A DNA stretch of 64,000 nt, taken from the NCBI GenBank assembly GCA_026415135.1, contig JAOAHS010000037.1, forward strand, positions 1 to 64,000, read 5' to 3'. The stretch is from Calditerrivibrio sp. GTDB lineage: Bacteria; Chrysiogenota; Deferribacteres; Deferribacterales; Calditerrivibrionaceae. Positions 1 to 64,000 of the stretch are shown here, piece after piece; within the stretch, counting starts at the first letter, position 1; every line of letters begins with the position of its first letter. The notes beneath the pieces are model-generated. The model searched no databases, had not been told where the DNA came from, and was given only the letters and a program-made list of their open reading frames with translations. Position numbers and translations under genes: made by a program.

Positions 1-932
1 AGCATACTCTCATCTTTTAATACATTCTCAAAATTAGGTAAAAAATAATTATTGGCCTCCATAAGCTTCAATAAAAAAGTAGGAGTCCCAGTGGAAAACC
101 AGTAATTGCGATACATATACCCATTGGATATAAACAAAAGAATATCAAAGGGGTTATACACAGCCTCACCAAGCCACTTATATCCATTATACCAACGCCT
201 AATCTTCTCATAATCCTGACCCTTTAGATGTTCACTAAACACCGTCTCAAGATCCCTATGGGTATATCCTGCAATTGTTGCATATCTCGGGTTTAATGTT
301 ATATCTTCAAGGTTATTCAATCCACTAAACAACGATACCTTCGAAAACTTGGATACCCCAGTAATAAATACAAACTTGATATACTCATCAGAACCCTTTA
401 TAACCGCATAAAAACCCTTAAGCTCCTCCCGCATCACAGTAGCAAGCTCCCTATCCTCTATGTTGTCAAGGATTGGCTTGTCATACTCATCTATCAATAT
501 TACCACTTTCTGTTTATATTTGTAATATGTCTCCTCTATTAACCTCTTAAAACAGCCAGGCATATCAAAATCTTCTGGACACTTTACCTGTAAATATCTC
601 TGATTAAAGTCTAAAAGCTGATAGAGGGTTTTGTTAAAACCCTCTTTACTCTTAAAATTACCATCGTTAAAGCTTATCCTAATAACAGGATACTTCTTAG
701 ACCAGTCCCACTTGTCATATATATAAAGACCTTCAAAAAGCTCCTTTTTACCCTCAAATATAGACCTCAACGTGTCCAAAAACAGAGACTTCCCAAACCT
801 TCGGGGGCGAGAGAGGAAATAGTACTGACCATTTTCTATCAGCTCATACGCCTCTTTGGTCTTATCAACATACACATAATTTTCTTCAATGATCGTCTTA
901 AATGTAGAAATCCCTATTGGTAGTTTCTTCAT
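1..932 (-). CDS. AAA-ATPase-like / DUF1703-type protein, 3' part beyond window
   Basis: The reading frame opens with ATG at 932 and stays open to base 1, about 310 residues, so the C-terminus lies outside the window. The protein begins MKKLPIGISTFKTI and has a modified P-loop RPRRFGKS at residues 42-49 and a Walker B-like ILIDEYDKP near residue 150. This combination is typical of the predicted AAA-ATPase family (PF09820), which usually carries a PD-(D/E)XK nuclease-like DUF1703 domain at the C-terminus; that part cannot be seen here. These genes are common in anaerobes, often in many copies and near rearranged DNA, and their function is unknown. An AGGT stands 6-9 bases before the start. The neighbouring gene remnants fit a fluid chromosomal spot. 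Family call is confident, function is not. Confidence 0.8.
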   Translation of the reverse strand, partial: MKKLPIGISTFKTIIEENYVYVDKTKEAYELIENGQYYFLSRPRRFGKSLFLDTLRSIFEGKKELFEGLYIYDKWDWSKKYPVIRISFNDGNFKSKEGFNKTLYQLLDFNQRYLQVKCPEDFDMPGCFKRLIEETYYKYKQKVVILIDEYDKPILDNIEDRELATVMREELKGFYAVIKGSDEYIKFVFITGVSKFSKVSLFSGLNNLEDITLNPRYATIAGYTHRDLETVFSEHLKGQDYEKIRRWYNGYKWLGEAVYNPFDILLFISNGYMYRNYWFSTGTPTFLLKLMEANNYFLPNFENVLKDESM

Positions 933-1050
933 CTTATACCTACTTTAGAAAAATATACGCCAACGTAATAACAAAAACAAATTACTAGTAGATTTAGGCA
1001 GTATTAATATTGCCCAAAATATTAATATGGTTATTTACATGAGTTGAGTT

Positions 1051-1083
1051 AAAAAGTAAAGAGGGAGGAATAGTCTCCCTCTT
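1051..1083 (-). terminator. Rho-independent terminator
   Basis: Arms GAGGGAG (1061-1067) and CTCCCTC (1075-1081) form a 7-bp GC-rich stem with a 7-base loop. On the minus strand the stem is followed by a T-rich run (TTTACTTTTT). It lies just downstream of the beta-barrel remnant ending at 1092, which suggests that remnant was once the 3' end of a real transcription unit. Confidence 0.65.
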
Positions 1084-1091
1084 AATTGTAC

Positions 1092-1346
1092 TTAAAAAAA
1101 TTGAACTTTTAACACTCCCTTACCAGAATATGCCTTATAATCTCTATTTATATCTACCCTACTACCTATCTCAATACTAACATTTTTTGTAATGTTATGA
1201 CTTACTGCTAACTGACCTATATAAGTAGTATCAGCTATTTCTTTCACCACCTTATACTTCGTTTGTCCCACAACATAACCAACTGTAGTTATATCATTAT
1301 CACCAAACGCCTGCTCAACTCTAAACATACCTAATAGCACTGACAT
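1092..1346 (-). pseudogene. Remnant of an outer-membrane beta-barrel (autotransporter-like) protein, C-terminal part
   Basis: An 84-residue frame with alternating polar and hydrophobic residues, typical of transmembrane beta-strands, ends in KVQFF, a terminal-phenylalanine signature of BAM-inserted outer-membrane proteins. There is no signal peptide and the frame begins directly after a stop at 1347-1349, so the passenger and N-terminal barrel are missing. A terminator follows at about 1060. Immediately upstream, the opposite strand carries another piece that also reads like outer-membrane protein sequence. I interpret this as the 3' end of a truncated or rearranged autotransporter-type gene. 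It could alternatively be a small expressed protein, but the lack of an export signal argues against function. Confidence 0.5.
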
Positions 1347-1485
1347 TTATAACAAATATAATACATTACTATCTACAACTACTTTACATGATTACAAATT
1401 TGGACATGTTGAATTTGCTTCTGATTTTGGTAGATTGGACACAGATACCACTGAAGAAAACAAAAAAGGTAAGCAAAATTTCTTA
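1339..1485 (+). pseudogene. Possible plus-strand fragment of an outer-membrane or autotransporter protein
   Basis: One plus-strand frame reads STDIYNKYNTLL, then TTLHDYKFGHVEFASDF, and ends NFL with TAA at 1483-1485. There is no start codon of quality, no ribosome binding site and no export signal. The residue style resembles a beta-barrel segment. It abuts, in opposite orientation, the minus-strand barrel remnant, so the breakpoint should lie around 1335-1349. The rest of this stretch of about 330 bases up to 1674 is AT-rich and shows nothing I can name. This may be an inverted piece of the same former gene or chance coding likeness; confidence is low. Confidence 0.3.
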
Positions 1486-1674
1486 TAAAGATTCATTTTA
1501 CACACCCCCGTTAGTTAATTGGGCTGCCAACTATAAAAAATCAAAATAATTGAGATAATAACTTTACTAAAACATATCAGCCAGATCTCAATATATTTAT
1601 AATCAAACACCCTAATTTAATTTTATCAAGAGAAAATTTTTTCACTTTTTCTTAACCCTAAAATATGTTTTGAT

Positions 1675-2699
1675 TTATTGATTTTTCTTTTTAATGAGAT
1701 ATTCAATTCTTTTTAAAGCTTCATTTACTATATCGTTAGGCTTGGATAATAATCTATCTGCCTTTTTATAATAATTCTTTGCTTCATTTAAATATCCATA
1801 TACTTCTTTACAGACTCCTATATTGTAATTAAGCGACACACTTTCTGATTTTTTTTCATATATATCTTCCCATAATTCACAGCTTCTATCCAATCTATTT
1901 TTTTGGCAAACTCAAGTGCAGAAGTAAATTTGTCAACAAAATTACCACCTTTTATGCCATCAGTATCCTCCATAAGAACTATTCTCAATAATAGATTATA
2001 AGGTAAAATATCCCTCATTATATTTTCTAAAACTTTTTCTTGGGCCAAACTCATTAACTCCAATGACGCTCTTACAGGGCTACCACTATCTAAACATGAT
2101 TCGGAGGATTCTGAACTGGAGTAATCTGCAGAATAAACTACCACTGCTGACTCTACATTTATCACTTTAACAGTTGCAGAAAAGATAGCCACTCTATTGT
2201 TACAACTGACTTAATATGGATCCCATCTAACACATACTGGAATAGTTACAGGGCCATTAGGCCCCTTTACAACATTATTTTGATATTGTCCACATCTCAC
2301 CCTTTTCTCTGAATAAGGGTTGTCTTGAACGGCAGCACCACTTATTGTACCAACCATGATCCCTTGTGCCCCTAACATTCTACCAATATTTATTGCAGTA
2401 TCTTGGTTCACAAAATAACTCGACGAAAAACTCATTTCATCAACAACCTTCTTAATTTCAGCTCGCTCAACAAGTTTGTAATATACTTTTCCATCAGTTA
2501 CATTTTTATTCATTATCATCGCTTCAATTTTAGCAGCAAATTCTTTACCATACGGCCAATAAAAAGGTAAAATTGCAAGATTTTTCAGATGTAAAACCTC
2601 TTTATTATTTGGAGGCATGAAGACATTCACAGATATTTGTGTTTTAGTAGAACATACTTATATCATAAAAGCAATAAATATCTATACTATTATTATAAC
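1675..2699 (-). pseudogene. CsgG/LpoB-like lipoprotein with TPR-like C-terminus, multiply disrupted
   Basis: Three minus-strand pieces join into one protein. The N-terminal piece (about 2657-2214) contains LKNLAILPF and YYKLVERAEI, the pattern of CsgG/LpoB-type periplasmic lipoproteins. It ends at an in-frame TAA (2211-2213), after which the same frame resumes with VSCNNRVAIFSATVKV and continues to about 1905. A seven-A run (plus-strand T at 1898-1904) then breaks the frame: one extra A would join it to RLDRSCELWEDIYEKK, a TPR-like C-terminus ending at 1675. Upstream of the first possible start the frame continues to a cysteine (VCSTKTQ at 2657-2637) preceded by hydrophobic codons interrupted by TAA (2658-2660) and TAG (2682-2684), a broken lipoprotein signal. 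Four lesions make a sequencing slip an insufficient explanation. I regard it as a decaying gene. Confidence 0.8.
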
Positions 2700-2728
2700 T
2701 TAAAAAATAAAAAAATCATTAAAATCTT

Positions 2729-3112
2729 TTAATCTATTTCACTACGTAATGTTTCTTTAATGGGTAGAGGTATAGCTTTCCCCTTTTCATCTATCCTGAC
2801 GAAGGTTATCTTAGTGGCAAAAACCTCAATCTCTTCATCAGCTCCGGGTTCATCGGCGTAAACTGTAACACTATAAGTGATCGACGTAATCCCCTTTTTA
2901 TAAGGTTTAATGACAAACCGGAGGATAGCACCATTTTTTACTCTATGCTTGAAAACGATATCATTCATCGCCACAGTAACCATCGTACAATGAGTAAAAT
3001 CCAATGAAGCTGTCATCCAGGCAAACTCATCCACCCATTTTAACATAATGCCACCAAAAAGGTAACCATGATGGTTTAAATGCTCCGTGCGGACATTCAC
3101 ATAGGTAATCAT
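2729..3112 (-). CDS. Acyl-CoA thioesterase, hotdog fold (YciA-like)
   Basis: A 127-residue single hotdog domain. The N-terminal TEHLNHHGYLFGGIMLKWVDE is the nucleus of YciA/acyl-CoA hydrolase-type thioesterases, where the N-x-x-G-x-L-F-G-G stretch and the Asp in the central helix build the active site. Such enzymes hydrolyse cytosolic acyl-CoAs to free acid and CoA; the chain-length preference cannot be read from sequence. A GAGTGGTGA element precedes the ATG. The gene lies 14 bases after flgA in the same direction and is probably co-transcribed with the flagellar genes, though no functional link is apparent. Length is normal for the family. Confidence 0.85.
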   Translation of the reverse strand: MITYVNVRTEHLNHHGYLFGGIMLKWVDEFAWMTASLDFTHCTMVTVAMNDIVFKHRVKNGAILRFVIKPYKKGITSITYSVTVYADEPGADEEIEVFATKITFVRIDEKGKAIPLPIKETLRSEID

Positions 3113-3126
3113 TTCACCACTCTTAA

Positions 3127-3963
3127 TTAGTTCACTACAACTACCCCATTTTGAAATATACCATACAAGGTTTTCTCTGACAACACACTTTTCACAGAAA
3201 CTTTTTGGTTGTTATAAGCATTCTCCAGCAAAATACCTTCAGACTCTAAATGTATCAAACCATTGTTGTAAACGATCATAACCTTATCCCCTTTACTTTT
3301 ATCGGGCATTGCCCTTAACATCTTTTTGGTAATAATTCTATTCTTAGGTATATTCTGATTGGCAACAGCTTTAAAATCGTTTTGATAAAGATCATCGTTA
3401 TTCGACACTTCAACGTCAACAAGCTTTATCTTCTCAGAAATATCCTCATCCTTAGAAATTTTATCTGTAGAAATATACCCCTTTGTGTAAGCTCTTATAT
3501 ATGAATACACTTTATAACTTTTTACACCATTATTCACAGTAACATAAAGAGCGCCAAAACCTTTTTCAGGTAGCTCAATAACAAGCTCATCCTTATCCTT
3601 AGCAAAAATTTTAACACCACTATTTAGCTTGACAACTTCGATTCTATAATCAGGAAATTTTTTCCTCAATCTATCCTCTAAAAGCATTTTTAAATGATCT
3701 TCAGATATCTCAACTCCTTTTCTTCTGATCATTATAAAATTGATATTAGAGATCTTATCGTGTTCATTTTTCGGCAAATACTGTTTCAACAGTGAGGCTG
3801 AAATCTTCCTTTCTTCACCAAAATTTAGTTCACACAAAATATTTTTATCAGGCCAATTTGAGTCTATATCCCTGAGGTTAAAACAACCCTTATCTATCTG
3901 ATAAATACTATCAGCAAAAAGATCCAGAGAAAAGATCATAAAAAGCAGCAAAAACCATCTCAT
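3127..3963 (-). CDS. flgA: Flagellar P-ring assembly chaperone FlgA
   Basis: A 278-residue exported protein. Residues 1-17 form a signal peptide ending LFA before DS. The C-terminal about 130 residues are a SAF/FlgA domain: KNRIITKKML, then DKVMIVYNNG, then ESEGILLENAYNNQKVSVKS and GIFQNGVVVV at the end. FlgA works in the periplasm as the chaperone that helps FlgI assemble into the P ring of Gram-negative flagella, so a diderm envelope is implied. The gene follows flgG with 3 bases between and forms the flgF-flgG-flgA order common outside enterobacteria. The N-terminal half is diverged, which is usual for this family. Confidence 0.88.
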   Translation of the reverse strand: MRWFLLLFMIFSLDLFADSIYQIDKGCFNLRDIDSNWPDKNILCELNFGEERKISASLLKQYLPKNEHDKISNINFIMIRRKGVEISEDHLKMLLEDRLRKKFPDYRIEVVKLNSGVKIFAKDKDELVIELPEKGFGALYVTVNNGVKSYKVYSYIRAYTKGYISTDKISKDEDISEKIKLVDVEVSNNDDLYQNDFKAVANQNIPKNRIITKKMLRAMPDKSKGDKVMIVYNNGLIHLESEGILLENAYNNQKVSVKSVLSEKTLYGIFQNGVVVVN

Positions 3964-3966
3964 AAG

Positions 3967-4755
3967 CTACCTTTTAAGATTATTTACCACCTGAAGCATC
4001 TCATCACTTGTCTGAATAGCTTTAGAGTTGAGTTCGTAAGCCCTCTGCCCTGTTATCATATTAACCATCTCCTCAGCCACATTGACATTGCTCATCTCAA
4101 GGATACCTTGAACAACAGTCCCAAAAGCATCAGCACCTGGAGCACCAGTAACAGGCTCTCCACTTGCCGCTGTAGTTTGATACAGATTACGACCAATGCT
4201 TTTCAAGCCAGCTGGATTTATAAATCTTGCAAGCTCTATGGTACCCAGCTCAGTGGGATTAACATCTCCTGGGATAGTCACAGACACCGTACCATCCTGC
4301 CCAACTATTATGGAAGTGGCATTTTCTGGCACAGCTATAGCCGGCTCCAAAAGATAACCCTCTGCGGTCACTATATTGCCATTTGCATCCAGTTTAAAAG
4401 AACCATTTCTCGTGTATCCTATTGTTCCATCTGGGAGTGTCACCTGAAAAAAGCCATCCCCTTCTATAGCCAGGTCTAATTGATTACCAGTCTGCTGAAA
4501 ATTACCTTGACCAAATATCTTTTCAGTAGCAACTACCTTAGACCCAAGCCCTATTTGTATCCCAGTAGGATGATTAATTCCAGCAGCAGTAGGCCCTCCA
4601 GCTGGTCTTATCTCCTGATAAAGCAGATCCTCAAAATGGATTCTCGTCTTCTTAAAACCAATATTGTTTACGTTGGCCAAATTGTTTGCTATATTATCGA
4701 TGTTTGTTTGCTGGGCTGTCATACCACTTGCAGCTGTCCATAAAGCTCTAAACAT
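3967..4755 (-). CDS. flgG: Flagellar distal rod protein FlgG
   Basis: A 262-residue protein of typical FlgG length. The N-terminus [16 protein letters not shown] followed by [16 protein letters not shown] is the flagellar basal-body rod motif. The middle carries the hook/basal-body segment [13 protein letters not shown] and YTRNGSF, and the C-terminus has [13 protein letters not shown] and [10 protein letters not shown]. FlgG polymerises to the distal rod, crossing the periplasm to the hook. It is exported by the flagellar type III system, so no signal peptide is expected or seen. It lies 10 bases after flgF. A clear AGGAGG is centred about 10 bases before the ATG. Start and identity are secure. 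Confidence 0.97.
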
Positions 4756-4765
4756 ACAATACCTC

Positions 4766-5521
4766 CTAAGCTATTCTTGCTATCTCGTTTGAAGCTTTCT
4801 CATTTAATTGATCAATGGTAAGTATTACCTTTTGATAGGTCTCAAAGCCTCTATGGGCCTCTATTAACTTAACCATCTCTTTTACCGCATTAACATTACT
4901 ACCTTCAAGATAACCCTGCATAAGCAAAGGGTTGGCCTCTTCAACAGGTAAGGTATCAATAGCAGCAAAAAGGTTACGCCCTGTCTTCTGTAGTTTTGTT
5001 TTATCTTCAAAAGATACGATATTTAGCCTATCAAGCTGAACGCCATCAACCATAATCTCACCGGTAGAAAGAAAAATGATATTACTACCCGTCAATTGTA
5101 TAGGTTGATTATTATTTGATAATACCCTGTAACCACTACTGTTTACCAGTTCGTTGTTACTGTTAAGGGAAAAGGCCCCATCACGGGTAAATCTTATACC
5201 AAAAGGTGTTTCCACTACAAAGAATGCATCTGGATTGTTTAATGCAATATCCAGTTTGTTACCAGTTTGATAAATAGCTCCAGCAGAAAGATCTAAATAG
5301 TTTTTATCCAGTTGAACTGTTTTATTTATCGTTTGGTTGTATAGAGAAGCCCTTATAATATTCTCAGGATATTCAGTAGCTTTTGCCACATAGTTTTTAA
5401 AGGTATACCCATCCTGCTTATAACCATTCGTATGTACATTTGCCAAATTGTTTGAAACAGCACTCACAATCTTTTCCTGCATCATCATACCAGAAGCTGC
5501 CACATACAGTCCATTTAACAT
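4766..5521 (-). CDS. flgF: Flagellar basal-body rod protein, FlgF-like
   Basis: A 251-residue flagellar rod/hook family protein. It starts [13 protein letters not shown], has [17 protein letters not shown] as the rod motif, a central [26 protein letters not shown], and a C-terminal [20 protein letters not shown]. It is shorter and more diverged than its neighbour FlgG, and it lies directly upstream of flgG, the usual place of flgF, which builds the proximal rod. Only one base separates it from the preceding lipoprotein gene, so the two are likely translated from one message. A second FlgG-like rod subunit is the alternative naming. Confidence 0.88.
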
Positions 5522-5522
5522 A

Positions 5523-6164
5523 TCACCCCTCCAAAAATATCTTAGTAAAAGACTTTTCTAAAAGGTAATTTAGTCCCTTTACAGTGAGATACTTAACAGA
5601 TTTTGCGGATTTAGATGGATAGTAAAAGAAATTTTCATCTGATTTTGATACCGCTGTCACTTTTGTCCACATAATAGGTCTATTATCTTTAGAGAGGATC
5701 GTCATCTCTATGTCAGAACTGTTCTCTCCAAAAAGCTTCTCATAGGACTCAACAAGGGATACAAGTATAATAAAATCAGCTTTTTCAGGCTTTTGCACTA
5801 TCTCACCAAGTCTGTTTGCTATGATGACCCTTTCTAATATAGTTTTTATATTCTCAGAATAGGTTACCTCTCCAAGTTTTGTCATCTTTTCTGGCATCAC
5901 ATAATACCTAAACTTATCATAGGTAAGGTGATTACCATAATCAGCATACACATAATTTTTATATTTGACGTCTGTTTTATCAAATATCAGCGAGGAAAAA
6001 TTGGAATTAAGTTCCACCAATGCTGTCATAAGTAAAAAACCTTGGGAGGTGTTTGTCAAAACATTGACAGTATTTTCAGTAATAGTTGTGGCATTTTTTA
6101 CGGGATTACCAACAATAGAGCAGTTCCATAAAAAAACTGTCATTAAAATTATTATGTATCTCAT
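5523..6164 (-). CDS. Putative lipoprotein ahead of flgF
   Basis: A 213-residue protein that I do not recognise. It begins MRYIIILMTVFLWNC; a hydrophobic stretch followed by a cysteine suggests a lipoprotein signal, although LWNC is not a perfect lipobox. The mature part shows no known motif; it is mixed alpha/beta in composition with a region YVYADYGNHLTYDKFRYYVMP and a C-terminal segment rich in Lys and Ser. The start was set at the second of two tandem ATGs because AGGAGG at 6170-6175 lies five bases before it. It ends one base before flgF and is probably the first gene of the flgF-flgG-flgA message, so a flagellar or envelope role is possible, but this is context only. Confidence 0.7.
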   Translation of the reverse strand: MRYIIILMTVFLWNCSIVGNPVKNATTITENTVNVLTNTSQGFLLMTALVELNSNFSSLIFDKTDVKYKNYVYADYGNHLTYDKFRYYVMPEKMTKLGEVTYSENIKTILERVIIANRLGEIVQKPEKADFIILVSLVESYEKLFGENSSDIEMTILSKDNRPIMWTKVTAVSKSDENFFYYPSKSAKSVKYLTVKGLNYLLEKSFTKIFLEG

Positions 6165-6218
6165 CATCGCCTCCTAAACATAGGAAAGCAACGATGATGC
6201 CAAAAAAGCAGATACTTT

Positions 6219-6608
6219 TTACCTGATATCTGTCCTTAAAATGTTTTCATCTTTATCGTAGGTAATTCTGATGAAGATATAACTACTCTTTTTCCTTGAT
6301 GATTCAATAGGAGTACCAGCTATTTCCCAAATACCAAGAGTTACTAAATCAAGTAAACCGTGCATTACAGCCCTTTGAACTGATCCATCGTCTATATTAA
6401 ACCTATACTCCTCCACAGTCGTCCCATCAGCATGTTTGTTTGAACTGATGACTTTGGGACCCATAAGCAGCACACAGGTCCTATTGCTGCATCTGGAAAG
6501 ACCCTTTTGTAGTTCCAAAGGCTTTAGCCCTTCACTTGTGGAAGCCATATATACAGAACAACCCCAAAAAGAGTACACCACAAACATGAGGAACATTAAT
6601 CTCTTCAT
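6219..6608 (-). CDS. Small lipoprotein with SmpA/OmlA-like arrangement
   Basis: A 129-residue protein when started at MKRLMFLMF (6608); the longer frame adds eleven residues without an export signal. A hydrophobic stretch ends in FWGC, a plausible lipobox with Cys17 as the lipidated residue. The mature part has GLSRCSNRTCVLLMGPKVISS and DGTTVEEYRFNID, reminiscent of small outer-membrane lipoproteins of the BamE/OmlA type in which a G-x-S-x-x-x-V-x-x-x-x-G-x-P turn precedes a DG-containing hairpin. A later segment reads LVTLGIWEIAGTPIE. Function unknown. It lies between the CHAT gene and the flgF cluster on the same strand. Confidence 0.7.
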   Translation of the reverse strand: MKRLMFLMFVVYSFWGCSVYMASTSEGLKPLELQKGLSRCSNRTCVLLMGPKVISSNKHADGTTVEEYRFNIDDGSVQRAVMHGLLDLVTLGIWEIAGTPIESSRKKSSYIFIRITYDKDENILRTDIR

Positions 6609-6646
6609 ACACCTATAATAGCATAAAAAACTTATATTCACAACAG

Positions 6647-9600
6647 TTAACTCTCACCATGTAAAATAAAAACAGCCCAATAAAAGGGGTTTGGGTATTT
6701 TGTTTTGATTTCAGATCTTGTAAGCTTGATGGCTTCAGATCTATCTTTTCCAGATTTTATATGAGTATAAAATCTTTTCATATAATCAACAGCAACATCA
6801 CTTGCAACTTCCCATAGGCTTACTACAACAGATTTAGCTCCAGCTTGCTGAAACGCTCTGGCAAAACTTACCACCCCTTCACCTTCTATCTCTTTACCAA
6901 CCCCTGTGACACAAGCAGATAAAACAACCATATCAGCAGTTAATGTCATTGCAGAAACCTCACTAAGTGTAAGAAATCCATCATCCAAGCTATTCTCCAC
7001 TTGATTAAGTATGATAAAAGGTTCATTAACCCCCTTTATCTGCAAAGGTAAAGATGCATGAGTTGCAAAATGTAGATATTTATAGTTTTGCAGGTTAGCT
7101 TTCTTCACATTTGTTTCGTTAGCAAAGATAGATAATAAAATCTTTGGAGGTTCCATTTTTACACCCATAATCTTTGCGATCTCTTTTATTTCCTCCTCAG
7201 TCTCAGGCAAAGGCGGAAAATCTATAATTTGCTCTTCCAATTCCCCATCTAACTTAGACTTTATTGCAACCCCTCTAAAAGAATACCTGCTGTCCAATGT
7301 TGTTTTCGCTACATTCCCTTTTTTCCATTCCACATATCTTGGATCATAGGCAGAATATATTGGATTACCCACTGCAAAAAGTAGTTCTGGTTGTTCTTTT
7401 TTCTGTAAAACTCTATTTAAGCTAAGGATTGTAGCTGATTGATAATAGGATATAACAAATCTATCAGCTAAAAAAACACTGTCTTGAAATGACTTTCCCT
7501 CTTCAACTACCAGTGCCTCAAAGGGTAATAACCCCAATATACCATCTGGTACAATTATAATCTTTTCCCCTTTTTTTACATGCTCAACCGCTTTAGAGAA
7601 TAGAAGATTATAGAGTGTTTTTGCAGTTTTTATAGAAAAAAGCTCAGGTCTTTTTGTATTTAATGGTTCCATAAAGGTTTTTACTATATCTTCTAAAGTC
7701 TCCTTTTCTATGGGTATTCTGACTACCTCCTTTACACCTTCACGTTTGACAACAAAGAGATAGGTTATATCATCACTTAACATGTATTCAAGTAAAACCT
7801 CATTATCCCTAAGAGGTAGCCCCTCTGCTTTCACTGAAGATGGATAGTACAAAGCTGCATATCTGGGGTAATTAGTCCGGTATACACTTATCAATTCATC
7901 CAACAGTTTTTTGATTTTTTCCTTTTCAAGCATAAGCTGTTTTAAAGCCTCATCCCCTTTTTTTAAAGCCTCTGTCCATCTGCCTTCAACAAAATTTAGA
8001 TCAGATAAAAGCCTTTTTTCAGCTTCTCTAAGCTTTTCTGGAACATACACTGTTTCACTCTGTTTTCTTGCATTGGAAATTATTTCAAGAAGGGTTCTTG
8101 CCTTTGTAAGCTCCGCAAAATAGAAAGCAACAGATTTGGGATTTGATCCCAAGGTAGAAAAGTTAAATGCCGATCTTCGCGTTTTCACCTCATAAAGATA
8201 TGTCTCTGGTTTAACAGTAAATCTGCTTCCATAAACAACACTCTGCCCTCTTTCTGACATCTCTACCATAATAGAGACAAGCTCCCTATAAGGTAAAAGT
8301 CTACTATAATAACTACCACCTAAAAAGAACTGTTCCCTGTCAATAAGTGACTGCCTCATATCCTCTATTAGATTTATAGCATTCATTAGATTTATTGCTG
8401 CTTCCTGCAATTGACCTTTACCTTTGAGGGCTAATCCCAGTTGGATATAATACTCAATCTCCTTTTTTACTCCATCTCTTGGGGTGATTGGCGTTTCATT
8501 TAGAAGTTTGATCGCTTCATCATACCTTTTTGTTTTAATATATAATTCCACAAGACCTGTATGTAATAGCTTATTGGGTCTAACCGATGCTTCTAACCTC
8601 CGTCTCTCCAAGAAAACATCTTCAGCCTCCTTATACTTTTTCATTCTCAGGTATATGGCACCAAGGTTGTTCAATCTGATTTCTAAAGAATGGGGATTTT
8701 GTAACTTTCTTTCAATCTCCAATGATTCATTTATATATTTAAAAGCCTCTTTTAACTGCCCTCTTCTAAAATACTCCATGCCTATATTGTTCAATATATT
8801 ACTAAGAACAGCAGGTCTAACCAATTTTCTCTCAATATCTAAGGCATTTTTATAATAATCAAAAGCTTTATCCAAATACCCCATTTTCCCGTAGAGATTT
8901 CCCATGTTATTGTTCAAAGAGGAAAGAAGTGGGAGATCGTTGATATTTTTTACATATTTCATAGATTCATTGTAGTACTCCAGTGCCTTTTCATATTTTG
9001 AAAGATCAGAATAAAGAGTACCTACATTGTTTAAAGTGGTTGCAAGCTCTTTAATGAGATTGTATCTTCTTTGTATCTTAATGGCCTCCTCGTATTGGGA
9101 GATAGCTCTTTCATATCTAAAAGTATCTACATAAGCATCCCCCATAGCCCTCAACACAATAGAAACCCCTTCATGATCATCATATTTTTTCGAAATCACA
9201 AGGGATTCTTCGAAATATTTCAGTGCATCATTGGGTTGACCTTTCAAAAGGTATGTAATACCAAGCTGAAATAAAGTAGCCCCAACAGATTGTTCATCTT
9301 TTTTTTCTCTGTAAAGCTTTATCGACTCATTAAAGCTTGTTATAGCCTCATTATACCTTCCGGTAGCACGGGCAGCTTTTCCCAACTCATGATAAACAAT
9401 ATCTAAAGTGTTTTTTAATCCCAAATCTGTGAATATCTTTTTAGATTCAGTAAGATATCTATACGCCTTTTCGTAATCCGATGATGATTTATAATACACC
9501 ATTCCTGCCAGAAGAAGATTATCCGCAAGCCATTCCCTATTACCCCACCTTCTGTTTGTTTCTATAGCTTTTTCATAATAAAATATAGCTTTATCATATT

Positions 9601-9841
9601 CACCTAAATCATCATGAGTAGCACCAAGACCATTGTAATTAGCAGCCAAACATTCGTAATCCCCTGCACACATAGAAAGGGATTGTTGGTAGTATTGTAA
9701 GGCCTCCTTATACCTTTTTTCTTTGTATGCCTTATCTGCAAGCTCCCAAATTTTCCCGGCTTCTACCTTACAATATACCTGAGCTGTAGAAAAAAAGAAC
9801 AACCCTAACAGGCAAAATACTACTTTTCTCATATCCATCAT
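6647..9841 (-). CDS. Exported TPR-CHAT domain protein (caspase-like protease fold)
   Basis: A 1064-residue protein. Residues 1-24 form a signal peptide (MRKVVFCLLGLFFFSTAQ). From about 28 to 490 there are consecutive tetratricopeptide repeats of Kinesin-light-chain type, for example YDKAIFYYEKAIE and YEKALEYYNESMK. A helical linker follows (about 540-670). The last 370 residues form a CHAT domain, with HFATHASL around residues 924-931 and LSACVTGVG at 974-982, which supply the expected His928/Cys977 dyad. The end SLWEVASDVA...FYWAVFILHG is also diagnostic. CHAT proteases are caspase/separase relatives, usually cytoplasmic; an export signal makes this one unusual. Substrate unknown. There are nearby in-frame ATGs at 9838 and 9832 and no strong ribosome binding site, so the exact start is uncertain. 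Confidence 0.92.
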   Translation of the reverse strand: MMDMRKVVFCLLGLFFFSTAQVYCKVEAGKIWELADKAYKEKRYKEALQYYQQSLSMCAGDYECLAANYNGLGATHDDLGEYDKAIFYYEKAIETNRRWGNREWLADNLLLAGMVYYKSSSDYEKAYRYLTESKKIFTDLGLKNTLDIVYHELGKAARATGRYNEAITSFNESIKLYREKKDEQSVGATLFQLGITYLLKGQPNDALKYFEESLVISKKYDDHEGVSIVLRAMGDAYVDTFRYERAISQYEEAIKIQRRYNLIKELATTLNNVGTLYSDLSKYEKALEYYNESMKYVKNINDLPLLSSLNNNMGNLYGKMGYLDKAFDYYKNALDIERKLVRPAVLSNILNNIGMEYFRRGQLKEAFKYINESLEIERKLQNPHSLEIRLNNLGAIYLRMKKYKEAEDVFLERRRLEASVRPNKLLHTGLVELYIKTKRYDEAIKLLNETPITPRDGVKKEIEYYIQLGLALKGKGQLQEAAINLMNAINLIEDMRQSLIDREQFFLGGSYYSRLLPYRELVSIMVEMSERGQSVVYGSRFTVKPETYLYEVKTRRSAFNFSTLGSNPKSVAFYFAELTKARTLLEIISNARKQSETVYVPEKLREAEKRLLSDLNFVEGRWTEALKKGDEALKQLMLEKEKIKKLLDELISVYRTNYPRYAALYYPSSVKAEGLPLRDNEVLLEYMLSDDITYLFVVKREGVKEVVRIPIEKETLEDIVKTFMEPLNTKRPELFSIKTAKTLYNLLFSKAVEHVKKGEKIIIVPDGILGLLPFEALVVEEGKSFQDSVFLADRFVISYYQSATILSLNRVLQKKEQPELLFAVGNPIYSAYDPRYVEWKKGNVAKTTLDSRYSFRGVAIKSKLDGELEEQIIDFPPLPETEEEIKEIAKIMGVKMEPPKILLSIFANETNVKKANLQNYKYLHFATHASLPLQIKGVNEPFIILNQVENSLDDGFLTLSEVSAMTLTADMVVLSACVTGVGKEIEGEGVVSFARAFQQAGAKSVVVSLWEVASDVAVDYMKRFYTHIKSGKDRSEAIKLTRSEIKTKYPNPFYWAVFILHGES

Positions 9842-9898
9842 TATAATATATATTGAAACAAATTCAAGAAACTTTAAGGATTTGCTTTTAAACTGATA

Positions 9899-9945
9899 AT
9901 AAAAATCTGGACAAAGTAACCAAAAGAATAGTTACTCCATCCAGA
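9899..9945 (-). terminator. Rho-independent terminator of the cytochrome gene
   Basis: Arms at 9906-9920 and 9931-9945 pair along all 15 positions, allowing three G-T pairs, around a 10-base loop. On the minus strand the stem is followed by TTTTTATT. It lies 19 bases beyond the stop codon of the cytochrome gene and separates it from the TPR-CHAT gene. Confidence 0.85.
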
Positions 9946-9963
9946 GATAGATACCATACATTT

Positions 9964-10290
9964 CTAGCCTTCACATGTCTCTGGCGCTTTACTATCTAAT
10001 GAATGCTCCAAAAGATATTGATGGATATTTCTTAAATCCTCTTCCGTAAGTTTAGCTTTTTCAAGCTCATTGTTCTTGTGAATCTTTCTTAACCTATCAA
10101 AATTGTTTGTGAAATAAGAGTCCCACTTACTAGCAGTATAGCTATTTGGTACTATGCCATCTTTTTTATGGCACATCTGATAGCAGTTTTTACGAAATTT
10201 TCTTCTACCATCTCTTGTATTAGCCGCAAAAAGGGAAGTAACAAAGGCTATCAGCAACAAAATAGCTACAAAAAAATAAAATTTCCTCAT
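9964..10290 (-). CDS. Small exported monohaem cytochrome c with CX3CH site
   Basis: A 108-residue protein with a signal peptide (residues 1-22, ending SLFA-A). Residues 36-41 read CYQMCH, a haem-attachment motif with three rather than two residues between the cysteines. The surrounding DGRRKFRKN...KKDGIVPNSYTASKWDSYF and the helical C-terminus (EEDLRNIHQYLLEH) fit a class I cytochrome c layout. A C-terminal cysteine near the end is not part of a haem site. The start was moved to ATG at 10290 because GGAGG lies five bases upstream; a further upstream ATG at 10302 has no such site. It would act in periplasmic electron transfer. It stands alone with its own terminator. Cytochrome assignment is good; haem binding through CX3CH needs test. 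Confidence 0.75.
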   Translation of the reverse strand: MRKFYFFVAILLLIAFVTSLFAANTRDGRRKFRKNCYQMCHKKDGIVPNSYTASKWDSYFTNNFDRLRKIHKNNELEKAKLTEEDLRNIHQYLLEHSLDSKAPETCEG

Positions 10291-10408
10291 AAAAACCTCC
10301 ATATCTGGATAAATAAACCTATGTTAAATATATCGCTTTTTAAATTAAAAATCAATAAAAATTTATAAATATATTGAAAAAAAATTATAAATGATTTAGA
10401 AGGATACC

Positions 10409-11809
10409 ATGAATATTCGTGCTTTTAGATTACAGGATGACATACTAAACGAAAAGCAAAAATCCTTCATCCTTGATCTTACCAATAGGTATAACAGTAA
10501 AACCTCTAAATCCAAACGTTATGTTTCCCAAAACAGATACCACCTCTGTGATTGGATAAATTCCCTTGGATTTAAATTAAGCTTAAAAGAGATGATTTAT
10601 CCCATCATCTCCCAATCATCAGAAGGAGCCTATTTCATAGATATAGATGGTAATAGATATATAGATATCGCAATGGGTTATGGGGTATGTTTTCATGGAC
10701 ATAAACCAAAGTTTGTGGTAGATGCCATAAAAGAACGATTGGAAAGGGGATTTGAGCTTGGCCCTCAAACAGTAGAGACCGGTGAAGCAGCCTATCTCAT
10801 CCACAAACTCACTGGGGTTGAAAGGGTCACCTTCTGTGGAACAGGCTCAGAAGCTGTAATGTTTGCCTTAAGGATTGCCAGAGCCTATACAAAAAAAGAT
10901 AAAGTAGTGATTTTTGCTAACTCTTTTCACGGTACTTTTGATGGCATTCTGGGGAAAACAGATGGAGAAAGCACAACTGCCATATCACCAGGTACCCCTC
11001 AGGGGATGATAAAAGATATCGTCGTTTTGGAATACGGATCAGAAAAAGCCCTTGACTATATAAGAAAAAATGCCCATAGCTTAGCAGCTGTAATGGTTGA
11101 ACCTGTGCAGACCCGAAACCCATCTTTAAGACCAATAGGTTTTTTAAAAGAATTAAGAAGTCTTGCTAATCAACATTGTTTTGTATTGATCTTTGACGAA
11201 ACAGTTACAGGTTTTAGGGTACACAGTGGTGGAGTACAAAAAGCTTTTAATATAAACGCCGATTTGGTGATATACGGTAAAGCATTAGGTGGTGGGCTAC
11301 CGATAAGCGCTGTCTGTGGTAGAGCTGATATCATGAAGGTTGTTGACGGTGGCTATTATCAGTTTGGTGATCTATCCCATCCAGACCCTTATGTGATCTT
11401 TTTTGCAGGAACATATTTCAAACATCCATTATCTATAGTATCTACCCTTGCTTCGTTAAAAGAGATATACAAAAACAATAATAGGTTACAAAACTACACC
11501 AACAAGCTCACAAAAAAACTTGTAAGTAAATTAAACGATATGTTCCAAAAGAAAAAGGTACCTATTGTAGTTCATCACTATTCATCCTTTTTTCGCTTTT
11601 TTACTGTGGACCCATATCCATTTACCAGCGATCCCATTGAACTTGAGATCTTCTTTCTACTTATGATCTTAAAAGGTGTTTATACTTGGGAGAGAAGAAT
11701 ATGTTATCTCTCAACAGCCCACACAGAGGAAGATATATCATCGGTAATCAAGCACGCTGAAACATCTATTGATGAGATGAGAGATGGTGGTTTTGAGTTT
11801 ACCACCTGA
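10409..11809 (+). CDS. Class III PLP aminotransferase, NRPS/PKS-embedded type, stand-alone
   Basis: A 466-residue PLP enzyme of aminotransferase class III. YFIDIDGNRYIDIAMGYG (75-92), GTGSEAVMFALR (144-155), FDETVTGFR (262-270) with cofactor Asp263, and YGKALGGGLP (289-298) with the Schiff-base Lys291 are all visible. The N-terminal extension with NRYNSKTSKSKRY and LKEMIYPI closely resembles the aminotransferase domains built into mixed PKS-NRPS enzymes such as mycosubtilin synthetase rather than plain HemL (glutamate-1-semialdehyde mutase). No synthetase is present in the window. It is an isolated plus-strand gene whose stop codon abuts the stop of the rhodanese gene. AGAAGGA precedes the ATG. 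Substrate unknown. Confidence 0.85.
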   Translation: MNIRAFRLQDDILNEKQKSFILDLTNRYNSKTSKSKRYVSQNRYHLCDWINSLGFKLSLKEMIYPIISQSSEGAYFIDIDGNRYIDIAMGYGVCFHGHKPKFVVDAIKERLERGFELGPQTVETGEAAYLIHKLTGVERVTFCGTGSEAVMFALRIARAYTKKDKVVIFANSFHGTFDGILGKTDGESTTAISPGTPQGMIKDIVVLEYGSEKALDYIRKNAHSLAAVMVEPVQTRNPSLRPIGFLKELRSLANQHCFVLIFDETVTGFRVHSGGVQKAFNINADLVIYGKALGGGLPISAVCGRADIMKVVDGGYYQFGDLSHPDPYVIFFAGTYFKHPLSIVSTLASLKEIYKNNNRLQNYTNKLTKKLVSKLNDMFQKKKVPIVVHHYSSFFRFFTVDPYPFTSDPIELEIFFLLMILKGVYTWERRICYLSTAHTEEDISSVIKHAETSIDEMRDGGFEFTT

Positions 11810-12487
11810 TCATTCGATTATTCTTGCCTTTCCATTTTCAAAAATAACTGCCGCAGAAAGATAAAAAATTTCACCCTTTTTAAACACCCCATTATCCAGC
11901 AAGAAATGGTAAATATCCTCGCTCCGAGCTCCAGAAGAACAATAAAATATTATTTTTCTATCCCTCGGTAGTTTATGATAGTTTCCAATAATAAAACCAT
12001 ACGGAAAGTTTACAGCTCCTCTAATATGGGCCGAATGATATTTAGTTGGATCATTAAGATCCACTAAAAGGTACTTATCCCCTCCATGTTTTATTAGATC
12101 TATGAAGTCTGCTTTTCTTAATTTTCCATCATCAGGTTTTTCTTCTATGATAATATTGTTTTTCCTTATCCACTCTTCTAACCCACCACTAAATAGATAA
12201 ACGTTTTTATAACCCAAGGAGATAGCCTTTCTCGCAGAGTTTGGAGATAAAACACAGTGAGGATTTTTACAATAAAAAATAAGTGGGATGTCATAAGAAG
12301 TTGGTAAAAAATGCATTAGCTCCGAAAACTCATCATCTGGAATATTTATAGCTCCATCGATATGAAATTTTGCAAAAGAGCTTCTACCCCTTGAATCCAC
12401 AAGACAATGCTCTTTTTTTCTCAACTCTAATAGTTCATTATAATCGATCTCTATCGGTACAACCTCTTTCCTCTTCCACCATAGCAT
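11810..12487 (-). CDS. Protein with two rhodanese domains
   Basis: A 225-residue protein with two rhodanese-like modules. The first (about 10-115) contains CLVDSRGRSSFAKFHIDGAINIP and FYCKNPHC, the second (about 125-225) HIRGAVNFPYG and FYCSSGARSED with the active-site loop Cys-Ser-Ser-Gly-Ala-Arg-Ser. Both keep a cysteine at the active position, so both could carry persulphide sulphur. No signal peptide, so cytoplasmic. It is the last gene of the operon that starts with the FAD/Fe-S dehydrogenase; two bases separate it from the DUF3783 gene upstream. Physiological role unknown; sulphur relay to MiaB, which sits in the same operon and needs sulphur, is an attractive but untested idea. Confidence 0.85.
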   Translation of the reverse strand: MLWWKRKEVVPIEIDYNELLELRKKEHCLVDSRGRSSFAKFHIDGAINIPDDEFSELMHFLPTSYDIPLIFYCKNPHCVLSPNSARKAISLGYKNVYLFSGGLEEWIRKNNIIIEEKPDDGKLRKADFIDLIKHGGDKYLLVDLNDPTKYHSAHIRGAVNFPYGFIIGNYHKLPRDRKIIFYCSSGARSEDIYHFLLDNGVFKKGEIFYLSAAVIFENGKARIIE

Positions 12488-12489
12488 AG

Positions 12490-12837
12490 CTATAACCTAC
12501 TAAGCAGTTTTGCTTCCTCTTCCAATAAATGTTCAAAGAGATAACCTAAAGTCCATCTTATAGAATGCTCTGTGATCATGGCCATTATAGGCCTTTTTAG
12601 ATTTAACCCTTTGTACGTCTGGATAAAATCACCTATCTCATCTTTGGTTAGTCCATCAAAAAGAATAAACCTCCTACTCATCTTGGAACCCTTCTTAGAG
12701 CTTTCAGATAATGAACTCAAAACAGTACCCATATCCTCTTCAAATATTTCTTTTATGTCATAGACAACATTTTTAGATAAAAGATCGATCTCATCCTCCG
12801 AAAAACCACCCAAAAAGATACACTTTTTAATGTCCAT
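12490..12837 (-). CDS. DUF3783 family protein
   Basis: A 115-residue protein of no known function. The second half has the DUF3783 pattern: FILFDGLTKDEIGDFIQTYK, then a conserved LKRPIMAMITEHSIRWTLGYLFEHLLEEE. The first half repeats a similar idea (CIFLGGFSEDEIDLL), suggesting a degenerate duplicated fold. It has no signal peptide or transmembrane segment. Its start overlaps the 3' end of the nitrilase gene by 11 bases, so translation is probably coupled. It resides in a conserved-looking operon with miaB and the bifunctional-nuclease-domain gene. No function can be assigned. Confidence 0.75.
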   Translation of the reverse strand: MDIKKCIFLGGFSEDEIDLLSKNVVYDIKEIFEEDMGTVLSSLSESSKKGSKMSRRFILFDGLTKDEIGDFIQTYKGLNLKRPIMAMITEHSIRWTLGYLFEHLLEEEAKLLSRL

Positions 12838-13576
12838 AGATATCAGCTCTCAGATACGACAAAATAGGTATCTTTTTTCTAAACTCTTTGGCTTCGTCTA
12901 TGTTTATATCTACACTACCTACAGCATCAACCTGTCTACCCAAAGTTAGAAGCGTCTCCCCACTTGGAGAGATCACCCTTGACTCACCAGCAAACTCTTC
13001 CCCCCAAATACATCCCACAGCATTACAGAGCACGAAAAAAGATTGATTCTCTATAGCTCTTGCTGTTGCAAGGGTTACCAGATGTTCCCTTCTGGATGAT
13101 GGCCATTCTGCAGGTAGAAAAAACAGGTCCACACCTGATTTAAAGTATACTCTAAACATCTCAGGATAGCGTAGATCAAAACATACAGCACATCCACACA
13201 CAGCACCATTTAGCCTAAAGGCAGCCAACCCTCTACCTTTTTCAAAATGCTTATCTTCCTCCATGAGGGGAAACAGGTGGGTTTTATCATATGGGAAATC
13301 GTATCCATTGTCATTTTTTAGAAAAAAAGAATTATACTTTTTTCCATCTATTTTCCTAACAATGGAACCAACATAGGTATTCCCATCCGGAAGTTGTTTT
13401 ACTATACTGTGATGATCATCTGGAAGTTTATCTATATGCTTATAATTAAAGCCAGTAGTCCATAGCTCTGGTAAAACTACTACCGAACCTTTTATACTAC
13501 TAACAAGATCTGACACTTTTTCCAGATTTTTATCAGGATCCTCTTCTATTCTTATCTGCACTAAAGTTATATTCAC
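12827..13576 (-). CDS. Carbon-nitrogen hydrolase (nitrilase superfamily, omega-amidase-like)
   Basis: A 249-residue nitrilase-superfamily enzyme. The Glu-Lys-Cys triad is visible: Glu in VVLPELWTTGF (about residue 37), Lys in YDKTHLFPLMEE (about 98), and Cys in CAVCFDLRYPEMFR (about 134). The short length and these motifs fit the omega-amidase/Nit2-like branch, which hydrolyses alpha-ketoglutaramate-type amides; other amidase substrates cannot be excluded. Cytoplasmic. It lies 7 bases after the bifunctional-nuclease-domain gene and overlaps the DUF3783 gene. A second nitrilase-fold gene near 44 kb is a different type linked to nadE. Confidence 0.85.
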   Translation of the reverse strand: MNITLVQIRIEEDPDKNLEKVSDLVSSIKGSVVVLPELWTTGFNYKHIDKLPDDHHSIVKQLPDGNTYVGSIVRKIDGKKYNSFFLKNDNGYDFPYDKTHLFPLMEEDKHFEKGRGLAAFRLNGAVCGCAVCFDLRYPEMFRVYFKSGVDLFFLPAEWPSSRREHLVTLATARAIENQSFFVLCNAVGCIWGEEFAGESRVISPSGETLLTLGRQVDAVGSVDINIDEAKEFRKKIPILSYLRADIYGH

Positions 13577-13583
13577 AGCTACC

Positions 13584-14057
13584 TCACGTATACTTTAGTT
13601 CTTGATCAACGATAATATGTTCTAAAAACTCTTTCTCATTCTCATTTAAACAGTCTTTAAAAATACATTTCTTTTTATCCACTACTTCATCTTCAACAAA
13701 AATGGGGGTATCCGTTCTTAAACTCAATGCTATCCCATCAGAAGGTCTGCACTCTATAGTGACAAGATTACCAGAATGTTCAAGCTCCATCCTGGCATGA
13801 AACACCCCATCAGAAAAAGCATAAATCACCATTCTATTCGTGCTGACATCACCAAGATTCAACAGAACATTTTTCATAAAATCATATACCATCGGCCTTG
13901 GGAAATTAAGAGAAGCAAGTACAGTATATATAGCCTCAGCTTCAAATGGTCCCACCGGCAAAGGTAAAATGATGTTTTCATCTAAACTTTGAAGTATCAC
14001 ATTATAACATGATAATAAAGGGTTTTTGATTACTGTTCTTACCTTAAACTGAATCAT
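13584..14057 (-). CDS. Bifunctional nuclease (BFN, DUF151) domain protein
   Basis: A 157-residue protein dominated by a BFN domain. Diagnostic parts are LPLPVGPFEAEAIY, a central RMELEHSGNLVTIECRPSDGIALSLRTDTPIFVEDEVV, and a hydrophilic tail. The RPSDGIALALR-type stretch is the family signature. Members have been described as having DNase/RNase activity in plants, but bacterial function is not established. The start ATG overlaps the miaB stop by four bases (ATGA), so translation is coupled. Cytoplasmic. Its steady co-occurrence with miaB in many bacterial phyla suggests a link with RNA modification, which is inference. Confidence 0.88.
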   Translation of the reverse strand: MIQFKVRTVIKNPLLSCYNVILQSLDENIILPLPVGPFEAEAIYTVLASLNFPRPMVYDFMKNVLLNLGDVSTNRMVIYAFSDGVFHARMELEHSGNLVTIECRPSDGIALSLRTDTPIFVEDEVVDKKKCIFKDCLNENEKEFLEHIIVDQELKYT

Positions 14058-15370
14058 TGGACCTCCAGAACTCCAAAAAGCGAATTTTTTTTAGCCTCAG
14101 CGATCTTTACCATAACAGTATCACCTAAGGAAAGCTTCTTAGGGGAAATGAAATTTACAATTCTATTTCTACGGTTTCTACCAGAATAGACATGAGAATC
14201 CTTTTTACTGCTTCCTTCCACCAATACTTCCTGATATTCACCCACTTGATTTAATAGAAGTCTGCTGGTGATTGCTTGCTGTAGGGTCAAAAGCCTATTT
14301 AATCTATCAGCTTTTTCTGCCGCAGACACATCATCTTTCATTTCTGCTGCACTTGTTCCTTTACGGGGGGAGTACTTGAAAGCAAATACAGTCTCATACT
14401 CCACCTTAGATATGGCTTCTAAGGTTTTCTCAAAATCCTTCTCATCCTCTTGAGGAAAACCTACAATAAAATCGGAAGACAAAGCAAGTCCTTTGATCCT
14501 CTCTTTTGCATAAAAAACCTTCTCATAGTACTCTTCAAGGGTATAACCCCTATTCATCTTCTTTAAGACTTCATCAGATCCAGCCTGAAGTGGTATATGA
14601 AGATATTCACATATTTTAGGCTCAGTAGCTATAAGATCAGCTAACTCTTTACTGAAATCCTTTGGATGTGAAGTAACAAACCTTATTCTATTTAAACCTT
14701 CTATTTTAGTTACCATATATAGAAATTGTGCAAAATCTATCTTTTCGTCAAGACTTTTTCCATAAGAATTGACATTTTGTCCCAAAAAAGTTACCTCTTT
14801 TACCCCTTGATCCACCAAATATTTTACCTCATCAAAGATGTCTTTATAATGCCTGCTTTTCTCTCTACCACGCACATAAGGCACTATACAATAACTACAA
14901 AAATTATCACAACCCTTCATAATGGTAACAAATGCCGATATAGATGTGGTTCTATGAAAAATAGGTACAGAAAAATCATCTGAAGAAAACTCTGTAATAA
15001 CAACTCTTTCACCTCTTTCAACCCTACTTATGGCTTCGTATAACCTGGGTATACCGTCTGTACCTAATACCAGATCCACATGCCGGTTTTCTTTCAAAAG
15101 CTTCTCCCCTTCTTCCTGCGCCACACAACCAGCAATAGCTATCTTAAAATCTGGATTATCACTTTTAAGCCTTTTCAGACGACCTATCTCGCTTCTTACC
15201 TTTTCTTTTGGCTTTTCCCTTACACTACAGGTGTTGATAACGGCAAAATCGGCCTCCAATGGATCATCTGTATGTTCATATCCCATCTCTTCGAAAATAG
15301 ACAATATTCTTTGGGAATCGTATTCATTCATCTGACAACCAAAAGTCCTGATATAAACCTTCTTAATCAT
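14054..15370 (-). CDS. miaB: tRNA-2-methylthio-N6-dimethylallyladenosine synthase MiaB
   Basis: A 438-residue radical-SAM methylthiotransferase. The N-terminal UPF0004 domain has RTFGCQMNEYDSQ and NTCSVREK with its cluster cysteines; the radical-SAM site is CDNFCSYCIVPYVRGRE, a CX3CX2C motif near residue 150; a TRAM domain closes the C-terminus (about 370-437). MiaB converts i6A37 to ms2i6A37 in tRNAs reading UNN codons, using two [4Fe-4S] clusters. RxxNxVxxGxxExxxxGQNVNSYG-type order is preserved in the middle (TFLGQNVNSYG), separating it from RimO and MtaB. It overlaps both neighbours by four bases and lies in the centre of a seven-gene operon. Confidence 0.96.
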   Translation of the reverse strand: MIKKVYIRTFGCQMNEYDSQRILSIFEEMGYEHTDDPLEADFAVINTCSVREKPKEKVRSEIGRLKRLKSDNPDFKIAIAGCVAQEEGEKLLKENRHVDLVLGTDGIPRLYEAISRVERGERVVITEFSSDDFSVPIFHRTTSISAFVTIMKGCDNFCSYCIVPYVRGREKSRHYKDIFDEVKYLVDQGVKEVTFLGQNVNSYGKSLDEKIDFAQFLYMVTKIEGLNRIRFVTSHPKDFSKELADLIATEPKICEYLHIPLQAGSDEVLKKMNRGYTLEEYYEKVFYAKERIKGLALSSDFIVGFPQEDEKDFEKTLEAISKVEYETVFAFKYSPRKGTSAAEMKDDVSAAEKADRLNRLLTLQQAITSRLLLNQVGEYQEVLVEGSSKKDSHVYSGRNRRNRIVNFISPKKLSLGDTVMVKIAEAKKNSLFGVLEVQ

Positions 15371-16581
15371 TTTAACTCTCTACCAAACCTCTTGTTTATT
15401 TTATTTTTTAATTCCTCATCAGTTAGCAAACCGTAAAATCTCTTTAAATTCTTTTTATCCCTAATAAGACCATAGGCATAGGTGCTGTAATATATACTCA
15501 TCTGGTCATTTAATCCCTTACGCAAATTAATCACCGATGATGCCATACCTTCTTTAAGTAGCTGGTCTGTGATATTGTCGAGGTTACCGCACTTTCGCAA
15601 GTATTGATAGTTCTTTTGTTCTAAAAGATTTGCTTTTATTATTGGATACCCTATTTCGCACAAAATAAAGGTATAGTTATCAGGGATTGTATTGATCAAA
15701 TGTTTTAATCTTTTTACATCATTTTTATCGCTATAGACTTTGATCAAACTTTTGTAATATCTGTCATTCTTCTCTACAAAACATCTATCTATTAGATTTA
15801 TATCCACTTCTTTATTCAGCTTAAAATGGGCATCAAGGATCATACAATAGCTCTCAGGTAGAAGATCGATATGTTTATTATACTGATAAGATTTCAATAC
15901 ATCCTCAAACTTCCCTACTTTCCACACCCTTTCTATCGCCAAATTTATTGTATCTTTGTCCCTATACCTATTGTAAGCTTTCCAAAACTCCGTCATTAAC
16001 TCTAATCTGTATAACTTTATACTTAATTGTTTTATCTCATCATTTGAAAGATTAGAAAGATTTATCAATGAAAAAGCCTTTTTAATACTATCCACTTTGT
16101 CTATCTGCATAATATAGTAAAACCTGAGTCTGTCAGAGAGGTTTTCAGGATCTATCTCAGTATTATTATCGATGGAACATGATGTACCTAGAAGAGCATT
16201 TTTCAAGCTATAATCCCTATATTTTTCTATCAAATCGTAAGCCTGTGTACAATTATCCATTGCTGTAATGTAAACATGATCAAAAATCATCCCCCTTTTA
16301 TCAAAACGATTATCATCAATACCGTTAATCTGATAGAAATACCCCTTAGCTTTAACATAATCCTTCTTTAGAAGATATATCTTATAAAGTAGATACTTCG
16401 CAAAAATAGCTTCCTTACTTCTGTTATCCTTCTGGAGAAACTCCTCGAGATTCATAGCGGATATATCATAAAAACCATCGTTATAAGCACTCAAACCAAC
16501 ATAATAACTCTCTATCTCTGACCAACCAGTACTAAAAAAGCTAAACAATAAGAGCAATATTAAGATCAGTTTTTTATACAT
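15367..16581 (-). CDS. Exported TPR-like protein of unknown function
   Basis: A 404-residue protein with a signal peptide (MYKKLILILLLLFSFFSTGWS). The mature part is helical, with degenerate tetratricopeptide-like pairs: YYVGLSAYNDGFYDISAMNLEEFL, then EAIFAKYLLYKIYLLKKDYVKAKGYF, and further such helices toward residue 390. No catalytic motif was found. TPR-type solenoids in the periplasm usually serve in protein assembly or envelope complexes, but no partner can be named. The gene overlaps miaB by four bases and the dehydrogenase upstream by 16, so it is embedded in the operon. I do not recognise a named family. Confidence 0.7.
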   Translation of the reverse strand: MYKKLILILLLLFSFFSTGWSEIESYYVGLSAYNDGFYDISAMNLEEFLQKDNRSKEAIFAKYLLYKIYLLKKDYVKAKGYFYQINGIDDNRFDKRGMIFDHVYITAMDNCTQAYDLIEKYRDYSLKNALLGTSCSIDNNTEIDPENLSDRLRFYYIMQIDKVDSIKKAFSLINLSNLSNDEIKQLSIKLYRLELMTEFWKAYNRYRDKDTINLAIERVWKVGKFEDVLKSYQYNKHIDLLPESYCMILDAHFKLNKEVDINLIDRCFVEKNDRYYKSLIKVYSDKNDVKRLKHLINTIPDNYTFILCEIGYPIIKANLLEQKNYQYLRKCGNLDNITDQLLKEGMASSVINLRKGLNDQMSIYYSTYAYGLIRDKKNLKRFYGLLTDEELKNKINKRFGRELK

Positions 16582-19397
16582 TCCGCCATTATCTCTATAG
16601 GGTGTTTTATGCTTTTTGCACTCATGTGTTCCATCTGCATTCTACAGGTAGGACAGTCTGTCGCTCCCAAATGGGAATTAGACCTATTTAACTTTTCTAT
16701 CATCGGAGAACCTATCTTGACACTTAATTCATAGTTCTTGCTTGATATACCCCAACTACCTGCCATACCACAACAATGGGAGTTTAAATGCTCCACTTCG
16801 AGCCCCTTTACCTTTTTCATCATTAAAATAGATGAATCAGCATCTCTTTGTACCTTCAGATGACAAGGCATATGGTAAGAAACTTTAAGGGGAGCTGGTG
16901 CAGAAAAATTTACTCTATCAGAAAACTTGTTGACCAGAGAACTTATATGGATTAACTTCTGCTTAATAACAGGAATTATACTATCGTTTGATAGATAATT
17001 CCATTCCTCCATTAGAGAAAGACCACATGAGGAACAGGTTACGACTATAAAGTCTACATCATAGACCAACTTTTTCCAAGACTGTAGGTTTTCTTTTATT
17101 TTATCACTGGCATGCTTGACCATACCCTTAGAAAGCATGGGCAAACCGCAACAGTGCTGATTTGGTGTTATCACCTGCATACCCATACTTGTCAGAACCT
17201 TTATTGCCGATTCACCTATCTCTGGCTTTATATAAGAAGCATAACAACCACTAAAGTACAAAACCTTTATATCCCCCTCACCCTCATATCTCTTAACCCT
17301 TTCAAAAAGACAATCCTTTGGAAAAACCACAGGCTCCCTCTCCGCAGATATACCAATCAATGACTCTGCTACCTTTCTCACCATCTTAACATGTAACGGA
17401 AGATTTATAAACTTTGAGAACTTCCTTGTATATCTACCAGCAAGTTCAGCACTGACAAGCATCCGCTTTTCCAGTGACACACCGAACCTTTTTACATAAT
17501 GACCCCTTGCTTCAATCGCCATTTTCGGAATATTGACATTGGAAGGGCATTCTTTATAACAACTACCACAATTTACACAATGATCTATTATATATTGGAA
17601 AGCAGATTCAAAAACAGCTTGATCAGGTATCTCTCCACTTATCAAATATCTTAAGATATTCGCTTTTGCCTTCGGTGCAGCAGCCTCATCCCTTGTAAAC
17701 TTGTATATTGGACACATCCTTGTTGCAGTAGTAACAGTGGTACATTTTGAACAACCATGGCACTTTTCCACTTCTTCTAAAAAAGTACCATTCCATTTTA
17801 AAAGATTATCGAAAACCTCTTTACTTTTGTAATCCTTGCCATATCTAAGGTTTTTAAGCACTTGAAACTCATCATGATAGGTTTTTATCTCGGGATTTAA
17901 GATGTTGTATGGATCAAAAAGCCCTTTCACCTCAAGAAATAGTGGGTATATCCTTTCATACTGTTGTCTGATATAACAGCTCCTTATTCTCCCATCACCA
18001 TGTTCACCAGATATGGCACCACCTAATGAATGCACTAGATCAAAGAACTCATCCGCAATAAGCTTTAACTTTATAACATCAGATTCCTCCTTAAGATTTA
18101 ACAACGGTCTTGTATGCATTAACCCCTTTGCTATATGTCCATAGACAACAAAATTAACTTGATATTTTTCAAGGAGGGCATAGGTCCCCTCAAAATACTC
18201 CACTAGCCTATCTAAAGGTACAGCAGCATCTTCAATTAGGGCCAATATCTTTTTCTCACCCTTTAATTTATAAAGTATCGGTACAGCAGCTTTCCTAACA
18301 GCCCAAAATCTACTCTTCTCATCTTCCTCTATTGCTAAAAAGCTACTTGAGGATAGCCTTTCCTCTTCTAGTATCTTTTTTGCAAGGATAGCTTTTTCCT
18401 CTACTTCTGTTTTGTCGATAGAATCAAACTCAATGAGCAAAACATTATCTATACCACTGGGTATTCTATCTCTAAGGGACTCATCGGACTCCTTTGCAAT
18501 TTTAAGTAGAGACTTATCCATGATCTCTATACCTGCAGGGCCAAGTGGCATGAGCTTTTGAACAGCCTTAGCTGATGATATAATATCATCAAAATATGCC
18601 ACTACAAGGCTATCATAAGCAGGCTTTGGCTCAAGCTTGAATTTTAATTTGGTAACAACCGCCAAAGTCCCCTCAGAACCAGCAAGCAATTTCTTTATAT
18701 TTAGCCTGCCATTTTCAACTAAACCTTTCAAGTTATAACCTGCTACATTATACCTTATATGGGGGTAAGAAGCCTCAATGTCATCTGCATTGTTTATGTA
18801 AATATCATATATCTTTTTAAACTGCTCAGGCAGATCATCATAATCAGCATGTTCCAGTTCACTTATCGAATACACTGAACCATCGCTTAAAATTAGCTCC
18901 GCATCCAGAATATAATCAGCCACATTTCCATACTTAACTGAGTGGGCACCACTTGCATTTGTTCCATACATACCTCCAAATGTGGCATACTCCCCACTGG
19001 AGGGATCAGGAGGGAAAAACAACCCCTTCCCCTTTAAAAACTCCTCCAACTCTCCAAATCTATATCCCGGTTCACATATAAAATACATTTTATCATAATC
19101 AATTTCTACAAGACGGTTCATATATTTTGAAAAATCAAGAACAATCCCTTTACCGATAGCTGATCCACATAGACCACTACCAGCCCCCCTGGAATGTAAA
19201 CTAAAGCCATATTTCCTACAAAAACTTACCACCTCTACCACATCATTTCTATTTTTAGGGTATATCACCAGTATAGGCTCAACTTTAAATATACTACCAT
19301 CTGTCGAATGCATGAGCCTTCTTAATTTATCGGTAAAAATATCCCCAGACACCCTTTCTTTTAATTCTTCAAAGATATTGCTTGTAAGATGAGGCAT
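16566..19397 (-). CDS. FAD-linked oxidase fused to Fe-S/CCG subunit (D-lactate/2-hydroxyacid dehydrogenase type)
   Basis: A 943-residue fusion. Residues about 45-190 are a PP-loop FAD-binding domain (SRGAGSGLCGSAIGKG, FGGMYGTNASGAHS), 220-510 a FAD-oxidase C-terminal domain (YGHIAKGLMHTRP, GGAISGEHGDGR), 540-640 a two-cluster ferredoxin-like part (CHGCSKC, CVNCGSCYKECP), and two CCG domains follow (SGCYAS with CCGLP, then MPCHLK with CCGMAGSWG). This is the arrangement of membrane-associated D-lactate or D-2-hydroxyglutarate dehydrogenases that pass electrons to quinone. The exact substrate cannot be told. ATG at 19397 is chosen because AGGAG lies six bases ahead; a TTG one codon earlier is the alternative. 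First gene of the operon that includes miaB. Confidence 0.88.
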   Translation of the reverse strand: MPHLTSNIFEELKERVSGDIFTDKLRRLMHSTDGSIFKVEPILVIYPKNRNDVVEVVSFCRKYGFSLHSRGAGSGLCGSAIGKGIVLDFSKYMNRLVEIDYDKMYFICEPGYRFGELEEFLKGKGLFFPPDPSSGEYATFGGMYGTNASGAHSVKYGNVADYILDAELILSDGSVYSISELEHADYDDLPEQFKKIYDIYINNADDIEASYPHIRYNVAGYNLKGLVENGRLNIKKLLAGSEGTLAVVTKLKFKLEPKPAYDSLVVAYFDDIISSAKAVQKLMPLGPAGIEIMDKSLLKIAKESDESLRDRIPSGIDNVLLIEFDSIDKTEVEEKAILAKKILEEERLSSSSFLAIEEDEKSRFWAVRKAAVPILYKLKGEKKILALIEDAAVPLDRLVEYFEGTYALLEKYQVNFVVYGHIAKGLMHTRPLLNLKEESDVIKLKLIADEFFDLVHSLGGAISGEHGDGRIRSCYIRQQYERIYPLFLEVKGLFDPYNILNPEIKTYHDEFQVLKNLRYGKDYKSKEVFDNLLKWNGTFLEEVEKCHGCSKCTTVTTATRMCPIYKFTRDEAAAPKAKANILRYLISGEIPDQAVFESAFQYIIDHCVNCGSCYKECPSNVNIPKMAIEARGHYVKRFGVSLEKRMLVSAELAGRYTRKFSKFINLPLHVKMVRKVAESLIGISAEREPVVFPKDCLFERVKRYEGEGDIKVLYFSGCYASYIKPEIGESAIKVLTSMGMQVITPNQHCCGLPMLSKGMVKHASDKIKENLQSWKKLVYDVDFIVVTCSSCGLSLMEEWNYLSNDSIIPVIKQKLIHISSLVNKFSDRVNFSAPAPLKVSYHMPCHLKVQRDADSSILMMKKVKGLEVEHLNSHCCGMAGSWGISSKNYELSVKIGSPMIEKLNRSNSHLGATDCPTCRMQMEHMSAKSIKHPIEIMAECIKN

Positions 19398-19493
19398 CAA
19401 TTGCTCCTTGTTTTTTAAGTAAGAATATCTAAATTATATTAAAAATGTCAATAAATAATCTATATTGCCAAAAGATTTTGTCAATGAATGATT

Positions 19494-22400
19494 TTATGAT
19501 TGTAATTTTTCCAAAAAGTCGATACAAACTGTGCAGATATTATCCCCAGAAAGAACTAACGTATTATCAAGACCAAAATTCCCTTTTATAGAAGATTCAG
19601 CAAGCACTTTTAATATAGTATGGGGATCTATATTAGTACTATCATCAAAGAAAAATTTTATCTGTTTACCAGATATCACAACCTTTTTAATACTTATTCT
19701 TGAAGAAAGATATTTTATATACATGATATTCAAAAGATTCCTCACAGGTTCAGGGATATCGCCATAATTTGAGCTAAGCTCCTCTTCCAAAGAAAGGTAC
19801 ATTTGCCTATCCAAATCAGATAACCTATTATACCACCTCATCCTTTCTGTAGGCTCAACAATATAATCGGCAGGTATAAAATAAGGTATGGAGGCTTGAA
19901 TTTCTGTATCCACATGTTTTACATGTTCCCCCTTTAGCTCCTGAATAGCATCATTAATCATTTGTATATACAACTCATAACCTATACTTGAAATATGCCC
20001 TGACTGTTCAGCTCCAAGCATTTCACCTGCACCTCTTAACTGGAGATCATAAGAGGCAATTTTAAAACCACTCCCCAAATCAGACATTTGTTGGATAATC
20101 TTAATCCTCTTTTTTGCAAGTATCGATAGTAGATTAAAGTTCCTCACAAAAAGGTAACAATACCCCCTTCTGTCAGATCTGCCAACCCTTCCCTTTAGCT
20201 GATAAAGCTGAGACAGTCCAAACCGTTCTGCACCATCAATAATGATAGTGTTTACATTCGGTATATCTATACCATTTTCAATTATAGTGGAACACACCAA
20301 AACATCCAGATCCCCTTCATAAAATCTGTCAAGCACCTTTTCTACCTTAGCAGGATCCATCTGCCCATGAGCTATTTCCACCCTGGCTTCAGGTAGCATC
20401 CCCTTTATTCTGTATGCCACTTCTTCAATCTTTTTTAAATCGTTAAATAGGTAATATGCCTGGCCTCCTCTTTTTAGCTCATGTAATAGGGCATTTTTGA
20501 CCTCATCCTCACTGCTAATGATATTTGTAATCACAGGCAGTCTATCTTCAGGAGGGGTTTCGATTATACTAATATCCCTTATACCAGATAGAGAAAACTG
20601 CAATGTTCTTGGAATAGGCGTGGCACTCATTGCAAGAACATCTATATTACTTTTTAAATTTTTTATCTTCTCCTTATGAGCTACCCCAAACCTTTGTTCT
20701 TCATCTATCACCAATAACCCGAGATCCTTAAAAATCACATCATTCGAAAGTAATCTGTGAGTACCTATGATGATATCCACTGCACCTCTTGAGAGATCTT
20801 TTAAGACCTCACTTATCTCTTTTCTGGATCTAAATCTTGATATATATTCTATCCTAAATGGTAGATATTTAAACCTCTTTTTAAACGTTTCAAAATGCTG
20901 TTTAACAAGTATCGTAGTGGGAGCAAGTATTGCCACCTGTTTACCAGAGGAGCAACATTTACAAGCAGCCCTTACAGCTACCTCTGTTTTACCAAAACCC
21001 ACATCGCCACATACAAGTCTATCCATCGGCTGTTCTTTCTCCATATCATACAAAACATCCTTAATGGCATTAAGCTGGTCCTCAGTTTCATCATATTCAA
21101 AAGAATCTTCAATAATTTTTAGAAAAGCCCCATCATCTTTGAAAGCAAACCCTTTTTTTGCTTTTCTTTCTGCATAAAGCTTTAAGAGATCTATGGCAAT
21201 CTTCTTAGCACTTTTTTGAGCCTGCTCTTTGAGTTTTTTCCATTTTGTACTTTGCAGTGAATTTATCTTTGGCGCTGAGTCTCCAACCCCAATATATTTT
21301 TGTATTTGTCCAATATTTTCAAGGGATACAAAAAGTATCTCTCCACCCTCGTATTCAATTGTAAGATAATCACCCTCAATACCACCTATCTTTTTATGCT
21401 CCAAACCTTTAAATATACCTATACCATAGTCAACATGTACCACATAATCGCCGATCTCAAGATCAGAGATGTTCGTCCTGAAAACATCTTTTCTACCCTT
21501 CTTTCTCCCCTTTCGCACAAACCCAAAGATATCTTCATCTCTAAAGAACGCCAAATGATCCTTTTCATTTATAAAACCCCCTGTTATGGAAAAAGGGTAC
21601 ATGTTAAGTTTTGCCACATTGAGTTCTTCGTAAGATTTACATACGTTTATATCAATCTCATAATCTCTAAAAAAGTCTTTTATAATAGTTTGAAATCTTT
21701 CACTTTCTACAGCTACAACTGTTTTAATACCTTTACCTCTGTACTCTTTAAAAAAATCTGCAAGCCTTGCAAGGCTCTGGTAACTATTCTTTAACCCCTG
21801 TACAACAAATGTAGTGCTCTTAAAATCTATCAATTTTGTCGATCCCTCGGTATACACCTCTGTTAACCATACTATCTCCTTGTCCAGCACTTTTTTTAGA
21901 TCCTGCTTCGTTAAAAAATTACCATTTAGAATAAAATCATCCACGGAGTACTCCCCACAAGCATCCATGAGCCTTAGATAAAACTTATCTATCTCATGTT
22001 CCAAATGTTCACCGATATAGACAATTTCCCAATCCTTTAGGTAATCAAAGAGGGTACTCATCTGTTTGTATACACAAGGAGCATACCAGTGATGTCCAGC
22101 AAACTTACCGTATAGATTAGCCTTTTCTTTTAAGGTATCACTTTTTAAAGCCTTCTTGAAATCATCAAGATCATAAATCCCTTCGTTTGCAGGTATAATA
22201 ACGAACTCTTTTAGTTCCATTGTTCTTTTTTGGGTATCTATGTTATACTCATAAATAGCTTCTATATCGTTATCAAAAAACTCTACTCTTATTGGGGAAT
22301 CGTAGTTAACCGGATAGAAATCCACGACATCCCCTCTGTACGAAAACTCCCCTTCTCCTGTTACTATCTCCACCTGTATGAAGCCTAAATAGTCCAAATA

Positions 22401-22811
22401 ATAGATAAGCTCATCCCTATTGAAGATATCTCCTTTTCTAATAGTTATGAGAGAAGAGCTAAGTATTTCAGAAGGTATTACCTTTTTGACAAGCCCATAA
22501 ATAGTACACAAAACCACACCACTACTGCCATTGAGAAGTTTTATAAGGGTTTCAAGTCGTTTACCTACAATTTTGGGCATTATTCTTGTTTTCTCAAAGG
22601 GCTCATGCTGATAGCTGGGAAAGGGAAGTAGATGATCTTTAAGGAAAAAGTCTAATTCATTAAAAATCCTTTCATAAAGATAATCGTCCACCAACACAAG
22701 GTATTTTTTATTTCTATCGATAAATTTTGTAAGGTAATAACTTCTAGCACTACCCCAAAGCCCTGAAAACTCTTTATACTCTAATGACAGGGGGTTAGCC
22801 CCTTGAACCAT
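19494..22811 (-). CDS. mfd: Transcription-repair coupling factor Mfd
   Basis: A 1105-residue Mfd of usual length. The N-terminal UvrB-like module ends near 350; the RNA-polymerase-interacting domain ([23 protein letters not shown], about 460-480) follows; the translocase has [16 protein letters not shown] as Walker [12 protein letters not shown] as motif II, and [11 protein letters not shown] as motif III; the TRCF domain is at the C-terminus. Mfd removes stalled RNA polymerase at lesions and recruits UvrA. Its ATG overlaps the 3' end of rfaE2 by 17 bases. Upstream genes are heptose genes, so co-transcription is positional rather than functional. Confidence 0.97.
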
Positions 22812-23274
22812 ATCTCTTTAAGACCTCATCGATGATATTTGTCGTTGCAAACCCTTCTTCATAGTTTAACGATAACACTTTACCACCATGCTTTAATACT
22901 ATATCAGCACCAACAATCTGATCAATCTGCCAATCCCCACCTTTTACTAAAATATGGGGCATAATATCCTTTATGAGCTCATAGGGCGTATCCTCTTCAA
23001 AAAAGGTAACAAAATCTACACTTTTTAAAGCATTCAACATAATCAATCGTTCATTAAGTGAGTTTATCGGTCTTTTTTCCCCTTTTAATCTCCTTACCGA
23101 AGCATCAGAATTCACACCGACTACAAGCAAATCACCTAACTTTTTGGCCTCCTCTAAATATTTTATATGTCCCACATGTAAAATATCAAAACAACCATTT
23201 GTAAATACGAGCCTATTTTGTTTTCTTAAAATGCTAAAAAAACTCTTCACGTCACTTCTATCTATAATAGCCAT
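22795..23274 (-). CDS. rfaE2: D-glycero-beta-D-manno-heptose 1-phosphate adenylyltransferase
   Basis: A 159-residue stand-alone nucleotidyltransferase, equivalent to the C-terminal domain of Hld[22 protein letters not shown] contains the HxGH nucleotide-binding motif, and [36 protein letters not shown] and [10 protein letters not shown] complete the family signature. It attaches AMP to heptose-1-phosphate in ADP-heptose synthesis for the lipopolysaccharide inner core. Its ATG overlaps the gmhA stop (TAATG). A separate HldE kinase domain (rfaE1) is not in the window and must lie elsewhere. Normal length for the split form. Confidence 0.93.
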
Positions 23275-23861
23275 TACTCCATCTCCGCAAATCTTCCAAA
23301 CATTATCTCATCCACTATGCCACATATTATATGAAAGCTTATGATATGTATCTCCTGAATACGCGCCGTAACATCGGAATCAACCCTTAAAAGTATATCA
23401 CAAAGACCCATCATCTTACCTCCACTTTTTCCAGTAAAACCGATACTTTTAATACCCAGTTTTGAAGCTGTTCTAAGAGCCTTTATAACATTAGGGGAAT
23501 TACCACTTGTAGATATGGCTATCACTATATCACCCTCAGATCCCAAAGCCTCTATCTGTTTTGAAAATATATCCTCGAAACTATAATCATTTCCAATAGA
23601 AGTTAGGATAGATGAATCAGTCGTAAGAGCAATCGCCGGCAAAGGAGGTCTTTCCATCTGAAATCTATTTACAAACTCTGCAGCTACATGTTGAGCATCT
23701 GCAGCAGAACCCCCATTGCCGAATATTAATAACTTACCACCTTTCAGAAAAGTGTTTGCTATCTCCTTTGATATCTCAAGAAGTATGGGAGTTGCCTCAG
23801 CGAAAAAACGGTTTTGAACAGTTTTTATATCGTTAATAATATCGTCAATATATTTTTCCAT
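23274..23861 (-). CDS. gmhA: Sedoheptulose-7-phosphate isomerase GmhA
   Basis: A 195-residue SIS-domain protein. [24 protein letters not shown] and [15 protein letters not shown] are typical of GmhA, followed by [15 protein letters not shown] and a C-terminal [16 protein letters not shown] that contributes a metal-binding residue set. It converts sedoheptulose-7-phosphate to D-glycero-D-manno-heptose-7-phosphate, the first step of ADP-heptose synthesis. The next gene, rfaE2, acts in the same pathway. It begins 8 bases after the PhoH-PIN gene, and its stop overlaps the rfaE2 start. Cytoplasmic. Identity is secure. Confidence 0.95.
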
Positions 23862-23869
23862 GGGTCACC

Positions 23870-25168
23870 TCATAGCTTTTCTGCAGCTTTTGTTGCAAGA
23901 GCAGAACGCTCACCTTTTATGAGCATTATCGATGCAGCTATAGGATCATTTTTAAACCTATCCACAACATAGCTCAAACCATTTGAATATATATCTATAT
24001 AAGGATTATCAATCTGATTGGGATCACCGGTGAGAACAATCTTGGTTCCTTCCCCAGCTCGTGTTAGGATTGTTTTTATCTCATGGGGGGTAAGGTTTTG
24101 TGCTTCATCCACGATGAAGTATTGGTGGGGGATACTTCTACCCCTAATATAGGTAAGCGCCTCGATCTCCACCATATTCTGGGCAAAAAGCTCTTTGTAT
24201 GATAGTTCACTATCACTTTGATCCAAAATAAGTGTGAGATTGTCGTACACAGGCTGCATCCATGGGTTTATCTTTTCTTTTAGTTCTCCAGGTAAATACC
24301 CCAAATCTTTTCCCATAGGAAATATCGGCCTTGACACCAACAACTTTTTGTATGCCCCATCATCCACCACTTTCTTAAGCCCTGCAGCAATAGCCAATAA
24401 TGTTTTTCCTGTTCCTGATATCCCCACAAGACATACCAGTTTTATATTATCATCCATTAGGGCATCAAATGCAAAACGTTGTTCCGTGTTTCGTGCCGTT
24501 ATCCCCCACAAACCATCTTTAAACTCAACAATCTTCCGAATATGCATCTGTTCATCAAACTTCGCCAAAACAGAGTGCCCAGGCCTGCTGTTGGAATCTA
24601 ATCTAACATATTCATTTATAAACCCATCAAAGCCAGGATTAGGGACAATATGGTTTTTATAAAGTAAATCTATAATTTCATCATCTACCTGTAAAACCTT
24701 TGTCCCCTCAGCAAAATCAACAAAATCAGACCTTTCCTGGGTATAATCTATAGACTTTACCCCTAAAACATCAGCTTTTATTCTAAGGTTGGCATCTTTG
24801 GTCACAAATATAGTTTCATAAGGCTCATGCTCCTTCAACCATATAGCCACAGATATGATAAGATTATCAGCTTTATCGTGGATTAGATCATTAGAGACCT
24901 TTGAACTGATGGTATGATTGCAGATATTTACCCTTATCTTACTACCATTGGGTAGATACACCCCTTCTCTTAAATCCCCTTGTTTTCTCAAATCATCTAA
25001 GAATCTACCAAAAAATCTGGCATTGTATCCTGTTTGATCCATATTCTTTTTAAAATTATCTATCTCTTCAATGACCATGATAGGAATATTTATTATCGCA
25101 TTTTCAAAAGAATCAACCGCTTTTGGATCGTAAAGGATTACATTGGTATCCAAAACATAGTTAACCAT
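23870..25168 (-). CDS. PIN-PhoH fusion protein (PhoH2 type)
   Basis: A 432-residue protein. Residues 1-130 are a PIN domain with acidic residues VLDTNVILYD, and DKADNLIISVA; residues 220-430 are the PhoH ATPase with GISGTGKTLLAIAAG (Walker A), FIVDEAQNLTPHEIKTILTRAG (Walker B and sensor) and GDPNQIDNPY. In the PhoH2 family this pairing was reported to be an RNA helicase plus RNase. It begins just before gmhA on the same message and is preceded by the divergent SecB-like gene. Phosphate regulation, implied by the name, is not supported here. Family assignment secure, role uncertain. Confidence 0.92.
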   Translation of the reverse strand: MVNYVLDTNVILYDPKAVDSFENAIINIPIMVIEEIDNFKKNMDQTGYNARFFGRFLDDLRKQGDLREGVYLPNGSKIRVNICNHTISSKVSNDLIHDKADNLIISVAIWLKEHEPYETIFVTKDANLRIKADVLGVKSIDYTQERSDFVDFAEGTKVLQVDDEIIDLLYKNHIVPNPGFDGFINEYVRLDSNSRPGHSVLAKFDEQMHIRKIVEFKDGLWGITARNTEQRFAFDALMDDNIKLVCLVGISGTGKTLLAIAAGLKKVVDDGAYKKLLVSRPIFPMGKDLGYLPGELKEKINPWMQPVYDNLTLILDQSDSELSYKELFAQNMVEIEALTYIRGRSIPHQYFIVDEAQNLTPHEIKTILTRAGEGTKIVLTGDPNQIDNPYIDIYSNGLSYVVDRFKNDPIAASIMLIKGERSALATKAAEKL

Positions 25169-25238
25169 AATTCCCCCTAAAACTTTTTAAAACATTATAT
25201 ATAGTTTTAATAGTTATGCAAGTATTTTGACTTTTTCA

Positions 25239-25268
25239 TTGACATTGACACATTAAAATGTTTATAAA
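25239..25268 (+). promoter_or_regulatory. Sigma-70-type promoter for the SecB-like gene
   Basis: TTGACA (25239-25244) and TATAAA (25263-25268) are separated by 18 bases. A second TTGACA (25245-25250) follows directly, making a tandem repeat, but its 12-base spacing to TATAAA is too short. The predicted start lies about 25 bases ahead of the ATG. Confidence 0.65.
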
Positions 25269-25299
25269 AGTTTTAAGCAAAGAAAAAAGGAGATAGAAC

Positions 25300-25725
25300 A
25301 TGTCAAATGAAACCAACACCCAATTTGCCATCGGCAATATTTGGTTCCCTGGTCTTTCCTACAACACATACTTGGCCAAACCTGAGGAATCAGACAAACA
25401 TCAATTAGGGATCGTTCTCGATACTTCTGTGGAAAATGCAGTTTTACTCAACAAGCTTGAAGATGGGAAGCATGTTTACAGATTTGGAATCAAATTTAAC
25501 TTTAAAGCCGTAAACCCCATGGAAGATAAAAATCTACTCATATTTGAAACGGTTGGCCTGATGAGTGGGGATATAATCATGGATGATGAACATGATATAG
25601 ACCTGTTAAAGAACTTTATCAAAGTTAATCAAAATATGATAGCATACCCATACATAAGAACCACTGTAGATCAAATGATTACAAAAGCAGGTCTTCCACC
25701 TCTATCGATGTTGATATTCTATTAA
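25300..25725 (+). CDS. SecB-like protein
   Basis: A 141-residue acidic protein. The C-terminal AYPYIRTTVDQMITKAGLPPLSMLIFY (residues about 115-141) resembles the end of SecB, where L/I-x-P-Y-x-R-x-x-I-x-x-x-x-x-x-x-G-x-P-P-L is the strongest signature; the strand-rich middle (ENAVLLNKLEDGKHVYRFGIKFNF and ENLLIFETVGLM-like stretches) also fits a SecB tetramer-forming fold. SecB keeps preproteins unfolded for SecA. The length is close to SecB, but the middle is diverged. It is a single-gene unit with its own sigma-70-like promoter and a terminator. Alternatives are SecB-like chaperones of toxin-antitoxin systems, but no toxin pair is adjacent. AAAGGAG precedes the ATG. Confidence 0.65.
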   Translation: MSNETNTQFAIGNIWFPGLSYNTYLAKPEESDKHQLGIVLDTSVENAVLLNKLEDGKHVYRFGIKFNFKAVNPMEDKNLLIFETVGLMSGDIIMDDEHDIDLLKNFIKVNQNMIAYPYIRTTVDQMITKAGLPPLSMLIFY

Positions 25726-25727
25726 AA

Positions 25728-25749
25728 GTAAGGTGGAATACCACCTTAC
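25728..25749. terminator. Bidirectional terminator between convergent genes
   Basis: GTAAGGTGG (25728-25736) and CCACCTTAC (25741-25749) form a perfect 9-bp stem with a four-base AATA loop. T-rich flanks occur on both sides (CTTTATT on the plus strand, TTTTAATAG on the minus). The stem contains the stop codon of the minus-strand 2-hydroxyacid dehydrogenase gene. Confidence 0.8.
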
Positions 25750-26696
25750 ACTTTATTCCAGGGGATTTTCCCCTCTTCTAAATATTCTTTAATACTTTTT
25801 ACACAAAGATCAGCCATATTATAGCGAGTATCTTCGGATGCACTACCTATATGGGGTAGTAAAACCACATTGTCCAGGTCAAAAAGCCCCTCGTCGATAA
25901 CGGGCTCATATTCATAGACATCCAAACCAGCCCCTCTAATAATATTATTTCTTAAAGCATAAACCAGATCTGACTCTTTGACTATTGGTCCCCTCCCCGC
26001 ATTTACAAATATCGCAGATGGTTTCATCCTTTTAAACGTCTCCAGCGTAAAAGCATATTTAGTAGATTCATTTAATGGAGCAAGGACAACTATATAGTCT
26101 GATGTAGATACAAGTTCATCAAAAGTCACCCACTTTGCCCCTGTCAGTACCTCACCCTCAAACTTTCTGTTTCTACTATAATAAACGATATCCATCTCAA
26201 ACCCCTTACAGCATCTTGCAAAAGCCTGCCCAATCCTGCCAAATCCGTAAATACCCACCCTCTTTTTATACAGATCTTGACCTAAAAAAAGGTTTGGGGT
26301 CCAGCCGGTAAACCTCCTCTCCCGGGTAAATCGGTCGGCCTCTACTATTCTTCTGGCAGCAGCTATCATGAGGGCAAAGGCCAACTCCGCAGTGGTTTCA
26401 GTAAGTATATGTGGAGTATTGCATACAAGAATACCTTTTTGTTTAGCATAATTTACGTCAATATTGTTATAACCTACGGCATAATTTACAATTATTTTCA
26501 AATTTTCCCCTGTATCTATTAGATCCCTATCTATCTTATCCGACAACATAGAGATAATACCATCAGCATCAACAACTTCTTTCAACAAAAACTTACTATC
26601 CATCTGTTTATCTTCATCGTTATATACAAGATTATAACCTGCAAAAGCATCTTTTATAGGATATGGCAATCTCTGGGTAACAATAATCTTTTTCAT
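25746..26696 (-). CDS. NAD-dependent D-2-hydroxyacid dehydrogenase (glyoxylate/hydroxypyruvate reductase-like)
   Basis: A 316-residue enzyme. The Rossmann site GIYGFGRIGQAFARCC lies near residue 150; FVNAGRGPIVKESDL supplies the catalytic Arg region, GLDVYEYEP the Glu, and LLPHIGSAS the catalytic His. This fits the glyoxylate/hydroxypyruvate reductase branch; D-lactate or other 2-keto acids are possible substrates. The start was set at 26696 because AGGTG lies six bases ahead and earlier in-frame starts are weak. It is the last gene of the HD-GYP/ACT/deformylase set; nine bases separate it from def. Its stop lies within the convergent terminator. Confidence 0.9.
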   Translation of the reverse strand: MKKIIVTQRLPYPIKDAFAGYNLVYNDEDKQMDSKFLLKEVVDADGIISMLSDKIDRDLIDTGENLKIIVNYAVGYNNIDVNYAKQKGILVCNTPHILTETTAELAFALMIAAARRIVEADRFTRERRFTGWTPNLFLGQDLYKKRVGIYGFGRIGQAFARCCKGFEMDIVYYSRNRKFEGEVLTGAKWVTFDELVSTSDYIVVLAPLNESTKYAFTLETFKRMKPSAIFVNAGRGPIVKESDLVYALRNNIIRGAGLDVYEYEPVIDEGLFDLDNVVLLPHIGSASEDTRYNMADLCVKSIKEYLEEGKIPWNKV

Positions 26697-26705
26697 AATC
26701 ATCAC

Positions 26706-27209
26706 CTACCTATAATTTTTTCTTTTAAACAGATCTGTCCTTTTGGAAATGATTCTATCTATAAACAAAACACCATCGAGGTGATCGATCTCATGTTGGA
26801 TTAATATAGCCTCAAACCCTTCAGTCTCTATAACCCTCATATTCCCGCTCTCATCCAAAAATTGGACCACAATCCTTGAAGCTCTGGCCACATTACCAGT
26901 ATAATCAGGCACACTCATACAACCCTCACGAAATTGGGTAAGACCTTCCCATTTTACTATCTCTGGGTTTATCATAGTATTGGGGCCATGATGATCCTTG
27001 CATTTAGGGTTTTTAGAGGGGTCGATGACGATTACCCTTATTAATTCACCTATTTGGGGGGCAGCTATGCCCACAGAATGCCCAGAGGCCTCCATGGTAT
27101 CTTTCAAATCCTGAATAACCCCTTTTACATAATCATCTATCACTTCAACCTCTTTTGATATCTCTTTTAAGATTGGGTTAGGATAAGTGAGCACCTCTCT
27201 TACAGCCAT
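26706..27209 (-). CDS. def: Peptide deformylase
   Basis: A 167-residue peptide deformylase. All three motifs are present: GIAAPQIGE (motif 1), EGCMSVP (motif 2, with the metal-binding Cys), and QHEIDHLDG (motif 3, HExxH). It removes formyl from nascent N-terminal methionine using Fe(II)-type metal. The Met for Leu change within motif 2 (EGCMS) is a tolerated variant. It stands two bases from the stop of the neighbouring ACT-domain gene. It is not followed by fmt, which is the usual partner, so the two are separated in this genome. Normal length. Confidence 0.96.
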   Translation of the reverse strand: MAVREVLTYPNPILKEISKEVEVIDDYVKGVIQDLKDTMEASGHSVGIAAPQIGELIRVIVIDPSKNPKCKDHHGPNTMINPEIVKWEGLTQFREGCMSVPDYTGNVARASRIVVQFLDESGNMRVIETEGFEAILIQHEIDHLDGVLFIDRIISKRTDLFKRKNYR

Positions 27210-27210
27210 A

Positions 27211-27738
27211 TCAAAACTCGAAGGTTTCTATCGATTTGACATTTACATCGATACCTAAATCCTTAGTAATAGACTTTAGATCATCAATCCAGACCTCAGA
27301 AACACTTTTTGGTACAACTACTTCCATGATCATTATATATATAGGCTTGTTCTCCTTACCTGCTACCTTAGTCTGAAGATCTACAATATTAATACCTTTT
27401 TCTGCCAGAAACTTTGACACCTTATACACAATACCCGCTTTATCAGCTCCATAAACTGAAATAGAAAAGCTTTCCCCTTCTACAACTACAGGGTTTCTAT
27501 CTATCCTTTTTGCACTTATAGTCATATAATCGAGAGTTTCAAACATCTTTTCTATCTCTTTTGCACTAAAATCGACATTTTTACTAACCACGAGGATCAT
27601 AGAAAAGATCCCCCTTAAAAGAGTTGAACTTGAATCCTCTATATTAAAACCGTTATCATATAGTATCTTCGTCACCTCAGCTACTATCCCAGGTCTATCC
27701 TCCGAAACAAATGTAAGAGCATAAAATCTTCTATCCAT
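27211..27738 (-). CDS. ACT-domain protein, GcvR-like
   Basis: A 175-residue protein with two ACT domains: one at about 1-80 (FVSEDRPGIVAEVTKILYDNG, DSSSTLLRGIFSMILV) and one at about 90-175 (SISVYGADKAGIVYKVSKFLAEKGI, VDLQTKVAG). This is the architecture of GcvR-like regulators and related amino-acid-binding proteins. The ligand is unknown. The start was placed at 27738 because GGAGG precedes it and the domain begins at once; the longer 200-residue reading has 25 extra residues without homology-like content. The start overlaps the 3' end of the HD-GYP gene by eight bases. Confidence 0.82.
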   Translation of the reverse strand: MDRRFYALTFVSEDRPGIVAEVTKILYDNGFNIEDSSSTLLRGIFSMILVVSKNVDFSAKEIEKMFETLDYMTISAKRIDRNPVVVEGESFSISVYGADKAGIVYKVSKFLAEKGINIVDLQTKVAGKENKPIYIMIMEVVVPKSVSEVWIDDLKSITKDLGIDVNVKSIETFEF

Positions 27739-28951
27739 ACCTTGCCTCCAAAGAGGTATTGTTAACAAATTCACCGATGATATCATTTGGCTCGATGTTA
27801 TATTTTTTCGCATCCAGAGCTGTTAATATAGTTTTATAATGTTTTTTAGTCAATAAATTATATTCGTTAAGATCAAAAAGATAAGGGGCACATTTTTTCT
27901 GTTCCTTATCGGTAACCACAATCACCAGAGGGTACTGGGGTTCTTTTATATTTTCCTTAAAAACAACCGCTATCTCACCTGTATCCAAAAGGACAACTGT
28001 ACCTGAAGGATATCCACCAAGTATTTCGATAAACATCTTGATTAGGAGGTTATTGAAATGTAGCCCTACATTTTTCAGCATCTCCTGTATAGCTTGAGGA
28101 GCAGATTTACCATTTCTATATGCTTTATCACTTGTAATAGCATCATAGACATCTGAAACAGAAGTAATTTTTGCAATCTTGGGTATGCTCATCTCCTTAA
28201 GCCCTTTTGGGTAACCACTACCATCCGATTTCTCATGGTGAAACAAAACAGCTTCAAGTACCGGGGTTGGAAACCTACCCTTTAACATCTCATAACCATA
28301 CTCTGGGTGTTTCTTTATCATCTGGTACTCTTCCTCTGTGAGTTTAGCAGGCTTTTTGAGAATATACTCCGGTATCTTTACTTTACCCACATCATGAAGC
28401 AGCCCCCCTACACCTGCTAATTTCATCTGATCTATATCAAAACCCATTTTTCTGGCAAGAGCCATATTGAGAATGGATACATTCATAGCATGACTGATTT
28501 CGTAATCATTGCTATCTTTTATCCGGGCAATACTGGCAACTAAAGTAGGTTTTTTAAAACATTCCTCCAAAAAATTATCCACAACTATGGTGATATCCTC
28601 ATAATAAATATTTTTATTAGCTCTAATATCCCCCATAATCTCATAAACAATTTCTATGCTATTTTTATGCATCCTCTGGATATGACCCACCTCTTCTATT
28701 GTAGCTGAGTATTTTTTAAGATCCTTTTGATCGATACTATGTTCCACCTCTTTAATCGTATCAATCTCTGGTCTTGTAAGATTCTCTTCAACAGAAATGA
28801 ATACTTTTTCCACACCATAATTTTTCAGGATTTTAATAAATTCATCCGATTCCAAAGGCTTACCAAAAAAAGGTAGTTTAAGCCATTCCTTATCACATTT
28901 TAGGACCGTCATTCCCAACTTTAAACTGTCAATTGGAATTGCTTTTAACAT
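27731..28951 (-). CDS. HD-GYP domain protein, probable cyclic-di-GMP phosphodiesterase
   Basis: A 406-residue protein. An N-terminal DUF3391-like part (IPIDSLKLGMTVL to VEKVFIS, about 1-55) is followed by a helical spacer and the HD-GYP domain (about 130-330). LLHDVGKVKIPEYIL holds the HD residues, HHEKSDGSGYPKGLK the HHE...GYP signature, and VYDAITSDKAYR the downstream Asp. These residues support hydrolysis of cyclic di-GMP. No transmembrane segment or receiver domain is seen. The start is set at 28951, after a GGGGGG element, because eight residues further upstream lack family likeness. First gene of the operon with ACT, def and dehydrogenase genes. Confidence 0.9.
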   Translation of the reverse strand: MLKAIPIDSLKLGMTVLKCDKEWLKLPFFGKPLESDEFIKILKNYGVEKVFISVEENLTRPEIDTIKEVEHSIDQKDLKKYSATIEEVGHIQRMHKNSIEIVYEIMGDIRANKNIYYEDITIVVDNFLEECFKKPTLVASIARIKDSNDYEISHAMNVSILNMALARKMGFDIDQMKLAGVGGLLHDVGKVKIPEYILKKPAKLTEEEYQMIKKHPEYGYEMLKGRFPTPVLEAVLFHHEKSDGSGYPKGLKEMSIPKIAKITSVSDVYDAITSDKAYRNGKSAPQAIQEMLKNVGLHFNNLLIKMFIEILGGYPSGTVVLLDTGEIAVVFKENIKEPQYPLVIVVTDKEQKKCAPYLFDLNEYNLLTKKHYKTILTALDAKKYNIEPNDIIGEFVNNTSLEARYG

Positions 28952-28968
28952 ATACCCCCCATATCCGC

Positions 28969-28999
28969 TTGACATTCGTCTCTGTTGTATTATTATAAT
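28969..28999 (+). promoter_or_regulatory. Sigma-70-type promoter ahead of clpC
   Basis: A perfect TTGACA (28969-28974) and a perfect TATAAT (28994-28999) stand 19 bases apart, slightly long for sigma-70. It lies in a 76-base divergent gap shared with the HD-GYP gene. Transcription would start about 20 bases before the clpC ATG. Confidence 0.55.
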
Positions 29000-29027
29000 A
29001 TAAAAATGAAAAAATTAAAGGAAAAAT

Positions 29028-31424
29028 ATGTTTGACCTTTTTACCGACAGAACAAGACGTGCCATCCTCTACTCCAGAGATGAAGCAGAAAAGATGTCAA
29101 ACCCAACTATAGATACAGAACACATCTTACTTGGAATCCTGCGAGAAAAAACCGGTCTTATAATCACAATCTTCGAAACATACAACATAGATATAGCAAC
29201 ACTTGTAAACGATATCAAGCAGATGGCAACAAAAAATGATAGTTATTATCTAAAGGGCAGTATGCCTTTTAGCTCTAATGCCCGCAGGGCGATGGAATTT
29301 GCCCTCGAAGAGGCTAAATCTTTAGGTGAAAAATTTGTTCAGCCGGAGCATATTCTCTTGGGCCTTTTGAAAGAAAAAAGGGGGAAAGCAGCTCAGATTT
29401 TGACCAAATACGGTTTAGATCTGTTCTCAGTCAGAGAGGAGCTACAAAAGCTAAAGACCCAAACAAGTAAAACTAAAACCACCACCCCCAATCTAGATAA
29501 TTTTTGTAAAGATCTAACCAAGTTAGCCACAGAAAATAAGCTTGATCCGGTTCTGGAAAGGGAAAAAGAGATAGAAAGGCTCATTGAAATTCTGTGTAGA
29601 AGGAGCAAAAACAATGCTGTCCTAATTGGAGAGCCGGGTATTGGTAAAACAGCTATAGTAGAAGGTTTGGCGATCAAAATAGCCAACTCCGAAGTACCAT
29701 TATCCCTTAGAAACAAAAGAATAATCAGCTTAGATTTTGCTTCAATTATAGCAGGCACAAAATATAGGGGTCAGTTTGAAGAAAGGATGCAAAATATCCT
29801 CAAAGAGGTTCAGGAAAGTGGAAATATCATAATATTTATCGATGAGATTCACACAATGGTTGGCGCTGGAGACGCTGAAGGTGCTGTGGATGCCTCAAAT
29901 ATTTTAAAACCACACCTTACAAAAGGTGCTTTTCAGTGCATTGGTGCAACCACTATAAAAGAGTATAGAAAATATTTTGAAAAAGATGCTGCTCTTGATA
30001 GGAGGTTCCAGATAATCATGGTGGAGCCACCTGATAAGGAAAAAACAAAAAATATACTTATGGGACTGAAAAGCAAATATGAGCAGTATCACAGAGTATT
30101 CATATCTGATGACATAATAAAGAAAGTCATCTATCTATCTGATAGATACATTACAGACAGAAACCAACCTGATAAGTCTATAGATGTTCTTGATGAAGCA
30201 TCATCTATGGTAAGACTCAGAGCAGAACAATATCCAACAGACCTTAAAACACTCAAAGATAAACTAAACAATCTCGTGTTTAAAAAGAAAGCCCTCGTCC
30301 AGGCTGGCAGATATGATGTAGCAGAAAAGATCATGTCAGAAATAGAGTCCCTTGGAGAACTATATAGGAAACGCTACACAACCTGGATAGATAATACACG
30401 AAAAAATTTTATAGAATTAACAGAAAAGGATATACAGGAAACAGTTGCCAAAATATCCCGTATAGACTTATCCAACATAACAGCATCAGATATTCAAAAA
30501 GCAAAAGATCTAAAAAGCAAATTAACTAATAAAATAGTAGGTCAGCAAGAGGCCATTGAATCGGTTTGCAATGCTATAAAAAGGGGTGTAGTGGGGCTAC
30601 ACAACGGTAAAAAACCGATAGCAAGTTTTCTATTTTTAGGTCCAACTGGTGTAGGTAAAACAGAGCTGGCTAGGCAACTTGCTTTAAACTTTTTTGGCAG
30701 GGAAGATTTTCTTATCAAAATAGATATGAGCGAATTTATGGAAAAACATGGTGTATCAAAACTGCTTGGTTCCCCCCCAGGATATGTGGGTTACGATGAT
30801 GGAGGAAAATTAACAGAAACGATACGACAAAAGCCCCACAGTGTTGTTCTTTTTGATGAAGTAGAAAAAGCTGACCCAGAGGTTTTAAATATATTGCTAC
30901 AGATCTTAGATGAAGGTGTCTTAACCGACTCTTTTGGCAGAAAATGTTCCTTTAAAAATGCCATCATCATCATGACATCTAATTTAGGAACAAAATCATA
31001 TTTCGGAAGAAAAACCCTTGGCTTCGCTGAAGTTCAGGACAAAGAAATAGTCTATGAAGATTTTAAGCAATATGCGATGAAGGAGATAAAAGAGTTTTTC
31101 AGACCAGAGTTCCTAAACAGGTTGGACAATGTGGTAATTTTTAAACCTTTAACCCAAAAAGAGCTTGTTCTTATAATAGACAAATATATCGAAGAGATCA
31201 ATGCCCTCTTAAAAGAACAAAAAAGATATATTGTCGTCAGTGATGAGGTCAAAAACTTTATTCTTACTCAGGACTACGATCTAAGCTACGGGGCAAGGCC
31301 TCTTAGAAGGCTCATCACCAAGTTCATAGAAGACCCCCTAAGTGATCTTTTGTTAAATGGTCGATTTGAAAATCGGAAAAAGATAAATGTTATCCTTAAA
31401 AACAATACGGTGGTCTTTAAATAA
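29028..31424 (+). CDS. clpC: ATP-dependent Clp protease ATPase subunit ClpC
   Basis: A 798-residue class I Clp/Hsp100 ATPase. Two Clp_N repeats occupy 1-145 ([13 protein letters not shown] and [13 protein letters not shown]). D1 has GEPGIGKT (201-208) and [12 protein letters not shown]2 has GPTGVGKT (538-545) and the pore sequence [11 protein letters not shown]. The middle domain is short with a UVR-like [18 protein letters not shown] (419-436), typical of ClpC and unlike ClpB. A KTLGF loop (662-666) corresponds to the ClpP-docking loop, so a protease partner is expected; clpP is not in the window. AAAGG precedes the ATG. First gene of a three-gene operon: its TAA overlaps the next ATG (TAATG). 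Confidence 0.92.
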
Positions 31425-32734
31425 TGAAAAATCATTCTTTACTCTGTTTTGGTGCAGGTGCAGTGGGTTCACTTTTTTGTGGACTTTTGGCTAAAAACGG
31501 CTTTCGTGTAGATTTTGTTGCAAGAGGGGCCCATTTAGAAGAGGTTAAAAAAAGCTCTATCCTTAAAATAGATAGCTACAGATACGGTTATCTGGAAATA
31601 TTTGTCAATTTTTATGAAAAACCCCAGAAAAACTATGACATAGTTTTTATATGCACAAAATCCCAGGATACCGCCGATGCTTGTCTTGCAATTAGGTCGT
31701 ATATAACTGATAAAACAATAATCGTCTCCATGCAAAATGGCATAGATAACCCAGAAACCATCAGATCCATCTATCCTAAAAACAAAATTGTAGCAACCTC
31801 TGTCTTTGTAGGTGCCTCCATAGAAAGACCAGGCTTTGTAAAACATTCAGCAGAGGGTCGACTTATTATTGGAAAAATAACTGAAAATGTAACAGATGAG
31901 GATATGGATCTCCTACAAGAAATATTCACCTCCTCCGAAATACCCTGTCAGATTGATAAAGATATAAAACTTGTAATGTGGAAAAAGCTTCTTTGGAACC
32001 TTATTTTTAATCCATTATCAGCGCTTTTGGAAGCCACCTGTGGTAAACTTGTAGACAACGAACACAGCAACCATATCATGAAAGAGATACTAAAGGAAGG
32101 TGTCAAAGCAGCCTCTTTAGAGGGTATTATTATACCCCAGGAATATCTTGATAAAATAATGAACGTTACCGGTAATCTCTACTACTACAAAACAAGTATG
32201 CTTCAGGACATAGAAAAGTTGAAAATACCTGAGGTTGATGGTATCATGTTACCAGTAATAAAGAGACTAAAGGAAAGCAGCGGTGCTCCCTATACAGAAA
32301 CAGTGTACAACCTTTTGAAGTTTAAATATGGCAAGAAGTATATCTATACTCCAAAACTTACCGTAGATGTGATAGTGTATAACAGCAAAAAAGAGATATT
32401 ATTAATAGAGCGAAAAAATCCACCCTATGGGTGGGCTCTGCCCGGTGGTTTTGTAGATTATGGGGAAACTGTCGAAGATGCTGCTAAAAGAGAGTTGAGA
32501 GAAGAAACAGGTATAACCTTAGAAGATATAAAACTTTTAGGCGTTTATTCCGATCCCCGAAGAGATGTTCGATTCCACACTGTAAGTATCGTTTACTATG
32601 GGTACTCAGACTCTAAGCCCATTGCCAACGATGATGCCAAAAATGCCCTTTTCTTTTCCATCAAAGATATCCCTGATGCAATAGCCTTTGATCACAGAAA
32701 GATTATTGAGGACTTTGTAAAAATATTATTGTAG
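31424..32734 (+). CDS. Fusion of ketopantoate reductase (PanE/ApbA) and Nudix hydrolase
   Basis: A 436-residue two-domain protein. Residues 1-300 are a PanE/ApbA-type reductase: FGAGAVGSLFCGLLAKNG is the NADPH-binding loop, followed by CTKSQDT, SMQNGIDNPE and WKKLLWNLIFNPLSAL with the catalytic Lys of the family. Residues 307-436 are a Nudix domain with a perfect Nudix box at 342-364 (G-x5-E-x7-REL-x-EE-x-G-I). PanE reduces 2-dehydropantoate to pantoate in coenzyme A synthesis; the Nudix domain would hydrolyse a nucleotide-diphosphate compound such as an ADP-ribose or oxidised cofactor. Both domains look complete. The fused gene is translationally linked to clpC and is followed by an SDR gene. 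Confidence 0.9.
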   Translation: MKNHSLLCFGAGAVGSLFCGLLAKNGFRVDFVARGAHLEEVKKSSILKIDSYRYGYLEIFVNFYEKPQKNYDIVFICTKSQDTADACLAIRSYITDKTIIVSMQNGIDNPETIRSIYPKNKIVATSVFVGASIERPGFVKHSAEGRLIIGKITENVTDEDMDLLQEIFTSSEIPCQIDKDIKLVMWKKLLWNLIFNPLSALLEATCGKLVDNEHSNHIMKEILKEGVKAASLEGIIIPQEYLDKIMNVTGNLYYYKTSMLQDIEKLKIPEVDGIMLPVIKRLKESSGAPYTETVYNLLKFKYGKKYIYTPKLTVDVIVYNSKKEILLIERKNPPYGWALPGGFVDYGETVEDAAKRELREETGITLEDIKLLGVYSDPRRDVRFHTVSIVYYGYSDSKPIANDDAKNALFFSIKDIPDAIAFDHRKIIEDFVKILL

Positions 32735-32742
32735 GAGCCCAG

Positions 32743-33525
32743 ATGGATCTTAGTTTAAAAGGTAAAGTTGTATTTGTAGCCGCATCGAGCAAAGGTATTG
32801 GATTTGGGGCAGCTAAAGAGTTGGCTAAAGAAGGAGCTCTCTTATCCATATCCAGTCGCAATACAAATGAACTTGAGAATGCTTACTGTGAATTAAAAAG
32901 ATACACAGAAGTAATATATTCCCATATGGATGCAACTAATCTTAATTCCATAGAACAATGGATAAACAGTAGCTTACAACATTATGGTAGGGTCGATGGC
33001 CTAGTAATAAATGCTGGAGGTCCCAAAGCAGGTTTTTTCGAAGATCTTTCAGAAGATGACTGGTTTGCTGCGTATAATCTAACCCTCATGAGTGCTGTAA
33101 GAATGATACGTTATGTACTACCGTCTATGAAAAAACAAAACAGTGGTTCCATCGTATCAATTACTTCAACCTCCACAAAAGAACCGATAGATAATCTATT
33201 ACTATCAAATGTTTTTAGATCAGGTGTCCAGATACTCATGAAGTCCCTATCAATAACACACGGGGAGTATAATATAAGATTTAATAATGTTGCACCAGGT
33301 CGAATACTCACCGATAGGCTCAAACTCCTAGATGAAATCAACGCAAACAAAAAAGGTATAAGCATCGATGAACAAAGAAGATTGGAAGAGGCATCAATCC
33401 CACTCAAAAGATATGGTACCATTGAAGAAATAGGTAAAGTAGTGGCTTTTTTGATCTCTGATGCAGCATCTTACATTTCAGGCAATACCATTTACGTTGA
33501 TGGTGGAAAGGTAAGATCCTTATAA
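32743..33525 (+). CDS. Divergent short-chain dehydrogenase/reductase lacking the YxxxK dyad
   Basis: A 260-residue SDR fold. AASSKGIGFGAAKEL gives a variant TGxxxGxG loop (Ala for Thr-Gly), NAGG follows at 90-93, and SITSTS at 139-144 corresponds to the serine region. At the normal Tyr-x-x-x-Lys place the sequence reads LLSNVFRSGV, so Ser155 and Arg159 replace Tyr and Lys. A terminal ISGNTIYVDGGKVRSL is family-typical. I associate this with the FabG-like SDR subgroup (cd05344-like), described as imperfect at both cofactor loop and tetrad. Activity is therefore uncertain. It follows the PanE-Nudix gene by eight bases with AGGAG before the ATG. Confidence 0.88.
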   Translation: MDLSLKGKVVFVAASSKGIGFGAAKELAKEGALLSISSRNTNELENAYCELKRYTEVIYSHMDATNLNSIEQWINSSLQHYGRVDGLVINAGGPKAGFFEDLSEDDWFAAYNLTLMSAVRMIRYVLPSMKKQNSGSIVSITSTSTKEPIDNLLLSNVFRSGVQILMKSLSITHGEYNIRFNNVAPGRILTDRLKLLDEINANKKGISIDEQRRLEEASIPLKRYGTIEEIGKVVAFLISDAASYISGNTIYVDGGKVRSL

Positions 33526-33527
33526 AA

Positions 33528-34184
33528 TTATAAAGAAAATCTAAAGCCTATATATATAAAATAGCATCCCATACCGATTAAGATGATGGCTGATATTTTA
33601 CCAAAAATCTTATACCTTTTTTGAAAGACATTTCCCACAAGGGAAAAAATCAACAATGGTATAGCTGACCCCAAGCCAAAAAGTGACATTGCGATTACAC
33701 TTTTTATTGTAGAAGAGAGCCCAAAAGCTGAGATAAGAGCCCCATAGAGCAAACCACATGGTAGAAAACCCAATACAATACCTATCAAATATGGGCTTTT
33801 AATATCCAGACTATTTATTACCGAAGATGAGTTAAAGCATAATCTGGATTCTATCTTCAAAAAAATATTCATACCAATTATCATAGATATACCATAAACA
33901 ATAAGGAAGACCCCAGCCAGAAAAGATGTTATCTTCTGAATACCTACCATAGAAGATGCATAATTTACTATATCCCCAATAAATGACACTACCACAGATA
34001 AAAGAATATATGTAGTTATCCTTCCAAGGTTATAATAAATTTGAGGTTTTAAAAGAATCCAATAACCTTTATTTAGACTAAACTTACTACTTACAAAAAT
34101 AACAAATGGATGACACATAGCAATACAATGTCCAAAACCACCCATCAACCCTAACATAAAAAAACCTAAAAAATCAACCACCAT
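33528..34184 (-). CDS. SafE/DsbD_2-type membrane protein
   Basis: A 218-residue membrane protein with about six hydrophobic segments. The first contains GGFGHCIAMCHPF and the fourth GFLPCGLLYGAL; paired GxxPCG-type and GHCxxMC motifs are typical of the UreH-like/DsbD_2 branch (COG2836) often found beside cytochrome-oxidase and copper-handling genes. Transport substrate unknown; sulphite export in the family name is not implied. ATG at 34184 is preferred; a TTG six bases upstream would overlap the kinase stop. It is the third gene of a response regulator-sensor kinase-membrane protein message. Convergent with the SDR gene, two bases between. Confidence 0.82.
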   Translation of the reverse strand: MVVDFLGFFMLGLMGGFGHCIAMCHPFVIFVSSKFSLNKGYWILLKPQIYYNLGRITTYILLSVVVSFIGDIVNYASSMVGIQKITSFLAGVFLIVYGISMIIGMNIFLKIESRLCFNSSSVINSLDIKSPYLIGIVLGFLPCGLLYGALISAFGLSSTIKSVIAMSLFGLGSAIPLLIFSLVGNVFQKRYKIFGKISAIILIGMGCYFIYIGFRFSL

Positions 34185-34186
34185 AA

Positions 34187-35725
34187 TCAACCATCATACG
34201 GTATAGTGATTATCACCCTCGTATACTCACCCTCTTCACTTTCCACATCAATTGACCACCCTAATTTTAAAGTAGATTGGTACACTATAGACATACCTAA
34301 GCCAGTTCCGGGCAACGTATGTTTTACATTAGAGCCCCTATAAAATCTATTGAATATTTTATCCACCTCTTCCTTTCTGATACCTAATCCGGTATCATAA
34401 ACCTCTATTGTTATCCTACCATCTTTATCCTGTTTTGATGAAACAATTATCTTGCCACTTTCCTTATTGTACTTTATACTATTTGATATTATGTTTTTAA
34501 AGATGTGAAAGAATACTTCCTCATCAGTATTAATTATCAAATCATCATCAATATGAACAGAAACACTCAACCTTTTGTCTACAATCTCCTTTTCAAAAAG
34601 CTCTATTATCCCCAGTATGGTTTCTTTAACTTTAACCTCTGAAATCTCCAGGATATAATCTGTATGTTCTAACCTTGATAACAGTAAAAACTGATCAAGG
34701 GATCTCTTCATTACATTGATATTGTTATAAATAACTGTGATAGCCTTTTCCAAAAGTTGGGGATCCTCAGAGATCTTTTTTTCCCTTAACATTTCAGAAT
34801 AGGATAAAATCTTTGTCATCGGAGTTCTAAAATCATGGGCCATTGTGTCTATAACATCTGTCTTCATTTTGTTCAACGTTAAAAGTCTCTCATTTTTTAG
34901 CTTAAGTTCTTCATATAGTTGTACATAATTGCTTACTGCCTCCTTAAGTTTATTCTTTAGTTCCTCTTCATTCTTAGCAATCTTTAATACCATATTATCA
35001 AAAGCCTGTGATAGATGTTCTATCTCATCGTGTGTCTTTAGGTTTGTCTGAATGTTGTAATTATTATTCATCACCTGATTAGAAGCATCAGCTAATACCT
35101 TTATATGTTTTATAACCAAATTATTAACAAGAATCGTCACCGTAAAGATTATACTACTAAATGTAATAAAACCAAACAGATAAAACATCTTATTATTCAG
35201 GAGAATAGCTTCTCTGACTGAATTTAATGGTATAAACACAGATATCCCTCCCCTCAAATCACCCACTTTATACCCTTGGTAGTAATGACACTGTAAACAT
35301 GACTCGTTGATATGCAAAGGAGCCATGTACCGGAAAACCGCTCCTATCTTAGGATCTTCAATAATTTCAGAAAACTCTTTCTCACCTTTTTTGAAGTACT
35401 TTATGGCTTTCTTTTCAAACTCATCGGGAGCATTTTCTGGATTTACCAACACATCGCTTGTAATATGAAACTTAAAACTAGCCATTCTGTTGGCATATTC
35501 AGAAAGCTCTTTTGTAGCTACAGCAGGAACAGGCTCTATTCTCCCCCTATTCTCAGCAACCCATTGTCTAGTAATAACGATCATCTTAAACAATGTTTCA
35601 GCTTGTATCTTAGCTTGATTAAAGAGTAGCTCCTTTTGATGATGCCAGACAATCATAATAAGAGGTGATATGATCAAGATGGTAACCAGTGATAAATAAA
35701 TGACAAACTTCTTAATAAGTGTCAT
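34187..35725 (-). CDS. Sensor histidine kinase with c-type haem-binding periplasmic domain
   Basis: A 512-residue kinase. A first transmembrane segment (6-27) leads to a periplasmic domain of Tll0287/DUF3365 type with a covalent haem site CLQCH (143-147). A second membrane span (about 180-202) is followed by HAMP (203-255), a coiled coil (250-290), HisKA with phosphoacceptor His297 (AHDFRTPM), and an HATPase with SNSIKYN, DTGLGI and GTGLGM boxes. Such domains are thought to sense redox state or gaseous ligands. Its ATG overlaps the stop of the response-regulator gene by four bases, so the pair is co-translated. The adjacent SafE-type gene is a probable output or partner gene. Confidence 0.93.
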   Translation of the reverse strand: MTLIKKFVIYLSLVTILIISPLIMIVWHHQKELLFNQAKIQAETLFKMIVITRQWVAENRGRIEPVPAVATKELSEYANRMASFKFHITSDVLVNPENAPDEFEKKAIKYFKKGEKEFSEIIEDPKIGAVFRYMAPLHINESCLQCHYYQGYKVGDLRGGISVFIPLNSVREAILLNNKMFYLFGFITFSSIIFTVTILVNNLVIKHIKVLADASNQVMNNNYNIQTNLKTHDEIEHLSQAFDNMVLKIAKNEEELKNKLKEAVSNYVQLYEELKLKNERLLTLNKMKTDVIDTMAHDFRTPMTKILSYSEMLREKKISEDPQLLEKAITVIYNNINVMKRSLDQFLLLSRLEHTDYILEISEVKVKETILGIIELFEKEIVDKRLSVSVHIDDDLIINTDEEVFFHIFKNIISNSIKYNKESGKIIVSSKQDKDGRITIEVYDTGLGIRKEEVDKIFNRFYRGSNVKHTLPGTGLGMSIVYQSTLKLGWSIDVESEEGEYTRVIITIPYDG

Positions 35726-36417
35726 TCTTCTAACTTGTAACCAACACCAGAAACAGTCTTAAGATAAACCTGCCCTTTAGGATTTTTCTCTATCTTTTGC
35801 CTTATATGTTGGATGTGCACATCAATACTTCTGGACCATTTATAGAGGCTATCCTTACCCCACAGATCGTTTATCATTTTTTCCCTTGATACCACCTTGC
35901 CTTTATTTTTTAATAGATACACAAATATTTCAAACTCTTTTGGAGTAAAATTTATCTCCTCACCATCCTTTGTTACCCTCATATTTTCCATATCAACAGA
36001 AAATCCTTTATAGGCTAAAACCTTTGCTTCATCAGAAGAATTCACCTTACTACAAGCACATCTCCTAAGTATCGCCTTTACCCTTGCCAGTAATTCTATA
36101 TTTTCAAAAGGTTTTGTAAGATAATCATCTGCACCATACTCCAGGCACAACACCTTATCTGTCACACTCTCTTTTGCGGATAAAATCAAAATTGGCATAT
36201 TTGTCATCTTTCTGATATTTTTACAGACCTGCTCCCCTGATAGATCTGGAAGATTAAGGTCTAAAATCACCATATCGTATAAATGCTTTTTGAGCTTTTC
36301 TATGCCAGAAAACCCGTTGGCAGCAGTATCCACCTCATATCCTTCTAAATCAAGCAGGATTTTAAGCATATCTAAGATTTCATAATCATCATCTATAATT
36401 AAAATTTTACAGCTCAT
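35722..36417 (-). CDS. OmpR/PhoB-family response regulator
   Basis: A 231-residue response regulator. Residues 1-120 are a receiver with acidic pocket IIDDD (7-11), phosphoacceptor Asp53 (VILDLNLPD), SAKES and LTKPF. Residues 130-231 are a winged-helix DNA-binding domain, with VSREKMINDLW and RSIDVHIQHIRQKIE typical of OmpR/PhoB. A short linker contains a CACSK stretch. It is the first gene of the message with the haem-binding sensor kinase and SafE protein. Target operators are unknown; autoregulation through the upstream AT-rich region is possible but no direct repeats were identified. Confidence 0.95.
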   Translation of the reverse strand: MSCKILIIDDDYEILDMLKILLDLEGYEVDTAANGFSGIEKLKKHLYDMVILDLNLPDLSGEQVCKNIRKMTNMPILILSAKESVTDKVLCLEYGADDYLTKPFENIELLARVKAILRRCACSKVNSSDEAKVLAYKGFSVDMENMRVTKDGEEINFTPKEFEIFVYLLKNKGKVVSREKMINDLWGKDSLYKWSRSIDVHIQHIRQKIEKNPKGQVYLKTVSGVGYKLEE

Positions 36418-36547
36418 ATATACTAAATATGATATTGTAAGATTTTATTCAAGAGAAAAATTAATTCAAACAACAAAAAACTACATTTTATAATTTATTA
36501 TGAAATAAGTTGTTTTCATTAAAACATCCTTACAGCATCTATAAAAA

Positions 36548-36578
36548 ATATTGATTTTATCAAAAATCAATATATAAT
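36548..36578 (+). promoter_or_regulatory. Promoter with internal inverted repeat upstream of psd
   Basis: TTGATT (36551-36556) and TATAAT (36573-36578) are separated by 16 bases. An 11-bp inverted repeat ATATTGATTTT / AAAATCAATAT (36548-36558 and 36563-36573) covers the -35 box and spacer up to the edge of the -10. This geometry would suit a repressor operator; an accidental AT-rich palindrome is the alternative. It lies 27 bases ahead of the psd start. Confidence 0.5.
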
Positions 36579-36604
36579 ATCATAAAATTCTATAGGAGTA
36601 GCAA

Positions 36605-37234
36605 TTGATAGCAAAAGAAGGTTTTTCTTATGTTACAATATCTGGCACATTATTTCTCATTGTATTCTTTTTACCAAAATGGTTTTTTACACTGCTCTTT
36701 TTCTCTTTAACCGTTCTTTTTCTGATATTTTTTAGGGATCCTGAAAGGGATATACCAATAGAGAAAGGGATTGCGGTATCTGGTGCAGATGGTAAAGTCG
36801 TAGAGATAGGGGAAGAAGAGCTAAATGGGGAAAAGTTTTTGAAAATAAGTGTTTTTATGAACGTATTCAATGTACATGTTAACCGTGTTCCAGTCGATGG
36901 TGAAGTGGTAAGTGTGGAACACAGACCTGGTAAATTCATCTCGGCGGACAAAAAAGAGAGCTCCTTTGTAAATGAGCAAAATGTTATTACGATAAATTCC
37001 CAATACGGCAAAGTCGTTGTAAAACAGGTAGCCGGTTTTATAGCAAGAAGAACTGTATCATATCTTAAACCTGGTGATAAGGTAAGATTGGGAGATAGAC
37101 TCGGTATAATAAAGTTTTCATCAAGGGTAGATCATTATTTCCCCCTTACAGCAAAGGTGAATGTTCAGATGGATGATGTAGTGGTGGCAGGGGAAAGCAT
37201 TTTGGTGAGATTCCCAGTAGAAGAGGAAATTTAA
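36605..37234 (+). CDS. psd: Phosphatidylserine decarboxylase proenzyme, short form
   Basis: A 209-residue short-type phosphatidylserine decarboxylase. An N-terminal hydrophobic stretch (FLPKWFFTLLFFSLTVLFLIFF) gives membrane anchoring; FFRDPERDIP, VSGADGKVV and FMNVFNVHVNRVP are family motifs. The proenzyme site, usually FGSRVD, reads KFSSRVD here, with Ser in place of the Gly before the pyruvoyl-forming Ser. The enzyme makes phosphatidylethanolamine from phosphatidylserine, and the next gene pssA makes that substrate. The start is a TTG with AGGAG eight bases ahead; no ATG lies near. Its stop overlaps the pssA ATG (TAATG). Confidence 0.92.
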   Translation: MIAKEGFSYVTISGTLFLIVFFLPKWFFTLLFFSLTVLFLIFFRDPERDIPIEKGIAVSGADGKVVEIGEEELNGEKFLKISVFMNVFNVHVNRVPVDGEVVSVEHRPGKFISADKKESSFVNEQNVITINSQYGKVVVKQVAGFIARRTVSYLKPGDKVRLGDRLGIIKFSSRVDHYFPLTAKVNVQMDDVVVAGESILVRFPVEEEI

Positions 37235-37977
37235 TGATCAGAAGAACATACGTTTTCCCAAACCTCATCACAATAATGTCGATGTTTGCAGGTTTTTACT
37301 CAATAATTGCATCACTTAATGACTTGTATGTAAATGCAGCATACGCTATTTTAGTATCTTTCGTATTTGATGGCCTTGATGGAAAAGTTGCACGACTGTT
37401 AAATGCCACCAGTGATTTTGGTGTGCAATTGGACTCTTTAAGTGATCTGGTTGCCTTTGGTGTAGCCCCAGCTGTTTTGATATACAAATGGCTCTTGATA
37501 CCGTATGGAAGGATAGGTTGGATGGCTGCCTTTTTATTTGTAGCATGTGGTGCCCTAAGACTAGCAAGGTTTAATGTACAGGCTGGAAAAGTAGACAGTA
37601 CATTCTTTGTTGGTTTACCAATACCCGCTGCTGCTGGTGTTATAGCTTCCAGTGTTTTGTTTGTAAAAGAGTTTTTCGGTGACCCTTACTTTTTTTCTAT
37701 ACCATTAGGCTTTGTTTTTCTCATCTATGCCCTTGCCTTCTTGATGGTGAGCAATTTCCCTTATTATAGTTTCAAAAAGGTTGAATGGATATCGGTAAAA
37801 CCTTTCAATATATTGGTTAGCTTTGTCCTGGTAATTTTTTTACTAGGACTTTATCCTGAGGTAATGCTTTTTATATTCTTTGTAGCTTTCGCTATATCTG
37901 GTATTGTTACTAAGCTCCTACGACTCCATAATAAAAAGTCTGCTGTGTATTCTGAGTCTGGGACTAAACAAGTGTAA
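37234..37977 (+). CDS. pssA: CDP-diacylglycerol-serine O-phosphatidyltransferase
   Basis: A 247-residue membrane enzyme of the CDP-alcohol phosphotransferase family. The motif D-x2-D-G-x2-A-R-x8-G-x3-D-x3-D is complete, FDGLDGKVARLLNATSDFG then QLDSLSD (about residues 49-77). About seven membrane segments are predicted. It forms phosphatidylserine, which psd, directly upstream and overlapping by one base, decarboxylates. RRTYVFPNLITIMSMFAGF at the N-terminus is characteristic of the Bacillus-type PssA. A strong terminator follows, so psd-pssA form a two-gene unit. Confidence 0.95.
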   Translation: MIRRTYVFPNLITIMSMFAGFYSIIASLNDLYVNAAYAILVSFVFDGLDGKVARLLNATSDFGVQLDSLSDLVAFGVAPAVLIYKWLLIPYGRIGWMAAFLFVACGALRLARFNVQAGKVDSTFFVGLPIPAAAGVIASSVLFVKEFFGDPYFFSIPLGFVFLIYALAFLMVSNFPYYSFKKVEWISVKPFNILVSFVLVIFLLGLYPEVMLFIFFVAFAISGIVTKLLRLHNKKSAVYSESGTKQV

Positions 37978-38001
37978 CGTCTTAGAAAGATAAAAACAAA
38001 G

Positions 38002-38033
38002 GCCCCGGCTTAGAACAAGTCGGGGCTTTTTTT
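38002..38033 (+). terminator. Rho-independent terminator of psd-pssA
   Basis: GCCCCGGCTT (38002-38011) pairs with AAGTCGGGGC (38017-38026), one G-T pair, around a five-base loop. Seven T residues follow (38027-38033). It ends 30 bases before leuA. Confidence 0.93.
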
Positions 38034-38062
38034 ATAAATTACTTTTATGGAGGTAAGTTAAA

Positions 38063-39613
38063 ATGAGCAGAAGAATTTTAATATTTGACACAACCCTTAG
38101 GGATGGTGAACAGGCACCTGGCTTTAGTATGAATGTGGAAGAAAAGGTCAAAATGGCTTTACAGTTGGAAAAACTTGGAGTTGATGTTATTGAAGCTGGA
38201 TTTCCCATATCATCCCCCGGTGATTTCGAAGCAGTAAAAAGAGTAGCCCAAACAGTCAAAAATCCAATAGTAACAGGACTTTGTAGAGCCAATGAAAAGG
38301 ATATTCAGGTGGGCTGGGATGCCCTAAAACACGCAGTAAGACCGAGGATACATACATTTATAGCAACATCAGACATACACATGAAACATAAGCTAAAAAA
38401 ATCACCAGAAGAGGTTTTAGATATAGCTGTAAAAGCAGTGAAATTTGCAAGAAACCTTTGCGATGATGTAGAGTTTAGTGCAGAAGACGCCACTAGGAGT
38501 GATCTAGACTTTCTATGCAAAGTAGTGGAAGAGGTAATCAAAGCTGGGGCAAAAACTGTAAATTTACCAGATACAGTTGGCTATACAGTACCTATGGAAT
38601 ACGAAAAAATCATCTCCACTATTATGAACAGAGTACCAAACGTTGACAAAGCGGTCATCAGCGTCCATTGTCACAATGACTTAGGCTTAGCTGTAGCAAA
38701 CTCACTCGCTGCGATAAAGGCTGGAGCAGGACAGGTGGAATGTACCATCAATGGTATTGGTGAAAGAGCAGGCAATTGCTCCTTAGAAGAAGTTGTTATG
38801 GCTCTTTACGTTAGAAAACCTCTTTTTGATGTGGAGGTAGGAGTTAATACAAAGGAGATATACAGATCAAGCAGGTTGCTTACATCCATCACTGGAGTAG
38901 ATGTTCAACCCAACAAAGCCATCGTAGGTAAAAATGCCTTCGCCCACGAAGCTGGTATCCATCAGGACGGTGTATTAAAGGAAAGAACAACGTACGAGAT
39001 AATGACACCAGAAAGCGTAGGCTACCCCTCCAACAAACTTGTTTTAGGCAAACACTCTGGCAGGCATGCATTTGTAGCAAGATTGAAAGAAATGGGGTTC
39101 GAACTCAACAATAATGAGATAGAAATCGCCTTTGCAAAGTTTAAAGAACTTGCTGACAAGAAAAAAGAGGTTTACGATGAGGATATAGCGGCAATTGTCG
39201 AAAATCAGATCTCCACCCACAAAGAGTTCTTCGCATTGGAATACCTGAATGTCACCAGCGGTAATACCTCTATCCCCACAGCCACTTTACAGGTATCCAA
39301 CGAAAAGGGTGATATACTCACTGATGCCTCAATAGGTGATGGTCCGGTGGATGCATCCTTCAAAGCCATAGAAAGGGTTACAGGGGTTGAAGGGAGGCTA
39401 AAAACCTATAAGATACAAGCAGTCAGTGCAGGTAAAGATGCACAAGGGGAGGTTACCCTTAGCGTCGAATTTGAAAAATGTGGTTACGATATAACCGGTA
39501 AAGGTTACTCAACAGATATCGTTCAAGCAAGCGCCCTTGCATGGCTAAATGCCTTAAATAGATACCTATCAAGAAAACAACTATCAAAGGTAATAGAGGA
39601 CAAAGGGGTATAA
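38063..39613 (+). CDS. leuA: 2-isopropylmalate synthase
   Basis: A 516-residue LeuA. DTTLRDGEQAPGFSM at the N-terminus, HCHNDLGLAVANSLAA with metal-binding histidines (HxHND) and NGIGERAGNCSLEEVVMAL identify the catalytic barrel; the C-terminal LeuA dimer domain (about 390-510) gives leucine feedback control. It condenses acetyl-CoA with 2-oxoisovalerate, the first leucine-specific step. AGGAGG-like GGAGG lies 10 bases before the ATG. Other leu genes are absent from the window. No attenuator leader peptide was found in the 30-base gap to the upstream terminator, so the promoter must overlap that terminator or lie further upstream. Confidence 0.96.
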   Translation: MSRRILIFDTTLRDGEQAPGFSMNVEEKVKMALQLEKLGVDVIEAGFPISSPGDFEAVKRVAQTVKNPIVTGLCRANEKDIQVGWDALKHAVRPRIHTFIATSDIHMKHKLKKSPEEVLDIAVKAVKFARNLCDDVEFSAEDATRSDLDFLCKVVEEVIKAGAKTVNLPDTVGYTVPMEYEKIISTIMNRVPNVDKAVISVHCHNDLGLAVANSLAAIKAGAGQVECTINGIGERAGNCSLEEVVMALYVRKPLFDVEVGVNTKEIYRSSRLLTSITGVDVQPNKAIVGKNAFAHEAGIHQDGVLKERTTYEIMTPESVGYPSNKLVLGKHSGRHAFVARLKEMGFELNNNEIEIAFAKFKELADKKKEVYDEDIAAIVENQISTHKEFFALEYLNVTSGNTSIPTATLQVSNEKGDILTDASIGDGPVDASFKAIERVTGVEGRLKTYKIQAVSAGKDAQGEVTLSVEFEKCGYDITGKGYSTDIVQASALAWLNALNRYLSRKQLSKVIEDKGV

Positions 39614-39624
39614 GTAAAAATATA

Positions 39625-39652
39625 TTGAATTATTTTAAAAAGAGTGTATATT
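39625..39652 (+). promoter_or_regulatory. Promoter for the TPP riboswitch-thiGH transcript
   Basis: TTGAAT (39625-39630) and TATATT (39647-39652) are separated by 16 bases. Transcription would start within the few bases before the aptamer. It begins 11 bases after the leuA stop. The hexamers are one or two bases off consensus. Confidence 0.5.
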
Positions 39653-39660
39653 CATCTTTA

Positions 39661-39737
39661 TCCGTGGGGGTGCCCAAAAGGCTGAGAAATACCCCTTGAA
39701 CCTGATGCGGGTAATGCCGCCGAAGGGAATCGGGTGC
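39661..39737 (+). promoter_or_regulatory. TPP riboswitch (THI element)
   Basis: The conserved THI-box blocks appear in order: GGGGGTGCCC, GGCTGAGAAATACCCC, TTGAACCTGATGCGGGTAATGCCGCCGAAGGGA in separate short blocks. These make the pyrimidine-sensing arm (CTGAGA) and the pyrophosphate-sensing arm (GGGTAATGCC...GAAGGGA). A rho-independent terminator follows within four bases and thiG within 66. Binding of thiamin pyrophosphate should favour termination and so reduce thiG-thiH. Confidence 0.96.
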
Positions 39738-39740
39738 TAA

Positions 39741-39780
39741 AATGCCATCCGTACCTACTTCAGGCGGATGGCATTTTTTT
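39741..39780 (+). terminator. Riboswitch-controlled attenuator
   Basis: AATGCCATCCG (39741-39751) and CGGATGGCATT (39765-39775) pair over 11 bp, followed by a run of T to 39780. It lies between the TPP aptamer and the thiG ribosome binding site (GGAGAA), the position expected for the expression platform. The antiterminator arrangement was not worked out. Confidence 0.9.
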
Positions 39781-39802
39781 ATATTAAACTCTGGAGAATG
39801 AG

Positions 39803-40579
39803 ATGTTTAAAAATGAGATAACCATTGCAGGTAGAACATTTAGAAGTCGTTTGATGTTAGGTACTGGGAAGTTCCCATCAAGTAAAGTGATGAAAGAAGC
39901 CCTCGAAGAAAGTGGAGCAGAGATTATCACGGTAGCTCTTAGGAGAGTAGACATACAAAATGCCGAAGATGATATCCTCTCCCATATAGATACCCAAAAA
40001 TACCTTTTACTTCCAAATACCTCAGGAGCAAGGGATGCCGAAGAAGCTGTAAGACTTGCACGTATTGCAAGAGCTGCTGGCTGTGAACCCTGGGTTAAAC
40101 TTGAAGTCACACCAGATCCATACTATCTGTTACCGGATCCTATTGAAACCTTCAAAGCTGCCGAAATACTCATAAAAGATGGTTTCAAAGTGTTGCCCTA
40201 TATAAATGCTGATCCCGTTTTAGCAAAAAGGTTAGAAGAGATAGGTTGCGCAACAGTGATGCCCTTAGGATCACCTATAGGTAGCAATAGAGGCATTAGA
40301 ACAGTGGAAAATTTAAGAATCATTATAGAACAGGCAAATGTACCAGTTGTCGTGGATGCAGGTATAGGTGCTCCTAGCCATGCAGCCCTGGCCATAGAAA
40401 TGGGAGCAGATGCCGTATTGGTAAATACTGCCATAGCTACAGCAGATAATCCTGTAGAGATGGCAAAGGCTTTTAAATATGCAGTGGAAGCAGCCTGTTT
40501 AGCGGTAAATGCAGGTATCCCCACAGAAAAACAAAGAGCAGAAGCATCTAGCCCCCTTACGGGTTTTCTGAGGGATTAG
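39803..40579 (+). CDS. thiG: Thiazole synthase ThiG
   Basis: A 258-residue Thi[55 protein letters not shown] and [24 protein letters not shown]-like segments are present; the catalytic Lys lies in the KLEV stretch (about residue 97). It builds the thiazole phosphate of thiamin from 1-deoxyxylulose 5-phosphate, dehydroglycine and ThiS thiocarboxylate. ThiH, which supplies dehydroglycine, is next. No thiS lies in this cluster. Regulated by the TPP riboswitch upstream. TGGAGAA precedes the ATG. Confidence 0.97.
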
Positions 40580-40591
40580 GAGGAGCCGACT

Positions 40592-41716
40592 ATGAGTTTT
40601 GCTGATATAATAAAACAATATAACTGGCATGAAGTCAAAGATTTTATATACTCCAGAAAAAGGGAAGATGTAATAAAGTCTCTAAAAAAAATAAAATTAA
40701 CAGAAGAAGATTTCGCTACACTTTTATCCCCTGCAGCAGAAGAGCTTTTGGAACAGATGGCAAAACTATCAAAAGAGATAACTCTAAAAAGGTTCGGAAA
40801 AACCATACTCCTATACGCACCCCTTTATCTCTCCAACAAATGCACAAACTCGTGTGTCTACTGTGGCTTTAGTAAAAAAAACAACATACCCCGTAAGACA
40901 TTAACCTTTGATGAAATAGAAGAGGAATCCAAAGTTATCTCATCAGAAGGTATTAAACATATACTCTTGGTATCAGGGGAAACTCCAGCAGATGTAAATA
41001 TGGACTACCTAAAGCAGTCAGTTGAAATATGTAAAAAGTATTTTTCATCTATAAGTATAGAAATTCAACCTCTATCTAAACAAGAATACTCCGCCCTTTA
41101 TCATTGTGGAGTAGATGGTCTCACTATCTATCAGGAAACTTACAATCAGGAATCCTATAAAAAATACCACCTTGGTGGTAAAAAAACAGATTATTTCTGG
41201 CGACTTGAAACACCAGAAAGGGGTGCAGAAGCAGGTCTAAGAACTGTTGGTATCGGTGCCCTTATGGGTCTTGAAGATTTTAGAGTAGAGGAATTTTTTG
41301 TTGGCATTCATGCAAAATATCTCATGAAAAAGTACTGGAAAACCCATATAAAGGTTTCATTCCCCCGTATAAGATTTGCTGAAGGTGGTTTTAACCCACC
41401 ATATCCAGTAAAAGATAAGAATCTACTTCAATCCATGCTTGCTCTTAGAATCTTTCTAAACGATGTTGGTTTAGTAATCTCCACTAGAGAGCCAGCTGAT
41501 TTCAGGGACAACATTGTGGGACTTGGAGTAACCCAGATGAGTGCTGGTTCCAGAACAAACCCCGGGGGATACACAGAAAAAGAGAATACTGGTCAACAAT
41601 TCTCTATGGAAGATAAAAGAGGGGTCAAAGAGTTTGCTGATATGCTCAGAAGTAAAGGTTACGACCCCGTTTTTAAGGACTTTGATGTAAACTATTTTAA
41701 AACTGGTGCTGCTTAA
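40592..41716 (+). CDS. thiH: 2-iminoacetate synthase ThiH
   Basis: A 374-residue radical-SAM enzyme. LSNKCTNSCVYCGFSKKN has the CX3CX2C cluster motif (about residues 80-87), and LVSGETPADV, YHLGGKKTDYFWRLETPERGAEAG and the C-terminal SAGSRTNPGGY are ThiH features. It cleaves tyrosine to p-cresol and 2-iminoacetate, the anaerobic route to the thiazole glycine unit, which suits an anaerobe. It follows thiG by 12 bases with AGGAGG before its ATG. Its 3' end overlaps the 3' end of the opposing MFS gene by 20 bases, so there is no room for a terminator between them. Confidence 0.97.
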   Translation: MSFADIIKQYNWHEVKDFIYSRKREDVIKSLKKIKLTEEDFATLLSPAAEELLEQMAKLSKEITLKRFGKTILLYAPLYLSNKCTNSCVYCGFSKKNNIPRKTLTFDEIEEESKVISSEGIKHILLVSGETPADVNMDYLKQSVEICKKYFSSISIEIQPLSKQEYSALYHCGVDGLTIYQETYNQESYKKYHLGGKKTDYFWRLETPERGAEAGLRTVGIGALMGLEDFRVEEFFVGIHAKYLMKKYWKTHIKVSFPRIRFAEGGFNPPYPVKDKNLLQSMLALRIFLNDVGLVISTREPADFRDNIVGLGVTQMSAGSRTNPGGYTEKENTGQQFSMEDKRGVKEFADMLRSKGYDPVFKDFDVNYFKTGAA

Positions 41717-42839
41717 TCCTGATAGCTGAAAGGATTGCTATTGATATTATAATGGAAAGAGCCAACAAAAAAGCCACCCATCCAAAGTACTTATAAATAT
41801 ACCCAGGTAAGAATGTCCCTAAAACACCACCGGTATAATAAAAAGAAACATAAAGACCATTTACTATCCCTTTATTCTCACCAGAAATCCTGTTTAAAAA
41901 ACCAGAAGCTATCGAATGAACAGTAAACATACCAGTACAGAAAATAAACATCGCTACGAATATCCATAAAATATCTTTTATGGCAAAAAAAGGTATGCTA
42001 AGAAGATACACCCCTAACCCCACCAAGATGACACAACTCTCCCATTTTAACCACTTTATTAGTCTAATCGAAAGTAAAGAAACAATAATCCCCATTACAT
42101 ATCCAGAATAACTAAGACCGATGACAAACTCACTCACTCCTTCAGATATCTCTTTCAATCTAAAAGGGATAAAATTCAGCATCGATGCAAAAACAAAAAA
42201 AGTGCAAAATATTAGAATGTAGGTATTACTAAATATAGCGTTCTGCAGAACATCAATAGCTTTTTTAAATGTTATCTTATCTTTAGCCTGAATGCTATAG
42301 TCTGATATATAATAAAGCGCAATTATGCTAATTATAAGGCTAACACCTAAAATAAGAAAACCGTATCTCCAGCCAAAAAACTTTGATATGAGCCCTGACA
42401 TAAACCTACCTAAAAATCCACCAAGTATCGTTGCTGCAATATAAAACGACATAATCCTCTGCAAAACAGATTTTTCAGAAGAAACCGATATATATGTCAT
42501 GAGAGAAGTAAGAACACCTGGAATAAGAAAACCTTGAATTAGCCTTATCAATATCAACAAATAAAAATTATAAACAAAAAATATTATAAGCTCCAAGAGA
42601 GCAAGCAATGAAATAGCAAAAGCAAGTATTTTTTTGGCACTAAACTTTTCCAATACAAACCCATAAATGATAGGTGACAAACTAAGGGGTAACATGGTAA
42701 CAGTAGTCACAAGGGCAGCACTCGATTTATCCACCCCAAACTCCTTCATAAGTATCGGCAATAACGGCTGTGGAGAATAAAGAACTGAAAATGTAAGAAC
42801 AGCGGTATAAACAATGAAAAAGATATCTTTTATCTTCAG
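41697..42839 (-). CDS. MFS transporter, probable CTG start
   Basis: A major-facilitator-superfamily permease of 380 residues if started at CTG (42837-42839). An ATG/TTG start at 42761 would omit the first membrane helix; upstream in frame the sequence reads IFFIVYTAVLTFSVLYSPQPLLPIL, a typical MFS TM1 ending in the APQPLLP-like loop. No ATG, GTG or TTG exists between this helix and the upstream stop, but a GGGGG element precedes CTG at suitable distance. Twelve helices result. The inter-domain loop and repeated GxLxDRxG-like loops are weak. Resembles YybF/arabinose-efflux-type exporters; substrate unknown. It follows nadE directly. Confidence 0.85.
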   Translation of the reverse strand: MKIKDIFFIVYTAVLTFSVLYSPQPLLPILMKEFGVDKSSAALVTTVTMLPLSLSPIIYGFVLEKFSAKKILAFAISLLALLELIIFFVYNFYLLILIRLIQGFLIPGVLTSLMTYISVSSEKSVLQRIMSFYIAATILGGFLGRFMSGLISKFFGWRYGFLILGVSLIISIIALYYISDYSIQAKDKITFKKAIDVLQNAIFSNTYILIFCTFFVFASMLNFIPFRLKEISEGVSEFVIGLSYSGYVMGIIVSLLSIRLIKWLKWESCVILVGLGVYLLSIPFFAIKDILWIFVAMFIFCTGMFTVHSIASGFLNRISGENKGIVNGLYVSFYYTGGVLGTFLPGYIYKYFGWVAFLLALSIIISIAILSAIRIKQHQF

Positions 42840-42840
42840 G

Positions 42841-43656
42841 TTAATACCCCCAATCCCTGCTGTATCTAAAATCTCTGTCTATTGTTCTATGGCTGATCTT
42901 TGCTATGATCGGTAACTGTCTTTTAAATTGATTCTTCCTAATCCTCTCAGAAACATTGTCTATAAAATCTTCATTAAAACCGAGTCGGATCAACTCCTCC
43001 TTAGACATACGCTCATCTATCATATGATATAACAAACGATCCACCTCTTTATAGGTGAACCCAAGTTCATCCTCATCTGTTTGACCAATCCAAAGATCAG
43101 CAGTGGGCTTTTTCTTAATCAAACGCTCCGGAATACCCAAAAAATCAGCCAACTCCCACACCTGAGTTTTGTACAAATCACCTATTGGATTGATGGCAGA
43201 AGCCAGATCCCCATACCAGGTACCATACCCCAAAAGAAGCTCTGTTTTATTACTTGTACCCAAAACAAGTGCTCTATATTTTGAAGACATGTCAAAAAGG
43301 GTAACCATTCTCATTCTTGCCATAACATTACCCATCCTAATCTTATCATCGGGTCTGAGTTTTTCAAAAAAAGCATCTACAAAAGGTGTTATCTCAACAA
43401 CATCCATGTTTAATCCAAATTTTTCTGCTAATATCGTAGCATCATCAAAGCTTTCTTTACTACTTGTTTTGTATGGAAGATAAAAGGCAAAGACTCTATC
43501 CCTACCCAAGGCCCGAACGGCAAGTACAGCAGACAAAGCAGAGTCTATACCCCCACTAAGACCAACCACAAGATTGTTAAAACCTGTTTTCTCGGTTTCC
43601 TCTTTGATAAAATTTGTCAAGACTTCAGTTACTACAGAATAGTTAAGCTGCATCAA
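42841..43656 (-). CDS. nadE: NAD+ synthetase, ammonia-ligase subunit
   Basis: A 271-residue NAD synthetase. GLSGGIDSALSAVLA holds the P-loop SGGxDS of N-type ATP pyrophosphatases, and VLGTSNKTELLLGYGTWYGDLASAINPIGDLYKTQVWEL plus KKPTADLWIGQTDEDELGFTYKEVD are family-typical. Alone it would use ammonia; the next gene encodes a glutaminase-type nitrilase, so the two probably act as a split glutamine-dependent enzyme. It amidates nicotinate adenine dinucleotide to NAD+. ATGATG offers two starts three bases apart. Three bases separate it from the glutaminase-like gene. Confidence 0.95.
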   Translation of the reverse strand: MMQLNYSVVTEVLTNFIKEETEKTGFNNLVVGLSGGIDSALSAVLAVRALGRDRVFAFYLPYKTSSKESFDDATILAEKFGLNMDVVEITPFVDAFFEKLRPDDKIRMGNVMARMRMVTLFDMSSKYRALVLGTSNKTELLLGYGTWYGDLASAINPIGDLYKTQVWELADFLGIPERLIKKKPTADLWIGQTDEDELGFTYKEVDRLLYHMIDERMSKEELIRLGFNEDFIDNVSERIRKNQFKRQLPIIAKISHRTIDRDFRYSRDWGY

Positions 43657-43659
43657 TCT

Positions 43660-44487
43660 TTACTCCATCTTCTTTATAAACTCTTTTAATATAGTCAAAT
43701 CCTCGTCTCTATAAAAAGGGCTTGTTATTCTGCTCCTTCTAACAGTAGTATCATCGATATCCACAACAGATCTATCCTCATAGAAAAGAGCACAAGCTCC
43801 TGATTCATTCCCAAGTGCATCAACACAAACAGATCCACCCCAAAAAGTCACACCATCCTCTACACCTACCCTATTAACAAATAATGTATTTACAGTAAGA
43901 TTATTAGAAATAAATTTTATAGTGTTATGCCATAGCTCTTTTGAGTAAAATTTCTCTTGGAAAAACCCTCTCGCAGGGGAATTTGATATGATGATTATAT
44001 TTTTTACATTTTGGATCGAATAGAGATAAAGAGCACTCAGATGCAAAGCATCCTCACATATCAACAGACCTGTTTTACTACCGAGCATATCGAAAGCTAT
44101 AAACTCATTACCAGCAGCAAAGTATCTCGATTCCTCAAACATAGTATAGTTTGGCAAGTACACCTTTTTATGTAGATACTTTAATCTGCCATTTTCAAAA
44201 TATCCTGCAGCATTAAAAAACTGGTGGTTTTCATCTTCAAAAGGGAAACCCACTATGATAGCTATCTTTTCTGATAGTTGTTCAAAAAGCTTTATAACAG
44301 GTGAATTAAGCCTAATGGAAACATCAAAAACAAGATCTCTAAGATAATATCCAGAAAGGGAAAGTTCTGGAAATACAATAAGATCCATACCCTTTTCCAC
44401 AGCATTATGAATTTCATTTTTATGAATATCTAAGTTTTTGTTGATATCACCTAAGTTTGGTTTAATCTGTGAGAGATAAACTTTCAC
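43660..44487 (-). CDS. Nitrilase-family glutaminase partner of NadE
   Basis: A 275-residue nitrilase-fold protein. Triad residues appear as Glu in [16 protein letters not shown], Lys in [14 protein letters not shown], and Cys in [17 protein letters not shown]. The layout LSGYYLRDL and LLICED closely follows the N-terminal glutaminase domain of glutamine-dependent NAD synthetases. It sits directly before nadE, which lacks this domain. I infer that it releases ammonia from glutamine and passes it to NadE. Alternative amidase activity remains possible. Its start ATGA overlaps the moaC stop. Confidence 0.85.
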
Positions 44488-44963
44488 CTATCACCCCTTT
44501 TAAAGTCCCCACTCTTACCACCACTTTTTGAAAGAAGCATGATATCTGATATCACCATTTCCTTATCAACAGCTTTACACATATCATAAATGGTAAGGGC
44601 AGCAATAGAAACACCAGTAAGAGCTTCCATCTCAACCCCAGTTTTACCCGTAAGCTTCACTATAGCCTTTATCTCAACGTAGGATCCATTTATATTTGGT
44701 TCAAAAAATATATCAGCACCTGTAACATTTAATGGATGACACATGGGGATCAGATCAGATGTTTTTTTTAGACCCATAATGGCTGCAACTCTGGCCACTT
44801 CAAAAACATCACCTTTTTCGATATCTTTATTTAATATTCTTGAAAGGGTCTCTGGCTTCATATAAACTCTACCAGATGCAGTGGCAACGCGAAACGTATC
44901 CTGTTTTTCGGATACATCCACCATTCTACTTCTACCTTCTTCATCAAAGTGTGTAAACTTCAT
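44484..44963 (-). CDS. moaC: Cyclic pyranopterin monophosphate synthase MoaC
   Basis: A 159-residue Moa[34 protein letters not shown] and [33 protein letters not shown] contain the conserved active-site residues, including Lys and Asp of the catalytic group. It converts the MoaA product to cyclic pyranopterin monophosphate in molybdenum-cofactor biosynthesis. moaA is not in the window. The overlapping partner is the glutaminase-like gene (four bases), and the neighbour on the other side is ychF after a 39-base gap. Length is normal. Confidence 0.96.
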
Positions 44964-45002
44964 AAATCACCTTCTTCCCTATTACAATTATATCAGATAA
45001 AA

Positions 45003-46094
45003 TTAGACATTAAATCTAAAATATATTATATCACCATCTCTTACAATATAATCTTTACCCTCTAATCGCGTTCTACCTAACTCCTTAGCTTTTTGCAAAG
45101 ACCTAAGCTCAACAAATGTCTCGTAATCTGTTACTTCAGCCCTTATAAACCCCCTTTCAATGTCGGAATGAATTTTACCCGCAGCCTTCTGGGCATTGGT
45201 CCCATTTTCAATAGTCCATGCTCTGACCTCTTTTTCTCCTGCAGTAAAATATGTAATCAGATTTAATAGCTTATACCCCTCCTGTATCATCATCTCAAGA
45301 CCAGATTTTTTAAGCCCCAAAGCCTCCAAAAACTCTCTTGCCTCCTCCTTTTCCAGTTCTGCAATTTCAGCTTCTATCTTTGCAGATATCTTAATGGACA
45401 CTGCCCCCTCTTTTTCCGCATACTCCCTTACCCTTTTTACAAAGTCATTGTCAGTACCCAAGCCCTCTTCATCTACATTCATGACATACATGACAGGTTT
45501 TGCAGTAATAAAGCTATACTCCTTGAGCAACTCTTTTTCCTCTTTGCTCATTATATTCCTCAGCATTACTCCATCAGAACCTTTATCAAAAAGTTTTTGT
45601 AATATATCCACTTTCTCCTTTATAGCCTTATCTCCACTTTTTGCAGCTTTACTATATTTATTTAGAGCTTTTTCCAAAATCTCCAGATCAGACAAGAGCA
45701 ACTCACTGTTTATAATCTCAATATCCCTTATGGGATCTATAGCACCCTCCACATGGGTTACGTCATCATTCTCAAAGCATCTAACAATATGTGCTACTGC
45801 ATCCACCTGCCTAATGTGAGTCAAAAACTGATTCCCCAGCCCTTCACCTTTACTGGCACCTTTCACAAGACCTGCAATATCGACAAATTCTATAGTCGTA
45901 GGGGTAGTCTTCTTAGGATTTATTACAGAGGATATAAAATCCAGTCTTTCGTCGGGAACATTTACAATTCCTATATTTGGATCTATCGTACAAAAAGGGT
46001 AATTAGCACTTTCCACATGTGCCTTTGTTAAAGCATTAAAAAGTGTAGACTTACCTACATTCGGCAAACCCACAATACCACAGTTAAATCCCAT
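45003..46094 (-). CDS. ychF: Obg-like ATPase YchF/OLA1
   Basis: A 363-residue P-loop NTPase. GLPNVGKSTLFNALTKA is the G1 motif, followed by FVDIAGLVKGASKGEGLGNQFL (G3 with DxAGL) and MNVDEEG in place of NKxD, which is the mark of ATP-binding YchF. A TGS-like domain ends the protein (AWTIENGTNAQKAAGKIHSDIERGF). It binds ribosomes and is linked with stress responses. It is preceded by AGGAGG and lies between moaC and typA on the same strand with 45-base spacing to typA. Housekeeping gene with a secure identity. Confidence 0.96.
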   Translation of the reverse strand: MGFNCGIVGLPNVGKSTLFNALTKAHVESANYPFCTIDPNIGIVNVPDERLDFISSVINPKKTTPTTIEFVDIAGLVKGASKGEGLGNQFLTHIRQVDAVAHIVRCFENDDVTHVEGAIDPIRDIEIINSELLLSDLEILEKALNKYSKAAKSGDKAIKEKVDILQKLFDKGSDGVMLRNIMSKEEKELLKEYSFITAKPVMYVMNVDEEGLGTDNDFVKRVREYAEKEGAVSIKISAKIEAEIAELEKEEAREFLEALGLKKSGLEMMIQEGYKLLNLITYFTAGEKEVRAWTIENGTNAQKAAGKIHSDIERGFIRAEVTDYETFVELRSLQKAKELGRTRLEGKDYIVRDGDIIYFRFNV

Positions 46095-46140
46095 AATTCC
46101 TCCTGGTTTCAGATACTACAAAAAATATCATTGGTCAACT

Positions 46141-47979
46141 TCAATGGAGATTCTGCTTCTTGGACCTCAAATTATGTCTATCCTGAGCAGATAAAATCTC
46201 TTTTCTTAATCTTATACTCTTAGGTGTAACCTCTACTAACTCATCTTCAGCAATAAAGTTGATAGCCTGTTCAAGTGTCAAAGGTGTCACAGGACGGAGA
46301 ATAATGTTTTCATCTTTGCCAGCAGCTCGTATATTTGTAAGTTTTTTTTCCTTACATGGATTAACATCGAGATCACCCATTTTATTGTACTCACCTATAA
46401 TCATCCCTTCATAAACCTCATCACCAGGAACAACAAACAATCTACCTCTTGGTTCTAAGTGGAACAAAGCATAAGCTACAGCCTTACCCTGTCTATCGGA
46501 AACAATAGAACCAGAATATCTTGTTGGAAAATCCCCTTTATACTCTTCGTAACCTTTAAGGTATGAGCTTATCAAACCTGTCCCTTTAGTATCTGAAAGA
46601 AACTCATCCCTGTAGCCTATAAGCCCCCTTGATGGTATAGTAAACTCTACCCTTATTCTGCCGCTACCTTTATTTATCAGATTTATCATCTTCCCTTTTC
46701 TGAGGGATAACTTCTCTGTAACAACCCCCAAAAATATCTCATCGCAATCGATATAAAGATGCTCTATGGGTTCCAATACCTTGTCATTTTTTCTCTTCAT
46801 TATCACCTGTGGCCTACCCACACATAATTCATACCCTTCCCTCCTCATAGTCTCAAGTAGTATAGCCAGCTGAAACTCACCCCTACCCTTGACGATAAGA
46901 CAATCCGCATCCTCAGTATCTTCAACCTTTATAGAAACATTCTTCATTGCCTCTTTGTATAACCTTTCCTTTATCTTACTAGACTGTACATATTTACCTT
47001 CCCTACCTGCAAAAGGGGAAGTATTTGCCAGAAACTTCATAGAGACCGTTGGTTCATCCACAGTTATCCTTTTTAAAGGTTTGGGGTAATCCCTCTTGCA
47101 GATTGTATCACCTATCATAACATTATCTATACCTGATATTACGATAATGTCCCCCTCCTCAGACACTTCAGCTTCCTTTAGGACTAGTCCGTTATAAGAT
47201 TGAATCTTTGACACCTTCAATGGAATATTTTCACCTGATTCGTTGATACACACAAGGGCATCATTTTGCCTTACAGAACCATTAAAAACTTTACCAATAG
47301 CCAATCTACCTAAATAATCTGAATACCCCAAATCAGATACAAGCATCTGAAAAGGTTCATTTTCATGATAAGATGGTCCAGGAAACTCCTCCAACACCAA
47401 ATCGAGCAATAAAGACATATCCCCATCAGGGTCATCCAAATTTTTCTTAGCAATCCCTTCCCTACCTATTGTATATATAATTGGGAATTCTATCTGTTCA
47501 TCATTGGCATCCAAATCTATAAACAGCTCATAAATCTCATCCAATACTTCATGGGGTCTTGCATCTTTTCTATCTATCTTATTGATTGCCACTATTATTT
47601 TAAGTCCAGCAGCAAAAGCTTTACTCAAGACGAACCTCGTCTGGGGTAAAGGCCCTTCAGAAGCATCCACCAACAGAATAGCCCCATCCACCATTGATAA
47701 TGCCCTTTCCACTTCCCCACCAAAATCCGCATGTCCTGGTGTGTCTATGATGTTTATCTTTACACCTTTATAAAAAAGTGAACAATTTTTAGCCGCAATG
47801 GTTATCCCCTTTTCCCGCTCCAAATCCATACTATCCATGATTCTTTCTTCCACCTGTTGATCCTCTCTAAAAAAGCCACTAAATTTAAACAAACTATCCA
47901 CAAGGGATGTTTTCCCATGGTCAACATGGGCTATAATTGCAATATTCCTGATATGATCATTTCTTAATATCTTCTTCAT
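46141..47979 (-). CDS. typA: Translational GTPase TypA/BipA
   Basis: A 612-residue translational GTPase. AHVDHGKTSLVDSL is G1, DTPGHADFGGEVERAL is G3, and INKIDRKDARP is G4; EF-G-like domains III and V and the BipA-specific C-terminal domain follow (FTIPSRGLIGYRDEFLS). It acts on the ribosome, especially in assembly and stress. The start was set to ATG at 47979 because AGGAG precedes it; the frame extends six codons further without a ribosome binding site. An upstream promoter candidate lies about 70 bases ahead. Length and motifs are normal. Confidence 0.95.
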   Translation of the reverse strand: MKKILRNDHIRNIAIIAHVDHGKTSLVDSLFKFSGFFREDQQVEERIMDSMDLEREKGITIAAKNCSLFYKGVKINIIDTPGHADFGGEVERALSMVDGAILLVDASEGPLPQTRFVLSKAFAAGLKIIVAINKIDRKDARPHEVLDEIYELFIDLDANDEQIEFPIIYTIGREGIAKKNLDDPDGDMSLLLDLVLEEFPGPSYHENEPFQMLVSDLGYSDYLGRLAIGKVFNGSVRQNDALVCINESGENIPLKVSKIQSYNGLVLKEAEVSEEGDIIVISGIDNVMIGDTICKRDYPKPLKRITVDEPTVSMKFLANTSPFAGREGKYVQSSKIKERLYKEAMKNVSIKVEDTEDADCLIVKGRGEFQLAILLETMRREGYELCVGRPQVIMKRKNDKVLEPIEHLYIDCDEIFLGVVTEKLSLRKGKMINLINKGSGRIRVEFTIPSRGLIGYRDEFLSDTKGTGLISSYLKGYEEYKGDFPTRYSGSIVSDRQGKAVAYALFHLEPRGRLFVVPGDEVYEGMIIGEYNKMGDLDVNPCKEKKLTNIRAAGKDENIILRPVTPLTLEQAINFIAEDELVEVTPKSIRLRKEILSAQDRHNLRSKKQNLH

Positions 47980-48044
47980 TTTTTCTCCTATATTCAAAAT
48001 AGCTGATTTTTTTACATTACTTCGGAAGGGAAAGCAATAGAAAT

Positions 48045-48073
48045 ATTATAAATCTACCATCACCGATAGATAA
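48045..48073 (-). promoter_or_regulatory. Possible typA promoter
   Basis: On the minus strand TTATCT (48068-48073) and TATAAT (48045-48050) stand 17 bases apart. The -10 is perfect, the -35 weak. The stretch 48080-48253 ahead of it shows no gene; it contains a 13-base palindrome at 48239-48251 just after the next stop codon. Confidence 0.4.
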
Positions 48074-48253
48074 CAGCACACCTATTACTTACTTCCATTA
48101 GACTATTGGGAAACTTCAGAAAACATCCCACCATCACCCATCAAAACCAAAATAATTTTTTAATGTTAACTAAACTCTAATAAAATAATTAACATCAATC
48201 TAAACACATTACAATGATATCCAAAGTTTTATAGACAGTAGATCAGATCTATC

Positions 48254-48553
48254 TCAATTATTGAGTTTTTCCATCACAGACTCAACTTTTTCTTGCATAC
48301 CACTTTTACGATCCTTTTTGTAATCTATCTTTATAGTAATGGATATTCTGTTACACTCTTCCAACTGCCTAACCCCTTCATCTATCACTTTAAAAACAAC
48401 TTGTAGGTCCTCACCTTCAATAATAGTCCCCATTGGGGTTAATTGCCATTTTAATCCTGAATCTTTAACAACCTTTACTACCTTAGCAACATATTTTGAA
48501 ACAGACTCCTCTTTACCCAATGGCGTCACACTAAAAATGCACATTGCACTCAT
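48254..48553 (-). CDS. MTH1187-family thiamine-binding protein
   Basis: A 99-residue ferredoxin-like-fold protein of the DUF77/Thiamin_BP family. IFSVTPLGKEESVSKYVAKVVKVV, WQLTPMGTIIEGEDL and RISITIKIDYKKDR match the family pattern, in which the central T-P-M-G-T strand lines a thiamin-type ligand pocket. It may bind thiamin or hydroxymethylpyrimidine in the cytoplasm. Thiamin genes lie 8 kb away under a TPP riboswitch, but no riboswitch precedes this gene. AGGAGG lies 7 bases before the ATG. It stands as a single gene. Confidence 0.88.
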   Translation of the reverse strand: MSAMCIFSVTPLGKEESVSKYVAKVVKVVKDSGLKWQLTPMGTIIEGEDLQVVFKVIDEGVRQLEECNRISITIKIDYKKDRKSGMQEKVESVMEKLNN

Positions 48554-48635
48554 ACCTTTACCTCCTTTTTTAATAATATAGAATATGTTTTCATAATAAT
48601 CAATAATACAAATATAAATTTTTTGTTTACAGATA

Positions 48636-48663
48636 TTGACAAATTTAATTTTTAATATATATT
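48636..48663 (+). promoter_or_regulatory. Orphan plus-strand sigma-70-like promoter
   Basis: TTGACA (48636-48641) and TATATT (48658-48663) are 16 bases apart. No plus-strand coding region follows, but a strong terminator ends at 48735. The region is AT-rich, so the -10 box alone would mean little. Confidence 0.5.
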
Positions 48664-48669
48664 TATCTC

Positions 48670-48735
48670 ATGCATCCTCCCCATCAATAAAGTTTCAACC
48701 CCTATTAGCCAGAGCAAATGCTCTGGCTTTTTTTT
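48670..48735 (+). ncRNA. Candidate small RNA with C-rich segment and terminator
   Basis: A predicted transcript of about 66 bases starts near 48670, seven bases after the TATATT box, and ends in a perfect terminator: AGCCAGAGC (48707-48715), loop AAAT, GCTCTGGCT (48720-48728), then T through 48735. The unpaired 5' part contains CCTCCCC, complementary to Shine-Dalgarno-like sequence, and a six-codon mini-frame (ATG at 48670, reading MHPPHQ). No plus-strand gene lies upstream, so the terminator has no other evident client. It could be an sRNA of the C-rich type that pairs with ribosome binding sites, or a leftover element. Evidence is sequence pattern only. Confidence 0.4.
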
Positions 48736-48737
48736 GC

Positions 48738-48759
48738 AAAAAAAGGGGGCTAAGCCCCC
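48738..48759 (-). terminator. Rho-independent terminator of sucCD
   Basis: On the minus strand GGGGGC (48754-48759) pairs with GCCCCC (48745-48750) around TTA and its flank, followed by seven T (48738-48744). It lies five bases after the sucD stop. It is distinct from the oppositely oriented hairpin at 48707-48735. Confidence 0.85.
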
Positions 48760-48764
48760 ACAAA

Positions 48765-49637
48765 CTATCCATTTAAAACCTTAGCAACCGTAGCTCCAAT
48801 TTCCGCTGGACTCACCACCACATGAGCACCTGCTGCTGAAAGGGCATCCATCTTCTCCTTTGCAGTACCTTTACCACCTGCTATAATAGCTCCAGCATGC
48901 CCCATTCGCTTACCTTTTGGTGCCGTTTGACCTGCGATAAATGCGACCACAGGTTTTTTAATCTTTTCTTTAATTAGCTCTGCAGCTTCTATCTCCAGAG
49001 TACCACCTATCTCCCCGATCATAACTATAGCTTTTGTTTCTGGATCAGCTTCAAACATAGGTAAAAGCTCTTTATAACTAAGCCCAATGATCGGATCACC
49101 ACCAATACCAACTGCTGTAGTTATACCATAACCAGCCTTTACAATTTGATTGCTAGCTTCATAGGTCAGTGTTCCAGATTTGGATATCAACCCCACGCTC
49201 CCTCTTTTGAAAATAAAGCCCGGCATGATACCGATCTTACATTCCTCAGCAGTAATAATACCTGGGCAGTTTGGACCTATCATCATCATACCCACTTTAT
49301 TAGCATAAGCTTTTGCAATCATTATATCCTTCACAGGAGCACCTTCAGTGATCGCTACTGCGAGCTTGATTCCTGCATCAGCCGCTTCCATAATAGCATC
49401 ACCTAAAAATGCAGGTGGAACAAAAATTATACTAACATCAGCTCCTGTAGCTTTTACAGCCTCTTCTACAGTATTAAAAACAGGTTTACCAAGATGCTCA
49501 GTACCACCTTTACCTGGGGTAACTCCGCCAACTATATTTGTGCCATATTCCATACACTGTTGTGCATGAAAAGAACCTTCTTTGCCAGTAAAGCCTTGAA
49601 CAATGACCTTTGTATTTTTATTGACTAAAATACTCAT
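48765..49637 (-). CDS. sucD: Succinyl-CoA ligase, alpha subunit
   Basis: A 290-residue Suc[20 protein letters not shown] is the CoA-binding start, [10 protein letters not shown] and [10 protein letters not shown] follow, and [18 protein letters not shown] contains the phosphorylated histidine (HAGA). It couples succinyl-CoA cleavage to nucleotide triphosphate formation in the TCA cycle, or works in reverse. Its start overlaps the sucC stop by four bases. The pair is transcribed from the divergent region next to the fadL-type gene and ends at a strong terminator. Confidence 0.97.
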
Positions 49638-50815
49638 ATTAATTCCCCCTTTGCCGCTTTTACTGCCTTGATAGCACCATCTCTCATGTCGGTAGCTGAG
49701 ATGATATTTTTAATACCACAATTATTCAATATCTCTGCAGCTTCTTCAGCATTTGTACCATCCAATCTTACTATAACAGGAACTTTCACTTCCGTCGCCT
49801 TTGCAGCTTCAAGGATACCGTTGGCCACCCTTTCACACCTGACTATACCACCAAAAATATTAACAAAAATAGACCTGACATTTTTATCCCTGAGTATTAT
49901 CTCAAAACCTTTTGCCACGGTTTCTGCTGTGGCACCACCACCAACATCTAAAAAGTTTGCTGGATTACCACCTTCGTGTTTGATAATATCCATCGTAGCC
50001 ATAGCCAAACCTGCACCATTTACCATACATCCAACATTTCCATCAAGTTTAACATAGCTTAAATTGTAGTTTGACGCTTCTATTTCAGTAGGCTCTTCCT
50101 CCAAAAGATCTCTCATAGCTTGTGCCTCGGGCTGTCTAAACAATGCATTATTATCAAACGAAACTTTTGCATCCAGTGCCACGAATCTTTTATCCGTAGT
50201 TCTAACGAGGGGGTTTACCTCCACCAATTCTGTATCATAGTCTTCATATACTTTATAAAGAGCCTGAATAAAGTTTATAAACCTATTAACTTCTTCCTTA
50301 GGTAAGCCCAAAGCAAACGCCAGCTTCCTTGCATGAAAAGGTTGAAAACCTATCAGAGGGTCTACATGTATTTTAACAATCTTTTCGGGGGATGTTGCAG
50401 CCACCTCTTCTATATCCATTCCCCCTTCGGAAGAAGCTATTATAACAGGCATCTCTTTTGCACGATCTAAAAGTATACTTAAATAAAACTCCTTTTCAAT
50501 ATCAAGCCCCTCTTCAATATAGACACGATTTACAACCTTACCTTCAGGACCTGTTTGATGTGTAACCAAAGTTTTACCTAAAAGAGACTTTGCAATAAGC
50601 CCAACTTCTTCGGTAGACCTTGCTATTTTAACTCCACCGGCTTTACCTCTACCACCAGCATGTATCTGGGCCTTTACAACCCAGAGTTCTTTTTCACCTC
50701 CCAACTGCTGAGCAATTTTCACTGCATTTTCAGCCTTAAAAGCTACGTATCCTCTTGGTGTAGGGACACCATACTTTCGAAAAATATCTTTCGCCTGATG
50801 CTCATGAATATTCAT
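49634..50815 (-). CDS. sucC: Succinyl-CoA ligase, beta subunit
   Basis: A 393-residue SucC with an ATP-grasp domain ([38 protein letters not shown]) and a C-terminal ligase-CoA domain ([36 protein letters not shown]). Residue pattern NVEEGLDI-type and [10 protein letters not shown] are family-typical. It forms the catalytic dimer with SucD. A good sigma-70-like promoter lies 83-111 bases ahead, leaving an untranslated leader of about 75 bases that contains an imperfect palindrome. An AGGGG element precedes the ATG. Confidence 0.97.
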
Positions 50816-50854
50816 ATCGACCCCTTATGATTTATTTTTTAATTAACACACAAC

Positions 50855-50873
50855 ATCTTATCAGATCTAAGAT
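50855..50873. repeat. Imperfect palindrome in the sucC leader
   Basis: ATCTTA (50855-50860) and TAAGAT (50868-50873) form 6-bp arms around TCAGATC. The same 10-mer ATCAGATCTA occurs once more at 48242-48251 in another palindromic setting. It would lie in the untranslated leader of sucCD and could be an operator or a small hairpin. Chance is possible. Confidence 0.35.
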
Positions 50874-50897
50874 ATTGTCCTTTAAAGATTACAAAAA

Positions 50898-50926
50898 TTT
50901 ATATTACTTTTGGTATGACATTTCAA
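50898..50926 (-). promoter_or_regulatory. Sigma-70-type promoter for sucCD
   Basis: On the minus strand TTGAAA (50921-50926) and TATAAA (50898-50903) are separated by 17 bases. Transcription would begin around 50891, giving a leader of about 75 bases. Confidence 0.65.
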
Positions 50927-50968
50927 CCATTTTTTAATCACACTAAAATTTTGAAATATAATTTTATT

Positions 50969-50997
50969 TTGACAAAATTGATTTATTGGTTTATAGA
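50969..50997 (+). promoter_or_regulatory. Sigma-70-type promoter for the FadL-type porin
   Basis: A perfect TTGACA (50969-50974) and TATAGA (50992-50997) with exactly 17 bases between. Transcription would begin near 51004, giving a leader of about 97 bases. It points away from the sucCD promoter 43 bases to the left. Confidence 0.75.
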
Positions 50998-51020
50998 AAT
51001 ATAATTTATACATTTTTTGT

Positions 51021-51034
51021 TATACATTTGTATA
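51021..51034. repeat. Palindrome TATACA-N2-TGTATA in the porin leader
   Basis: TATACA (51021-51026) and TGTATA (51029-51034) form a perfect palindrome with a 2-base centre, about 17 bases downstream of the predicted transcription start. A TATACA-like half also occurs at 51007-51012. The position would suit a repressor operator. Confidence 0.4.
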
Positions 51035-51100
51035 GGCAAATGAAGTCTAAAATAGTGGCAAAGTTGAATTTTAACTATAATAAAAAAGGAGGATGCAATT

Positions 51101-52411
51101 ATGAAAAAGATCTTAGTAGCATTGAGCTTCATTGCTATCTCAGCAAACCTTGCCCATTCAAACGGCTTTCAGATAAATGAGCAAGGAGCAAAAGCCTTAG
51201 GAATGGGAGGGGCATTTGTAGCCCAAGCAGATGACCCTTCGGCAGTATATTTTAATCCAGCTGGGATAACACAATTGGAAAAGTTTCAGTTTTCTGCTGG
51301 TTTATCACCTATTTCACCTGTAGCCACATTTAAAAGCGACCAAACTGGAAAAGAAACAGATGCAAAAAAAGAAACATTTTATATTCCAAACATGTATGCA
51401 ACTCTAAAGATAACAGATTCTTTGAGTTTTGGCTTAGGTATCTTTGCAAATTTTGGACTTGCCACAGAGTGGCCAGATAACTGGGAAGGAAGATATATCA
51501 CTGGAGGCACAAAAGCACAAGTAGTCTCCCTCACTATAAACCCAAACATAGCCTACAAGTTAAACAAAAACTTAAGCGTAGCCGCAGGCATAAATATTCA
51601 AAGGATGGATATAACATTAGAAAACAAAGTTAAAATAGTCCCTTACGGAAACAATTATTTGGTTCTATCTTCAGATGGTCACTCTGCTCTTGAAGGCAAA
51701 GATGACTGGGGTGTTGGCTGGAATGTAGCTTTGCACTACAAGATTACTGACAATTGGAATTTTGGAGCCTCATATAGAAGTAAAATAAAACATGAATTTA
51801 AAGAAGGTACACTAAATATGACTCTTCCCCCAGCAGCTGTATACACAAACACATTTACTAATACAGGTCTAACGACACCAGCCATGAATATTCAAAAAAC
51901 TGGATCAGCTACTTTGGAATTACCTGATATATTCTACATCGGTACATCATATAAAATAGGTAGCTTTACTTTTGAAATAGATGGACAGTGGACAGGGTGG
52001 TCTTCTTACGATAAATTGAGAGTTGACTTTGAAGATGGTAGTTATCAAGAAAAACCGAAAAATTGGAACGATTCTTGGGCCTACAGATTTGGTATTCAGT
52101 ATAAAGTTAATGAAATCCTTTCTTTAAGGGCTGGTATCATTAGGGATGAAACTCCTATTCCTGACGACACAGTTGATCCACTTGTTCCTTCAGGTAACAG
52201 ATGGTTATATGCTTTGGGTTTTGGTCTGAATTTTACAAACTGGACATTCGATTTCGCATACAACTATCTTGATGATGAAGGTCGAAGATTTAATAACCCT
52301 GTGGGTAAGTCAGCTCCTTACCTAACGCCGGTTGTCCCAAAACCAGTAACAGGTGAATTCAAAGATGTAAAAGCCCACATTTTTGGCATCAATATAGGTT
52401 ACAAATTTTAA
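51101..52411 (+). CDS. FadL/TodX-family outer-membrane transport protein
   Basis: A 436-residue outer-membrane barrel. Residues 1-20 form a signal peptide (MKKILVALSFIAISANLAHS). The mature N-terminus GFQINEQGAKALGMGGAFVAQADDPSAVYFNPAGI is the FadL/OmpP1 hatch signature; the rest is beta-rich, ending in a C-terminal IFGINIGYKF with terminal Phe. FadL-type channels take up long-chain fatty acids or aromatic hydrocarbons across the outer membrane. No fad genes adjoin. AAGGAGG lies 7 bases before the ATG. A sigma-70 promoter and a leader palindrome precede it. Confidence 0.93.
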   Translation: MKKILVALSFIAISANLAHSNGFQINEQGAKALGMGGAFVAQADDPSAVYFNPAGITQLEKFQFSAGLSPISPVATFKSDQTGKETDAKKETFYIPNMYATLKITDSLSFGLGIFANFGLATEWPDNWEGRYITGGTKAQVVSLTINPNIAYKLNKNLSVAAGINIQRMDITLENKVKIVPYGNNYLVLSSDGHSALEGKDDWGVGWNVALHYKITDNWNFGASYRSKIKHEFKEGTLNMTLPPAAVYTNTFTNTGLTTPAMNIQKTGSATLELPDIFYIGTSYKIGSFTFEIDGQWTGWSSYDKLRVDFEDGSYQEKPKNWNDSWAYRFGIQYKVNEILSLRAGIIRDETPIPDDTVDPLVPSGNRWLYALGFGLNFTNWTFDFAYNYLDDEGRRFNNPVGKSAPYLTPVVPKPVTGEFKDVKAHIFGINIGYKF

Positions 52412-52421
52412 TAAAGGTACC

Positions 52422-52455
52422 GTTGCAGGTGGAAAAATAGGTCTCCTCCTGCAAC
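52422..52455 (+). terminator. Hairpin after the porin gene, weak terminator
   Basis: GTTGCAGG (52422-52429) pairs with CCTGCAAC (52448-52455) around an 18-base loop, 11 bases after the stop codon. No clean T-run follows directly; the next T-rich block comes about 15 bases later. It may end the porin message or only protect its 3' end. Confidence 0.45.
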
Positions 52456-52484
52456 CTAATTTAGATCCTTTACTTTTTTAAACT

Positions 52485-53414
52485 ATGATACAACACACAG
52501 TAAATACACCATTTGTAGTAGGTCCAGTTCATTTTTACAGCACAGAAATGCATGATGGAACCATTGTCATGTTCGACACAGGACCTCATACACCAGAAGC
52601 TTCCACTTATATTTCCAAACATGTGGATTTAAGCAGGTTATCATATCTTTTTATCACCCATTGCCACATTGATCATTATGGTATGCTTTACCATATAAAA
52701 AAGAATACTAACGCAAGAATTTTTATATCAAGATATGACCAGCTAAAGCTCAAGCTCTCAGATGAAAGAGTTGAATTAATATCTGAGATTCTTGCTAAGG
52801 AAAAATTCCCTTATAAAGCCATTAAAAGTATAAGCTCTGTAAGTGAATACTTCAGGGATATCCTGCCTTTTCCCGAAGCAGAAATACTTGAAGATCATAT
52901 AGAACTGATAGAAAAACTACATATCTCATTTTTACATTGTCCAGGCCACACCCAGAGTGATATAGATTATCTTTATCAAAACTACGCAATAACAGGGGAT
53001 GTTATTCTCAGGGATATTTTTCAAACTCCACTTTTGGATATAGATTTAGATACCCCAAACAATCGTTATAACAATTACTTGGCTTTTCTTAATACAGTAG
53101 AAAAACTCATGTCCATAAAAGATCTTATTTTTCTTCCAGGACACAATATTACAATTGATAATATCAAATACAGGATTGAATGTTATTTAGAGAAATTTTT
53201 ATCAAGGGTTTGTAAAATTGGACCAAAGCTATTGGTCGGTGATGTTTACAGCACCCTTAAACATATAAACATAGACCCATTTAACAACCCGTTTATATCA
53301 TATTTAAAAACATCTGAAATATTTTTCATGAGAGATATCATATTGAATCCAGAACCACTTAAAAAGATTATAGAAAAATACGACTTAAATATAGAAATCT
53401 TTAACAATTGTTAA
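52485..53414 (+). CDS. MBL-fold metallo-hydrolase
   Basis: A 309-residue metallo-beta-lactamase-fold enzyme. THCHIDHYG (about residues 63-71) is the HxHxDH metal motif, CPGHTQSDI gives the next His, ITGDVI the bridging Asp, and LPGHN the last His. The family member resembles LACTB2-like/glyoxalase II-like hydrolases; the C-terminal about 90 residues are helical. Substrate unknown. No ribosome binding site is evident ahead of ATG at 52485, so initiation is uncertain or translation depends on the upstream message. It ends eight bases before the convergent yccU-like gene. Confidence 0.88.
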   Translation: MIQHTVNTPFVVGPVHFYSTEMHDGTIVMFDTGPHTPEASTYISKHVDLSRLSYLFITHCHIDHYGMLYHIKKNTNARIFISRYDQLKLKLSDERVELISEILAKEKFPYKAIKSISSVSEYFRDILPFPEAEILEDHIELIEKLHISFLHCPGHTQSDIDYLYQNYAITGDVILRDIFQTPLLDIDLDTPNNRYNNYLAFLNTVEKLMSIKDLIFLPGHNITIDNIKYRIECYLEKFLSRVCKIGPKLLVGDVYSTLKHINIDPFNNPFISYLKTSEIFFMRDIILNPEPLKKIIEKYDLNIEIFNNC

Positions 53415-53421
53415 GAGTATA

Positions 53422-53835
53422 TCACCCAACCAGTTTTAGCCTTAAAAACTCTTTAAATATACATTTATCCATAATTATGGGTATATTGTGCTCCTTAGCA
53501 ATCCTTTCAGCTTCTTCAGAATAAACCTCCTCCTGTAACCAGATAAACTTAGCACCTATTTTAATAGACTCCTTAACTATCTCTGGAGCTGCTTCACTTT
53601 TACGAAAAACATCTACAATATCGGGTCTGACAGGAACATCAGAAATGGCTTTATAGGCTTTAACCCCCAACACTTCAGTTTCATTGGGGTTTACTGGGTA
53701 ACAGTTATACCCTTTCCCCATTAAAAACTTCATAACACCATTGCTTGCCCTTTCTGGATTATTGGAAGCACCAACTATTACAATATCCTTCGCATTTATT
53801 AAAAACTGCCTCAAAAAATCATCTGTAATACTCAT
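53422..53835 (-). CDS. CoA-binding protein, YccU family
   Basis: A 137-residue CoA-binding Rossmann-like protein. IVIVGASNNPERASNGVMKFLM, GYNCYPVNPNETEVLGVKAY, VDVFRKSEAAPEIVKESI and WLQEEVYSEEAERIAKEHN match the family, with a GxS/N-type nucleotide loop. Related to the CoA-binding part of succinyl-CoA ligase but without the phosphohistidine, and its physiological role is not known. It follows nadA by 21 bases in the same direction. Length is normal. Cytoplasmic. Confidence 0.9.
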   Translation of the reverse strand: MSITDDFLRQFLINAKDIVIVGASNNPERASNGVMKFLMGKGYNCYPVNPNETEVLGVKAYKAISDVPVRPDIVDVFRKSEAAPEIVKESIKIGAKFIWLQEEVYSEEAERIAKEHNIPIIMDKCIFKEFLRLKLVG

Positions 53836-53856
53836 ACATCACCTCAAAAAATTGTA

Positions 53857-54765
53857 TTAGTAATTTCTCGGTACCTCAAGCATCCTCTGAATAGATTTAA
53901 GCGCCCTTACCCTTATATCTTCAGGTACAGTTACCACATACTGTTCTTTTAAAAGAGCATCATAAACACTTTTTAACGTTATTTTTTTCATATTTCTACA
54001 TTGAAACGTATCATAGGCCATGATAAACTCTTTATCAGGATTCTCCAACTTCAAACGGTAGAGTACCCCTCTTTCTGTTCCAATTATGAAGCGCTTTTTA
54101 TCTGACTTTTTTATATAGGTATAAAAACCCGAAGTGGAACAAACATGATCCGCCAAATCAACCACATCAGGAGGACACTCAGGGTGACACACAAAAACCG
54201 CATCAGGATACTTTTCCTTAAGAGATAAAATCTCTTTTGATGTTAATCGCTTATGGATGGGGCAAAAACCCTCCCATAATATAATCTCTTTATCCACAAA
54301 TCTCGATACATAATGTCCAAGATTCATATCTGGCGCAAAAATAATTCTATTCGTTTGTAAAGACTTCACTATATTTACAGCATTTGCTGAAGTACAGCAT
54401 ATATCACATTCAGCCTTTACATCCGCCGAAGAATTAACATAGCAAACAACCGGTACACCGGGATACGACTCTTTCATCTTCCTCAACCCCTCAGCAGTAA
54501 TCATATCTGCCATCGGACAACCTGCATCAATCTCTGGTAAAAGAACTTTTTTATCCGGCGAAAGGATGTAGGCTGTTTCAGCCATGAAGTGAACACCACA
54601 AAAGACTAAAACCTTATTTTTAACCTTCGAGGCTTCAATACTTAGCCCTAAAGAATCACCTGTAAAGTCTGCAATCTCTTGAATTTCATCTATCTGATAG
54701 TTATGAGCCAATATCACTGCATCCTTTTCCTTTGCCAGCTTCTTTATTTCAGCTTTTAGATCCAT
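53857..54765 (-). CDS. nadA: Quinolinate synthase NadA
   Basis: A 302-residue Nad[73 protein letters not shown], and [12 protein letters not shown] carry the cysteines of the [4Fe-4S] cluster. It condenses iminoaspartate with dihydroxyacetone phosphate to quinolinate in de novo NAD synthesis, which links to the nadE pair elsewhere in the window. The start was placed at ATG 54765 with GGAG seven bases ahead; an upstream TTG is an alternative. The gene overlaps the 3' end of ymdB by 17 bases. nadB and nadC are not in the window. Confidence 0.95.
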
Positions 54766-55552
54766 CTTTTTCTCCAAAGATATTATATATCTTATTATAA
54801 CTTACAACACATCTTTTCTCAAGATCAAAAGAAAAGATTACGCCGCTAATGACTCCACGCCCCTTTAACTCCACCTCATTTTTATCAGGCATCCCAGATA
54901 TAAAACGATTTATAGCTTTCTGGGAATTCATCCCAATTACAGAATCTATCCCTCCACACATACCTACATCTGTAATGTAAAAGGTACCTTTTGGCAAGAT
55001 CCTGTCGTCATTGGTCTGGACATGGGTATGGGTACCAATAACCGCAGTAGCTCTTCCATCAACGTAAAAGGCAAAAGCGTTCTTTTCACTTGTCGCCTCT
55101 GCATGAAAGTCTACAATAATAATATCCGTATCTTCATTATGGAAAAAACTGTCAAAAGCTTTAAAGGGGCAGTCGGATAAGGGCATATAAACTCTACCCA
55201 TTAGGTTTAACACAGATACCCTCACACCTTTTTTTTCCAACCTAATAAACCCCTTACCTGGCTGTAAACTACTTACATTTTGAGGCCTCAGGACTTCATC
55301 ACACTTTTCTACATCCCTTTCAAACTCTTTCTTATCCCACACATGGTTACCTGTGGTAATTACATCAATACCCAAACCTTTCAACTCATCATAGACCTTT
55401 TTCGTTAGTCCAAAGCCCCCAGCAGCATTCTCCCCATTTGCGATGACAAGATCAGCCTGGTGCTTTTTAATGAGCCCCCTCATATGATCTTTGAGCAGAC
55501 TTCTACCATATCTACCTATTATATCACCAAGAAAAAGCACATTAAATGTCAT
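54749..55552 (-). CDS. ymdB: YmdB-like metallophosphoesterase (TIGR00282)
   Basis: A 267-residue metallophosphoesterase. [55 protein letters not shown] and [29 protein letters not shown] hold the metal-binding Asp, Glu, Asn and His residues of the TIGR00282 family. In Bacillus this protein is a 2',3'-cyclic nucleotide phosphodiesterase that influences RNA turnover and lies next to rny, as it does here: its ATG follows the rny stop directly. That conserved pairing supports the name. Its 3' end overlaps nadA. Confidence 0.93.
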
Positions 55553-57115
55553 TTATCTTGCATACTCCACAGATCTTGACTCCCTGATAACAGAAACTTT
55601 TATCTGTCCTGGATAGGTCAACTCCTCCTCAATCTTTTTAGCGATATCCTTTGCAAGAGTATACATAGCATCATCGGTAACTACATCTGGTTCGACTATA
55701 ATACGAACCTCTCTACCAGCCTGAATAGCATAAGTTTTACTTACCCCTTCAAAACTTTTTGCTATCTCCTCGAGCTTTTCAAGTCTTTTAATATACGCTT
55801 CAAGGACCTCTCTCCTTGCACCTGGCCTTGATGCAGAAATAGCATCTGCAGCCTGTATCAAAACAGACTCCACATATTTAAATTCCTCTTCTCCATGATG
55901 TGAAAGGATAGCATTTATTATTCTTGGATCTTCATTATATTTTTTTACTATTTCGACCCCTATCGCTGTGTGGGATCCCTCACTCTCGTAATCTACAGCT
56001 TTACCAATATCATGAAGTAATCCCATCCTTTTTGCCATCTTTTCGTTTAATCCCAGTTCAGCAGCCATTAAACCAGCAATCTTAGCAACCTCGATAGAAT
56101 GGGCTAAAACATTTTGTCCATAACTCGTTCTAAATTGAAGCCTGCCAACAAGCTTTAGAAGTTCGGGATGAATATTGTGTAAACCTAATCTAAAAGCAGT
56201 CTCTTCTCCCACCTCAAGGATCTTCTTGTCAAGCTCTTCTTTGCTCTTCTCGTATATTTCTTCTATCCTTGTGGGATGAATTCTTCCATCAGCTATCAGT
56301 TTTTCCAGTGTCATTTTGGCTATCTCCCTACGATACGGATCATAAGATGACAATATAACCGCCTCAGGAGTATCATCCACTATGATATCGACACCTGTTA
56401 TACTTTCAAATGTTCTTATATTTCTACCCTCTCGTCCTATAATCCTACCCTTCATCTCATCACTTGGAAGATTAACAATCGATACAGCTATTTCACCAAC
56501 ATATTCTGGTGCACACCTCTGGATAGCCGTAGCAACAATCTCTTTACTCTTCTTCTCTGCTTCCCTTTTAGCCTCCTCTTCGATCTCCCTTACTATCCTT
56601 GCAGCATCCTGTTTGGCTTCAGCTTCCATAAGAGATATGAGATAGTTCTTAGCCTCCTCCTTTGTCATACCAGCGACTTTTTCAATCTCTGAAAGCATTT
56701 TCAATTTCATGTTTTCAGTCTCGATTTTCAGAGCTTCTACCTCTTGGAGCTTCCTATCAAACTCCTGTTCTTTTTTACTTATAAGCTCCTCTTTCTTCTC
56801 AATCAATTCGATTTTCTTATCGATCGACTCCTCCTTGGTCAAAAGCCTTTTTTCTACAAGTTGTAATTCCTTTCTTCTTTCCTTCATCTCCTTTTCTGCT
56901 TCCTGCTTTGCTTTAAATACTATGTCCTTAGCTTCGATCTTAGCATCTTTTACAATCTCATCCGCTTCCCTTTTAGCCCGCTGTATTATTTCATCAGCAG
57001 CTCTATTCTGTTTTGCGTTTTCCTCAGCTATTTTCTTCTTTTGTATCTGCTGCCCAATAAAAAAACCTGCAGCAACACCAACAATTGCAACAATAATAGA
57101 TATAACAACAGTCAT
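55553..57115 (-). CDS. rny: Ribonuclease Y
   Basis: A 520-residue RNase Y. A single N-terminal membrane helix ([19 protein letters not shown]) is followed by a long coiled coil rich in Lys and Glu (about 25-195), a KH domain with [16 protein letters not shown], and an HD domain with [12 protein letters not shown] and [11 protein letters not shown]. It starts decay of many mRNAs at the membrane. The HD motif and KH loop are intact. It is followed by ymdB with no gap and preceded by ygfA three bases upstream. Confidence 0.96.
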
Positions 57116-57118
57116 AAT

Positions 57119-57658
57119 CTACCTCCTGTAAATATTTTCTTCTGTAATAACTATATCAAGATGTTTATCCCAGGGATCTATTTCTATATGCTGGACCAAT
57201 TGAAACTGGTAAGCCAGCCCAACTCTAACTCCCTTAACATCTTCTAGTATCCTATCATACACACCTTTACCCATGCCAACTCTGTTACACATAACATCAA
57301 ACGCCACCAGCGGTATCACCACCACATCAAAGTCATACCTTACTTCATTGCTTTCAGGTTCCTGTATCCCATATTTGCCGGTGATCATCTTATCATCACC
57401 TTCATATTTGCAAGGCAAAAATAACCCATTTACATGTTTAGGCAAAAAGATTAGAGCATCTTTTTTATAAAGAGTATCTATAATATATTTAGTTCTCACC
57501 TCATTACCTACACTCCAGTAAACGAGATAACTACACCTATCCCCATAGAGATTTAAAAATCTATCTTGAATTATCTTACTTTTTGTCTCTACCAAGTTTA
57601 TATCCAGTGTTTTTCGAAAATCCACAACGCTACATCTAATTTCAGCCTTACTAACCAT
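57119..57658 (-). CDS. ygfA: 5-formyltetrahydrofolate cyclo-ligase
   Basis: A 179-residue enzyme when started at ATG 57658. The longer frame to 57787 reads through rarA and adds 43 residues that look like shadow sequence. YLVYWSVGNEVRTKYIID, ALIFLPKHVNGLFLP and, near the C-terminus, NRVGMGKGVYDRILE are the family motifs, the last being the G-x-G-x-G-x-Y-D nucleotide loop. It converts 5-formyl-THF to 5,10-methenyl-THF using ATP. The start overlaps the rarA stop by eight bases. Together with zapA and the 6S RNA this is the classic zapA-ssrS-ygfA neighbourhood. Confidence 0.92.
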   Translation of the reverse strand: MVSKAEIRCSVVDFRKTLDINLVETKSKIIQDRFLNLYGDRCSYLVYWSVGNEVRTKYIIDTLYKKDALIFLPKHVNGLFLPCKYEGDDKMITGKYGIQEPESNEVRYDFDVVVIPLVAFDVMCNRVGMGKGVYDRILEDVKGVRVGLAYQFQLVQHIEIDPWDKHLDIVITEENIYRR

Positions 57659-58859
57659 ATCTTTTTTTCCCTTTCCACAACTCTGATAATCTGTCCCTGA
57701 TCTTCTTTTCAAAACCATACTCCGAAGGAAAATAGAATTGCTCCTCAATACCCATATAATCCTGAGAAACAAAACCGCCATATTCAAAAGGGTACTTATA
57801 GCTTTTGGAGTTGCTTTTTATAGTGTTTGGTACTAATACATCATGCTCTTTTAAAAAGTTGCTAACATTTTTCATCGCTTCATAGCTTCTATTACTCTTA
57901 TGACAAGAAGCCAGATAAGTAACTGCATGGGACAAAAGGATCTCCCCTTCAGGCATTCCAACCCTTTCAAAGAGATTCCAAACAGCCATAAGGAACACTG
58001 CAGCATCCGGATGAGCATTTCCTATATCCTCAGAACAGCTTATTGCAAGCCTTCTAAAGATAGTATCAGCACTTACACCAGATCTAAGCAATTTATAGCA
58101 CCATAATAGGGCAGCATCCGGATCGCTTCCCCTTATACTCTTGATCAACGCAGACAAAAGATCATAGTGATCATCCACAGAATATTGGGAGGACAAAATA
58201 AGTTCATCCACCTCAAACATTGGTTTTACCGAACCATCTGAAATATCAGCACAGCTTATTGCAGCATCTATGAAATTCAATAGCCTTCGACCATCTCCTC
58301 CAGAAACTTTTACTGCTCTTTCCACTAGATGGTCTTCAAACTCTATCTCCTTTATACCTCTTGATCTTTTAAGATGAACAATAGACCTTTCTGCTATCTT
58401 TTTTAATGACGCATCATCTAACTTTTCAAATTTTAAAAAATGTGCCCTCGACCTTATAGCAGGTGTCAAAGAAAAAAAAGGGTTTTCTGTAGATGCACCA
58501 ACTACCTTTGCATATTTTTCATCAACAACATCTAACAATAAATCCTGTTGTACTTTCGTAAATCTATGTATCTCATCAATGAAGATCAGAGCACCTTGAC
58601 CGGTCTTTTTTGCAGTATCTATGATCTTTTTAATATCGGAACTACCTGATGATGACGCATGAAAACAGTAGTATGGCAGACAAAGCTCATTACAAAGTAA
58701 TCTAGCAAATGAACTCTTTCCGGTCCCTGTAGGCCCTGTTAAAATAAGGATATCAAACTCCCCTTTTAAAATAAACCTCACCTTAGGGGAATTAAGTACC
58801 TTTTGCCCTATCAGTTCATCCAAACTTTTTGGTATTAGCTCATCTACTAATCTCTGCAT
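57651..58859 (-). CDS. rarA: Replication-associated recombination protein A (RarA/MgsA)
   Basis: A 402-residue AAA+ clamp-loader-like ATPase. PKSLDELIGQKVL starts the family pattern, LTGPTGTGKSSFARLL is Walker A, LIFIDEIHRFTKVQQDLLLDVVDE is Walker B plus arm, and VGASTENPFFSLTPAIRSR is the sensor region. It acts at stalled replication forks. The start at ATG 58859 has a GGGG ribosome binding site separated by seven T; both lie inside the closing stem and tail of the 6S RNA. The protein ends where ygfA begins with an eight-base overlap. Confidence 0.95.
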   Translation of the reverse strand: MQRLVDELIPKSLDELIGQKVLNSPKVRFILKGEFDILILTGPTGTGKSSFARLLCNELCLPYYCFHASSSGSSDIKKIIDTAKKTGQGALIFIDEIHRFTKVQQDLLLDVVDEKYAKVVGASTENPFFSLTPAIRSRAHFLKFEKLDDASLKKIAERSIVHLKRSRGIKEIEFEDHLVERAVKVSGGDGRRLLNFIDAAISCADISDGSVKPMFEVDELILSSQYSVDDHYDLLSALIKSIRGSDPDAALLWCYKLLRSGVSADTIFRRLAISCSEDIGNAHPDAAVFLMAVWNLFERVGMPEGEILLSHAVTYLASCHKSNRSYEAMKNVSNFLKEHDVLVPNTIKSNSKSYKYPFEYGGFVSQDYMGIEEQFYFPSEYGFEKKIRDRLSELWKGKKRYG

Positions 58860-59043
58860 AAAAAAACCCCGCAAGACCGTGTGCAGAGTCGGTTTAAAGC
58901 CCTGGCTTACCAGGTACTTTTGGGAATCACCACCACTTTAGGCTTCCTGCTACTGGGCAGGCCTGCACACCATGGTGCGTATCATCCCTTAATTTAGAGG
59001 TGTTGGCTCCAAACTTATCTGCAACCACGAATCCCGCAGGGTT
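58860..59043 (-). ncRNA. ssrS: 6S RNA (SsrS)
   Basis: A structured, gene-free stretch of about 184 bases lies between zapA and rarA/ygfA, the classical position of ssrS. The 5' end AACCCTGC (59043-59036) pairs with 3' GCGGGGTT (58872-58865) along eight positions, with one G-T pair, as a closing stem; further in TGCAGA pairs with TCTGCA. The 3' side of the central region has a CCTGG-TAAG-CCAGG hairpin, and the conserved GAAGCCTAAA block is present. Transcription would end in seven T (58866-58860). 6S RNA binds sigma-70 RNA polymerase as a promoter mimic. Ends are estimated. Confidence 0.85.
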
Positions 59044-59294
59044 TATTCCAATCTACCGATTAGTTCCTGCAATTTAGATTCGCAATCTTCTAACTTTCTC
59101 TTAACTTCATAATATTCTGCAGCTATCTTAATAGCTGCCATAACTGCTAACGTTGACGTTGTTAATATATGTCCATTTTTTTCAATCTGCTTCATAGTTT
59201 CTTCGACATACGATGCAGCTTGTTTAACTAACCCTGCATCATTGCAGGATATTCTATATTTATTCCCATATACAAAAACCTCATTTGTTGCCAA
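59043..59294 (-). CDS. zapA: Cell division protein ZapA
   Basis: An 83-residue ZapA. VFVYGNKYRISCNDAGLVKQAASYVEETMKQI and TLAVMAAIKIAAEYYEVKRKLEDCESKL match the family: a short beta-hairpin head and long coiled-coil helix. It tetramerises and bundles FtsZ filaments at the division ring. It lies 10 bases after the small coiled-coil gene. Its stop codon (59043-59045) touches the 5' end of the 6S RNA. Identity is supported by both sequence and neighbours. Confidence 0.9.
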   Translation of the reverse strand: MATNEVFVYGNKYRISCNDAGLVKQAASYVEETMKQIEKNGHILTTSTLAVMAAIKIAAEYYEVKRKLEDCESKLQELIGRLE

Positions 59295-59304
59295 CTATTC
59301 ACCC

Positions 59305-59490
59305 CTAAATCTTCTCCAGTAACCGCTCAATCCTCTCTGCCACTGCCTCTCGCTCTTGCTTTAACCTCTGATTCTCCTTTAATATTTCATCTTTTTCTAT
59401 CTCTAATCTTTCTACCTTTAATTGTAATGCATTATAATCTTCTAAAAGCTTATCAATCTTTTTACTCAACTTATCTATCAACTCTTCCAT
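59305..59490 (-). CDS. Small coiled-coil protein, ZapB-like
   Basis: A 61-residue protein that is almost wholly a heptad coiled coil (LIDKLSKKIDKLLEDYNALQ and LEIEKDEILKENQRLKQER). It resembles ZapB, a small coiled-coil division protein that binds ZapA, and it is directly upstream of zapA with a 10-base gap. The size and polarity fit. Coiled-coil likeness alone is weak evidence for homology, so the name rests mainly on position. No other motif is present. Confidence 0.75.
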   Translation of the reverse strand: MEELIDKLSKKIDKLLEDYNALQLKVERLEIEKDEILKENQRLKQEREAVAERIERLLEKI

Positions 59491-59530
59491 ATAGATAATC
59501 TAATACATAATTATACTTGTGTCAATATCT

Positions 59531-61897
59531 TTACCTCAGCAAGGCTCCAAATCTATTTGACAAGTCTTTTAACAAAGCTTCCACGATAACATTTGCCTCT
59601 TCATCAGTCAGTGTTTTTTCTTGATGGTTTAAATATATACGAAAAGCAAGACTTACTTTACCATCTCCTATCTTTTCACCCTCATATCTATCAAACAGTT
59701 CCACATCTTTTATAAGCTCATTATAAGCTTTAATAAATTCTAAAATCTTTCCAGCATATAGCTCTTTGTCTAGAACAACAGCTATATCCCTATAAATAAA
59801 TGGGTACTGGGTTATCTTAGAATACTTTTTTCTTATCTTGGCATTTGCATCACTTAAAATATTTAGGTCTATTTCACAAATGTACAGCGCAGTATCCACA
59901 TCAAGGCGTTCGTACTCTGATGGATGAAGCTCCCCAATGAAACCCACCTTTACACCAGAGAGATAAAGATCTGCTCCTTTTCCAGGATGTAAAAAATCGA
60001 TCTCTGTTCTCCTGTATTCACACTGCAGGTTCAACTTCTTTAAAACATTTTCCAGAGTAGACTTTAGATAGAAGAATGTATCAGCTTCTTCTCTACCTAC
60101 CCAATTATTCCCATAAAACCCACCCATAACACCGAAGGCTAATCTTGCCCTTTCCTCTGGTAAGTTTAGCCCATCCTTCCAACTATGAACATTGGCCACT
60201 TCAAACACTTTTAACTGTTTAACACCACTTTTATAATTATTGATCAAACTCTTAATAATACCTGGAAAAACCTGACACCTCATGGTATCCATATCGGAAG
60301 ATATAGGGTTTTTAACCTTAACAGTCCTACACCCTTCAGCATACCTATCCACAATATCAGCACTCATAAAAGAATAGTTGATCACTTCATGATAACCTAT
60401 GTCTGCCATCAAAAACTTGATTTCTCTAATCACCTTTTGCAGATTATCCTCTTCATCCGATACAGCATATATTTTTGGTATAGTAACTGGTATCTTATCA
60501 TATCCATATATTCTGGCCACCTCTTCAGCCAAATCCTGCCATCTTTCCACATCATGTCTATACGAAGGAACAACTACTTCATCCCCAACTAATTCAAAGC
60601 CAGCAGATGTAAGTATCTTATCCACTTCCTCCTTATTTAAATCTACGCCTATAAAATCTATTATCTTTTTGTAATCGTATCTTAATTTTACCTGCTCATA
60701 CGGTTTGTAAGGATTGCTGAGGATACCTGTAAGTATTGCTCCACCAGCAAGTTCTATTATCATGTTTGCTGCTTTGTCTATCATTTCTAATGTTTGAACC
60801 CTATCAATACCCCTCTCATACCTATATGAGGAGTCGGTCTTCATCCCCAATCTCCTGGCAGTCATTCTTATAGATTCTGGTCTAAAATATGCACATTCAA
60901 GAAAAACATCAACAGTGTCATCGCTGATTCCTGAAAATTCTCCGCCCATAACACCAGCTATCGCCAATACTTTTTTCTCATCGGCGATAACAAGCATATC
61001 ACTATTTAATACTCTCTCTTTTCCATCAAGGGTTATCACCTTCTCACCTTGTGATGCATTCCTCACTACGATACCACCTTCAATCATCTTTAGATCAAAA
61101 GCATGCAAAGGCTGTCCGTATTCTATCATAAGATAGTTGGTAACATCGACAATATTGTTTATCGGTCTTATCCCTGCAGATCTAAGTCTATACTGTACCC
61201 ATATTGGTGAACTTTTCACCTCTATATTCTTTATGATTCTTCCTAAATATATGGGACAATCTTTATCATTAAGAACTTTTACATACCTATATTTATCTGC
61301 AACATCTTCACTCTGTAGTATACTAACACTTTTACGAATAACTTTTTTATTAAAAAGGGTAGCAACCTCTCTTGCAACACCAAGTATGCTTAGACAATCA
61401 GCTCTATTTGGAGTAACATTTAGTTCTAATATTGTATCCCCAGTCTGCACAATTTCATTAAAATCAACCCCCACATTTGTACTTTCATCAAGAACAAGTA
61501 TCCCATCACTCTCCTCTTCAAGCCCCAATTCTGATGCTGAACATATCATCCCTTTAGACTCAACACCCCTGATTTTTGTCTCTTTAATTTTCAAACCATT
61601 GGGCAATACAGCACCCACCATAGCAAAAGGGACAACTTGACCTTCCGCGACATTAGCCGCACCACATACCACCTGATACGTTGCTTTACCGGTATCAACA
61701 ACACATACAGAGAGTTTATCAGCATCTGGATGTTTCGATTTTGATAGTACCTTAGCAGTAATTACATTGGTTACCCTTTCCTTTCTTTCAACTCCTTCCA
61801 CCTCAAGCCCACTCATAGTGAGCCTGTTGATCAATGTATCTAACTCAATATCTCTAATATCCACAAACTCATTTAACCAATTTAAGCTAACTCTCAT
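59531..61897 (-). CDS. pheT: Phenylalanyl-tRNA synthetase, beta subunit
   Basis: A 788-residue PheT. It starts MRVSLNWLNEFVDI, has a tRNA-binding OB domain (HPDADKLSVCVVDTG), an editing B3/B4 region (YLGRIIKNIEVKSSPIWVQYRLRSAGIRPINNIVDVTNYLMIEYGQPLHAFD), B5 with YKPYEQVKLRY, and a C-terminal FDX-ACB fold (ITQYPFIYRDIAVVLDK). It supports tRNA binding and editing. It follows pheS by nine bases. Length is normal. No T-box is seen ahead of the pheS gene. Confidence 0.97.
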   Translation of the reverse strand: MRVSLNWLNEFVDIRDIELDTLINRLTMSGLEVEGVERKERVTNVITAKVLSKSKHPDADKLSVCVVDTGKATYQVVCGAANVAEGQVVPFAMVGAVLPNGLKIKETKIRGVESKGMICSASELGLEEESDGILVLDESTNVGVDFNEIVQTGDTILELNVTPNRADCLSILGVAREVATLFNKKVIRKSVSILQSEDVADKYRYVKVLNDKDCPIYLGRIIKNIEVKSSPIWVQYRLRSAGIRPINNIVDVTNYLMIEYGQPLHAFDLKMIEGGIVVRNASQGEKVITLDGKERVLNSDMLVIADEKKVLAIAGVMGGEFSGISDDTVDVFLECAYFRPESIRMTARRLGMKTDSSYRYERGIDRVQTLEMIDKAANMIIELAGGAILTGILSNPYKPYEQVKLRYDYKKIIDFIGVDLNKEEVDKILTSAGFELVGDEVVVPSYRHDVERWQDLAEEVARIYGYDKIPVTIPKIYAVSDEEDNLQKVIREIKFLMADIGYHEVINYSFMSADIVDRYAEGCRTVKVKNPISSDMDTMRCQVFPGIIKSLINNYKSGVKQLKVFEVANVHSWKDGLNLPEERARLAFGVMGGFYGNNWVGREEADTFFYLKSTLENVLKKLNLQCEYRRTEIDFLHPGKGADLYLSGVKVGFIGELHPSEYERLDVDTALYICEIDLNILSDANAKIRKKYSKITQYPFIYRDIAVVLDKELYAGKILEFIKAYNELIKDVELFDRYEGEKIGDGKVSLAFRIYLNHQEKTLTDEEANVIVEALLKDLSNRFGALLR

Positions 61898-61906
61898 ATC
61901 AACTCC

Positions 61907-62917
61907 TTAAAATTGTCTCAAAAATCTTATGTTATTTTCAAAAAACAATCTCAAATCATCTATTCTAAATTTTAACATAGTAATCCTTTCTATCCCCATA
62001 CCAAAAGCAAACCCCTTATACCGCTCAGAGTCATAACCTACTGATTCTAAAACCTTAGGATGAACCATCCCAGATCCCAATATCTCCAGCCAGCCAGTTC
62101 CTTTGCAAACCCTACAGCCATTTCCGTTACAGATAACACATCCCATATCTACCTCAGCAGAAGGTTCGGTAAATGGGAAGAAACTAGGCCTAAACCTAAC
62201 AGGTATATCCTTTCCAAAAAGTCTGTGAATAAATGTAACCAAAGCCCCTTTAAGATCGCCAAATGTAACATACTCATCTATCAAAAGCCCCTCCACCTGA
62301 TGAAACATCGGTGTATGGGTCACATCGCTATCGCATCTATAAACCTTGCCAGGAGCTATGATCTTTATAGGTGGATTTTTTTTCTCCATTGTTCTTATCT
62401 GAACTGGGGATGTGTGCGTTCTAAGGAGCACCTCACCCTCAATATAAAAAGTATCCTGCATATCCCTTGCCGGGTGTTCTTTAGGGATGTTTAGTGCTTC
62501 GAAGTTGTAAAAATCAAGTTCTATTTCTGGACCGGTAGCAAGCTCATACCCCATAGACTTAAATATGTCAACGATCTCGTAATAGACCTGTGTGATTGGG
62601 TGCAAACTGCCATACTCAAGGGGAAAAGCTGGTAACGTAATATCTAACTTCTCTTTTGATAATTTCAACGCTATCTCTTCTTTCTTTAATTGGCTCTCTT
62701 TTTCAGCATACCTTTGTTCAAAATCCTCTCTTATTTTAACAAGGTTTTTACCAACCTCTGCCCTCTTGCTCTCTTCCACATTTCTCAACTCTTTGTTCAG
62801 CAGCGAAATTATACCTTTTTTACCAAGATACTTTACCCAAACTTGATATAGCTCCTCTACATTTTTTGATTTTTCTATCTCCTCAATATACCTATAGATT
62901 TCTTCCTTTATCTCCAT
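61907..62917 (-). CDS. pheS: Phenylalanyl-tRNA synthetase, alpha subunit
   Basis: A 336-residue class II synthetase subunit. N-terminal coiled coil (about 1-100), then motif 2-like [46 protein letters not shown], and motif 3 [18 protein letters not shown] cysteine-rich insertion [16 protein letters not shown] (four Cys, zinc-ribbon-like) stands near residue 265; this occurs in some bacterial PheS proteins. It catalyses Phe-tRNA formation with PheT. Upstream lies a promoter region overlapping the terminator of the ferritin-like gene. Confidence 0.96.
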
Positions 62918-62961
62918 CAGCTACTCCCACTTTTTTTTAATCTTATATAATAAAATTAGAT

Positions 62962-62991
62962 AAAAAAAAAGGGGCAAAAGCCCCTCTTTTT
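62962..62991 (-). terminator. Terminator after the ferritin-like gene
   Basis: GGGGC (62971-62975) and GCCCC (62980-62984) form the core stem around AAAA, extended by flanking A/T pairs. On the minus strand it is followed by nine T. It lies about 20 bases after the ferritin-like stop codon. It can also serve the plus strand (TCTTTTT follows), but no plus-strand gene is nearby. Confidence 0.88.
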
Positions 62992-63006
62992 GATTTTAAT
63001 GATCAA

Positions 63007-63468
63007 TTAATTTTCGGTCAGCACAATGTCATCATACATCTTTTGAATGTTATTCCTATGGCAAGCTTCCTCTATAGCTAACTTCTTGAAAAGCTCTTCC
63101 ACTTCCTGACCCTTAAACTTCTCTGCAAGCTTTTCATAAAATATTCTTGAATTATCTTCATGCTTCATAGCAATTCTCAGTACATCCTGAACAGACATAT
63201 CTTCTGTTATCACTTTAGGTAGCACCATATTAGTAATCCCAAGATCTGTATAATAACATTTTGAATCCAATCCTACAATACTTATATCACCAGACTGTAT
63301 GATCCTTTCTATAAGATCTCTGTGCTTTATCTCTTCTTCAGCAAGTTCCCTGATAATAGCTTTGGCTCCCAGATCCTTTACAAAGTTTAGAAGCTTCTGG
63401 TAAAACTCATATGCAAGCACTTCTTTTTCTTTAGCATCTTCTAATGCTTCTCTAATAGTTATTTCCAT
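63007..63468 (-). CDS. Ferritin-like di-iron protein (rubrerythrin family)
   Basis: A 153-residue ferritin-like four-helix protein. The di-iron ligands appear in two E-x-x-H units: REALEDAKEKEVLAYEFY (first Glu), AEEEIKHRDLI (Glu...His), RIAMKHEDNSRIFYEKL and LAIEEACHRNNI (Glu...His). There is no rubredoxin-like Cys-rich tail, so it is the erythrin domain only. A long loop DSKCYYTDLGIT sits between helices 2 and 3. Such proteins reduce peroxide or store iron in anaerobes. It follows nuoN by eight bases. Confidence 0.88.
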   Translation of the reverse strand: MEITIREALEDAKEKEVLAYEFYQKLLNFVKDLGAKAIIRELAEEEIKHRDLIERIIQSGDISIVGLDSKCYYTDLGITNMVLPKVITEDMSVQDVLRIAMKHEDNSRIFYEKLAEKFKGQEVEELFKKLAIEEACHRNNIQKMYDDIVLTEN

Positions 63469-63476
63469 ACATCACC

Positions 63477-64000
63477 TTAAACGATCATATATTTAACTAT
63501 ATTTATAAAGAATGTTGGAAACACACCTATTACTAACACGAATATCACCGCAAGTAGCGAAGCTATAAAGCTCGCTGGCTTCATCTCCAAGGACACCTCA
63601 TACTCCGGCTCCCTGAAGTACATGAAAATTGTCACCCTCATGTAGTAGTAACATGCTATTACACTGTTTATTACACCAATTATAGCAAGCCATATCAGTC
63701 CACTTTTTAAAGCTGCCGTAAATATATAAAATTTACCCATAAATCCAGCAAGGGGTGGAATACCTGCAAGGGAGAACATAAATATAAGCATCGCAAGGGC
63801 AGCCATTGGATATTTCTTACCTATCCCTGCAAAGCTCTCAATCCTTTCATCTTCTATCATACCTTTATTCTTAAGGAGAGAAAGTATCGTAAAAGCTCCA
63901 ATATTCATAAAGCCATAAACCATAGCATAAAAGGCTATAGCCTGATAACCAAGCTCATTTAGTGATACAACGCCTATGAGCATGTAACCTGCATGGGAGA
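63477..64000 (-). CDS. nuoN: NADH-quinone oxidoreductase subunit N, 5' end beyond window
   Basis: The open frame runs past the window edge, with the sequence SHAGYMLIGVVSLNELG at the edge, a well-known NuoN stretch. The seen C-terminal part (about 174 residues) has at least five membrane segments: IAFYAMVYGFMNIGAFTIL, FMFSLAGIPPLAGFMGKFYIF, SVIACYYYMRVTIFMYF and a last hydrophobic run. The PPLAGFxGKFYIF motif is a hallmark of the antiporter-like subunits of complex I. It takes part in proton pumping in the inner membrane. The first two thirds of the gene are missing here. Confidence 0.95.
   Translation of the reverse strand, partial: SHAGYMLIGVVSLNELGYQAIAFYAMVYGFMNIGAFTILSLLKNKGMIEDERIESFAGIGKKYPMAALAMLIFMFSLAGIPPLAGFMGKFYIFTAALKSGLIWLAIIGVINSVIACYYYMRVTIFMYFREPEYEVSLEMKPASFIASLLAVIFVLVIGVFPTFFINIVKYMIV

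Follow-up and report, generated by a model that had tools for sequence, protein, structure and literature searches.

In the 64,000-nucleotide stretch of Calditerrivibrio DNA analysed here (the window), a 6S RNA gene abuts the start of rarA. This raises the question of whether a GGGG in the closing stem of the RNA also serves as the rarA ribosome binding site and, if so, whether each transcript can become only 6S RNA or rarA message.

Identity and fold of the RNA between zapA and rarA

The preliminary description of this DNA had called the segment a putative 6S RNA and had proposed a search with the Rfam covariance model. This search (RF00013; gathering threshold 46.4 bits) gave a match on the minus strand at 59045-58862 that covered the entire model (positions 1-187 of 187), with a score of 85.6 bits (E = 1.7e-15), and this was the single 6S match in the genome. 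The call of a 6S RNA gene, made from sequence, is now firm. The features of the locus, all on the minus strand, are as follows:

59305..59490 (-): small ORF for a coiled coil, at the zapB position ahead of zapA; in most genomes of the order a homologue occupies this position
59043..59294 (-): zapA; NCBIfam ZapA model, E = 3.4e-9, under the curated cut-off; order zapB-zapA-6S conserved
58862..59045 (-): 6S RNA (ssrS); full-length RF00013 match; fold z-score -4.1
59036..59044 (-): AAACCCTGC, 5' arm of the closing stem; predicted to pair with 58864-58872
58864..58872 (-): GCGGGGTTT, 3' arm of this stem, containing GGGG at 58870-58867
58860..58866 (-): run of seven T, read from the sequence; possible terminator tail and spacer between Shine-Dalgarno (SD) element and start codon
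57651..58859 (-): rarA, an AAA ATPase of the RarA/MgsA type; RarA-type models, E = 2.9e-78 to 4.6e-44, under the curated cut-offs
57119..57670 (-): 5-formyltetrahydrofolate cyclo-ligase of the ygfA/fau type (fcl); TIGR02727 above cut-off
55553..57115 (-): rny (RNase Y), following fcl in the apparent operon; TIGR03319 above cut-off

The predicted 6S fold was better than those of shuffled sequences by 4.1 standard deviations. Its closing stem, AAACCCTGC/GCGGGGTTT, has 9 bp and is formed by predicted pairing of 59036-59044 with 58864-58872; the pairing of GCGGGGTT with 59036-59043 that had been proposed earlier was reproduced exactly. Read along the minus strand, the order is the zapA stop codon TAA (59045-59043), ACCCTGC, the body of the RNA, GCGGGG (58872-58867), the T-run and the rarA ATG. 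The 5' end of the 6S match falls on the zapA stop codon, which ends 1 nt before the CCC of the closing stem (CCCTG), while the rarA ATG (58859-58857) lies 3 nt after the end of the match. This predicted start codon at 58859 is secure, since homologues from sister genomes start at that residue too.

The neighbourhood is also that of a 6S gene, with zapA upstream and fcl as the second gene downstream. The genes rarA, fcl and rny follow 6S with no gaps between them, and fcl overlaps the end of rarA; an NCBIfam profile search gave no match for the ORF at 59305-59490 in the zapB position. The genes appear to form a compact operon, pheT-zapB-zapA-6S-rarA-fcl-rny, in which the space between zapA and rarA is taken up exactly by 6S.

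The preliminary description had also placed seven T after GCGGGGTT. The run does comprise seven T, but two of them (58866 and 58865) lie inside GCGGGGTT, leaving five before the ATG. Candidate features of a terminator are the 9-bp closing stem followed by the seven T, together with a match to a small terminator-like hairpin at 58890-58865. In the sister genome G003 the T-run is gone (spacer TTAAAAT) with the 7-nt SD spacing retained, and in G020-G022 it is interrupted (spacer TTGGTTTT), again with the SD spacing retained. Because the T-run was lost in G003 while the spacing stayed, its role as a terminator appears to be dispensable or optional. Of the proposal that one element might combine 6S stem, terminator with T-tail and rarA ribosome binding site, the stem and the SD placement were upheld; the terminator part was weakened by the loss of the T-run in G003 and its interruption in G020-G022.

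The closing stem as a candidate ribosome binding site

The GGGG at 58870-58867, in the 3' arm of the 6S RNA, lies 7 nt before the rarA ATG. As had been stated in the preliminary description, it is the only SD candidate for rarA, since the seven-base spacer leaves no room for another. Pairing energies were calculated with the anti-SD sequence ACCTCC, i.e., the 16S tail of the relatives G014 and G022; this exact pattern was found neither in the window's own assembly nor in G001. The energy for GGGG was -5.7 kcal/mol, compared with a median of -5.9 kcal/mol for the 52 ORFs of the window on which the SD statistics are based. The element is therefore of ordinary strength, and its spacing falls inside the range of 5-10 nt. 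Seven of the 52 ORFs had almost no SD (energy above 0). We consider it likely that the closing stem is put to a second use as the rarA ribosome binding site. A TTG at 58874, within the stem, was considered as another start and rejected, having no SD.

With the 6S RNA folded, the SD would not be accessible. Freeing the GGGG from this fold cost about 15.6 kcal/mol, compared with 1.2-10.7 kcal/mol for 26 other genes of the window; these opening costs are thermodynamic calculations rather than measured values. By computation, then, the GGGG is paired and hidden in the folded RNA, as the earlier description had supposed. When the 5' arm was treated as covered, as by a ribosome on the zapA stop codon, the computed cost dropped to 5.5-6.5 kcal/mol, and for RNAs beginning inside 6S it was 3.4-5.2 kcal/mol.

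The zapA stop codon is 1 or 2 nt from the CCC of the closing stem in the genus, and no more than 11 nt from it in most genomes of the phylum. Since the stop codon lies 1-11 nt from the stem, the 5' end of the 6S RNA must be generated either by processing or by a promoter located within zapA; we found no conserved promoter just before 6S, i.e., no -10 element at a constant place. Opening of the stem by ribosomes that are finishing zapA is possible: it is sterically plausible and kinetically doubtful, because RNA polymerase must copy about 175 nt more before the 3' arm exists. At general rates of transcription and translation, a ribosome has usually left the stop codon before that much has been copied.

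Distribution of the layout in and outside the phylum

A 6S match was present in 45 of the 51 genomes of the phylum. The gene downstream is rarA in nearly all of them, and in one family (f10) fcl follows 6S directly. In all three Calditerrivibrio genomes with a detected 6S, the distance from GGGG to the start codon is short (7, 6 and 7 nt), and the spacers differ in sequence (TTTTTTT, TTTTTT and TTAAAAT) with their length constant at 6-7 nt. In further genera, GGGG lies 8 nt (g6), 11 nt (g7) or 12-14 nt (g4) before rarA, and in the Chrysiogenes-like genera g18 and g19 it lies 9 nt (G004) and 7 nt (G005) before fcl. In the remaining genomes of the phylum the start is 19 to 264 nt from GGGG. The overlap is therefore not required by the phylum, since in g2, g3, g14, g16 and g20 the start codon is 19-34 nt away from GGGG, beyond SD reach. 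Among the 11 genera with a start no more than 40 nt from GGGG, five have it at 5-11 nt, whereas about two would be expected, by estimate, under even placing; spacing in the SD range is thus, by genus, weakly indicated as modestly above even placing.

Neither the GGGG nor its partner varied among the 6S RNAs of the phylum (39 of 39), at any distance to rarA. Comparison of the zapA-rarA junctions for paired changes in these two segments, which the preliminary description had suggested as a check, cannot discriminate: both being invariant in the 39 RNAs, they showed no covariation. Flanking pairs of the closing stem do covary in the 39 genomes, with changes on both sides at columns 8-205 (6), 14-199 (3), 17-195 (10) and 18-194 (5). 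Because 6S function alone explains the GGGG, its conservation is no evidence of selection for rarA; its presence is not chance, although it could be by chance that rarA begins within SD distance of it.

Two other arrangements were seen in the phylum. In seven genomes (G017-G019 and G025-G028; loci L038, L020, L033, L026, L035, L034 and L030), 6S lies 60-264 nt from rarA, and the rarA ATG is preceded at 11-13 nt by a GGGGTTT that pairs with CCC in a small hairpin, the loops of which differ. The computed cost of opening these hairpins was 4-6.4 kcal/mol, and the rarA SD is there again a GGGG inside a stem, without 6S. Two loci, L044 and L045 (G007 and G008), carry divergent 6S RNAs (47.6 and 42.8 bits) with the closing stem AGTACCTTCATA/TATGAAGGTACT, lacking CCCTGC/GCGGGG; fcl-rny is about 550-600 nt downstream of 6S, and rarA is not adjacent.

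When the genomes of about 85,000 species were scanned with a pattern for 6S-like DNA that leads directly into an ATG, 77 matches were obtained. Nineteen loci were checked with Rfam, and six outside the phylum were true 6S. None of these six had a long gene beginning at the ATG, so that the tight overlap of 6S and start codon is not general. We also sampled 150 6S loci, 30 each from the Desulfobacterota, Gammaproteobacteria, Alphaproteobacteria, Acidobacteriota and Nitrospinota, and a clear parallel layout was present in one of them, that of the gammaproteobacterium G183. In the Alphaproteobacteria, fcl often begins 7-50 nt after 6S, the stem being without an SD. By these surveys, the overlap is a feature of several genera in the phylum that is rare in samples elsewhere.

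Two single loci may be mentioned. In G183 (L161), the parallel just mentioned, the 3' arm of 6S contains CGGAG 7 nt before the fcl ATG, an independent case. In a Holophagae MAG (L054), a zapA-like ORF ends 14 nt inside the 6S match, i.e., coding sequence overlaps 6S.

Readings of the overlap and known 6S dicistrons

The reading that we prefer, to which we give a probability of about 0.5, is that GGGG is the rarA ribosome binding site, and that each transcript becomes either 6S RNA or rarA message, but not both. The invariant GGGG of the closing stem would then act for rarA as well. In an RNA folded as 6S it would be buried, and the molecule would be 6S RNA, either terminated at the T-run or trimmed. 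Were RNA polymerase to read through with the closing stem open, rarA would be translated from GGGG; the stem might be open if its 5' arm were absent, had been cut away or lay under a ribosome. What we infer here is that polymerase reads through, that ribosomes use GGGG and that the two outcomes are alternatives.

With only a modest excess of SD-range spacing by genus, packing without regulation is a serious rival, although we think it the less probable explanation. It holds that intergenic DNA was trimmed in this lineage, that the GGGG comes from 6S and that there is no regulation between 6S and rarA, which would be translated weakly or by other means (independently of an SD, or from a short-leader message left after excision of 6S). 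It accommodates a GGGG that is invariant irrespective of the distance to rarA, start distances that range from 6 to 264 nt among genera, the alphaproteobacterial fcl genes that often begin 7-50 nt after a 6S stem with no SD, and the 7 of 52 ORFs in the window that are almost without one. It fits less well with a spacing held at 6-7 nt in the genus despite changes in the spacer and at 7-11 nt in four other genera, with the ordinary SD strength of GGGG, and with the rarity of the layout outside the phylum (1 clear case in 150 loci).

Two further explanations concern how the stem is opened or avoided. It is doubtful that 6S RNA doubles as the leader of an operon for DNA repair and RNase Y, in which ribosome traffic on zapA acts as a switch in cis, deciding for each molecule between 6S RNA and an mRNA for RarA, Fcl and RNase Y, the two being mutually exclusive. 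A version in which ribosomes ending zapA cover the 5' arm, keep transcription from ending at the T-run and expose the SD, with operon transcripts giving RarA and untranslated ones 6S, is unlikely. The short distance from the zapA stop to the 5' arm (1-2 nt in the genus, no more than 11 nt in most of the phylum) and the fall in opening cost from 15.6 to 5.5-6.5 kcal/mol on coverage of the arm would suit it, as would the lack of a -10 at a constant place before 6S, by which some 6S may come from the operon transcript. However, the ribosome would need to remain on the stop codon while some 175 nt more were copied, the T-run is lost in G003, and the small hairpin at 58890-58865, within 6S, could still terminate transcription. 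Very improbable is a promoter for rarA inside the 6S gene, giving a short leader with an unpaired GGGG, such that the 6S fold would never occur on rarA mRNA. RNAs starting inside 6S do cost just 3.4-5.2 kcal/mol to open, but a consensus scan found no sigma-70-like site on the same strand within 6S, whose sequence is moreover constrained by 6S function.

A 6S RNA in a dicistron with the gene downstream is already known from ssrS-ygfA (PMC7641849, PMC4064990). In E. coli, zapA is followed by 6S and then, expressed by read-through, by ygfA (fau) on the same strand, and 6S is processed from a longer RNA (Chae 2011; Kim and Lee 2004; both as cited in PMC7641849). In E. coli K-12, 41 nt separate the end of zapA from 6S, and 75 nt separate 6S from the start of fau. 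The Calditerrivibrio locus resembles this dicistron in having a same-strand gene directly downstream of 6S, but it has practically no spacing on either side of 6S, rarA as the gene that follows, and the SD inside the closing stem; it is a variation on the known arrangement. Lactic acid bacteria also have rarA beside 6S, but upstream, and their 6S is thought to be monocistronic (PMC8414754), whereas in Calditerrivibrio rarA is downstream and abuts 6S. For E. coli SdsR-pphA, in which the downstream gene is expressed by read-through of a small-RNA terminator, the available text of PMC6610125 describes no overlap between the small-RNA stem and the downstream ribosome binding site, unlike 6S-rarA. 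Our literature search found no description of a 6S closing stem overlapping a downstream ribosome binding site.

If the preferred reading, either/or use of GGGG, is correct, production of 6S RNA and expression of rarA-fcl-rny would compete on the same molecule, and a global regulator of RNA polymerase would be tied through structure alone to genes of DNA repair, folate metabolism and RNA decay. This would suggest how the old linkage of 6S and ygfA could be regulatory, beyond being positional. The expression platforms of riboswitches and translational attenuators hide an SD in a stable stem. In the proposed arrangement, by contrast, the SD would be buried by an RNA that is an independent global regulator in its own right, with no ligand implied. 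Elsewhere in the window, a TPP riboswitch (39656-39746, plus strand, 70.1 bits) lies upstream of an ORF at 39803.
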